From the NCBI GenBank assembly GCA_013043965.1, contig JABEVF010000007.1, forward strand, positions 1 through 37,952: a DNA stretch of 37,952 nucleotides, given 5' to 3'. Position numbers and translations under genes: made by a program. How positions within the stretch are numbered: the stretch's first letter is position 1; each line of letters starts with the position of its first letter. The notes under the pieces are model-generated. The model was given only the letters and a program-made list of their open reading frames with translations. It was not told where the DNA came from and made no database searches. This document shows positions 1 to 37,952 of this stretch, in pieces. The stretch comes from Gallionella sp. Its GTDB lineage: Bacteria > Pseudomonadota > Gammaproteobacteria > Burkholderiales > Gallionellaceae.

Positions 1-195
1 CGAAACAAAGCGAGCCGATGAAAACAACGAAAAAATGACCTGCGTAGCGTCAATGCTTCACGTTGACTTCACTGCACGGGGAGTTTTGCAAGAGGCTCGT
101 TAGTAATTAGAATTGAACCTCATATCGGCAACTTGCTTACATTGCCTATACAGATAGATAGTATGCGAAATGTAAATTATCGGGGAACAAGCACA
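1..195. other. Leader region upstream of the pilin cluster, no gene recognised
   Basis: I see no recognisable coding sequence here. It is AT-richer than the genes that follow and should contain the promoter of the pilin operon, but I could not assign a convincing -35/-10 or -24/-12 pair. A GGGGA ribosome-binding site at 182-186 serves the small prepilin remnant that starts at 196. Confidence 0.4.
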
Positions 196-300
196 ATGGA
201 ATATCGCAACCAACAACGGGGCGTGACCTTATTGGAATTGGTGGTCGTGATTGTCTTTAAAGAGCAAACTACCGCGCTTGCCCAAAGGAGACCGCAATGA
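196..300 (+). pseudogene. Truncated type IV prepilin, N-terminal remnant
   Basis: A 34-codon frame starts at ATG 196 with a GGGGA ribosome-binding site 9 bases upstream. It encodes a short basic leader and then RGVTLLELVVVI, the class III signal of type IV prepilins: Gly before the cleavage site, hydrophobic +1 to +4, Glu at +5. After about 20 residues it departs into a non-hydrophobic sequence rich in Gln and Arg and stops at TGA 298-300, which overlaps the ATG of the next pilin. A functional pilin needs a roughly 25-residue hydrophobic helix and a globular domain, and both are missing. It is probably the 5' end of a deleted FimT- or PilE-like gene. A leader peptide coupled to pilE translation is a less likely alternative. 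Confidence 0.6.
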
Positions 301-788
301 AAATACAAAAAGGCTTCACCCTGATCGAGCTGATGATTGCAGTCGCGGTGGTTGGCATTCTGGCTACCATTGCGTTGCCCGCCTATGGCAACTACGTGTT
401 GCGCGGGAAGCTGGCTGAAGCGCCTACCAATTTAGCGAATTTGCGCGTCCAGTTGGAGCAGTTTTATCAGGATAACCGCAATTACGGTTCTGCGGCATCG
501 GCATGCGGGGTGGATGCGTTGGGGAATGTGGTGGTAATGATGCCAGCCGGGGTCCACTTCTCCTATTCTTGCAATTGGACCGTTGCCTCACCCCCTAACG
601 CCACCACTGGCGGCACCAACCAGTTTTTTACTGTCACCGCCACCGGATTGCCGACCGATAGCACCAAGGGTTTCGCGTTTACCATAGACCAAAGCAACAA
701 CAAGGCCACTACCGTGACTGCCGTCGTTCCTCCGGGATGGAGTGGCAGCACAACTTGTTGGGTCACCAAGCCAGGTGGGACATGCTAG
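297..788 (+). CDS. pilE: Type IV pilin, PilE-like
   Basis: This 163-residue prepilin has a very short leader (MKIQKG) followed by FTLIELMIAVAVVGILATIA, the cleaved and N-methylated helix with Glu5 that packs into the pilus core. The globular part has the alpha-helix typical of PilE (LANLRVQLEQFYQDN) and Cys residues near the C terminus that could form the D-region disulfide. The ribosome-binding site AAAGGAG lies 6 bases before ATG 297, so the start is secure. It opens a run of minor pilins with overlapping ends (its TAG overlaps the fimT ATG), so it is probably a minor subunit of the pilus-tip priming complex rather than the major pilin. The major pilin gene is not in the window. Confidence 0.85.
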   Translation: MKIQKGFTLIELMIAVAVVGILATIALPAYGNYVLRGKLAEAPTNLANLRVQLEQFYQDNRNYGSAASACGVDALGNVVVMMPAGVHFSYSCNWTVASPPNATTGGTNQFFTVTATGLPTDSTKGFAFTIDQSNNKATTVTAVVPPGWSGSTTCWVTKPGGTC

Positions 789-1321
789 CCAGAACAAATC
801 TTCGCGGGGTGACGATGATCGAATTGATGATAGGTCTCGTCATCGTCGGCCTGCTCTTGGTGTTTGCGGTGCCGAGCTACACCGCTTGGCTGAACAATAG
901 CCAGATACGAACGGCGGCGGAATCGATACTTAACGGCATGCAATTGGCGCGCGCCGAAGCGGTGCGCCAAAACACCACCGTACAATTTGCGCTAACTAAC
1001 TTGCCGATGTCGGACTGGGCGGTTTCCGTGGTCGCTAACTCAGCAGTGGTGCAAACTCGCTCCAGTGCCGAAGGGTCCGCGACGGCGCGCATCAACACCA
1101 CACTGCCGACAGGCGCGACCGTCGTCACGTTCAACGGTTTGGGCCGTGTTACCGCCAATGTGCCTGCCAGCACATCGCTTACCGAGGCGGATGTCACCTC
1201 GACGGCGACCAGTGCTACCCGGTCGTTGAACGTCCGGGTCGGCGGTGTGTCCGGCGGCGGCATGGTGCGAATGTGCGACCCTGCGTTACCTGCGACCAAT
1301 CCGCAAAGCTGTTCCTCCTGA
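782..1321 (+). CDS. fimT: Minor pilin, GspH/FimT family
   Basis: The product has 179 residues. The start at ATG 782 is preferred because it overlaps the pilE stop, has a GGTGGGA ribosome-binding site just upstream, and gives a short leader ending in RG before VTMIELMIGLVIVGLLLVFA. This is a class III signal with Glu5 and a hydrophobic helix. The sequence SQIRTAAESILNGMQLARAEAVRQN is the conserved GspH/FimT helix. FimT/FimU proteins are minor pilins that help prime pilus assembly with PilV, PilW, PilX and PilY1, and some FimT proteins bind DNA during uptake. It sits second in the pilin operon, translationally coupled to pilE. FimT and FimU cannot be told apart from sequence alone here. Confidence 0.85.
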   Translation: MLARTNLRGVTMIELMIGLVIVGLLLVFAVPSYTAWLNNSQIRTAAESILNGMQLARAEAVRQNTTVQFALTNLPMSDWAVSVVANSAVVQTRSSAEGSATARINTTLPTGATVVTFNGLGRVTANVPASTSLTEADVTSTATSATRSLNVRVGGVSGGGMVRMCDPALPATNPQSCSS

Positions 1322-1331
1322 AGAGGCGACC

Positions 1332-1781
1332 GTGAGAACAACCCTTCATCATCGACCGCTTGCGCAACGAGGCTCCATGTTGCTGGAGGGGCTCATTGCC
1401 ATCCTGATTTTCTCCATGGGTATTCTCGCCATCGTCGGTATGCAGGCCGTCGCGATCAAAAACAGCACCGATGCCAAATACCGTGCCGACGCGAGCTACT
1501 TCGCCAACCAAATCATCGGCCAGATGTGGGCGGACCGGTTCAACCTGGCTTCTTACGCCAACTACGCTGGCGCGGGGACGACCTGCAGTCCAACAGGTGC
1601 TGCCTCTGGTAATGTCAATGTGACGAATTGGCTGACAGCAGTGGCATCGTTACCAAGCGCGCTTGCCAACAAGCAACAGATCGTCATCGGCGCGAATAAT
1701 CTGGTTACCGTCACCATATGCTGGCAGGCACCTCAGGACAACGCCCCGCACAATTTTGTGGCAACGGCTCAGATCAACTGA
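1332..1781 (+). CDS. pilV: Type IV pilus modification/minor pilin PilV
   Basis: I chose the GTG start at 1332 because AAGAGG lies 5 bases upstream and the resulting 149-residue protein has a normal leader. It ends in QRG before SMLLEGLIAILIFSMGILAI, with Glu at +5. The following block (GMQAVAIKNSTDAKYRADAS, then YFANQIIGQMW) is the PilV family pattern. PilV is a tip-complex minor pilin that helps connect PilY1 to the fibre. The gene lies 10 bases after the fimT stop and 10 bases before pilW, so the set is clearly one operon. The C-terminal half is short and Cys-containing, as is usual. Confidence 0.85.
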   Translation: MRTTLHHRPLAQRGSMLLEGLIAILIFSMGILAIVGMQAVAIKNSTDAKYRADASYFANQIIGQMWADRFNLASYANYAGAGTTCSPTGAASGNVNVTNWLTAVASLPSALANKQQIVIGANNLVTVTICWQAPQDNAPHNFVATAQIN

Positions 1782-1791
1782 GGACAGAGAC

Positions 1792-2961
1792 ATGAGTAAC
1801 ACACTTCACTCCAAACCGTGCAACGGCTTCAGCCTAGTGGATATCATGGTCGGCATGGTGGTCGGTCTGCTCGCGATGCTTGCCATCATGCAGTCTTTTT
1901 CCGCATTCGAGGGGCAGAAGCGCACCACCACCACCGGCATGGAGGCTCAGGAAAACGGCTTGATGGCACTCCAAGCACTGGAAACGGACATTCGTCAGGC
2001 AGGCTATGGTATGACCACGAACGGCGCCCTGGCTTGCACCACGACCAACACCTATAACAGCACCGCGACCCCGGCTACCCAACTTGGCACCACGTTCATT
2101 CCAATCCAGATCACGGATGGCCTTGCGGGTAGTAGCGACACGATTACCGCTACCTACAGCACCTCGGCCACCGGTGGCATGCCGGCCCACATTGTGGTCG
2201 CGATGCCATCCCCCTCTGCCATCCTTACGGTCAATACCGGCAACGGCTTCAATGTGGGAGATATGCTGCTGCTATCCAGTCCGGGCTCTGGTCTGCCTTG
2301 CTCCCGGTTGGTCGCCACGCAGATTCAACCCCAGGCCAACGGCGTGAACCTCGTCCATAATTCGGGGCAATCCAACTACAATCCTCCCGGCGGGAGCAAT
2401 ATTTTCCCGCCCGGCGGCTACGGCACCAACTCCGTGGTATTCAACATGGGCAACATGGTGCAGAACCAATATCAGGTGCTGTGCAGTTCCCTGACAACCA
2501 CCAATCTCGCCGTTAGCGCAGCCGGAACCTGCACCTCCAGTCCGACCACCTTTGCTAATGCCACGCCGCTTTCCAGTAATATCGTCAGCATCCAGGCCCA
2601 GTACGGAATTACCAGCACGATACCTGGCAACCAGCAAGTGAGTTGCTGGACAGATGCCACGGGTAGCGCCTGCAACGGCACCAACTGGGCCGCGCCGCCA
2701 GCGGCCGATGTGGCCCGGATCAAGGCGATCCGCGTGGCGGTGGTGGCCCGCAGCAGCCTGTCGGAGCGCCCTCCAACCGCCGGCGGCGTTTGCGCCGCCA
2801 CGCCCAGTACCGCCGCGCCGAACTATCCGCAATGGAACGGCGGTGTCGGCGGTGCTGTCGCCACAATTGATGTGACAGCCATACCCAACTGGCAATGCTA
2901 CCGCTACAAGGTATACCAGACCATCATTCCGTTGCGCAACATACTGTGGGCCAACCTATGA
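1792..2961 (+). CDS. pilW: Minor pilin PilW
   Basis: The product has 389 residues from ATG 1792, placed 10 bases after pilV. After the leader and Gly, the N-terminal helix reads FSLVDIMVGMVVGLLAMLAI, followed by the PilW signature QENGLMALQALETDIRQAGYGM. The long Ser/Thr/Gly/Asn-rich C-terminal domain is typical of PilW, the largest minor pilin. The usual Glu at +5 is Asp here (FSLVD), an acidic but shorter side chain. Its role is in the tip-priming complex with PilV, PilX and PilY1. The TGA stop overlaps the pilX start. Confidence 0.85.
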   Translation: MSNTLHSKPCNGFSLVDIMVGMVVGLLAMLAIMQSFSAFEGQKRTTTTGMEAQENGLMALQALETDIRQAGYGMTTNGALACTTTNTYNSTATPATQLGTTFIPIQITDGLAGSSDTITATYSTSATGGMPAHIVVAMPSPSAILTVNTGNGFNVGDMLLLSSPGSGLPCSRLVATQIQPQANGVNLVHNSGQSNYNPPGGSNIFPPGGYGTNSVVFNMGNMVQNQYQVLCSSLTTTNLAVSAAGTCTSSPTTFANATPLSSNIVSIQAQYGITSTIPGNQQVSCWTDATGSACNGTNWAAPPAADVARIKAIRVAVVARSSLSERPPTAGGVCAATPSTAAPNYPQWNGGVGGAVATIDVTAIPNWQCYRYKVYQTIIPLRNILWANL

Positions 2962-3554
2962 TGCCGCATCTCGATATTAAGGCCGTTCGCGCACGCGCGC
3001 TGCGACGGTACGCCAAACCAGGAAAACAGCGGGGTGTGGTGTTGCTCATCGCACTCATCGCTTTGGTCGCCCTAACGCTGGCCGGCATTGCGCTGGTGCG
3101 CTCGGTGGATACCGGCAACGTGATTGCGGGTAATCTAGCCTTCAAACAGGCCGCGCTGCAAGTAAGCGACACGGGGACAGAGGCCGCCTTGACCGCCTTG
3201 ACCACCATCACCACGACGAGCTTGGACGCGGACATCCCGGGCCAATATTTTGCCACCATCCAGCCCGTGGACACGAACGGCGTTCCCACTACTATCAACT
3301 GGACTACCGTCCCGGTCGCCACACCAGTGTCTGGCTACAACGTACAGTATGTGATCGACCGGCTATGCCAAGGGCCCACGCCGGTGACGGATATCCAAGG
3401 CAAGTGCTTCGCGGATGCCCCTCTCGGCGGGGGCAGTAAACAGGCAAATGCCCCAGTGACTACTTCCGCCAGTGCCGTTTATTACCGGGTGACGGTGCGC
3501 GTAACGGGTCCGCGCAATACCGTCAGCATGGTTCAGACCCAGCTTTCCTATTGA
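2958..3554 (+). CDS. pilX: Minor pilin assembly protein PilX
   Basis: The product has 198 residues. ATG 2958 overlaps the pilW stop (ATGA arrangement), which supports it over an upstream start. A longer basic leader of about 25 residues precedes RGVVLLIALIALVALTLAGI, the PilX N-terminal domain, followed by GNLAFKQAALQVSDTGTEAA, the characteristic PilX helix in which nearly every pilin-like protein of this family has F..A..A...E-type spacing. The +5 position is not Glu, as is common in PilX/GspK-type tip pilins that lack a neighbour above them. The gene belongs to the same operon and precedes pilY1. Confidence 0.82.
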   Translation: MMPHLDIKAVRARALRRYAKPGKQRGVVLLIALIALVALTLAGIALVRSVDTGNVIAGNLAFKQAALQVSDTGTEAALTALTTITTTSLDADIPGQYFATIQPVDTNGVPTTINWTTVPVATPVSGYNVQYVIDRLCQGPTPVTDIQGKCFADAPLGGGSKQANAPVTTSASAVYYRVTVRVTGPRNTVSMVQTQLSY

Positions 3555-3611
3555 GCACCAGCCGTTATCTGCGTCACGTGTTATCCGATCCACTCGAAAG
3601 GTGTAATCCAA

Positions 3612-6600
3612 ATGAAAACAGCTTACAAAATAATTCAGCAAAGTCTGGTTCAAACGATGCTTATTTGTCTGGCTGTCGGTCAGCTTGCCCAAACCGCTCA
3701 AGCCGCTTCTGCCGACCTCGCCAATGTACCCATGGCGGTGAAAAACTCGGTCACGCCGAATTTGCTGGTGACTTACGACAATTCCGAATCCATGGATGCC
3801 TTCATGAGCGGGGCACTGGTTGCCGGCAGCGACCCCAACACCCGTGGCAACATCGGTCGGGGGGTGATGCGCAATGCGATAACGAATTTCCGCACCGTGT
3901 TCAACTGGGGGCTGATGACCTATGGCATGACAGGCGCGCCGGGTTTATATCCGACTTGGGCCTATTATCTGGGTTCCGACACCGGCATGGTTTATACCGA
4001 TGACTGCGTGGGCTATGTCGCTGGCATCCCGGCAGGCTACCCGCCCACTCCGGGCATTTCCGCTTCCAACGGAAGTCGCCGCTGCCTGGCGAACCCGCAG
4101 CCGTTTTTCCCTGGTGGAGCTTTTGTCACCTACGACCAGAGCGGCGACGACGCAAATATTCAGGACGTTCTTTATGCCCCAAGCGGCTACATTACAACCC
4201 CATGGGCAGTGACTTCTGGAACGGGTACCGGATACTATTTCTACAGCAACAACAGTTCGACAAATCCGTTTAATCCGAACTTTATGACGGGCCCTGTATA
4301 CGCGTTCGGTTGGCCCGCCTATTTTAACCCCACGGACGCAGGTTTTTTGCCGTCCAACCCGCCCATCACCCGCCAGTTATACTTGCCACGGGCATGGGGC
4401 TACCTTTCCAACATCACCGGTTACGGCACTATCAATGAAGCCGTTCAGGCAGACTCAACTACCCACTACAATAACCTGATTGATTTGTTGATGCCCGAGT
4501 CTAACTCCAACTCCCCTGCACCCGGGCATATCCTACTAGAAGTTAAAAACGGCGCGGTGTTTACCCCGCTCAACGGGGTACTGCAGTCGGCCAAAACCTA
4601 TTTTTCCACTTCGTACCAAAGCCAACCCAGCCCGATTCAGTACTCTTGCCAGCAAAACTTCGTGATGATGGTCACCGATGGCATGCCGACCGCTAAAACC
4701 GATGGAACACTTTATTCGGCGGCGGATCGCACTAATACCTGCACTTGGAGTACCACTACCAATTCCTGCACCTCCGGCAGCTTCGGCCTTGCCGCTACCG
4801 AGGCGATCGCTGCGGTCACCGCCCTGCGCACCACCACCAACGCTACCAACACCACACCTTACGATGTCCAAACTTATGTCGTCGCCCTAGGCGACACCGT
4901 CAATAACGCCAACGCATTGGCGGTGATGAACGCGATGGCGAATGCGGGCGGCACAGGAAAGGCTTTGCTCGCTACCGATGCGGCCAGCTTTCAAAACTCA
5001 ATTAACTCTATCACCGACAACATCACCGCCAAGGTGGGTGCTTCCGCCGCAATCAGCTTATCGACACCGCAAGTCACCCCGACCGACAATGCTTTCTATG
5101 CTTCCAGATACAATTCCGGAACCTGGACTGGGGACTTGGGTGCCTGCCCCATTGATATAAACACAGGTAACAACGCCTGCCCCATTGATCCAGCTACTGG
5201 CAAACCTGTGATCAATTCGCTTTCGCTTTGGGCTGCCGGTTCCGCACAAACTCAGTTGGATAAGTTGAGCTACCCAGGTGGAACTTATGTACCGTCCAAC
5301 GCATCAACTGTTCGGCTGATTGCCACTTCGACTGACACCGCCGGTGTCATCGGAGGAGTTCAGTTCCAGCCGACAACGGCAACGACCGCGACCAAATTAA
5401 GCGTCGTCCAACAGACATTGCTCAATACGCCAAGTACGACAGACGGCGCCGCCGTTGTAGCCTACCTGCGCGGAGACCGTAGCGGGGAAGCGGCGGGCAC
5501 TTACCGGGGGCGTACACATTTGCTCGGCGACATAGTTAATGCCGAATCACTTCCAGTTAGAGCACCTAACAGAGGCTATGCGGATGCCGGTTACCAGGGC
5601 AGCACGACTACCTTTAAAGAAGCTAATGCAAGCCGTACGCGCATGCTTTATCAAGGCGCCAATGACGGGATGCTGCATGCCTTTTACGCCGCGACGGGCG
5701 CGGAAGCCTGGGCATATATCCCTAATCTGGTCATCAGCAATCTCAACAATTTGAGCAACAAAACAGGGTTCACCCACAAATATCTGGTTGACGGCTCGCC
5801 GGTATCGGGCGATGTGGATTTTAAAAACTGTTGCACTGTCGGTAGCGGAAACGATTGGCACACCATCCTGGCCGGGGGGTTAGGCAAGGGAGGGAGGGGA
5901 TATTACGCGCTGGACGTAACGAATCCCGTTGTGGCCAATGAGGCGGCAGTCGCCGGCAAAGTGCTGTGGGAATTCCCCAATAGCGTCACCAATACCGCCC
6001 AAAGAAATGCCGCCAAATTGAACACCGGCTATAGCTTCGGCAAGCCGATCATCGTCAAAACCCAAGCAACCGGTTGGGTGGTATTGGTCACTTCGGGCTA
6101 TAACAACGGTACGAATGCCGGCGATAGTGGCGGAGACGGATTGGGGCATTTATATGTGTTAAACCCCAAAACCGGTGATTTGCTTAAAGACATTCCCACT
6201 CCCGGCTGCACAACAACGCCGACTTCCTCTCCTTGCGGCTTGGCTCAAATCAGTGCCTATGTGGAGAACACCGATGTGGACAACACCACCGATTTCGTCT
6301 ACGGCGGCGATTTGATGGGCAATGTGTGGCGTTTCGATCTTACCGGCAATAGTGTAAGCGGTTGGAGCGTCGCTAAGTTTGCGGTTCTTAAAGATGCCGG
6401 TGGCGTGACCCAACCCATTACCACGACCCCCGAACTCGCCAAGAATATAATTAACGGCATAGCTTATCGTTTTGTTTATGTGGGAACAGGGCAGTACCTG
6501 GGAAGTACAGACGTTCCCGGAACAGGGCAGAATTCTCACGCTGTCCAAACCCAGACCATGTACGGCTTGATAGACAGCACCACCAGTTCATTGCCAGACC

Positions 6601-7088
6601 CCCTGCGTACCACCCTGCAGGCGCAGACACTGACTACGACCCCCGCAAATCCCAATACCTCCCCCCCTACCCCTGCAACTCGCACGGCCTCAAGTAATGC
6701 GGTGAACTTCGCCACACAGAACGGATGGTATGTCGACCTTCCCGATACCGGAGAGCGGGCTAACACGGATCCAGTGCTAGGCTCGGGCGCATTGGTTTTT
6801 ACTACCAATATTCCCAGTCCCACCATTTGTGTGCCTGGCGGTAGCAGCTGGGAATACTTCCTGGATTACAAGACCGGTGGCGTGATACCCAATTCCACGG
6901 TGGCGTGGTCTGGGACTAGCTTGGGCAACGTGCTTGCAAGTCGGCCAGTGCTCTTCCAGTTGCCCAATGGTACATTGGAGTCGTCGGTGAATACGTCAGG
7001 GGGAGTGGTTATAGTAACTAAAGTCCCTGTTTCCCCTGGAGGAGCCACCGGGAAACGGATTTCATGGCGGGAAATTATTGTGCAATAA
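3612..7088 (+). CDS. pilY1: Type IV pilus tip adhesin/assembly factor PilY1
   Basis: The product has 1158 residues from ATG 3612 with AAAGGTG upstream. A signal peptide spans roughly residues 1-31 (cleavage near AQA-ASA). The N-terminal half contains a von Willebrand A-like fold with a metal-ion site: DNSES at residues 56-60 and MVTDGMP near residue 356. The C-terminal half (about 620-1150) is the PilY1/PilC beta-propeller, with motifs such as YQGANDGMLHAF, WAYIPNLV, ILAGGLGKGGRGYYALDVT and an Asp-rich calcium-binding type loop near ENTDVDNTTDFVYGGD. PilY1 sits at the pilus tip, promotes extension against PilT and can mediate adhesion and mechanosensing. It follows pilX by 57 bases in the minor-pilin operon. 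Confidence 0.92.
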   Translation: MKTAYKIIQQSLVQTMLICLAVGQLAQTAQAASADLANVPMAVKNSVTPNLLVTYDNSESMDAFMSGALVAGSDPNTRGNIGRGVMRNAITNFRTVFNWGLMTYGMTGAPGLYPTWAYYLGSDTGMVYTDDCVGYVAGIPAGYPPTPGISASNGSRRCLANPQPFFPGGAFVTYDQSGDDANIQDVLYAPSGYITTPWAVTSGTGTGYYFYSNNSSTNPFNPNFMTGPVYAFGWPAYFNPTDAGFLPSNPPITRQLYLPRAWGYLSNITGYGTINEAVQADSTTHYNNLIDLLMPESNSNSPAPGHILLEVKNGAVFTPLNGVLQSAKTYFSTSYQSQPSPIQYSCQQNFVMMVTDGMPTAKTDGTLYSAADRTNTCTWSTTTNSCTSGSFGLAATEAIAAVTALRTTTNATNTTPYDVQTYVVALGDTVNNANALAVMNAMANAGGTGKALLATDAASFQNSINSITDNITAKVGASAAISLSTPQVTPTDNAFYASRYNSGTWTGDLGACPIDINTGNNACPIDPATGKPVINSLSLWAAGSAQTQLDKLSYPGGTYVPSNASTVRLIATSTDTAGVIGGVQFQPTTATTATKLSVVQQTLLNTPSTTDGAAVVAYLRGDRSGEAAGTYRGRTHLLGDIVNAESLPVRAPNRGYADAGYQGSTTTFKEANASRTRMLYQGANDGMLHAFYAATGAEAWAYIPNLVISNLNNLSNKTGFTHKYLVDGSPVSGDVDFKNCCTVGSGNDWHTILAGGLGKGGRGYYALDVTNPVVANEAAVAGKVLWEFPNSVTNTAQRNAAKLNTGYSFGKPIIVKTQATGWVVLVTSGYNNGTNAGDSGGDGLGHLYVLNPKTGDLLKDIPTPGCTTTPTSSPCGLAQISAYVENTDVDNTTDFVYGGDLMGNVWRFDLTGNSVSGWSVAKFAVLKDAGGVTQPITTTPELAKNIINGIAYRFVYVGTGQYLGSTDVPGTGQNSHAVQTQTMYGLIDSTTSSLPDPLRTTLQAQTLTTTPANPNTSPPTPATRTASSNAVNFATQNGWYVDLPDTGERANTDPVLGSGALVFTTNIPSPTICVPGGSSWEYFLDYKTGGVIPNSTVAWSGTSLGNVLASRPVLFQLPNGTLESSVNTSGGVVIVTKVPVSPGGATGKRISWREIIVQ

Positions 7089-7127
7089 ATACCCAGTGCG
7101 TCAATATATTTAGAAGTGAGGCGAAAA

Positions 7128-7499
7128 ATGAAACTTATTAAATGGATGTTGTGTTCTGCTGCGGTATTACTGTTTGTATCGCAGCCTAGTTGGGCAATTA
7201 CGGCGACCAATAGCGGGATTAGGAATATGCCGCTAACCACTACTTCGGGGACTATTGACCGGGGCGGTACGATTACCGCCGTCAACCCTGAAAAAGAAAC
7301 GATTACTGTGGATGGGGTAACCTATTCATTGGCGGCATCCATAAAAATTTATGCTGCGAATGGCTTGGCGGCAAGCCGCCATAATCTTCGGGAAAGTGTG
7401 CCGATCCACTTCAGTACAGTCAAAGATACAGTCAGTGGACGAGAAAAAATCATTGAAATATGGATCGCAAACTCTGGCAGCAGACCTCCTCATAAATAG
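7128..7499 (+). CDS. Small exported protein, possibly PilY2-like
   Basis: The product has 123 residues from ATG 7128, with GAGG 7 bases upstream; a GTG 12 bases earlier is possible but overlaps the ribosome-binding site. A signal peptide spans residues 1-24 (hydrophobic core AAVLLFVSQ, cleavage after SWA). The mature part is a small beta-rich domain with GTITAVNPEKETITVDGVTY, a short beta-hairpin pattern I associate with PilY2-type proteins encoded after pilY1. The identification is an inference from position and pattern, not from a strong family match. It lies 39 bases after pilY1 and is the last gene before a terminator. Confidence 0.6.
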   Translation: MKLIKWMLCSAAVLLFVSQPSWAITATNSGIRNMPLTTTSGTIDRGGTITAVNPEKETITVDGVTYSLAASIKIYAANGLAASRHNLRESVPIHFSTVKDTVSGREKIIEIWIANSGSRPPHK

Positions 7500-7593
7500 C
7501 GCATAGCCTTGCTATCGGTGCGGCTAGCCAGCGTTTGTGGACGGGTGGATCATCACTCACCTGGTAGAGCAGCCCAGCAGGAACAACAAGTCT

Positions 7594-7617
7594 TCCCCCG
7601 GTTCACTGGGGGATTTT
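7594..7617. terminator. Terminator between the pilus operon and cbbR
   Basis: A hairpin with arms TCCCCC (7594-7599) and GGGGGA (7608-7613) around an 8-base loop is followed by TTTTTAT on the + strand. It lies between the converging pilus operon and cbbR. It should end the pilus transcript; the - strand side lacks an equally long T-run. Confidence 0.7.
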
Positions 7618-8519
7618 TATTGGGGCTTGTGTTTTTTTGCTGCCAGCAAGAACTCCTTGAAGGCCAAGGCGGCACTGGATAGCCGTTTGGTGTCGCGATG
7701 GGCGATAAACCAGTGGCGTAGTAGCGGGAAATGTTCGACGTTGAGCATCACCAGGCGTTTGGTCTCCAGTTCCAGTTCTATGGAGTGCAGCGACAGGATG
7801 CCCAATCCCAGGCCCGCCTGGACGGCCTGTTTGATGGCTTCGTTGGTTTCCATTTCCATGCTGATGTGCGGATGGATGTGATGTTGCGCAAACACGCGCT
7901 CCATCGCGCTGCGCGTTCCCGATCCCTGCTCTCGCGACAAAAAAGTCTGTTCGGCGAGCTGGGTAAACTTGACGTGTTCCAGCTTCGCCAGAGGGTGTGC
8001 GGGTGCGGCGATCACCACCAGCGGATTGCCCATGAATTGTTTGGAGCTGATGTCCAGCCCTGCGGGTGGCTGTCCCATGATGGCCAGATCGGTGCTGTTG
8101 TCGGCGAGATGTTTGAGCACGGCATCCCGGTTGGCGACTTGCAGGATGACGTTGATGTTGGGGTGTTGCCGACAAAAATCGGCCAGCAGTCGCGGGGTGA
8201 AATAGTTGGCGGTGTTAACCACGGAAAGCGTGAGCTTGCCCTGCCCCAGCCCTTTCATCTGATCGAACATGGCTTCTATTTCGGCAATCTGTTGCGCGAT
8301 GTTACGCGCGTAATGGAACAACTCGTTCCCTGCCGCAGTAAGGAATATCTTCTTGCCCATTTGTTCAAAAAGCGGCAGTCCGACATGCCCTTCCAATTGT
8401 TTGATCTGCATCGACACGGCAGGTTGGGATAGATATAGCTCTTCAGCCGCGCGCGAGTAGTTCAGGTGATTGGCCACTTTCTCAAATACCTGGAGTTGAC
8501 GCAACGTGAAATGCAGCAT
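7617..8519 (-). CDS. cbbR: LysR-type regulator of RuBisCO genes, CbbR
   Basis: The product has 300 residues. An N-terminal winged helix-turn-helix (FTLRQLQVFEKVANHLNYSR, then AAEELYLSQPAVSMQIKQLE) is followed by a LysR substrate-binding domain with GQGKLTLSVVNTANYF and ADNSTDLAIMGQPP. This is the CbbR pattern, and the gene is divergent from cbbM with 186 bases between starts. CbbR binds upstream of cbb operons and activates them in response to metabolites such as RuBP, PEP or NADPH. It is expected to repress its own transcription from the shared region. Assignment as CbbR rests on both sequence and position. Confidence 0.9.
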   Translation of the reverse strand: MLHFTLRQLQVFEKVANHLNYSRAAEELYLSQPAVSMQIKQLEGHVGLPLFEQMGKKIFLTAAGNELFHYARNIAQQIAEIEAMFDQMKGLGQGKLTLSVVNTANYFTPRLLADFCRQHPNINVILQVANRDAVLKHLADNSTDLAIMGQPPAGLDISSKQFMGNPLVVIAAPAHPLAKLEHVKFTQLAEQTFLSREQGSGTRSAMERVFAQHHIHPHISMEMETNEAIKQAVQAGLGLGILSLHSIELELETKRLVMLNVEHFPLLRHWFIAHRDTKRLSSAALAFKEFLLAAKKHKPQ

Positions 8520-8567
8520 GGGAGACAGGAAAATACCGACAAAAGAGAAAGTCGTGATTATAGCAAA

Positions 8568-8619
8568 CCATAAGCAAAACTTATGGTTTTGATATAAATA
8601 ATTGACTATAACTTATATC
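8568..8619. promoter_or_regulatory. Candidate CbbR operators in the cbbR-cbbM intergenic region
   Basis: A perfect inverted repeat CCATAAG-CAAAA-CTTATGG lies at 8568-8586, and a second pair GATATAA/TTATATC lies at 8591-8597 and 8613-8619. The second arm contains the small palindrome TATAACTTATA (8607-8617). They fit the TNA-spacer-TNA type of half-site used by LysR regulators and lie 85-140 bases before the cbbM start, where CbbR normally binds a recognition and an activation site. The cbbM promoter hexamers cannot be fixed with confidence. Confidence 0.6.
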
Positions 8620-8705
8620 ACTGGCCACCTATAGTGGCGTCCGTAGCAAGACGCGGTTGAAGTAATAAGTAAAAAGATAAATCATTAATTTCGGGAGAGC
8701 AGGTA

Positions 8706-10085
8706 ATGGATCAATCAAATCGTTATGCAGATCTGAGCTTGGATGAAGCCGAGCTGATCAAAAACGGTAAGCACATTCTGGTGGCATACCACATGACTCC
8801 GGCACAGGGTCACGGTTATTTGGAGACCGCAGCGCACTTCGCGGCCGAATCCTCGACCGGTACCAACGTGGAAGTTTCCACCACCGATGCATTCACCAAG
8901 GGCGTGGACGCGCTGGTTTACTTCATTGATGAGGTAAAGGGCGTAATGAAGATCGCTTACCCGTCGGTATTGTTCGATCGCAACATCACCGATGGCCGCG
9001 CTATGATCGTGTCTTTCCTGACCTGTGCAATCGGTAACAACCAAGGCATGGGCGACGTGAAATGCGCGCAAATGCAAGACTTCTATGTTCCGCCCGACAT
9101 GCTCAAGCAATTCGACGGCCCTTCAGTCGACATTTCCGATATGTGGCGTATCTTGGATCGCCCGCTCAAGAACGGTGGTTATATCGCCGGTACGATCATC
9201 AAGCCTAAGCTGGGTCTGCGTCCTGAACCATTCGCTAAAGCGGCATTGCAATTCTGGTTGGGCGGCGATTTCATCAAGAACGATGAGCCACAAGGCAATC
9301 AAGTGTTCTGCCCGATGAAGAAAGTCATTCCATTGGTTTACGATTCGATGAAACGTGCGATGGATGAAACCGGCCAGGCGAAGATTTTCTCCGCCAATAT
9401 TACGGCCGATGACCATTATGAAATGCTGGCTCGCGCCGATTTCATTCTGGAAACTTTCGGACCGGACGCAAACAAGGTGGCCTTCCTGGTTGACGGTTTT
9501 GTGGGCGGCCCCGGCATGATTACCACGGCTCGTCGTCAATACCCCCAGCAGTATCTGCATTACCACCGCGCCGGCCACGGCATGATCACTTCGCCTTCGG
9601 CCGTCCGCGGTTACACCGCGTTCGTGTTGGCCAAAATATCCCGTTTGCAAGGTGCTTCCGGTATCCACGTGGGTACGATGGGTTACGGCAAGATGGAAGG
9701 CGGCCATGATGACCGCAACATCGCTTACATGATCGAGCGTGATTCTGCCGATGGTCCTTACTATCACCAAGAATGGTTGGGCATGAAGCCGACCACGCCT
9801 ATCATTTCCGGCGGCATGAACGCGTTGCGTTTGCCCGGCTTCTTTGAAAACTTGGGCCACGGTAACGTGATCAATACTTCAGGCGGCGGAGCTTATGGCC
9901 ATATCGATTCTCCGGCCGCAGGCGCGATTTCCTTGCGTCAGGCGTATGAATGCTGGAAAGCGGGTGCCGATCCTATCGCCTTTGCCAAGGAGCACAAGGA
10001 GTTCGCCCGCGCGTTCGAATCATTCCCTGGCGACGCGGACAAGTTGTATCCAGGCTGGCGTGAAAAACTGGGCGTACACAAATAA
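8706..10085 (+). CDS. cbbM: Ribulose-1,5-bisphosphate carboxylase, form II
   Basis: This 459-residue form II RuBisCO large chain fixes CO2 onto ribulose bisphosphate in the Calvin cycle and needs no small subunit. The active-site residues are all present at form II positions: Lys166 (TIIKPKLG), carbamylated Lys191 with Asp193 and Glu194 ([10 protein letters not shown]), His287/Arg288, His321 and loop-6 Lys329 ([11 protein letters not shown]). GGGAGAG lies 7 bases before ATG 8706. It is the first gene of the cbbMQO set, divergent from cbbR. A strong terminator follows, so cbbM is probably made in excess over cbbQO. Form II enzymes have low CO2 specificity and suit low-oxygen, CO2-rich habitats. 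Confidence 0.98.
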
Positions 10086-10113
10086 GCTCGAAAACCGTAG
10101 TGCAGTGAAAACT

Positions 10114-10141
10114 CGCCCCCACTTGCTGGGGGCGTTTTTTT
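10114..10141 (+). terminator. Intrinsic terminator after cbbM
   Basis: Arms CGCCCCC (10114-10120) and GGGGGCG (10128-10134) flank a 7-base loop and are followed by seven T. It lies between cbbM and cbbQ and so may act as an attenuator that sets cbbM above cbbQO, or cbbQO may have its own promoter. Confidence 0.85.
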
Positions 10142-10190
10142 CCAGACACAGAAACCGTTTGGACCAAGTGAGTATTTAGAGAGTCAAATA

Positions 10191-10994
10191 ATGACAAACA
10201 AAGATCAATACAAAGTAACTAAAGAGCCGTTTTACCAAGCGCAAGGCGATGAAATCGCGCTATATGAAGCTGCATACCGATCCCGTTTGCCGGTGATGGT
10301 GAAAGGCCCGACAGGTTGTGGAAAATCACGCTTTGTCGAGTATATGGCCTGGAAACTGAACAAGCCGCTGATCACGGTGGCGTGCAATGAGGATATGACC
10401 GCCAGCGATCTGGTCGGGCGCTATTTGCTGGATGCAAACGGCACGCGTTGGTTGGATGGTCCGCTGACGGTTGCCGCGCGCATCGGTGCGATTTGCTACT
10501 TGGACGAGATCGTGGAAGCGCGGCAAGACACAACGGTGGTGATCCACCCGCTGACCGATCATCGCCGCACTTTGCCGTTAGACAAGAAGGGTGAACTCCT
10601 GGCGGCACACCCCGATTTTCAATTGGTGATTTCCTATAATCCCGGCTATCAAAGCCTGATGAAGGATTTGAAGCAGTCGACCAAGCAGCGTTTTACCGCT
10701 TTCGATTTCGATTATCCGGTGGCGGATGTCGAGGCTGATATCTTGAGTAAAGAAACAGGTATGGACAAAGCCATCTCCGCCCAGCTGGTGAAGATCGGCG
10801 CGGTGGCACGCAACCTTAAAGGCCACGGTTTGGATGAAGGCATTTCAACGCGCTTGCTGGTTTATGCGGCCACGCTGATCAAAGATGGTGTCGCGCCGCG
10901 TGCCGCGTGCCGTATGGCCTTGGTGCGTCCTATCACCGACGATGCGGATATTCGCGACACGCTCGATCATGCCATTGATGCGACGTTCGCATAA
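10191..10994 (+). CDS. cbbQ: RuBisCO activase AAA+ subunit CbbQ
   Basis: The product is 267 residues, the normal size for CbbQ/NorQ MoxR-type AAA+ ATPases. Walker A is GPTGCGKS at 39-46, Walker B is ICYLDE at 101-106, and the sensor region reads VISYNPGYQS. CbbQ forms hexamers that bind one CbbO and remodel inhibited RuBisCO by releasing tight-binding sugar phosphates. The gene is 105 bases after cbbM and directly before cbbO, which is the canonical order and distinguishes it from the related NorQ of denitrification. The ribosome-binding site (GAGAG) is weak. Confidence 0.93.
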   Translation: MTNKDQYKVTKEPFYQAQGDEIALYEAAYRSRLPVMVKGPTGCGKSRFVEYMAWKLNKPLITVACNEDMTASDLVGRYLLDANGTRWLDGPLTVAARIGAICYLDEIVEARQDTTVVIHPLTDHRRTLPLDKKGELLAAHPDFQLVISYNPGYQSLMKDLKQSTKQRFTAFDFDYPVADVEADILSKETGMDKAISAQLVKIGAVARNLKGHGLDEGISTRLLVYAATLIKDGVAPRAACRMALVRPITDDADIRDTLDHAIDATFA

Positions 10995-10998
10995 GTCT

Positions 10999-11022
10999 CA
11001 CTTGCCCGCAAACGGGCAGGTG
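10999..11022 (+). other. Stem-loop in the cbbQ-cbbO gap
   Basis: CACTTGCCCG (10999-11008) and CGGGCAGGTG (11013-11022) pair around the loop CAAA with one G-U-type position. No T-run follows, so it is not a typical terminator. It may protect or process the mRNA between cbbQ and cbbO, or sequester the cbbO start region. Confidence 0.55.
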
Positions 11023-11052
11023 AATCCTCACGCACTGCTTTAATTGAAAAAT

Positions 11053-13359
11053 ATGGAAATCCGGACGATTCCACCCGAACTGGAAAATTATTGGAAAGAA
11101 CTCGATTGCGGTTTCAAGCAAGTCGAGCAGGTCTTTGCCGGATGTATGCGGGAAGCCCTGGCGGTTCTGTCGCGGCAAGGGGCGGCAGAATATATCGTGA
11201 ACGCGCGCTTCCTCGGTAAAATGGGGCGCGGGGCGGAGCCGATCCTGGTATTTCTGGAAATCGCCCCGAACACCGCTAAAATACTGGGTGAAGGGGCGAT
11301 GCCCGCGATCATGGCGTGTATCAAAGTGTTGTGGAAATCGCCTAACGGGAAATCCATCACGCCGTTTTTGCAGAGTCTGCATGCCGTCGCGGAGAGGTTG
11401 TGCACAGCGGAGCAGATGCAACTTTATTTGAACCTGGTGTTGAATTTCATGGAACGCACCACCGGTTCGGTACACGGCATCCATAAGACCTTCCCTAGCC
11501 CGGGTTTGCCGGATTTCTTGAATCAAGCACCGCGCCTGCTGAGCTCGCTGACTATCCAAGGATTGCGAAACTGGGTGGAATACGGGGTGCGCTATTACAA
11601 CAACCATCCCGAGCGACAGATTGATTATTTCACGCTGCAATCGGCGGACAGCCGCGCCGTTCTCCAGCGCGAGCGTCATGGTACCTTGCTGGTGGATAAC
11701 GAGCGCAAGCTGGACTTGTATATGCGCGGTTTGTGGGGTGATCCCGAGCAGTTGATTCCCTACTCTCTGGCGTTTGACGAGTTGCGCAAACCGCAACCTT
11801 ATTTTGATAAGCTGGGTATCCGCTTGCCGGATGTGTATGAAGACTTCGTCCCACCCATAGCCGTTCGACAAGCTCATGATGCACCACCAACGGTTGCCAG
11901 TGTTTCCGGGTTGGATCGATACCGTGCCAGCTTGGCGCATATCGCCGCGCACCGCCGTTGGAGCAAGGCCATCATAGCGGACAATTTCAGTCCGTTCCAA
12001 CGCATAGCCATCGAGTTGTTTGAAGACTCTCGAGTGGAATATCTGGCGATGCGCGAGTATCCCGGTTTGCGATCGGTCTTTCTCGCGCTGCACCCCGAGC
12101 CGGAAGAGAACGCCTGCGATACGGAGCATGAGTCCTGCATACGCCATCGGCTGGCGATGTTGTCGCGGGCGATTCTGGATAAGCAGCATCCCTATCAAAA
12201 CGCCCACATCGTCGAGTATGTGAACCGTTTTTACGAGTTGCTGCAAGGCGGCGATGCCAGTACCGCCGATATGGCTGACCTGGGAGTTTCATTCATCACC
12301 AAGACACGTTTGAGAAGCGATCAGTCAGCCAAGATATATTTCAAAAATACAGAAGTGGATTATCGCGATGACAATCGCCATCTGTGGCAATTCATCGAAC
12401 AAGGTGATGAGGAAGAAACGTTTGCCGAGCAACGCAACCCGCAATCAGACGAAACATTAAAGGAGTTGCCACCGCGCCTCTACCCGGAATGGGATTACAG
12501 CAACAGCACTTATCGCCCGGACTGGGTGAGTGTGTACGAGCGCATCCATCCGCATGGCAACCCGGCCGATCTCGATGCGTTGTTGAACAAGCACAGCGCA
12601 CTGGCGAAACGTCTTAAGAGGCTGCTCGATCTGCTCAAGCCGCAGAACAAGGTGCGCATACGTTATCAGGAAGAAGGCAGCGAGCTGGATCTGGATGTGG
12701 CGTTGCGTTCCCTGATCGACTACAAGAGCGGAGCCGCACCCGACCCGCGCATCAACATGAGCCACCGCAACGATGGGCGCAGTATCGCGGTGATGCTGCT
12801 GGTGGACCTGTCCGAATCACTGAATCAGAAAGCGGCAGGATGCGATCAGACTGTTTTGCAACTGAGCCAGGAAGCCCTGTCCCTATTGGCCTGGGCGATA
12901 GAGAAACTCGGTGACCCGTTTGCAATCGCGGGCTTTCATTCCAACACCCGCCACGATGTCCGTTACCTCCACATCAAAGGCTATAGCGAGCATTGGGGCG
13001 ATGAAGTGAAGGGCAGATTGGCCGCGATGGAAGCCGGTTATTCGACGCGCATGGGCGCGGCGATGCGCCATGCGGCGCATTATCTGGAGCGGCAACCCGC
13101 CGATAAAAAGCTGCTGCTGGTGCTGACCGATGGTGAACCGGCCGACGTCGACAGCCACGACGAGAGGCTGCTGATCGAAGATGCGCGCATGGCGGTAAAA
13201 GAGCTCGATCTACAGGGCATTTTCAGCTATTGCATCAACCTCGATCCCAAGGCGGATGAGTATGTCGCGGATATCTTTGGCAAGCAGTACACCATTATCG
13301 ACAATGTGGCGCAGTTGCCTGAAAAACTGCCCACGCTTTTCATGTCATTGACGAAGTAA
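11053..13359 (+). CDS. cbbO: RuBisCO activase adaptor CbbO
   Basis: The product has about 768 residues from ATG 11053; a TTG nine bases upstream is an alternative start and neither has a clear ribosome-binding site. The C-terminal part is a von Willebrand A domain with an intact MIDAS: DLSES near residue 585 and LVLTDGEP near residue 690. CbbO bridges the CbbQ hexamer to RuBisCO, and its VWA domain contacts an acidic residue on the enzyme. The N-terminal two thirds is the helical region typical of CbbO/NorD proteins, and the place after cbbQ in a cbb cluster supports CbbO over NorD. About 185 bases separate it from fbp. Confidence 0.92.
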   Translation: MEIRTIPPELENYWKELDCGFKQVEQVFAGCMREALAVLSRQGAAEYIVNARFLGKMGRGAEPILVFLEIAPNTAKILGEGAMPAIMACIKVLWKSPNGKSITPFLQSLHAVAERLCTAEQMQLYLNLVLNFMERTTGSVHGIHKTFPSPGLPDFLNQAPRLLSSLTIQGLRNWVEYGVRYYNNHPERQIDYFTLQSADSRAVLQRERHGTLLVDNERKLDLYMRGLWGDPEQLIPYSLAFDELRKPQPYFDKLGIRLPDVYEDFVPPIAVRQAHDAPPTVASVSGLDRYRASLAHIAAHRRWSKAIIADNFSPFQRIAIELFEDSRVEYLAMREYPGLRSVFLALHPEPEENACDTEHESCIRHRLAMLSRAILDKQHPYQNAHIVEYVNRFYELLQGGDASTADMADLGVSFITKTRLRSDQSAKIYFKNTEVDYRDDNRHLWQFIEQGDEEETFAEQRNPQSDETLKELPPRLYPEWDYSNSTYRPDWVSVYERIHPHGNPADLDALLNKHSALAKRLKRLLDLLKPQNKVRIRYQEEGSELDLDVALRSLIDYKSGAAPDPRINMSHRNDGRSIAVMLLVDLSESLNQKAAGCDQTVLQLSQEALSLLAWAIEKLGDPFAIAGFHSNTRHDVRYLHIKGYSEHWGDEVKGRLAAMEAGYSTRMGAAMRHAAHYLERQPADKKLLLVLTDGEPADVDSHDERLLIEDARMAVKELDLQGIFSYCINLDPKADEYVADIFGKQYTIIDNVAQLPEKLPTLFMSLTK

Positions 13360-13392
13360 AGAACATGAAGGGTAGCTTCCGCGCAGGCCGAT

Positions 13393-13466
13393 ATTCGCAT
13401 ACGCGAATGTTAGGCCGCATCGCGGCGGCCGATGCCAAAAGCTATCCAACTATCCGTTTCATCGGC
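13393..13466. other. Palindrome-rich cbbO-fbp intergenic region
   Basis: Several inverted repeats are packed here: ATTCGC-ATAC-GCGAAT (13393-13408), GCCGC-ATC-GCGGC (13414-13426) and the distant pair GCCGATG (13428-13434) with CATCGGC (13460-13466). None has a T-run. They may form a transcript 3' end for cbbO or a control region for fbp. I could not assign a promoter. Confidence 0.4.
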
Positions 13467-13544
13467 TAAATAGCTATAGAGGGCGAGCGGTAAAAGCAGT
13501 AGAATCGCCGGATTGAAAAAATTTATAACCGAGGAGCAAGCAAC

Positions 13545-14546
13545 ATGAGCAAGAGTCTGATTCAATTTATTATCGAGGAACAACGGCATATTCCCAATGC
13601 CAGCGGCGAATTCACCGGTCTGTTGAGCGATGTCATTTCCGCTTGCAAGCAGATCGCCCATGATGTGAACAAAGGTGCGCTGATCGGCGTGTTGGGCAGC
13701 GCGGGTAGCGAAAACGTGCAGGGCGAAACGCAGAAGAAGCTGGACATCATCACCAACGAGGTGTTCATCAAGTCCACCGAATGGGGCGGCCATCTGGCGG
13801 CGATGGCATCCGAAGAAATGGACGACATTTATCCGATTCCGGCCAAATATCCAAAAGGCAAATACCTGATCACGTTCGACCCGCTGGACGGCTCCTCCAA
13901 CATCGACGTGAATATTTCCGTCGGTACGATTTTCTCGATCCTGCGTTGTCCGGAAGGCGTGACCAATCCGACTGCCGAAGACTTTTTGCAACCCGGCACC
14001 GAGCAAGTCTGTGCGGGTTACGCACTGTACGGCCCGAATACGATGATGGTCATCACCACCGGAAACGGCGTGAACGGTTTCACCCTGGATCGTGACGTGG
14101 GCGACTTCTTCCTGACCCACCCGGATATGAAGATTCCTGCCGATACACAGGAGTTCGCAATCAATATGTCCAACCGTCGTTACTGGGAAGAGCCAGTGCA
14201 GCGTTACGTTGAAGAATGCGTGAAGGGTAAGGACGGCGGTCGTGAAAAGAATTTCAACATGCGCTGGGTCGCTTCGATGGTTGCCGAAGTGCACCGTATT
14301 CTGACGCGCGGCGGTATTTTCATGTATCCGTTCGACAACAAAGAAGTCGGCAAGGCAGGCAAGCTGCGTTTACTGTATGAAGCTAACCCGATGTCCTTCA
14401 TCGTCGAGCAGGCTGGCGGCGTATGTTCCACCGGGCGTGAGCGCATCATGGAATTGAAGCCTAATGGGCTGCATCAACGCGTGCCGGTCATTTTGGGTTC
14501 GAAGAACGAAGTGGACCGCGTCGTCGGTTATCACCAGGGTAAGTAA
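13545..14546 (+). CDS. fbp: Fructose-1,6-bisphosphatase class I
   Basis: The product has 333 residues, the normal class I length. It hydrolyses fructose 1,6-bisphosphate to fructose 6-phosphate in gluconeogenesis and in RuBP regeneration. The metal-binding loop [10 protein letters not shown] begins near residue 112, preceded by MASEEMDD. Substrate-binding sequences include [12 protein letters not shown] and [22 protein letters not shown] precedes ATG 13545 at good spacing. Its place after cbbMQO suggests it serves the Calvin cycle as well as gluconeogenesis. purE starts 2 bases after its stop. Confidence 0.96.
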
Positions 14547-14548
14547 CG

Positions 14549-15046
14549 GTGGATGCGAAGCCGCTGGTAGCCATCATCATGGGCAGTACCAACGACTGGG
14601 ATATCATGCAACAGTCCGCGCGTGCCTTGCAGGATTTTGGCGTGGCTTACGATGCGCGGGTGATTTCCGCACACCGTTCACCGGACCTGTTGTTAGGCTA
14701 CATCGAAGCAATGAGCGCGCAAGGTGTGCAATGTTTTATCGCCGGTGCGGGTGGCGCGGCGCATCTGGCCGGAGTGATTGCTGGCAAGACCACCCTGCCG
14801 GTGTTGGGTGTGCCGATTCCCTCCAAATATCTCAAGGGTATGGACTCGCTGTTGTCCATCGTGCAGATGCCCAAAGGAATACCGGTAGCGACGTTTGCGA
14901 TAGGTGAGGCGGGTGCGGCCAATGCCGGGTTGTTCGCGGTGTCCCTGTTGGCGTTGAACGACAAGCAATTGGCACAAAAACTGATTTCTTATCGCAAGAA
15001 ACAGGCCGAGCAGATCGCCGCTACGACACTGCCGACTTTACAGTAA
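14549..15046 (+). CDS. purE: N5-carboxyaminoimidazole ribonucleotide mutase PurE
   Basis: The product has 165 residues from a GTG start at 14549, two bases after the fbp stop, so it is probably translated by coupling. It converts N5-CAIR to CAIR in purine synthesis. The class I PurE motifs are present: IIMGSTNDWD at the N terminus, SAHRSPD, AGAGGAAHLAGVIA and GVPIPSKYLKGMDSLLSIVQMP. A PurK partner is not in the window. A stem-loop and then purC follow. Confidence 0.95.
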   Translation: MDAKPLVAIIMGSTNDWDIMQQSARALQDFGVAYDARVISAHRSPDLLLGYIEAMSAQGVQCFIAGAGGAAHLAGVIAGKTTLPVLGVPIPSKYLKGMDSLLSIVQMPKGIPVATFAIGEAGAANAGLFAVSLLALNDKQLAQKLISYRKKQAEQIAATTLPTLQ

Positions 15047-15073
15047 AACGACTTGAAGATACTGATGGGAAAC

Positions 15074-15104
15074 CAAAAGCGGGGGGTGACCTCGCTTTTG
15101 ATTT
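15074..15104 (+). terminator. Stem-loop between purE and purC
   Basis: CAAAAGCG (15074-15081) pairs with CGCTTTTG (15093-15100) around an 11-base loop, followed by ATTTT. It could be a weak terminator or an mRNA hairpin between the two purine genes. Confidence 0.5.
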
Positions 15105-15129
15105 TCCAGTTAGTAAAGGATGATTAAAT

Positions 15130-16014
15130 ATGAGTGCTCTACACCAATCCAATTTGACCAGCCTGCCCTTGTTGCATCGGGGCAAGGTGAGAGATCTCTA
15201 CGAAGTGGATGCGCAACATCTATTGATTGTGCAGACGGATAGATTATCGGCGTTCGACGTGATTTTGGACGACCCGGTTCCCGGTAAAGGCGAAGTGCTC
15301 ACCGCGGTATCGAATTTTTGGTTCAACAAACTGCAGCATATCATTCCCAATCATCTGAGCGGCATCGCGCCCGAGTCTGTGGTCAAGGGCGCGGCGGAAC
15401 AAGCACAGGTGAAGGGTCGCGCATTCGTTACCAAAAAACTCAAGCCTTTGCCTATCGAGGCCATTGTGCGTGGCTATCTGGTCGGTTCGGGTTGGAAGGA
15501 TTATCAAAGGACCGGCGCGGTGTGTGGCATCAAACTGCCGGAAGGGCTGCGCGAGGCGCAAAAGTTGCCGGAGCCTTTGTTCACGCCTTCTACCAAGGCG
15601 GCGGTGGGTGATCACGACGAGAATATTTCTTATGCGCAAGCCGTGGAACTGCTGGGCGTAGACATGGCCGCGCAAGTCCGCGATGCGACGCTGTCTTTGT
15701 ATATAGAGGCGGCCAACTATGCGGCTACGCGTGGCATCATCATCGCCGACACCAAGTTCGAGTTTGGTGTAGATGAAGCCGGGAAGCTGTATTTGATAGA
15801 CGAGGCGCTGACCCCCGATTCGTCACGCTTTTGGCCTGCCGACCAATATCAGGTTGGCAGCAACCCGCCGAGCTTTGACAAGCAGTTCGTGCGCGACTGG
15901 TTGGAATCATCGGGTTGGGACAAGCGAGCTCCCGCCCCGCGCATCCCGCAAGACGTGTTGGAAAAAACCGCAGCAAAATATCACGAAGCACAGCAGCGTC
16001 TGATAGGGGCATGA
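15130..16014 (+). CDS. purC: Phosphoribosylaminoimidazole-succinocarboxamide synthase
   Basis: The product is 294 residues, the length of the longer betaproteobacterial/yeast-type SAICAR synthases. It condenses CAIR with aspartate using ATP, the step after PurE. The motifs [58 protein letters not shown] and [13 protein letters not shown] are clear. It lies 83 bases after purE, and its TGA overlaps the ATG of the carbonic anhydrase gene, so the two are coupled. Confidence 0.96.
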
Positions 16015-16643
16015 ATGCGCCACTCCAGCTAATAGAAGGATTTGCGCGCTTTCGCGGTGATCATTTTTCAACCGAAGATATGCTGTACCGCAACCTGGTC
16101 GAACAGGGGCAAACGCCAAAATTCCTGATTGTCGGATGCTGTGATTCACGCGTTGACCCGGCACTGATCTTCGATTGCGCGCCCGGCGATTTGTTCGTCA
16201 TACGCAACGTGGCGAACCTGGTTCCGCCCGCGGAGGATAGAGTGGGTCATCACGGCACCACCGCCGCATTGGAGTATGGCGTGAGGAATCTGGGCGTGGA
16301 GCACATTGTAGTGCTGGGTCATGCTCATTGTGGCGGGATCCATAGTCTGATGGGCAGCCTAGGTTTGAGCAACCCGAATTCCTTCATCGATGACTGGATG
16401 AGTTTGGTTGAATCGGCGCGAGCGAGCGTGGTGCTTGATTTTCCCGATGCCACCGAAGAGCAACGGCAGCGTGCCTGCGAGCAGCGTGCCATCTTGGTCT
16501 CGTTACAGAATTTACAGACCTTTCCCTGGATTAACCAACGGGTCGAGCAAGGCACGCTGACATTGCATGGGTGGTATTTTGATATTCAACAAGGGCAGCT
16601 GCTGGGATATGACGCAACTACCCGGCAATTTGTGAAGTTGTGA
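16011..16643 (+). CDS. can: Beta-class carbonic anhydrase
   Basis: The product has 210 residues from ATG 16011, which overlaps the purC stop. It interconverts CO2 and bicarbonate. The zinc-site pattern is intact: CxDSR at residues 43-47 with Asp45 and Arg47, and HxxC at His104-Cys107. RNVANLVPP and [12 protein letters not shown] are family-typical. Position after purE-purC and close to cbbMQO suggests it supplies bicarbonate for carboxylation reactions; a direct role with RuBisCO is an inference. No carboxysome genes are present. The stop abuts the stop of the opposing DUF4124 gene. Confidence 0.93.
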
Positions 16644-17252
16644 CTATTTCCCGGTCAATTCTTTATAGCGTGCTTTATCAGCATCGTAGCGCGCATCCAG
16701 TGCCGCTTTTTCGTTATTGACGCTGTCTAGGTTTTTAGTCAATTTATCGACTTTAGCTTGGGCGGTTTGTATCTCTTCTATTAAAAATGGCGGTATGGGT
16801 TTTCCGGATTTGGTCCGCGTATCCGCTAATTGTTGCAGGTCAGCCAAGTTTTTTTTGGCATCGCCGAGTTGCTTGATGGAAACCTGAACCCTGGCATCAA
16901 TCTGTTGCACGTTACGTGTTCGCGCCAACTCTATTTCATCGACATTGCTATAGGTGTTCAGCAAAGAGTTGTCATGCAGTTTTTGACCGCGAGCGGAGTC
17001 TATCGCGGCTTTGTTTTTTAATTCGGCGCTTTCCTTTGCACGGTGTTCCTCCGGGGTAAGCACGTCCAGTGTGTTCACAACCCTTCCCGATTTATTCAAT
17101 TCCGAACGGCCTCTGTCCGCGAACTCGGGCGGGATGGTTTCGCCGTAATGGGTCACGCCCTTATCGTCCACCCACTTATACAGTTTTGCCTGCGCGGAAA
17201 AGCTCAACAGACTGCCCGCGATGACGGCGAATAATATTTTTGCCTTAATCAT
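16644..17252 (-). CDS. Exported DUF4124-domain protein with coiled-coil C terminus
   Basis: The product has 202 residues from the ATG at 17252, which overlaps the end of pyrE by 8 bases with GGAG upstream. A signal peptide (residues 1-22, ending SAQA) is followed at once by the DUF4124 domain, YKWVDDKGVTHYGETIPPE. The rest is charged, heptad-like and rich in Ala/Lys/Asp (residues 90-200), probably coiled coil. The function is unknown; these periplasmic proteins are common in betaproteobacteria. It forms a translational pair with pyrE. A related protein is encoded at 22168-22641. Confidence 0.8.
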   Translation of the reverse strand: MIKAKILFAVIAGSLLSFSAQAKLYKWVDDKGVTHYGETIPPEFADRGRSELNKSGRVVNTLDVLTPEEHRAKESAELKNKAAIDSARGQKLHDNSLLNTYSNVDEIELARTRNVQQIDARVQVSIKQLGDAKKNLADLQQLADTRTKSGKPIPPFLIEEIQTAQAKVDKLTKNLDSVNNEKAALDARYDADKARYKELTGK

Positions 17253-17892
17253 ATTTGACTCCGTACCGATCACGATAAATGCGCGTGGCGTTTAAATTCT
17301 GCACCATTTGTGCTTCGCCCTGCAAATATCCCAGCAAATCATCCAGCGTGGCGATGGCGATAACGGGGATACCGTAATTTTTCTGCACTTCTTGCACGGC
17401 TGAAATCTCGCCCAGCCCGCGCTCCATGCGATCCAGAGCGATCACCACACCGCAAGGTTCGGCTCCTGCCGCACGAATGAGCTCGATAGATTCGCGCACC
17501 GAGGTGCCCGCGGAGATCACATCATCAATGATTAACACACGGCCGCGCAGTTTTGCACCGACGATGGTGCCGCCCTCGCCGTGGTCTTTGGCCTCTTTGC
17601 GATTATAAGAATAGGGGATGTTGCGGCCCTGTTCCGCCAATGCGATCGCGGTTCCGGTGGCTAGGGGGATACCTTTGTATGCCGGCCCGAACAACATGTC
17701 AAAAGGCAGCCCGGATGCCAGAATGGTTTGAGCATAGAACTGGGTCAGCTTGTGTAACGACGCGCCGTCATCGAACAATCCGGCGTTGAAGAAATAAGGC
17801 GACAGCCGCCCCGCCTTGGTTTGAAATTCACCGAAGCACAGCACTTCTTGTTGCACGGCAAAGCGGATGAAATCGAGTCTGAAATTAAACAT
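17245..17892 (-). CDS. pyrE: Orotate phosphoribosyltransferase
   Basis: The product has 215 residues and transfers orotate to PRPP to give OMP in pyrimidine synthesis. The PRPP-binding signature VLIIDDVISAGTS lies near residues 119-131. The substrate motif LFGPAYKGIPLATGTAIAL and flexible loop YNRKEAKDHGEGG are present. The start codon at 17892 is close to a symmetric -10 element shared with the divergent xthA. The downstream DUF4124 gene overlaps its stop. Confidence 0.95.
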   Translation of the reverse strand: MFNFRLDFIRFAVQQEVLCFGEFQTKAGRLSPYFFNAGLFDDGASLHKLTQFYAQTILASGLPFDMLFGPAYKGIPLATGTAIALAEQGRNIPYSYNRKEAKDHGEGGTIVGAKLRGRVLIIDDVISAGTSVRESIELIRAAGAEPCGVVIALDRMERGLGEISAVQEVQKNYGIPVIAIATLDDLLGYLQGEAQMVQNLNATRIYRDRYGVKYD

Positions 17893-17922
17893 GGCGATGA
17901 AAATAGAGGGTGGTGACTTCGC

Positions 17923-17934
17923 CCATTATAATGG
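17923..17934. promoter_or_regulatory. Symmetric -10 palindrome between pyrE and xthA
   Basis: The 12-base perfect palindrome CCATTATAATGG presents a consensus TATAAT on each strand. It lies 33 bases from the pyrE start and 28 bases from the xthA start, the right place for a -10 in both directions. The -35 elements are weak on both sides; TTGGTG with 16-base spacing is possible for pyrE. Confidence 0.6.
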
Positions 17935-17959
17935 TGCGTTGAATTTCACCAAAACTATC

Positions 17960-18727
17960 ATGCGTATTATTTCCGTCAATTTGAATGGTATTCGTTCGGC
18001 CGCCGCCAAGGGTTTTTATGAGTGGCTGGCGCAGCAAGATGCCGATGTGGTCTGTTTGCAGGAGCTCAAAGCGCAGGCTGCGGACATGGCCGAGCTGATG
18101 CTCGCGCCGTTCGGCTATCACGGCCATTTTCATTATGCGGAGAAAAAAGGTTATAGCGGGGTAGGTATTTATAGCCGGGTGCAGCCCGAGCAGGTGGTGG
18201 TCGGGTTGGGTATCGCCGAATTCGATGCCGAGGGCCGATACCTGCGGGCTGATTACGCGGATTATAGCGTGGTCTCGCTGTACCTGCCCTCGGGCTCCAG
18301 CGGTGAAGAACGGCAAGCGGTAAAGTTCAAATTCATGGAAGCCTTTATGCCGCACTTGCTTGAGTTGCGGGCGAGTGGGCGCGAGGTGGTGATCTGTGGC
18401 GACTGGAATATCGCCCACCGGGAGATCGACCTGAAAAACTGGCGCGGCAACAAAAAGAATTCGGGATTCCTGCCCGAGGAGCGGGCTTGGTTGACCCAGC
18501 TATTCGATGAGGTCGGCTGGGTCGACATCTTCAGGCAGATTCATCCAGAGTTGGAGGCTTACACTTGGTGGTCGAATCGCGGCCAGGCCTGGGCTAAGGA
18601 TGTGGGTTGGCGTATCGATTATCAAATCGCCACACCGGTGATCGCGCGACGTGCACACGCGGCGAGCATTTACAAGACACAACGTTTTTCCGATCACGCT
18701 CCGTTGATCGTTGATTACCTGGACTAA
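17960..18727 (+). CDS. xthA: Exodeoxyribonuclease III
   Basis: The product has 255 residues from ATG 17960; longer frames upstream would run through the promoter region. This is a class II AP endonuclease/3'-5' exonuclease for base-excision repair. The exonuclease-endonuclease-phosphatase fold motifs are intact: NLNGIRSA, CLQELKAQ (metal-binding Glu), GDWNIAHREIDLKN (catalytic Asp/Asn), DVGWRIDYQIAT and the final FSDHAPLIVDY (catalytic His). It diverges from pyrE and its stop overlaps the stop of the convergent rhodanese gene by 3 bases. Confidence 0.95.
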   Translation: MRIISVNLNGIRSAAAKGFYEWLAQQDADVVCLQELKAQAADMAELMLAPFGYHGHFHYAEKKGYSGVGIYSRVQPEQVVVGLGIAEFDAEGRYLRADYADYSVVSLYLPSGSSGEERQAVKFKFMEAFMPHLLELRASGREVVICGDWNIAHREIDLKNWRGNKKNSGFLPEERAWLTQLFDEVGWVDIFRQIHPELEAYTWWSNRGQAWAKDVGWRIDYQIATPVIARRAHAASIYKTQRFSDHAPLIVDYLD

Positions 18728-19176
18728 CCCTGCTGCCAGGGCAACCCGGCTGCCCGCCAACCACCCAACGCGTTGCGGTGTTTGGCGGCATCCACATCGC
18801 CCTCGAAACCCTCCAGCACGTTGTAACAGCTCGAGTAGCCAGCCTGGGTGGCGGCGGTGGCGGCAGCGTGTGAGCGACCTCCGCTGCGGCAAATAAACAA
18901 TACCAAAGCTTCTTTTTCGACTTGCTGGTCCAAGTGTGCCAAGAAGTGTTGATTGGGCTTCATGCCGGGGTAGGTCACCCATTCGATTTCGATCGCATCG
19001 GCGATGCGCCCCACCCAATCTTGTTCGGCGCGGGTACGCACATCAACCAGCTTCGCACCCGGTGCGGATTGCAAAATCTGGTAAGCCTCATCGGGATGCA
19101 GCGCGCCCTGATATGGCAGGTTCATCTGCTTGGCACGTTGCTGGGCCGTATCCAGTATGGCGGTGATTTTTCCCAT
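18724..19176 (-). CDS. Rhodanese-like domain protein
   Basis: The product has 150 residues from the ATG at 19176, with GAGGG 6 bases upstream. A short N-terminal helix leads to a single rhodanese domain: LVDVRTRAEQDWVGRI, then the active-site loop FICRSGGRSH with the persulfide-forming Cys, and a C-terminal EGFEGDVD. Proteins of this group carry or transfer sulfur, but the acceptor is unknown. No signal peptide is seen. It is convergent with xthA and divergent from the CDF transporter gene. Confidence 0.88.
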   Translation of the reverse strand: MGKITAILDTAQQRAKQMNLPYQGALHPDEAYQILQSAPGAKLVDVRTRAEQDWVGRIADAIEIEWVTYPGMKPNQHFLAHLDQQVEKEALVLFICRSGGRSHAAATAATQAGYSSCYNVLEGFEGDVDAAKHRNALGGWRAAGLPWQQG

Positions 19177-19258
19177 GATGCCCTCGCGTAAGGTTTCTTT
19201 AATCGTTAAAGCGCAAGTGATATGCTGCGCGGCTGCTTTGTATACTAGCGCAATCAAG

Positions 19259-20440
19259 ATGAAAAATCACAGCCATTCACATCATAATCATGCGGCTAAA
19301 GAGGCCTTCGAGCCTACGCATCCTGAGCGTTTTGCCGCCGCGCAGAAAAGCACCTGGGTCAGTATAGCGATCAACCTGCTGCTGACCTTCCTGCAAGTCG
19401 TGGGTGGTTTTTTTGCGCACTCGCAAGCTTTGATGGCCGATGGCTTGCATTCTCTGTCCGATCTGCTTTCCGATATCCTGGTGCTGTTCGCGAACCGTCA
19501 TGGCAATCGCCACGCCGATGCCAACCATCCATATGGGCATGCGCGCGTGGAAACCGCAGCCACGCTGGTTTTGGGCGTTTTCCTAGCGGTGTTGGGGGTG
19601 GTGCTGTTGGTCGCGGCGGCGATGCGATTGCAAGATCCTCTGGCCTTGCGATCCGTCAGCCCGATAGGCTTGGCGATTGCAATCACCGCGCTGGTTGCCA
19701 AAGAAGGCATGTTTCACTACATGATGGCGGTGGCCAAGCGGGTGCGCTCGCAAATGCTGATCGCCAATGCCTGGCATGCGCGTTCCGATGCCGCCTCATC
19801 ATTGGTTGTGGTGGTCGGTATCGTCGGCAATCTGATGGGGTATACCTTCCTCGATCTGCTGGCTGCTGCCGTGGTCGGGGTGATGATCGGTCATATGGGC
19901 GGGAAGCTAGCCTTTGAGGCCCTGGCCGAATTGATCGATACCGGGCTTGACGCGGAGGAGGTCGAGGCGATACGTCACACCTTGCTCAGCACCCCAGGAG
20001 TGCGCAGCCTGCACGATTTGCGTACCCGAAAAATGGCCGATAATGCCTTGGTCGATGCGCACATCATCGTTGATCCCAAGGTGAGTGTTTCGGAAGGGCA
20101 TTACATCGCTGAAGCCGCGCGACATGCGGTGCTGACGGCGCATCACGTGCTGGACGTGATGGTGCACATCGACCCCGAGGACGACATGCAGGCCAAGCCG
20201 AATGCGCACTTGCCGAATCGTTTGGACTTGCTACAACACCTGGCTAAAAAATTAGAAAACCAAGATCTGTTGCAACTGCGGTTGGTGTTCCACTACTTGG
20301 ACGGCAAGGTGGATGCTGAGATCCATATGACGGCAGACCAAGGGCATGCACAGGCATTGCAATTGCAGTGCGATGAACTGGTCAAGTCGGATGAGATATT
20401 TCGTAGCATCTTGGTATTAAAGTGTGCCGCACAACAATAG
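19259..20440 (+). CDS. Cation diffusion facilitator family transporter
   Basis: The product has 393 residues from ATG 19259. A His-rich N terminus (HSHSHHNH) is followed by about six membrane helices and a long cytoplasmic C terminus. Metal-site motifs of the HxxxD type occur in helix 2 (DGLHSLSD, His64/Asp68) and helix 5 (HARSD, His173/Asp177). The His/Asp pattern fits zinc, but iron, cobalt or nickel cannot be excluded. The C-terminal part has the usual CDF dimer domain (residues 210-300) plus an extra module of about 90 residues whose function I cannot name. It exports divalent cations from the cytoplasm by proton antiport. Confidence 0.9.
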   Translation: MKNHSHSHHNHAAKEAFEPTHPERFAAAQKSTWVSIAINLLLTFLQVVGGFFAHSQALMADGLHSLSDLLSDILVLFANRHGNRHADANHPYGHARVETAATLVLGVFLAVLGVVLLVAAAMRLQDPLALRSVSPIGLAIAITALVAKEGMFHYMMAVAKRVRSQMLIANAWHARSDAASSLVVVVGIVGNLMGYTFLDLLAAAVVGVMIGHMGGKLAFEALAELIDTGLDAEEVEAIRHTLLSTPGVRSLHDLRTRKMADNALVDAHIIVDPKVSVSEGHYIAEAARHAVLTAHHVLDVMVHIDPEDDMQAKPNAHLPNRLDLLQHLAKKLENQDLLQLRLVFHYLDGKVDAEIHMTADQGHAQALQLQCDELVKSDEIFRSILVLKCAAQQ

Positions 20441-20539
20441 TGCGCGATACCGGCAATACGCCCCGTTCCAGTGCGAATTTTTTTCTTCGCCGCTCGGCAT
20501 GCTTATGGCAGAATGGGCGGTTGCTGGATGGGGATATGC

Positions 20540-20555
20540 TGGCATGGTAACTGCT
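20540..20555 (+). promoter_or_regulatory. Sigma-54 promoter upstream of glnA
   Basis: TGGCATGGTAACTGCT has the -24 GG (20541-20542) and -12 GC (20553-20554) exactly 10 bases apart and matches 5'-TGGCAYG-N4-YTGCW. It lies 65 bases before the glnA ATG. Sigma-54 control of glnA by NtrC is well established, and ntrB/ntrC are downstream. I did not find clear NtrC enhancer sites in the short upstream region. Confidence 0.75.
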
Positions 20556-20619
20556 AAGATGGCAGGGTGATTCCTACAAATTTATTATTTATTTACGGTT
20601 TTTTCATTGGGAGAGTGTG

Positions 20620-22035
20620 ATGGCAATGTCGGCTAATGATGTATTGAAGTTGATTAAAGATCGTGACGTTAAATTCGTTGATTTCCGTTTTACCGATACA
20701 CGCGGTAAAGAGCACCATGTAGGCGTTCCGGCGAAGTATGTGGGCATGGAAAAGTTTGAAGATGGGCACGCGTTTGACGGTTCATCCATTTCGGGCTGGA
20801 AAGGCATCCAGGCCTCCGACATGTTGCTGATGCCGCAAGCCGAGACAGCCTTCATCGATCCGTTCATGGACGAAGTTACGCTGGTGATCAGCTGTGACGT
20901 GGTCGATCCGACCGATGGCAAGGGCTACGACCGCGATCCGCGCTCGATCGCGAAGCGCGCGGAAGCCTACTTGAAATCAACCGGTATCGGCGACACCGCA
21001 TATTTTGGTCCCGAGCCAGAATTCTTCATCTTTGACTCGGTGCAGTGGGGCGTGGACATGTCTGGCTGCTTCAGCAAAATCAATTCTGAAGAAGCGGCCT
21101 GGTCTACAGGCGAAAAAATAGAAGGCGGCAACACCGGCCATCGTCCGGCCGTGAAGGGCGGATATTTCCCCGTCCCTCCTGTCGATAGCCTGAACGATAT
21201 CCGAGCCGCGATGTGCCTGGCATTGGAAGACATCGGTATCGAGGTGGAGGTGCATCACCACGAAGTGGCGAATGCCGGCCAGTGCGAAATCGGTACCAAG
21301 TTCAACACGTTGGTGCGTCGCGCCGACCAAACTCAGGCGTTGAAGTATGTGGTGTTCAACGTCGCCCACCAATACGGCAAGACCGCGACCTTCATGCCCA
21401 AACCTATTGTGGGCGACAACGGTTCCGGCATGCATGTGCACCAATCCCTCTGGAAAGACGGCAAGAACCTATTTGCCGGCAATGGCTATGCGGGTCTGTC
21501 TGAAACCGCACTGTATTACATCGGCGGGATCATCAAGCATGCCAAGGCATTGAACGCGATTACCAATCCCGGTACGAACTCTTACAAGCGTCTGGTTCCT
21601 CATTATGAAGCCCCGACCAAATTGGCTTACTCCGCGAAGAACCGTTCCGCCTCGATCCGCATTCCCCATGTTCCCAGTGAGAAGGCGCGTCGCATCGAGA
21701 CCCGTTTTCCCGATCCTTCGGCTAACCCATACTTGTGCTTCTCTGCATTGATGATGGCGGGTCTGGACGGCATACAAAACAAGATCCACCCCGGCGACCC
21801 GGCAGATAAAAACCTGTATGACCTGCCGCCGGAAGAAGATGCGAAGATTCCAACCGTATGCACGTCTTTGGACGAAGCGCTGAATGCCTTGGATAAGGAT
21901 CGCGAGTTCTTGACTCGCGGCGGGGTGTTCTCCAATGACTTCATCGATGCTTATATCGCGCTGAAGATGGAAGAGGTCACGCGTATGCGCATGACGACCC
22001 ACCCGGTTGAGTTTGATATGTACTACAGCCTGTAA
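20620..22035 (+). CDS. glnA: Glutamine synthetase, type I
   Basis: The product has 471 residues; ATG 20620 follows GGGAGAG at good spacing, and a GTG one codon earlier is possible. It makes glutamine from glutamate, ammonia and ATP as a dodecamer. Motifs present: [52 protein letters not shown] and NRSASIRIP. The adenylylation site NLYDLPPEE carries the Tyr near residue 400, so activity is probably tuned by GlnE. A sigma-54 promoter lies upstream, a strong terminator follows, and ntrB/ntrC lie beyond one small gene. Confidence 0.98.
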
Positions 22036-22056
22036 GCGGGGTTTCAGCAGGACAAC

Positions 22057-22081
22057 AAAACGGGGCGCAAGCCCCGTTTTG
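22057..22081 (+). terminator. Intrinsic terminator of glnA
   Basis: AAAACGGGGC (22057-22066) and GCCCCGTTTT (22071-22080) form a perfect 10-base stem with a GCAA tetraloop. The flanking A and T tracts make it potentially bidirectional. Confidence 0.9.
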
Positions 22082-22110
22082 CATTGATGGCGAACGGGGC
22101 GGCAAACTAA

Positions 22111-22139
22111 TTGTCGCAAAGCTGGCCTTCGCCTATACT
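22111..22139 (+). promoter_or_regulatory. Sigma-70-type promoter of the second DUF4124 gene
   Basis: TTGTCG (22111-22116) and TATACT (22134-22139) are separated by 17 bases and lie 29 bases before the ATG at 22168, just past the glnA terminator. Confidence 0.6.
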
Positions 22140-22167
22140 CGGCATTGTTTTATTAGTGGGAGCTGTG

Positions 22168-22641
22168 ATGAGAATTGCTTATGTGTTTGCGCTGCTATGC
22201 GCCGCACCGCTGGCGGCTAATGCGGATCTGTATAAATCGGTCGATGCCGATGGACATGTCACGTACTCGAGTTCGCCGCTCAAAGGCGGCAAAAAGATCT
22301 ATCTGGAACCTTTACCCACCATGGCTCCGCTGGCCAAAACGCGTTCACCATCGGACTTTCCAAAAGTGGACGGCGAAACACAAAAAGGCCGCGATGTCTC
22401 GCGGCGTAAAATTTTGCAGGACGAGTTGGATGCCGAGCAAAAATTGCTGGAAACCGCCAAGCAAAACTTACAAGCTGCCCAAGGGGAAAACAATGGCAAT
22501 TTTGTGAGCAATGGGAAAGCCATGCATAACGGGGGCCGTGCTCAGGATTACGCCGACGAAGTGAACAGGCTCACTGCCGAAGTGAGTCTGCATCAACAAA
22601 ATATCGACGCATTGAATACCGAATTGTCGAAATTAAAATAA
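22168..22641 (+). CDS. Exported DUF4124-domain protein
   Basis: The product has 157 residues from ATG 22168, with GTGGGAG upstream. A signal peptide (residues 1-20, ending ANA) precedes a DUF4124 domain, LYKSVDADGHVTYSSSP. The C-terminal half (residues 75-157) is a Gln/Asn/Lys/Glu-rich probable coiled coil broken by a Gly/Asn-rich stretch. The function is unknown. It sits between glnA and ntrB with its own promoter, so a nitrogen role is not implied. It resembles the protein at 16644-17252 in architecture. Confidence 0.78.
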   Translation: MRIAYVFALLCAAPLAANADLYKSVDADGHVTYSSSPLKGGKKIYLEPLPTMAPLAKTRSPSDFPKVDGETQKGRDVSRRKILQDELDAEQKLLETAKQNLQAAQGENNGNFVSNGKAMHNGGRAQDYADEVNRLTAEVSLHQQNIDALNTELSKLK

Positions 22642-22653
22642 CCCCTATATGCC

Positions 22654-22669
22654 TGGCATGGTTCATGCT
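22654..22669 (+). promoter_or_regulatory. Sigma-54-like element before ntrB
   Basis: TGGCATGGTTCATGCT has GG (22655-22656) and GC (22667-22668) 10 bases apart and shares its first ten bases with the glnA element. A start site 12 bases beyond GC would fall at the ntrB ATG (22681), so transcription would be leaderless or nearly so. It could instead be a non-productive RpoN site. Confidence 0.45.
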
Positions 22670-22680
22670 GTATAACTTAC

Positions 22681-23724
22681 ATGCCAGACTTCCCTGCCCT
22701 TACTCTTGAATATCTCTCGACCGCAGTCATGCTGCTGGACGCAGAGTTGCATATCGTTTACCTCAATCCGGCAGCGGAAAACCTGTTCGAAATCGGCGGC
22801 AAAAATCTGCAAGGTTTGACGGTTCAGCAAGTGTTTATCCATACCGAGCAATTGGCGAGTGCGATGCAACAGGCAGTACACAGCCACGCCAGTTATATCG
22901 AGCACGACATGACTCTGGGCACACACGCGCACGGCAAGCTGCATCTGCGTTGTGCCGCCACACCCTTGCAGTTGAACGAGCCCGGGCTGATGCTGGAATT
23001 CCATTTGATCGACAGAACGCTCAAGCTGGCGCGCGAGGAACAGATGCTCGATCAGACTCAAGCCAACCGTTTGCTGTTGCGCAATCTGGCGCATGAGATC
23101 AAAAATCCGCTGGGCGGCATACGCGGCGCGGCGCAACTGTTGGAACAAGAACTGGAAAAGCCCGGGTTGCGCGAATACACGCAAGTCATTATCCAGGAAG
23201 CCGATAGATTGCGCGGCCTGATGGAGAAGTTGCTTACCCCGCAAAATGCCGCACATCACAGCGCGCTGAATATCCATGAGGTGCTGGAACGGGTGCGCAG
23301 CGTGGTGCTGGCCGAGTTGCCGGAAGGATTGACGATACGGCGGGATTACGACATCAGCCTGCCCGCCTTGATAGGAGACAAAGAACAACTGATACAAGTC
23401 ATGCTCAATATCGTGCGCAACGCGGCACAGGCGATGCAAGGCAAAGGGCGCATCATTCTGCGTACGCGTATCGCCCGCCAGGTCACGCTCATGCGCCGCC
23501 GCCACCGCTTGGCGGTATTGGTGCAAATCATCGACAACGGGCCCGGGATACCCGAGGAATTACGCGACAAGATATTTTACCCGCTGGTGTCCGGTCGTGC
23601 GGATGGACATGGCTTGGGGCTGACGCTGGCGCAAGACTTCGTGAGTCAGCATCAAGGCACGATAGAGTTCGACAGCGAACTAGGCCGCACCTGTTTTAGC
23701 GTGATGCTTCCCCTACCCTCTTAA
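22681..23724 (+). CDS. ntrB: Nitrogen regulation sensor kinase NtrB
   Basis: The product has 347 residues. It has an N-terminal PAS domain (about 8-110, STAVMLLDAELHIVYLNPAA) and no membrane segments, then the HisKA domain with NLAHEIKNPLGG (His138) and the ATPase domain with NIVRNAAQAM (N box), DNGPGIP (G1) and GHGLGL (G2). NtrB phosphorylates NtrC when nitrogen is scarce and is switched to phosphatase by PII. ntrC follows 8 bases later. The gene is preceded by a sigma-54-like element but no obvious ribosome-binding site. Confidence 0.94.
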   Translation: MPDFPALTLEYLSTAVMLLDAELHIVYLNPAAENLFEIGGKNLQGLTVQQVFIHTEQLASAMQQAVHSHASYIEHDMTLGTHAHGKLHLRCAATPLQLNEPGLMLEFHLIDRTLKLAREEQMLDQTQANRLLLRNLAHEIKNPLGGIRGAAQLLEQELEKPGLREYTQVIIQEADRLRGLMEKLLTPQNAAHHSALNIHEVLERVRSVVLAELPEGLTIRRDYDISLPALIGDKEQLIQVMLNIVRNAAQAMQGKGRIILRTRIARQVTLMRRRHRLAVLVQIIDNGPGIPEELRDKIFYPLVSGRADGHGLGLTLAQDFVSQHQGTIEFDSELGRTCFSVMLPLPS

Positions 23725-23732
23725 TTATTTTG

Positions 23733-25142
23733 ATGACTGCCATGAAGACTGTGTGGATTATTGATGATGACCGCTCGATACGCTGGGTGTTAGAGAAGTC
23801 GCTCGCCCGCGTCGATATAGCTTTCAAGAGCTTTGCCTCGGCCGACGATGCGCTGCGCGCATTGAACACGGATACACCGCAGGTGGTAGTCAGCGATATC
23901 CGTATGCCGGGCAGCTCCGGGCTGGATTTTTTGCAGACATTGCATCAGCGCCACCCGCAAATTCCGGTCATCATCATGACGGCATATTCCGATCTGGAAA
24001 GTGCCGTGTCAGCATTTCAGGGTGGCGCGTTCGAATATCTGCCCAAACCCTTCGACATCAATCACGCTGTCGAGCTGATAGGCCGTGCCTTGGAACAGAG
24101 CCAGCGCAAAACCAATGAGGTGGAGCCGGAAGAGGTCGAGGCCGATATCCTGGGCCATGCGCCTGCCATGCAGGAAGTGTTCCGCGCCATAGGCCGTTTG
24201 TCGCAATCGCATGCCACGGTTCTGATCAACGGTGAGTCCGGCACGGGCAAGGAACTGGTGGCGCGCGCGCTGCATCGCCATAGTTTGCGCGCCGATAAAA
24301 TGTTCGTCGCCATCAACACGGCGGCGATACCCAAAGATTTGCTGGAGTCGGAGTTGTTCGGCCATGAGCGGGGCGCGTTTACCGGCGCGGCGACTATGAG
24401 GCGCGGGCGATTCGAGCAAGCCGAAGGCGGCACCTTGTTCCTCGATGAGATAGGTGACATGCCGGCGGAATTGCAAACCCGCTTGCTGCGGGTGCTATCC
24501 GATGGCAACTTTTACCGCGTCGGCGGGCATCAACCCATCAAAGCGAACGTGCGCATCATCACCGCTACGCATCAGGATCTGGAGGAGCGTGTCAAACAGG
24601 GATTGTTCCGCGAAGACTTGTTCCACCGCCTGAACGTGATCCGTCTCCGCCTGCCGCCCCTGCGCGAACGCCGCGAAGATATTCCGCTGCTGGCGACCTA
24701 CTTCCTGCAAAAAAGCGCGCGCGAGTTGGCGGTCGAGCAAAAGCAATTGGGCGCGGCTACGCTGCAACATCTGACCACGCAAGACTTTCCCGGCAACGTG
24801 CGGCAATTGGAAAATCTCTGTCACTGGCTGACGGTGATGACGCCGTCGAAGATCGTCGAAGTGGCGGATCTGCCGCCGGAATGGCGGCAGGGTGCGGCTG
24901 TGGCAAGTGGCGGCGGCACCGATTGGAGCGCGGCACTCGCACAGCATGCGACGACCGCCTTGCAGTGCGGTGACGAGCGCATCATGGACACCCTGACCCA
25001 ACAATTTGAACGCACGCTGATCTTGCAAGCCCTGCAACACACCCACGGCAGGCGCATCGAAGCCGCCACTCTGTTGGGTATCGGGCGCAACACCCTGACG
25101 CGCAAGATTCAGGAGTTGGGGTTGGACAACCAAGAATCGTAG
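23733..25142 (+). CDS. ntrC: Nitrogen regulator NtrC (sigma-54 activator)
   Basis: The product has about 469 residues from ATG 23733; ATG 23742 is also possible. The receiver domain has the acidic pair at 11-12 and phospho-acceptor Asp55 (VVVSDIRMPG). The AAA+ domain has GESGTGKE, the sigma-54 contact loop ELFGHERGAFTGA and the Walker B FLDEIGDM. A Fis-type helix-turn-helix ends the protein (RIEAATLLGIGRNTLTRKIQ). It activates sigma-54 promoters such as that of glnA. It is convergent with mpl, with only 11 bases between stops. Confidence 0.95.
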   Translation: MTAMKTVWIIDDDRSIRWVLEKSLARVDIAFKSFASADDALRALNTDTPQVVVSDIRMPGSSGLDFLQTLHQRHPQIPVIIMTAYSDLESAVSAFQGGAFEYLPKPFDINHAVELIGRALEQSQRKTNEVEPEEVEADILGHAPAMQEVFRAIGRLSQSHATVLINGESGTGKELVARALHRHSLRADKMFVAINTAAIPKDLLESELFGHERGAFTGAATMRRGRFEQAEGGTLFLDEIGDMPAELQTRLLRVLSDGNFYRVGGHQPIKANVRIITATHQDLEERVKQGLFREDLFHRLNVIRLRLPPLRERREDIPLLATYFLQKSARELAVEQKQLGAATLQHLTTQDFPGNVRQLENLCHWLTVMTPSKIVEVADLPPEWRQGAAVASGGGTDWSAALAQHATTALQCGDERIMDTLTQQFERTLILQALQHTHGRRIEAATLLGIGRNTLTRKIQELGLDNQES

Positions 25143-25153
25143 GGGGTAATGCC

Positions 25154-26569
25154 TTACGCCCCCGCGCCCAATTCTTTCAGCAGCTTCTCGTGTATCCCGC
25201 CGAACCCGCCGTTGCTCATCACCAGTATCTGGTCGCCCGATCTCGCAACGGCTGTGATGGCTGCGATCAGCTCGTCTAGATGGTCTTTCACCACGGCTTT
25301 ATCACCCATAGCAGCCAGTGCGCCGCGCGCATCCCAGCCGAGATTCCCAGCGTAGCAAAATACCAGATCGGCATCCTTCAGACTGCCGGGCAGCGCGTCT
25401 TTCATCACGCCCAGCTTCATGGTGTTGGAGCGCGGCTCCAGCACCGCGAGAATACGCGCCGAGCCTACCTTGCGGCGCAGCCCGGCTGCGGTGGTGGCGA
25501 TGGCGGTGGGATGATGCGCGAAGTCGTCGTAAACCGTGATACCGTTGACCGTGCCGCGCACTTCCATGCGCCGCTTCACGTTCTTGAACTCGGTGAGCGC
25601 CGCCAACCCTTGCGCGATAGGCACGCCGGCATGACGCGCGGCGGCGAGTGCGGCGAGCGCATTCATGCGATTGTGTTCGCCCATCAGCTCCCATTGCAGC
25701 GTGCCTTGCGCGACGCCCTTCAAAGTTACACGGTCGTCGTCGGCTATGTTCCAGCCATCGTCGCTGCCGAATTTCTCGACCGGGGTCCAGCAGCCGCGCT
25801 GGATGACGCGTTGTAAAGACTCTTCGCGCCCGTTGCACACCACCAGTCCGTTGCCAGGCACGGTACGCACCAGATGATGGAACTGGGTCTCGATGGCGCT
25901 CAGGTCGGCAAAAATGTCGGCGTGGTCGAATTCGAGGTTATTGAGGATCGCGGTGCGCGGGTGGTAGTGCACGAACTTGGAACGCTTGTCGAAGAACGCG
26001 GTGTCGTATTCGTCCGCCTCGATGACGAAGAACGGCGACTCGGTGATGCGTGCCGAGATGCCGAAATTCTGCGGTACGCCGCCGATCAGAAAGCCGGGAT
26101 CCAGTCCCGCGTATTCCAATATCCACGCCAGCATCGAGGTGGTCGTGGTCTTGCCGTGAGTGCCCGCTACACCCAGCACCCACTTGTCGCGCAGCAGCGG
26201 GCTCCGGCGTGACGCGCCTTGCGGCGCATGAGTCTCCGCCGAAACACGCTGTGGGTACAGAAGGTTTTCCGCCAGCCATTGCGGGCCGGAAACGTAGGGC
26301 AGGTTGCGGTTGAGTATCTCTTCCATCAACGGGTTGCCGCGCGTCACCACATTGCCGATGACGAACACGTCGGGTTTCAAGGAGAGCTGCTCGATGCCGA
26401 AGCCTTCAATCAATGCTATGCCCTGTGCTTCGAGTTGCGTGCTCATCGGTGGATAGACGTTCGCGTCGCAACCCGTGACGCGATAGCCGGCCTGCTTGGC
26501 GATGGCCGCGATGCCGCCCATGAACGTGCCGCAGATACCGAGGATGTGGATGTGTTGCGATTGGCTCAT
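25154..26569 (-). CDS. mpl: Murein tripeptide ligase Mpl
   Basis: The product has 471 residues from the ATG at 26569; a GTG four codons upstream also exists. Mpl ligates recycled L-Ala-gamma-D-Glu-meso-DAP to UDP-MurNAc. Motifs present: HILGICGTFMGGIA, VTGCDANVYPPMST, GTHGKTTT (ATP loop), EADEYDTAFFDKRSKF and YDDFAHHPTAI. Between GPQWLAENLL and LRDKWVLGVAGTHGK there is an extra stretch of about 20 residues (RVSAETHAPQGASRR core, near residues 105-125) absent from the E. coli sequence as I recall it. It is encoded by a GC-rich hairpin region. Confidence 0.93.
   Translation of the reverse strand: MSQSQHIHILGICGTFMGGIAAIAKQAGYRVTGCDANVYPPMSTQLEAQGIALIEGFGIEQLSLKPDVFVIGNVVTRGNPLMEEILNRNLPYVSGPQWLAENLLYPQRVSAETHAPQGASRRSPLLRDKWVLGVAGTHGKTTTTSMLAWILEYAGLDPGFLIGGVPQNFGISARITESPFFVIEADEYDTAFFDKRSKFVHYHPRTAILNNLEFDHADIFADLSAIETQFHHLVRTVPGNGLVVCNGREESLQRVIQRGCWTPVEKFGSDDGWNIADDDRVTLKGVAQGTLQWELMGEHNRMNALAALAAARHAGVPIAQGLAALTEFKNVKRRMEVRGTVNGITVYDDFAHHPTAIATTAAGLRRKVGSARILAVLEPRSNTMKLGVMKDALPGSLKDADLVFCYAGNLGWDARGALAAMGDKAVVKDHLDELIAAITAVARSGDQILVMSNGGFGGIHEKLLKELGAGA
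26214..26227 (-). repeat. Hairpin inside the mpl insertion, possible palindromic element
   Basis: GCGCC (26214-26218) and GGCGC (26223-26227) flank TTGC within the segment of mpl that encodes the extra residues APQGASRR. The insertion keeps the reading frame. It may be a small palindromic repeat that has entered a coding region. No second copy was found in the window. Confidence 0.4.
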
Positions 26570-26591
26570 TATTGATTGCACCGCAAGTTGA

Positions 26592-26638
26592 TGGTAGGAG
26601 CGCGATGAATTGCGCTCCTACCAACGATGAAAATCGTT
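26592..26638. repeat. REP-like double hairpin between mpl and the DUF486 gene
   Basis: TGGTAGGAGCGC (26592-26603) and GCGCTCCTACCA (26612-26623) form a perfect 12-base stem with an 8-base loop. A second stem, AACGAT-GAAA-ATCGTT (26623-26638), abuts it and reaches the stop codon of the DUF486 gene. The GTAGGAGCG core is a common form of repetitive extragenic palindromes. It may stabilise or end the - strand transcript. Confidence 0.6.
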
Positions 26639-26990
26639 ACGTTCTAAAAACAAAATACACCGCGCCCATCATGCACAGCGCGGCATACAGATAATCCCAT
26701 TTCAAGGGTTGATTCATATACAACACCGCGAATGGCACGAACACCAACAGCGTGATGACCTCTTGCAAGATCTTCAATTGCCCGAGACTCATCGCCGTGT
26801 AGCCGATGCGATTGGCGGGTACTTGCAACAGATATTCGAACAGCGCGATGCCCCAGCTCACCAATGCCGCCACATACCAGGGCGAGGCGGACATGTTCTT
26901 CAAATGCCCATACCAGGCGAAAGTCATGAACAGATTGGACACGGCGAGCATCAGTGCCGTGACCAGCAGCGGGTTGGAGATCAGGTTCAT
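26637..26990 (-). CDS. DUF486 (DMT-like) small membrane protein
   Basis: The product has 117 residues with four predicted membrane helices, of DUF486 type (MNLISNPLLVTALMLAVSNL start, SWGIALFEYLLQVPANRIG, SLGQLKILQEVITL, and a final AALCMMGAVYFVF). DUF486 proteins resemble half-size drug/metabolite transporters and may form dimers. The substrate is unknown. The gene follows the FKBP gene and a repeat-containing spacer and precedes mpl on the same strand. Confidence 0.85.
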   Translation of the reverse strand: MNLISNPLLVTALMLAVSNLFMTFAWYGHLKNMSASPWYVAALVSWGIALFEYLLQVPANRIGYTAMSLGQLKILQEVITLLVFVPFAVLYMNQPLKWDYLYAALCMMGAVYFVFRT

Positions 26991-27004
26991 CGGTTATCTA
27001 TGGA

Positions 27005-27110
27005 AAATCCGTTCGTCCACGAAAAACACGAAATGCATAAACAGGCAATTCACCGCATAGCAGAAAATTACAAAACATATTGTTCGTGTCGTTCGTGAGT
27101 TTCGCGGGCA
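27005..27110. repeat. Imperfect inverted TTCGTG-rich repeats
   Basis: CCACGAAAAACACGAAAT (from 27017) faces GTTCGTGTCGTTCGTGAGTT (from 27083) in inverse orientation in the 129-base gap between the FKBP and DUF486 genes. The (C)ACGAA/TTCGTG units suggest a dispersed extragenic repeat. The fold is imperfect and long-looped. Confidence 0.4.
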
Positions 27111-27119
27111 GTATTGTGT

Positions 27120-27584
27120 TTAGCGCACGCCCAACAACTCGACATCGAACACCAGCGTCGCATTCGGGGGAATCGCCCTGCCCGCCCCGCGTGCGCCGTA
27201 GCCCAGGCTGGAAGGAATGATCAGCGTGCGTTGCCCGCCCACTTTCATGCCCGCGAAGCCTTGATCCCAACCTTTGATGACATGGCCTGCGCCTAATGGA
27301 AAATCGAACGGCTGACCCCGATCGCGCGAGCTGTCGAATTTCTCGCCTTTGTGTTCGGGCGCGGCTTCGTCGTACAGCCAGCCGGTGTAATGCACAGAAA
27401 TATCGTGTCCGGCGATGGCTTCCGCGCCCGTGCCCAGTTTAGTGTCGTTCTTGATGAGTTCGCTCATGCTGCTTTGCTCCATAGTTGGTTGAGTGGTTGC
27501 GGCTTTTTCAGAGCACGCGGTGGTTGCGAATACACTGGTCGATAACAAAATGGCCAGCGGTAGGAAAGTAAGGCGGTGGTTCAT
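27120..27584 (-). CDS. FKBP-type peptidyl-prolyl isomerase, exported
   Basis: The product has 154 residues. An N-terminal signal ([20 protein letters not shown]) could be cut by signal peptidase I, or be a lipoprotein signal although the lipobox TTAC is poor. The FKBP domain spans about 50-154: [71 protein letters not shown]. It catalyses cis-trans isomerisation of prolyl bonds, here probably in the periplasm. It starts 2 bases after the phzF stop, so they share a transcript. Confidence 0.93.
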
Positions 27585-27586
27585 CG

Positions 27587-28414
27587 TTAAAACTCCTTAG
27601 GATTTTCGTAGGGTGGGCAACTTGACCACCCGTCAGGTATAAGAATTTCCGCTTCCATAAATGTTATGGCATGGCTGGAGAGCGTTACACGATTGTCTTT
27701 GAGTTCGCATTGAATATCGCCGCCGCGCTGCGAAATTTGGCGCGCACTAAGAATCGACTTGCCCAGCTTGGCAGACCAGTATGGGGTGAGCGCGCAATGT
27801 GCAGAGCCGGTAACCGGGTCTTCGGGGATGCCAAGTTTGGGCGCGAAGAAGCGGCTCACAAAATTGACCTCATTCCCTCGTGCTGTCACACACACGCCAC
27901 GTAAATTCACCTCAGCCAGCTTGGCAAAATCGGGCTGAATAGCCCGTACAGCTTCTTCGTTGTCGACGACGACAAAGTAATCATCCGCCGCCAAAACCTC
28001 GACGGCTTGGACATCTAGTGCAGCGAGCAAGGCCACTGGCGGCACGCAATATTTTGGCGGCATGGCAGGAAAATCCATTACCAACATCGCATCTTGCCGC
28101 GTCACATTCAAAACTCCGCTACGCGTCTCAAAAGCAATGCTTGGCTTGGCATAACCCAAAATTTCAAACAGCACATGTGCGGTCGCTAATGTGGCATGAC
28201 CACAGAGATTTACTTCGGCAACCGGTGTGAACCAGCGTAAATGAAAACCGTGCGCTGTCTTTACAAAAAAAGCAGTTTCGGAAAGGTTGTTCTCTGCGGC
28301 AATAGCCTGAAGCAGGTCATCATCAAGCCATACATCGAGCGGACAAACGGCAGCCGGGTTTCCTCCGAATATCCGGGTTGTGAATGCATCGACTTGATAT
28401 AGCTTGATTCTCAT
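27587..28414 (-). CDS. PhzF family isomerase/epimerase
   Basis: The product has 275 residues from the ATG at 28414; a longer frame would run into the decayed metH fragment. The diaminopimelate-epimerase-like fold has its family motifs: [17 protein letters not shown], the catalytic Glu46 in [22 protein letters not shown], and [10 protein letters not shown]. The substrate is unknown; the family covers phenazine synthesis and many uncharacterised isomerases, and no phenazine genes are nearby. It is 9 bases downstream of the metH remnant stop and is coupled to the FKBP gene. Confidence 0.9.
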
Positions 28415-28422
28415 TATTATCT

Positions 28423-28539
28423 TTAGTAACTCAACACCGGAGCCAGCCACCGCTCGGCTTCTTCTATCATCTAGCCCTAGCGCTTTGCGTAGCTGGCGGC
28501 TTGTTTTTTGACCATTTTGCCGCTGGCGAAATATTGCGC
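28423..28539 (-). pseudogene. Decayed copy of the metH 3' end
   Basis: The 39 codons read on the - strand align without gaps to the last 38 residues and stop of the metH gene at 29178. I count 28 of 38 identical residues, including [11 protein letters not shown] at the end. Two codons are TAG (KR-stop-G-stop), so it is not expressed as part of a longer protein. Similarity stops abruptly at 28539. It forms a direct repeat with the live metH terminus 755 bases away, and the brnTA module lies between them. Confidence 0.85.
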
Positions 28540-28569
28540 TGGTATCAACATGAATTCGAGTACGTCAAA

Positions 28570-28833
28570 TCAGGCAGCACGCCGCTTAGTGGTGCTTGCT
28601 GTCGCTGGATGAGTCAGTTCTGTCGAGCGTTGTGCAAACTCGACAATGGCGTGTAGCGCGGCATTCACGGAGGCAGCATCGGGAAAGGTCGCTGCCAATT
28701 CGGGTTCTATCAGCACAAGGTTAGAGCCTTCCGTTTTCAAGCGGCTGGCATAACGTCCCCGCTGTGCCTTGGAAAAATCAAAATCATATTCAGGGCGCAA
28801 TTCATCTGTGGCGGTTTGCTTTTTAGATTTCAT
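28570..28833 (-). CDS. brnA: Antitoxin of the BrnT/BrnA type
   Basis: The product has 87 residues from the ATG at 28833, which overlaps the brnT end by 11 bases and has AAAGGAA upstream. The N terminus reads ELRPEYDFDFSKAQRGRYASRL, a pattern common in antitoxins paired with BrnT, followed by a short helical region that may form a ribbon-helix-helix and a basic tail. It should neutralise BrnT and repress the operon. It is shorter and less canonical than classic BrnA, so the name is by partner. Confidence 0.75.
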   Translation of the reverse strand: MKSKKQTATDELRPEYDFDFSKAQRGRYASRLKTEGSNLVLIEPELAATFPDAASVNAALHAIVEFAQRSTELTHPATASTTKRRAA

Positions 28834-29092
28834 AACGTTTCCTTTCATGGTTGGTTGCCAGTCTGGCACTGATGATCCGTATCGTGTCGCCTTGTTCGGT
28901 GTGTGAAATTACCAGCAGTTTCCCATCGAGTGCCATGCCATAAGTAATTAGCCTAGCTTCACTTTTTGCATGATCCGGGTCAGGAAATGTCGCAGATAAT
29001 TCATCTTCAAAAGCTCCTGCTGCTGACTCAAATGAGATGCCGTGTTTCTTCAGATTTGCGGCAGCTTTCTTGTCATCCCATTCAAACTTCAT
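28823..29092 (-). CDS. brnT: BrnT family ribonuclease toxin
   Basis: The product has 89 residues and matches the BrnT (DUF497) family closely: MKFEWDDKKAAANLKKHGIS, FESAAGAFEDELSATFPDPDH, ISHTEQGDTIRIISARLATN. BrnT is a RelE-fold ribonuclease that blocks translation when unbound. The toxin-first order is normal for brnTA. A promoter and operator-like palindrome precede it. It lies between metH and the metH remnant. Confidence 0.92.
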   Translation of the reverse strand: MKFEWDDKKAAANLKKHGISFESAAGAFEDELSATFPDPDHAKSEARLITYGMALDGKLLVISHTEQGDTIRIISARLATNHERKRYEI

Positions 29093-29117
29093 TCGACCAC
29101 TCCCGACACTTCACAAA

Positions 29118-29166
29118 TACCAACTCGCTTTGGTAGCAGTATCTTTTAATCCGCCATGTTTGGCAA
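29118..29166 (-). promoter_or_regulatory. brnTA promoter and operator
   Basis: On the - strand TTGCCA (29161-29166) and GATACT (29138-29143) are 17 bases apart. Just downstream TACCAA-N6-TTGGTA (29118-29135) is a perfect inverted repeat suited to binding the antitoxin dimer, and GCCA-AACA-TGGC overlaps the -35 region. This fits autoregulation. Confidence 0.6.
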
Positions 29167-29177
29167 TCCAACACGTA

Positions 29178-32100
29178 TCAGTAACTCAACACCGGAGCCA
29201 GCCAACGCTCCGCCGTTTCCATATCCCATCCTTTGCGCTTGGCGTAGCTGGCGACCTGTTCTTTGTCGATTTTGCCGCTGGCGAAATACTTCGCTTCCGG
29301 GTGCGAAAAGTAGAAGCCGCTGACAGCGGCAGTGGGCAGCATCGCAAAGCTGTCGGTGATGGTGATGCCGGCATTCACTGGCGCTTGCAGCAGCTCGAAC
29401 AGCGGGCCTTTTTCGCTGTGCTCCGGGCAGGCGGGATAGCCGGGCGCGGGGCGGATGCCGCGATATTTTTCGTTGATTAAATCATCATTGCTCAAGCCTT
29501 CATCCGCCGCGTAACCCCAGAATTCGCGGCGCACGCGCAGGTGCAAATGTTCCGCGAAGGCTTCGGCTAACCTGTCGGCCAACGACTTCAACATGATGGC
29601 GTTGTAATCGTCGTTTTGCCTTTCAAATTCCGCCACGCGCGCGTCGATGCCGATGCCTGCGGTGACCGCGAATCCGCCGATGTAATCCGCCACGCCGGTT
29701 TCTTTGGGCGCGATGTAGTCCGCCAGGCAGTAGTTTGGGATGTCGGCGGGTTTCTTGGTTTGCTGGCGCAGGTTGTGCCAGGTCATCGCCACTTTGCTGC
29801 GCGTCTCGTCGGTGTAGATTTCGATGTCGTCGCCCCGCCCTTCACCAACGGCTACGGTGTTCGCGGGGAACAGGCCGAACACCGCATTCGCGGTGAGCCA
29901 TTTTTCCGCGATGATCTGCTTCAACATCGCTTGCGCATCGGTGAACAGCTTGGTCGCTTCTACGCCCACCACTTCATCCTGCAAGATTTTTGGGTAACGC
30001 CCGGCCAGTTCCCATGCCTGAAAGAACGGGGTCCAGTCTATGTAGGCGGCGATCTGGTCCAGCGGATACGCCCCGAATTTTTGCACACCCATCAGATAGG
30101 GTTTGGGCGGTGTGTATCGCGTCCAATCGGTTTTTACGCCATGCGCCCTCGCTTCTTCCAGTGTGACGTACACGGCTTTGCTCTTTTTGCTCTCGTGCTG
30201 CTCCCGCGCGGCCACGTATTCCGCTTTGATGCCCGCGACGTATTCATCGCGCAGCGTATCGGAAAGCAAGTTGCTGCACACGCCCACCGCGCGCGAGGCA
30301 TCGGTGACATAGACGGTCGGGCCGCTACGATAATTCGGTTCGATCTTCACTGCCGTGTGCACGCGCGAAGTGGTCGCGCCGCCGATCAGCAGCGGTATCT
30401 TGAAGCCCTGCCGCTCCATTTCCTTCGCCACATGCGCCATCTCTTCCAGCGACGGAGTGATCAGGCCGGACAGGCCGATGATGTCGGCGTTGTGCTCGCG
30501 CGCCGTATCCAATATCTGCTGGCAGGGCACCATCACGCCCATGTTCACCACCTCGAAGTTGTTGCATTGCAACACCACGGTGACGATATTTTTGCCGATG
30601 TCGTGCACGTCGCCCTTGACGGTCGCCATCACGATCTTGCCCTTGGTGCTGGTGTCGCCGGAGCGCAATTTTTCCGCTTCGATGTACGGGATCAGGTGCG
30701 CCACCGCCTGCTTCATCACGCGAGCGGATTTCACCACCTGGGGCAAAAACATCTTACCCGCGCCGAACAGGTCGCCGACCACGTTCATGCCGACCATCAG
30801 CGGGCCTTCGATCACCTCGACCGGGAACTTGGCCTGCAGGCGCGCTTCTTCGGTGTCTCCGATGATGAAGGTGGTGATGCCGCGTACCAGCGCGTGCGTG
30901 AGACGCGCTTGCACCGTGCCATTGCGCCACTCCAGATCCTCGACTTGTTCCTTGCCGCCGCCCTTCACGCTTTCGGCGATCTTGACCAGTTTTTCGCCCG
31001 CGTCGGGATGGCGGTTCAGCACCACGTCTTCCACCGCGTCGCGCAGTTCACGCGGGATCTCCTCGTACACGCCGAGCTGCCCGGCGTTGACGATGCCCAT
31101 GTTCATGCCGGCCTTGATCGCGTGATACAGGAACACGGTGTGGATGGCCTCGCGCACCGGCTCGTTGCCACGGAATGAAAATGACACGTTGGACACGCCG
31201 CCGGATATCTTCGCGAACGGCAGGTGCTTGCGTATCCAGACGCAGGCCTCGATGAAGTCCACCGCGTAGTTGTTGTGCTCTTCGATGCCGGTGGCAATCG
31301 CAAAAATATTCGGATCGAAGATGATGTCTTCGGGCGGGAAGCCGACCTGATTCACCAGGATGTCGTAGCTGCGTTTGCAGATTTCGGTCTTGCGTTTGAA
31401 CGTGTCCGCCTGCCCCGTTTCGTCGAACGCCATCACCACCGCCGCGGCGCCATAGCGGCGCACCAGGCGGGCTTGCTGCAAGAATTTTTCTTCGCCTTCT
31501 TTGAGCGAAATGGAGTTGACGATGGACTTGCCTTGTACACATTTCAAGCCCGCTTCGATGATGCTCCACTTGGAGGAATCGATCATCAGCGGTACTTTGC
31601 AAATGTCCGGTTCGGAGGCGATCAGGTTGAGGAATTTCACCATCGCCGCTTCGCCGTCCAGCATCGCCTCATCCATGTTCACGTCGATGACTTGCGCGCC
31701 GGTTTCCACCTGCTGCTTGGCGACTTCCAATGCCTCGTCATACAGGCCTTCCAGAATCAGGCGTTTGAATTTGATCGAGCCGGTGACGTTGGCGCGTTCG
31801 CCGACGTTGACGAACAGCGCGTCATCGCCGATGTTGAATGGCTCCAGCCCGGACAAACGGCACTTGTGTTCCAGATCGGGCAGTCGGCGCGGCGGCACAT
31901 CGCGCAGCGCATCGGCGATGGCCTTGATGTGTGCGGGGGAGGTGCCGCAGCAGCCGCCCGCGATGTTGAGGAAGCCGCTGGTGGCGAATTCCTTGACGAC
32001 CCTGGAGGTGTATTCGGGTGTCTCGTCGTAGCCGGTTTCCGACAGCGGATTGGGTAGCCCGGCGTTGGGGTGCGCGCTCACATAGCAGCTTGCGACGCGT

Positions 32101-32918
32101 GACAACTCCTCGATGTAAGGCCGCATCAGGTCGCCGCCCAGCGCGCAATTCAGGCCGATGGACAGCGGACGCGCATGGCTCAGAGAGTTCCAGAACGCCT
32201 CGGTGGTTTGACCGGACAGCGTGCGCCCCGATGCATCGGTGATCGTGCCGGAGATCATCACCGGCACGCGCGTCTGATGCTGCTCGAAATGGTTTTCAAT
32301 CGCGAACAACGCGGCCTTGGCGTTAAGCGTATCGAAGATGGTTTCCACCATCAGGATGTCCGCGCCGCCGTCCAGCAAGCCGCGTATCGCCACGCCGTAA
32401 CCCTCGACCAAGGCATCGAAACTGATGTTGCGGAAGCCCGGATCGTTTACGTCCGGCGAGATGGACGCGGTCTTGGTGGTCGGGCCCAACACGCCCGCCA
32501 CGAAGCGCGGTTTGTCGGCTATCTTCGCCTCGAACTCGTCGCACACATCGCGCGCCAATCTCGCCCCGGCGAAATTCAGCTCATAAGCCAGATCGACCAT
32601 GTCGTAATCATCCAGCGAGGCGGCGGTGGAGTTGAACGTGCAGGTTTCGAGAATATCCGCGCCCGCCTCCAGATACTGGGCGTGTATCTCGCGAATGATG
32701 TGCGGCTGGGTCAGCACCAACAGGTCGTTGTTGCCTTTAACGTCTATCCCGTGTTCCGCAAAAGTCCTGCGCTCGCCGTTGTAGTCGCCGTAAAGAACCG
32801 TGCCGCGATAGTGTTCTTCGGTCAGTTTGTAGCGCTGAATCATCGTGCCCATCGCGCCATCCAGAATCAGGATGCGCTGCTGCATGAGGCGTTCGATAAG
32901 GTGTGGATTTTTGTTCAT
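29178..32918 (-). CDS. metH: Cobalamin-dependent methionine synthase
   Basis: The product has 1246 residues with all four modules. The homocysteine domain has zinc ligands in GLNCALGG (about 256) and GGCCGTSP (about 321-322). The methyltetrahydrofolate domain follows ([20 protein letters not shown] onward). The B12 domain has [10 protein letters not shown] with the cobalt-binding His near 771. The C-terminal AdoMet activation domain ends in [11 protein letters not shown]. It regenerates methionine from homocysteine. It starts 29 bases after ccdB with no clear ribosome-binding site or riboswitch, so it may be read through from ccdAB. Confidence 0.97.
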
Positions 32919-32947
32919 GATGTTTTAACGGTTTGTGGCTGCGGGCC

Positions 32948-33268
32948 TTAATAACCTTGGAAGAGAAAATCCAGCGCGGCCGTGATGGCGGCATGATGGT
33001 CCGACAAAGAAGCGACCGGCGTTTGCAAAATCTTGGCAGGCACAGCCGCTAATTTTGCAGTCTCCATAAAGCAGGGCAGCCCACCAATCTCAAATGCGGG
33101 CGCGAGGCTCTTGGGTAGTGCCACTTTATCGAAGCGATCCACGCGGCGCATTGGCACAACCACGCGACTATCCAACGCGCTCAATAAGTCACTTTGCACT
33201 TCCAGCAAGTAGGGAACGTCGGATTTTTTTGTATGGCCTGGATTGGGATAAATATCGAAACGCGCCAT
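32948..33268 (-). CDS. ccdB: CcdB-type gyrase toxin
   Basis: The product has 106 residues and is a clear CcdB family member: ARFDIYPNPGHTKKSDVPYL, LLEVQSDLLSALDSRVVVPM. F-plasmid CcdB traps DNA gyrase through its last three residues Trp-Gly-Ile. Here the end reads DFLFQGY, so Gln replaces Trp, Gly is kept and Tyr replaces Ile. It starts 2 bases after the ccdA stop. It lies on the chromosome between comM and metH. Confidence 0.92.
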   Translation of the reverse strand: MARFDIYPNPGHTKKSDVPYLLEVQSDLLSALDSRVVVPMRRVDRFDKVALPKSLAPAFEIGGLPCFMETAKLAAVPAKILQTPVASLSDHHAAITAALDFLFQGY

Positions 33269-33270
33269 CG

Positions 33271-33519
33271 TCAGAACGTCCGATACTGTTCGAGCGGCAG
33301 GCCATCTTTTTCGATGCGCTTGTTATACGCAGCAATAAAATCAGCATTTTCTGCCAGCCATTGCTGCTGCTTCGCCTCGCGTACCACTCGCGCCAAATAC
33401 TCCTCTACCGTCTGCGACAGATTGATATGCAGCTCTTTGGCTTGACGCAACAAATCCGAGTTGATGCTTAGGTTGGTCGCTTTTTTCGGTGCGTTGGTAT
33501 CGAAATGAACGGTTGTCAT
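33271..33519 (-). CDS. ccdA: CcdA-type antitoxin
   Basis: The product has 82 residues from the ATG at 33519, with GGAGG 7 bases upstream. It fits CcdA: a DNA-binding ribbon-helix-helix N terminus (KKATNLSINSDLLRQAKELH, INLSQTVEEYL) and a C-terminal tail that binds the toxin (WLAENADFIAAYNKRIEKDG). It neutralises CcdB and represses the operon. Its promoter touches the comM stop codon. Confidence 0.92.
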   Translation of the reverse strand: MTTVHFDTNAPKKATNLSINSDLLRQAKELHINLSQTVEEYLARVVREAKQQQWLAENADFIAAYNKRIEKDGLPLEQYRTF

Positions 33520-33537
33520 GTTTGCCTCCATTGCAGA

Positions 33538-33573
33538 TGTGCACAGTATATGCGCATGAATGATACGCAGCAA
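33538..33573 (-). promoter_or_regulatory. ccdAB (and possibly metH) promoter
   Basis: On the - strand TTGCTG (33568-33573) and TATACT (33545-33550) are exactly 17 bases apart. The palindrome TGTGCACA (33538-33545) overlaps the -10 edge and may be the CcdA operator. The -35 lies directly after the comM stop. Confidence 0.65.
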
Positions 33574-34232
33574 TTATCCGTTTTTATCCATGCGCCGGTA
33601 CTGCACGGCTTCGGCGATGTGCGCAGTCAGAATATTCCCACTGCCAGCAAGATCGGCGATGGTGCGCGCCACTTTGAGCACGCGATGGTAGGCGCGCGCG
33701 GAGAGATTCAAACGGGTGATAGCCTGCCGCAACAGCGCCTCGCCTTCTGCATCGGGCGCGCAGTAGCGATCTATTTCGGTGACGGAGAGTTGTGCGTTGG
33801 GTTTGTTCTGGCGGACCAGTTGCCGTTGCCGTGCCGCCTCGGTTCGGGCTTGTATGGCCGTACTGGCTTCGCCGTCGGCTTGCTTAAGCAAGTCTTCCTG
33901 GGGCACGGCGGGGACTTCGATCTGGATGTCGATGCGGTCCAGCAACGGGCCGGAGATCTTGCCGCGATAGCGCGCGACTTGATCCGGGGTGCAGCGGCAC
34001 TTGCCGTTGTAGTGTCCGAGATAGCCGCAGGGACAGGGATTCATCGCGGCGACGAGCTGGAACTGTGCCTTGAAATCGGCGCGCCGCGCCGCACGCGAGA
34101 TGGTGATGCGCCCGCTTTCCAGCGGCTCGCGCAACACTTCCAACACGCCCCTGTCGAACTCCGGCAGCTCGTCCAAAAATAAAACGCCGTGCATCGCGAC
34201 GGAGATTTCGCCGGGGCGCGGGTTGCTGCCTC
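33574..34232 (-). pseudogene. comM: ComM C-terminal half, interrupted by transposon
   Basis: The preserved part begins at GSNPRPGEIS and continues through HGVLFLDELPEF (Walker B), LREPLESGRITISRAA, and the C-terminal Mg-chelatase domain to the stop. The N-terminal lon-like domain and the Walker A GxxGxGKT are absent, displaced by the Tn7-like element. ComM is a helicase that promotes branch migration during natural transformation. The other half should lie beyond the far end of the element. The junction is at 34232/34233; a start codon inside the transposon end is fortuitous. Confidence 0.92.
34228..34232. other. Putative 5-bp target-site duplication of the Tn7-like element
   Basis: GCCTC directly abuts the terminal TGT at 34233. 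Tn7-family elements duplicate 5 bases of target. The second copy would be beside the far end, outside the window, so this is an inference. Confidence 0.45.
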
Positions 34233-34376
34233 TGTGACTTTTCGAAATAGATGCGATCATGTCAACCAGCAATCAAGTAGTTACGTTACAATAACTTGAA
34301 ATAAATGCGACGATATTCAACCATTAGCTGCGACTTAGGTGTGATTTATGCAAAATAGCTGCGACGAAGTTCAGTC
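34233..34376. promoter_or_regulatory. Transposon right end with repeated TnsB-binding-like sites
   Basis: Four related sequences occur: GAAATAGATGCGATCATG (from 34244), GAAATAAATGCGACGATA (from 34298), TTAGCTGCGACTT (34324-34336) and AAAATAGCTGCGACGAAG (from 34352). Common core: AAATA-R-M-TGCGA-Y. The outermost site lies 11 bases inside TGTGAC. TGTGATTT at 34340 repeats the terminal motif. The last site overlaps the tnsA start, which would let TnsB repress its own operon, as in Tn7. Confidence 0.72.
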
Positions 34377-35043
34377 TCCACGACAAATGCGGCGAATTGG
34401 CGTGACGCGTCGTAGTGTTTCGGGAATCTACGCCTTTCGGCGCGAGACCGCCGTCCCATTCGAGTCTACGCTTGAGCGAGATTTCATAATCCGTAAGGAA
34501 TTTTGCCTTTCAGTTTTGGAGGTCATCCCGCAGCCGGTTCAGATTCCATTCGTGGCCAGTAACGGGCAGACGTACACCTACACTCCTGATTTCCTCGTGT
34601 ACTACCGCCTTGGCAATATGGGCTACGGGGAATATCCAAAGCCTCTTCTTGTCGAGGTGAAGCCTCGAGCAGAATGGAAACAGCACTGGCGCGAGTGGAT
34701 GCCAAAATGGAAGGCCGCTTACCGCTACGCCAAAGAACAGGGATGGGACTTCCACATCCATGACGAATCTCGTATCCGCGATCAGGTGCTTGAGAATATC
34801 CGCTTCCTTGACCGATACAAGCGCACTCAATTCCCAATCGAAGACACCCGGTCCGTGATCGAAAGTGTCAGGCAGATGGGCGGTACAGCATTTCATTACC
34901 TCTTGGCCAAGCACTTCATGGGTATTTATAAGGCCGAGGGTGTTGCACACATCTGGCATCTTCTCGCAACACGCCAACTTGATTGCGACATTTCACTTCC
35001 TTTGAGCGATTTCACAGAGCTATGGGTGCCCACCTATGAATAA
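34348..35043 (+). CDS. tnsA: TnsA endonuclease
   Basis: The product has 231 residues from ATG 34348, with AGG 9 bases upstream; ATG 34387 would leave all TnsB sites outside the gene and is also plausible. TnsA is a restriction-endonuclease-fold protein that nicks the 5' ends to give cut-and-paste transposition. The catalytic pattern is intact: Glu in ESTLERDF (39-46), Asp81 in YTPDFLV, and Glu103/Lys105 in LVEVKPR. The C-terminal part (about 130-231) has the TnsC-contact helical domain. It overlaps tnsB by 8 bases. Confidence 0.92.
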   Translation: MQNSCDEVQSPRQMRRIGVTRRSVSGIYAFRRETAVPFESTLERDFIIRKEFCLSVLEVIPQPVQIPFVASNGQTYTYTPDFLVYYRLGNMGYGEYPKPLLVEVKPRAEWKQHWREWMPKWKAAYRYAKEQGWDFHIHDESRIRDQVLENIRFLDRYKRTQFPIEDTRSVIESVRQMGGTAFHYLLAKHFMGIYKAEGVAHIWHLLATRQLDCDISLPLSDFTELWVPTYE

Positions 35044-36964
35044 CAAAACTGAACACGAAATGGATTTGATGAAAGAATCCTTCGAGCCAGTTCGCAAGCG
35101 TGTAGATATTCAGGCAGGCGGACTTGTCCAACATCTTGAATCCATTTATCGCATCACAGAGGTGTTGGACTTCGATTCTATTATCGGCGTGGAAGTGGAA
35201 ACAGGTCGCAGTGCCCCGCTTCGAATAAATGAACTCCGCCCTGTCGTTGCTGATACCGCTCAGGCAACAGAGGATATTGATGAAATTGCTGATGAAGACT
35301 GGAAGATTGCACAGCAACGCTATGCTGCGATCAAGCCGCTTCTCACCATATCGATGATGGGGCGGCATGATGTTGCGCAACGCGCTAAAGAGGTTGGCTC
35401 TGATACTGCTACCTTGTACAGATGGTTGCAAAAATATAATGCAATTGGTGTCATCACTGCGCTTATCCCCCAGAAACGCGGCTGGAAGGAAGGCAAGAGC
35501 CGAATCCCTGTGTTTGCAGAACAAGTGATCGACGAGGCAATCAAGGATTTCTATCTGACCAATCAGCGCTCAACTCCGCAGAAAACTGTGACTGAAGTTC
35601 TTCGCCGCTGCCAGCAGCGCGGTATTGAAGCACCGAGTCCGAGCACCATACGCGCGCGCATTGGTAAGGTGACAGAAAAGCAGCGATTGCGCGGTCGGGG
35701 CTTTAAGGAAAAGGCCAAGAACAAATTCCTTCCAGTGCCCGGCAGTTTCCCTAACGCCGATTTTCCGCTGGCGGTTATTCAGATCGATCACACACCCGCC
35801 GACATAATTCTCGTGGATGATTACTATCGCAAACCTATCGGACGGCCTTGGATCACTCTGGCGATGGACATTAACAGTCGCATGGTAACGGGCTACTACC
35901 TATCGTTTGATCCGCCTTCTGAAACTTCAGTTGCAATGTGTGTGGCTCATTCAGTTCTTCCAAAAGATGAATGGCTGTTGCTGCATAAAGTTGATGCTCA
36001 ATGGCCGGTATGGGGATTCCCCAAAACCATCCACGTGGACAATGGTGCAGATTTCCGCTCTAACAACTTCCAACAATCATGCCTGATGTATGGCATCAAC
36101 CTTGAATATCGTCCAGTGAAGCAGCCGCGTTATGGTGGACATATCGAGCGTGTGCTTGGAACACTGCTTCGTGAAATACACGAACTACCTGGCACCACGT
36201 TCTCTTCCATCAAAGATAAGGAAGGCTACAACTCTGAAAAAGAAGCTGTGATGACCAAGTCTGAATTTGAGACGTGGCTGGTCACTCTGATCTGCAAGGT
36301 TTACCACCAGCGCATGCATAGTGGTATCGGAATGTCACCTCTTCGTAAATGGGAGATTGGCGTTTTCGGGAACACTGAAATTCAGGGTGTAGGTCTTCCT
36401 GCACGGCCTGCGGATCGCCTGACCGTCCTTTTGGATTTCCTCCCTTCCTTCCGCCGTACTGTGCAAACCTTTGGCGTAACCATCGATGGCATGACCTATT
36501 ACGCAGATGTACTTCGTCAGTGGATTAACGCTGAGGATCCGGAAATCAAAGGGAAGAAGCGAGAATTCATTTTCCGGCGCGATCCGCGAGACATCAGCAC
36601 TGTGTGGTTCTTCGATCCCGACCTCAAGCAGTATTTCAAAGTCGCATTCGCAGATCAGGCTCTGCCATCGATGAGTATCTGGGAATACCAGCAGGCGCGT
36701 GATGCACTCAAGCGCGAAGGCAAAAAAAGCGTCAACGAGCATCAGATTCTTCATGCCATCACCGAGCTGCGCAGCCAGGTTGATGAGTCCAAGGAAAGGT
36801 CCAAGAAGGCTCGCCGCTCTAACCAGCGGCGCAAAGAGCATGAGAAGAAAATTTCCCCTGTGGCACCCTTGCCACAGCAGCCTGTTCGCAGCCCTGTTAC
36901 ACCGCCGACACTGTATGTCGGGCTGGTTGATGGGGATATCGATTCATTTGGAGATATCGCATGA
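35036..36964 (+). CDS. tnsB: TnsB DDE transposase
   Basis: The product has 642 residues, a normal size. N-terminal helix-turn-helix domains include RHDVAQRAKEVGSDTATLYRW. The rve-type catalytic core has the full DDE triad: Asp251 (VIQIDHTPAD), Asp335 (IHVDNGADF) and Glu371 (YGGHIERVLGT). A Mu-transposase-like beta-barrel follows (about 450-560), and a Pro-rich C-terminal tail may contact TnsC. It binds the repeated end sites and makes 3' cuts and strand transfer. ATG 35036 overlaps the tnsA stop. Confidence 0.96.
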   Translation: MNNKTEHEMDLMKESFEPVRKRVDIQAGGLVQHLESIYRITEVLDFDSIIGVEVETGRSAPLRINELRPVVADTAQATEDIDEIADEDWKIAQQRYAAIKPLLTISMMGRHDVAQRAKEVGSDTATLYRWLQKYNAIGVITALIPQKRGWKEGKSRIPVFAEQVIDEAIKDFYLTNQRSTPQKTVTEVLRRCQQRGIEAPSPSTIRARIGKVTEKQRLRGRGFKEKAKNKFLPVPGSFPNADFPLAVIQIDHTPADIILVDDYYRKPIGRPWITLAMDINSRMVTGYYLSFDPPSETSVAMCVAHSVLPKDEWLLLHKVDAQWPVWGFPKTIHVDNGADFRSNNFQQSCLMYGINLEYRPVKQPRYGGHIERVLGTLLREIHELPGTTFSSIKDKEGYNSEKEAVMTKSEFETWLVTLICKVYHQRMHSGIGMSPLRKWEIGVFGNTEIQGVGLPARPADRLTVLLDFLPSFRRTVQTFGVTIDGMTYYADVLRQWINAEDPEIKGKKREFIFRRDPRDISTVWFFDPDLKQYFKVAFADQALPSMSIWEYQQARDALKREGKKSVNEHQILHAITELRSQVDESKERSKKARRSNQRRKEHEKKISPVAPLPQQPVRSPVTPPTLYVGLVDGDIDSFGDIA

Positions 36965-37857
36965 ACACGAACAGCTACGAACACATCCATCCAGACTTTC
37001 GGCACATTATGGGCATGAGCGATAGTGAGCGGATTGCATTCATGGATCAGCCGCGCTGGATTAGCAATAAATCTGCGCAACATATCCTAGATACCCTGCA
37101 AGGCTTGCTACAGAAGCCGGTTCGTCCCCGCATGCCTAACTTGCTGATTGTAGGGGAATCGAACAATGGGAAGACAACTGTTGTTCAGCGTTTTCGTGAA
37201 TTGTGCGGACAGGGTTACGTCAACGAAGATGCCGAGCCTGTGAAGCCGGTGATTGTCTCTCAAGCACCACCCAGTGCCGACGAGAAAGGGTTGTATGTTT
37301 CCATTCTTGAGTGCTTCTTTACTCCCTATCGGGCAACTGACCCAGCCACGAAGTTAAGGTATCAGGTCATACACCTTCTCCGTATGTGCCATACCAGAAT
37401 GCTCATCATTGACGAGTTCCATTCCCTGCTCACCGGCACGCCAGTAAAACAGCGTGAGGTAATGAACGCAATCAAGCTGCTGTGCAATGAGCTTGCCATC
37501 CCCATCGTGGGCGTAGGCACGCGTGAAGCTGTGCGCGTGCTGCATACCGACCCACAGCATGCCAGCAGGTTTGATGTGATGACACTACCACTATGGGAGC
37601 TGAACAAAGACTTCCAGCAATTGCTGGCCGGGTTTGAGAAAGTGTTGCCACTCAAGAAGCCATCGAAGCTGCACACGCCTGAATTGGCCAGTTTGCTGCA
37701 CACTATTTCCGAAGGTAATACAGGTAATCTTCATCGGCTGTTGATTGAGTGTGCTACCGAGGCGATCAAAAGCGGCAAAGAGCAAATCGACAAACCTATC
37801 ATTGAGAGTAAAGCATGGTTGCGGCCTACGCGCGGCATCCGGGAACGGATAGCGTGA
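36961..37857 (+). CDS. tnsC: TnsC/TniB AAA+ ATPase
   Basis: The product has 298 residues, nearer to TniB and short TnsC than to the 555-residue Tn7 TnsC. Walker A is GESNNGKT at 65-72 and Walker B is MLIIDE at 147-152. A sensor-like VGVGTREA follows. The protein forms ATP-dependent filaments on DNA and links the target selector TniQ to TnsB/TnsA, and gives target immunity. Its ATG overlaps the tnsB TGA, and its stop overlaps the putative tniQ start. Confidence 0.93.
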   Translation: MNTNSYEHIHPDFRHIMGMSDSERIAFMDQPRWISNKSAQHILDTLQGLLQKPVRPRMPNLLIVGESNNGKTTVVQRFRELCGQGYVNEDAEPVKPVIVSQAPPSADEKGLYVSILECFFTPYRATDPATKLRYQVIHLLRMCHTRMLIIDEFHSLLTGTPVKQREVMNAIKLLCNELAIPIVGVGTREAVRVLHTDPQHASRFDVMTLPLWELNKDFQQLLAGFEKVLPLKKPSKLHTPELASLLHTISEGNTGNLHRLLIECATEAIKSGKEQIDKPIIESKAWLRPTRGIRERIA

Positions 37858-37952
37858 ATTCCCAATGGGTGGTTCGCGTCCCGTTATTGCCAGACGAAAT
37901 CATTTCGTCATGGCTGGTGCGCGCAGCACTCACCCAGGGATGCGATCCATTA
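37854..37952 (+). CDS. tniQ: TniQ/TnsD family target-selection protein, 5' part
   Basis: Only 33 codons are visible, running off the window edge. From GTG 37854 (overlapping the tnsC TGA) the sequence contains LLPDEIISSWLVRAA, the hallmark N terminus of TniQ/TnsD. An in-frame ATG at 37815 inside tnsC is the alternative start. TniQ proteins choose the attachment site; full length and zinc-finger content, which would tell TnsD from short TniQ, cannot be judged here. Confidence 0.82.
   Translation, partial: MNSQWVVRVPLLPDEIISSWLVRAALTQGCDPL

Follow-up and report, generated by a model that had tools for sequence, protein, structure and literature searches.

What kind of element interrupts comM in a draft genome of Gallionella, a relative of iron bacteria, and which proteins would have guided it to that gene? 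The window, that is, the whole stretch of DNA analysed here, is the entire contig C12 (37,952 bases) of a draft assembly of 157 contigs that amounts to 2.48 Mb and is 95.73% complete. At its right end, a minus-strand comM is broken at position 34233, where a TGTGAC tip begins; tnsA, tnsB and tnsC come next, and the contig ends 46 codons into tniQ. This order is the one read by the initial annotation. The RuBisCO-bearing betaproteobacterial host supposed in that annotation also agrees with the gene content, as the window harbors the RuBisCO large subunit (8706-10085), CbbQ (10191-10994) and a VWA protein (11044-13359) that we take to be CbbO from its position, and the nearest named locus comes from Gallionella. 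On the host side, a BrnT-type toxin gene with an adjoining small ORF (28570-29092) and, immediately next to comM, a CcdA/CcdB pair (32948-33573) could also be recognized. An Rfam scan of the window at the gathering threshold gave no match. The interrupted gene and the visible parts of the element are as follows.

33574..34232, minus strand: 3' part of comM (yifB), interrupted by the element; Pfam PF01078 (Mg_chelatase; positions 94-206) and PF13335 (Mg_chelatase_C), over cut-off
34228..34232, no strand: presumed duplicated target of 5 bp, which reads GAGGC in the sense of comM; single copy visible, expected from eight of eight two-ended relatives
34233..34365, plus strand: left end, with the TGTGAC tip and four TnsB-site-like motifs (34246, 34300, 34323, 34354)
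34348..35043, plus strand: tnsA, endonuclease of 231 aa; PF08722 (2.9e-19) and PF08721 (1.4e-8) of the TnsA-N/C families, over cut-off
35036..36964, plus strand: tnsB, DDE transposase of 642 aa; PF09299 (Mu-transpos_C; 3.3e-9), over cut-off
36961..37857, plus strand: tnsC, AAA+ protein of the TniB type, 298 aa; PF05621 (3.5e-72, 242.2 bits)
37814..37952, plus strand: tniQ, first 46 codons, ended by the contig end; assigned by frame and likeness to the TniQ of the nearest relative

The comM fragment, which as an ORF spans 33574-34272 on the minus strand and so reads into the element, aligns with positions 283-499 of TIGR00368 at 272.7 bits; this is under the whole-protein cut-off of 362.4, as expected of only a fragment of the gene. 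It is 93% identical over 218 aa to an intact comM from another genome (G071), on which the junction maps inside GGGSNPRPGEIS, at the GGGSN codons between GPPGTGKS (Walker A) and VLFLDE (Walker B). The cut lies between the two Walker motifs of comM, as initially proposed.

The tnsA, tnsB and tnsC genes are all open, and each of their proteins passes the Pfam cut-off of one or more of the families expected for it. TnsA keeps the motifs FESTLERD, YTPDF and LVEVKP, and TnsC keeps the Walker motifs GESNNGKT and LIIDEFH. TnsB, which reaches 22.7 bits with PF00665 (rve), under the cut-off, has a putative DDE triad (D251, D335 and E371) that is invariant across five aligned TnsBs. The motif repeated four times in the left end is TGCGAY, and the 18-base left tip occurs once in the host genome even with up to three mismatches allowed. 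A three-motif pattern matched once in the host genome and once in that of the nearest relative, both times at the left end; since the reversed-pattern control gave two and three matches, the pattern is unspecific by count and only the position of its match is informative.

The nearest relative, G015, is filed in the genus of the host and its locus corresponds in position and protein sequence to Gallionella sp. C15_maxbin.107 (JAUXWM010000023.1). It carries the same genes at the same base of comM, followed by a complete tniQ (376 aa) and by tnsF (508 aa), the latter being the kind of additional targeting protein that the initial annotation had predicted. An AlphaFold model of this TnsF suggests a modest resemblance to tyrosine recombinases within residues 304-479, and its sequence profile alone gave no tyrosine recombinase match. 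Window and G015 are 87%, 92% and 97% identical in TnsA, TnsB and TnsC, respectively, as against 80% in comM and 85% in metH. The higher identity of the tns genes would fit horizontal spread between hosts, with stronger constraint on the tns genes as another candidate source. Among the 14 loci fetched with the window TnsB from beta-, gamma- and 'delta'proteobacterial assemblies, comM adjoins in 12, which tempers the initial view of such elements as little described, and TnsF could be matched in 13, the contig ending first in the remaining one (L132). Two of the 14 (L142 and L144) share one assembly, the MAG YP4.bin20, where the tnsF frame is interrupted in L142 (7930-9399), and where tnsF is open and tniQ is in two pieces in L144 (1185-3759). 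The TnsB tree that had been suggested initially for placing the element groups the window with L131 and L132 (100/100); the clade of 18 rows to which they belong (100/98) also includes two Acinetobacter plasmid elements. This bears out the proposed Tn7-like, Tn6022/AbaR-related identity, with the caveat that the records of those two elements do not name them Tn6022.

Among loci of the window's type, the insertion site hardly varies: of 14, the window included, 13 have the PGE codons of comM 17 nt from the left tip, and the other (L134) has them at 16 nt. An exact 5-bp duplication flanks the TG...CA tips in all eight relatives from which both ends were fetched (G011, G017, G087, G132, G143, G147, G023 and G069), although a chance match of five bases is likelier than usual here because the site is rich in GGC. 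The two ends are 13.4 to 47.5 kb apart on a single contig in six of these and on two contigs in G023 and G069, and in G143 the tips read TGGG...CCCA.

Based on these similarities, we consider it very probable that the window contains the left portion of a Tn7-like transposon of the Tn6022 family, one that reaches comM by means of TniQ and TnsF. The site, left tip, tnsA, tnsB, tnsC and start of tniQ are present in the window; for the remainder of tniQ and for tnsF, the duplication and the right end, this reading draws on the relatives. In such an element, TnsA and TnsB would cut and join the DNA, TnsC would act as an ATP-dependent intermediary, and TnsF would be connected to it by a short TniQ. 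TnsF, which resembles tyrosine recombinases but is catalytically reduced, likely recognizes comM near the Walker B codons, as excerpts from Faure et al. (2023, PMC10293859) describe. On insertion, the tip on the TnsA side would come to lie 17 nt ahead of the PGE codons, and 5 bp would be duplicated. According to the same excerpts, the TniQ of Tn6022 elements is short (369 aa) and is paired with a TnsF of 498 aa, TnsF binds comM and requires a 10-bp region in Walker B, and loss of TnsA, TnsB, TnsC, TniQ or TnsF impairs transposition.

A wider search reveals that the same site is also occupied by elements with a different selector arrangement. The window TnsB, searched in 150 genomes (its own included), gave 18 other matches at E <= 1e-40; the analysis covers 15 of these, the three weakest (G138, G116 and G076; 29-32% identity) having been left out. 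Nine of the 15 lie at the glycine loop of comM (G015, G147, G132, G069, G011, G023, the second G017 locus, G087 and G143), the elements of G117 and G027 lie near comM codon 80, and G008, the first G017 locus, G061 and G103 gave no comM match in the fetched stretch and no tRNA genes nearby. In G117 (L050 and L130), comM is in three pieces, with a Tn7-like set near codon 88 and, near codon 225, an insert of about 7 kb whose ORFs were recognized by eye as resembling serine recombinases. TnsF accompanies just G015 and G147 among the nine loop loci, and these were also the sole genomes matched in a whole-genome TnsF search of the 150 at E <= 1e-4, a threshold that a very divergent TnsF could escape. 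The G132 locus has a TniQ of 366 aa, and the protein encoded after it does not match TnsF. In the other six, TniQ is long and TnsF went unmatched; the TniQ measures 520-547 aa in five of them and runs off the contig in G069. A search for the long tail in 399 genomes of the order gave two matches, namely G087 and the new G243, whose 519-aa TniQ also adjoins comM with no TnsF match, which brings the long-TniQ loci at the comM loop to seven, four of them in the genus of the host. Between their tips and the PGE codons there are 17, 17, 18, 18, 18, 20 and 23 nt, and in G132 there are 18 nt. Six of these seven loci fall into two groups in the TnsB tree, which are joined at 92/90, under the mark of firm support, and the placement of G143 is unsure. 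A search for the long TniQ in viral contigs gave seven pattern matches, none of them a relative. Five matching cargo genes (a methyltransferase, an unknown, a QueC-like, a second unknown and a small protein), 23-50% identical, are shared by a TnsF-type locus (L143, 16478-20106) and a long-TniQ locus (L059, 12950-17255), both in comM.

The C-terminus of the long TniQ weakly resembles XerD, as judged from profile comparisons. Profiles A1 (E 0.018) and A5 (E 0.0049) matched XerD, which was the sole non-TniQ molecule below E 0.1 in either, and two profiles of short TniQs gave no XerD match. Aligned by hhalign to a set of six recombinases of the host, the tails reached 74.8% when six of them were used and 75.3% when seven were, with reversed controls at 0.1%; these recombinases were among the 11 matches of a tyrosine-recombinase search of the host, some of which served as the comparison set. 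The values fall to 46.6% and 52.6% against five recombinases and to 16-19% when the divergent G143 row is removed, and the long tail aligned to TnsF at 0.2%. Profile A4 (the tail alone, with G143 and G243 removed) and the G143 tail alone gave no match to XerD and no match, respectively, and no recombinase domain could be detected by Pfam and NCBIfam in five long TniQs or by Pfam in that of G243. Compared with the account in the excerpts from Faure et al., the long TniQs here would resemble the catalytic part, if the likeness holds.

The G061 locus (L058, 7946-12478) is a natural exchange of the targeting protein, as judged from protein identities. Its TnsA, TnsB and TnsC are 66%, 73% and 75% identical to those of G011, which has a long TniQ and lies in comM, whereas its TniQ has its counterpart in the first G017 locus (81% identity), the TnsBs of these two being just 40% identical; neither of the two adjoins comM. 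In this single instance, the target goes with the TniQ carried, irrespective of the transposase set. We tentatively propose, short of calling it probable, that comM is reached in Gallionellaceae and related Burkholderiales by at least two targeting arrangements, namely a short TniQ with TnsF and a long TniQ with a degenerate XerC/D-like domain of its own that needs no TnsF, that both act at the same glycine codons before Walker B, and that exchange of TniQ alone relocates the element. If so, two routes would have brought a tyrosine-recombinase fold to one target, or the fold was fused to TniQ with loss of zinc fingers; and if a long TniQ homes to comM by itself, one protein would suffice to select a conserved bacterial gene. 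The relatives thereby offer a natural experiment on Tn7-like target choice, with one site, two selector arrangements and one set, differing in TniQ, away from comM.

Given seven relatives, four of the same genus, with a long TniQ at the same comM loop, the window element might be supposed to use a long TniQ without TnsF as well. This appears very improbable, as the start of its tniQ resembles the short TniQ of G015 and its TnsB belongs to the TnsF clade, separate from the long-TniQ loci. It is still harder to credit that the assembler joined a comM contig to an unrelated tns contig: a draft of 157 contigs might contain such a chimera, but G015 displays the same join in a separate assembly and comM adjoins the same genes in the 12 of 14 named loci mentioned above.

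The preferred reading, an element guided by TniQ and TnsF, has also to be weighed against the possibility that the locus is a decayed relic, in which comM was invaded, about 196 codons in, by an insertion sequence, and the middle of comM was lost through it or through a deletion, along with the selector genes, the cargo and the right end; the element would then be immobile, yet would still present a Tn6022-family left end. The initial annotation expected comM to resume, and its 5' part was indeed located, on contig C81, where it is interrupted after 196 codons by an insertion sequence end and where the contig stops; no second end of the element was found, and relative to the intact comM of G071 about 250 nt are absent between the two cuts, a part for which a search of the host assembly gave no match. 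The insertion sequence end (GAGCCTCTTGCAAAACTCC...) is multicopy, in two variants, and is found at window positions 10-98, i.e. at the left end of the window, at L005 6004-6102 and at the ends of 13 other contigs, so that it breaks the assembly. The other missing parts point the same way in an assembly that is 95.73% complete: a TniQ-domain search matched just the different set on contig C49, TnsF had no match in the host genome at E <= 1e-4, contig C12 ending before its place, and the left-tip and three-motif searches found the left end alone. G015, too, gave no comM 5' part at E <= 1e-15. On the other hand, tnsA, tnsB and tnsC are open with their motifs preserved, the contig stops within tniQ and not at the insertion sequence end found at other contig ends, and contigs absent from the assembly would account for every missing part. 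We consider decay unlikely, though far from negligible. As unassembled contigs and a deletion linked to the insertion sequence both account for the gaps, we do not call the element intact or active, and the initial suggestion to that effect is not supported.

Targeting of comM by Tn7-like elements is already known, via TnsF (PMC10293859) and via crRNA (PMC11406308), according to excerpts from both sources. A literature search over a limited set of papers found none that combines comM, Tn7-like elements and betaproteobacteria, and Gallionella went unmentioned in ten papers inspected for the name. With canonical Tn7 (glmS, TnsABCDE), the element shares TnsA, TnsB, TnsC and the TG tip, as well as, in its relatives, the TG...CA ends and the 5-bp duplication, but the insertion site is different. 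A separate Tn7-like set in the same genome, on contig C49 (L028, 1157-9201), comprises TnsA, TnsB, TnsC and TnsD (PF15978, 230.7 bits), along with a 551-aa protein whose TnsE_C match of 18.3 bits is under the cut-off of 26.7. A tnsE gene on the opposite strand would be expected of the Tn6022 family. The TnsE-like protein from C49, as the sole query, found no TnsE match in the relatives; TnsE branches are less than 10% identical to each other, as stated in excerpts from PMC10293859. The Tsy transposons, which are based on a tyrosine recombinase and carry TnsF, share the comM target and are described there as lacking tns transposase genes, whereas tnsA, tnsB and tnsC are present here. Type I-B1 CAST elements target comM by crRNA in the excerpted text of PMC11406308, whereas the window displays no CRISPR part and its nearest relative has TnsF. 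The iMGE6 of Acidithiobacillus ferrooxidans, likewise from an iron oxidizer, is listed at comM in excerpts from PMC10322971 as an island of 94.9 kb with integrases, and is comparable by description only. The closest likeness is to the Tn6022 family, i.e. the AbaR backbone and AjTn6022 of A. johnsonii, which in the excerpts from PMC10293859 has the same order of TnsA, TnsB, TnsC and short TniQ and the same insertion in comM, with TnsF next as in G015. The window TnsB is 50% identical to an Acinetobacter plasmid copy. Excerpts from PMC3691203 give AbaR25 in comM as flanked by 5'-accgc-3', the reverse complement of GCGGT, and this flank fits the same comM codons. The differences from the family are the Gallionella host, the lack of a tnsF match in the window's own assembly and of visible cargo. 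Mainly known from Acinetobacter, where it forms the backbone of resistance islands, the Tn6022/AbaR lineage would extend to uncultured relatives of iron bacteria, at the same base-precise site in comM.
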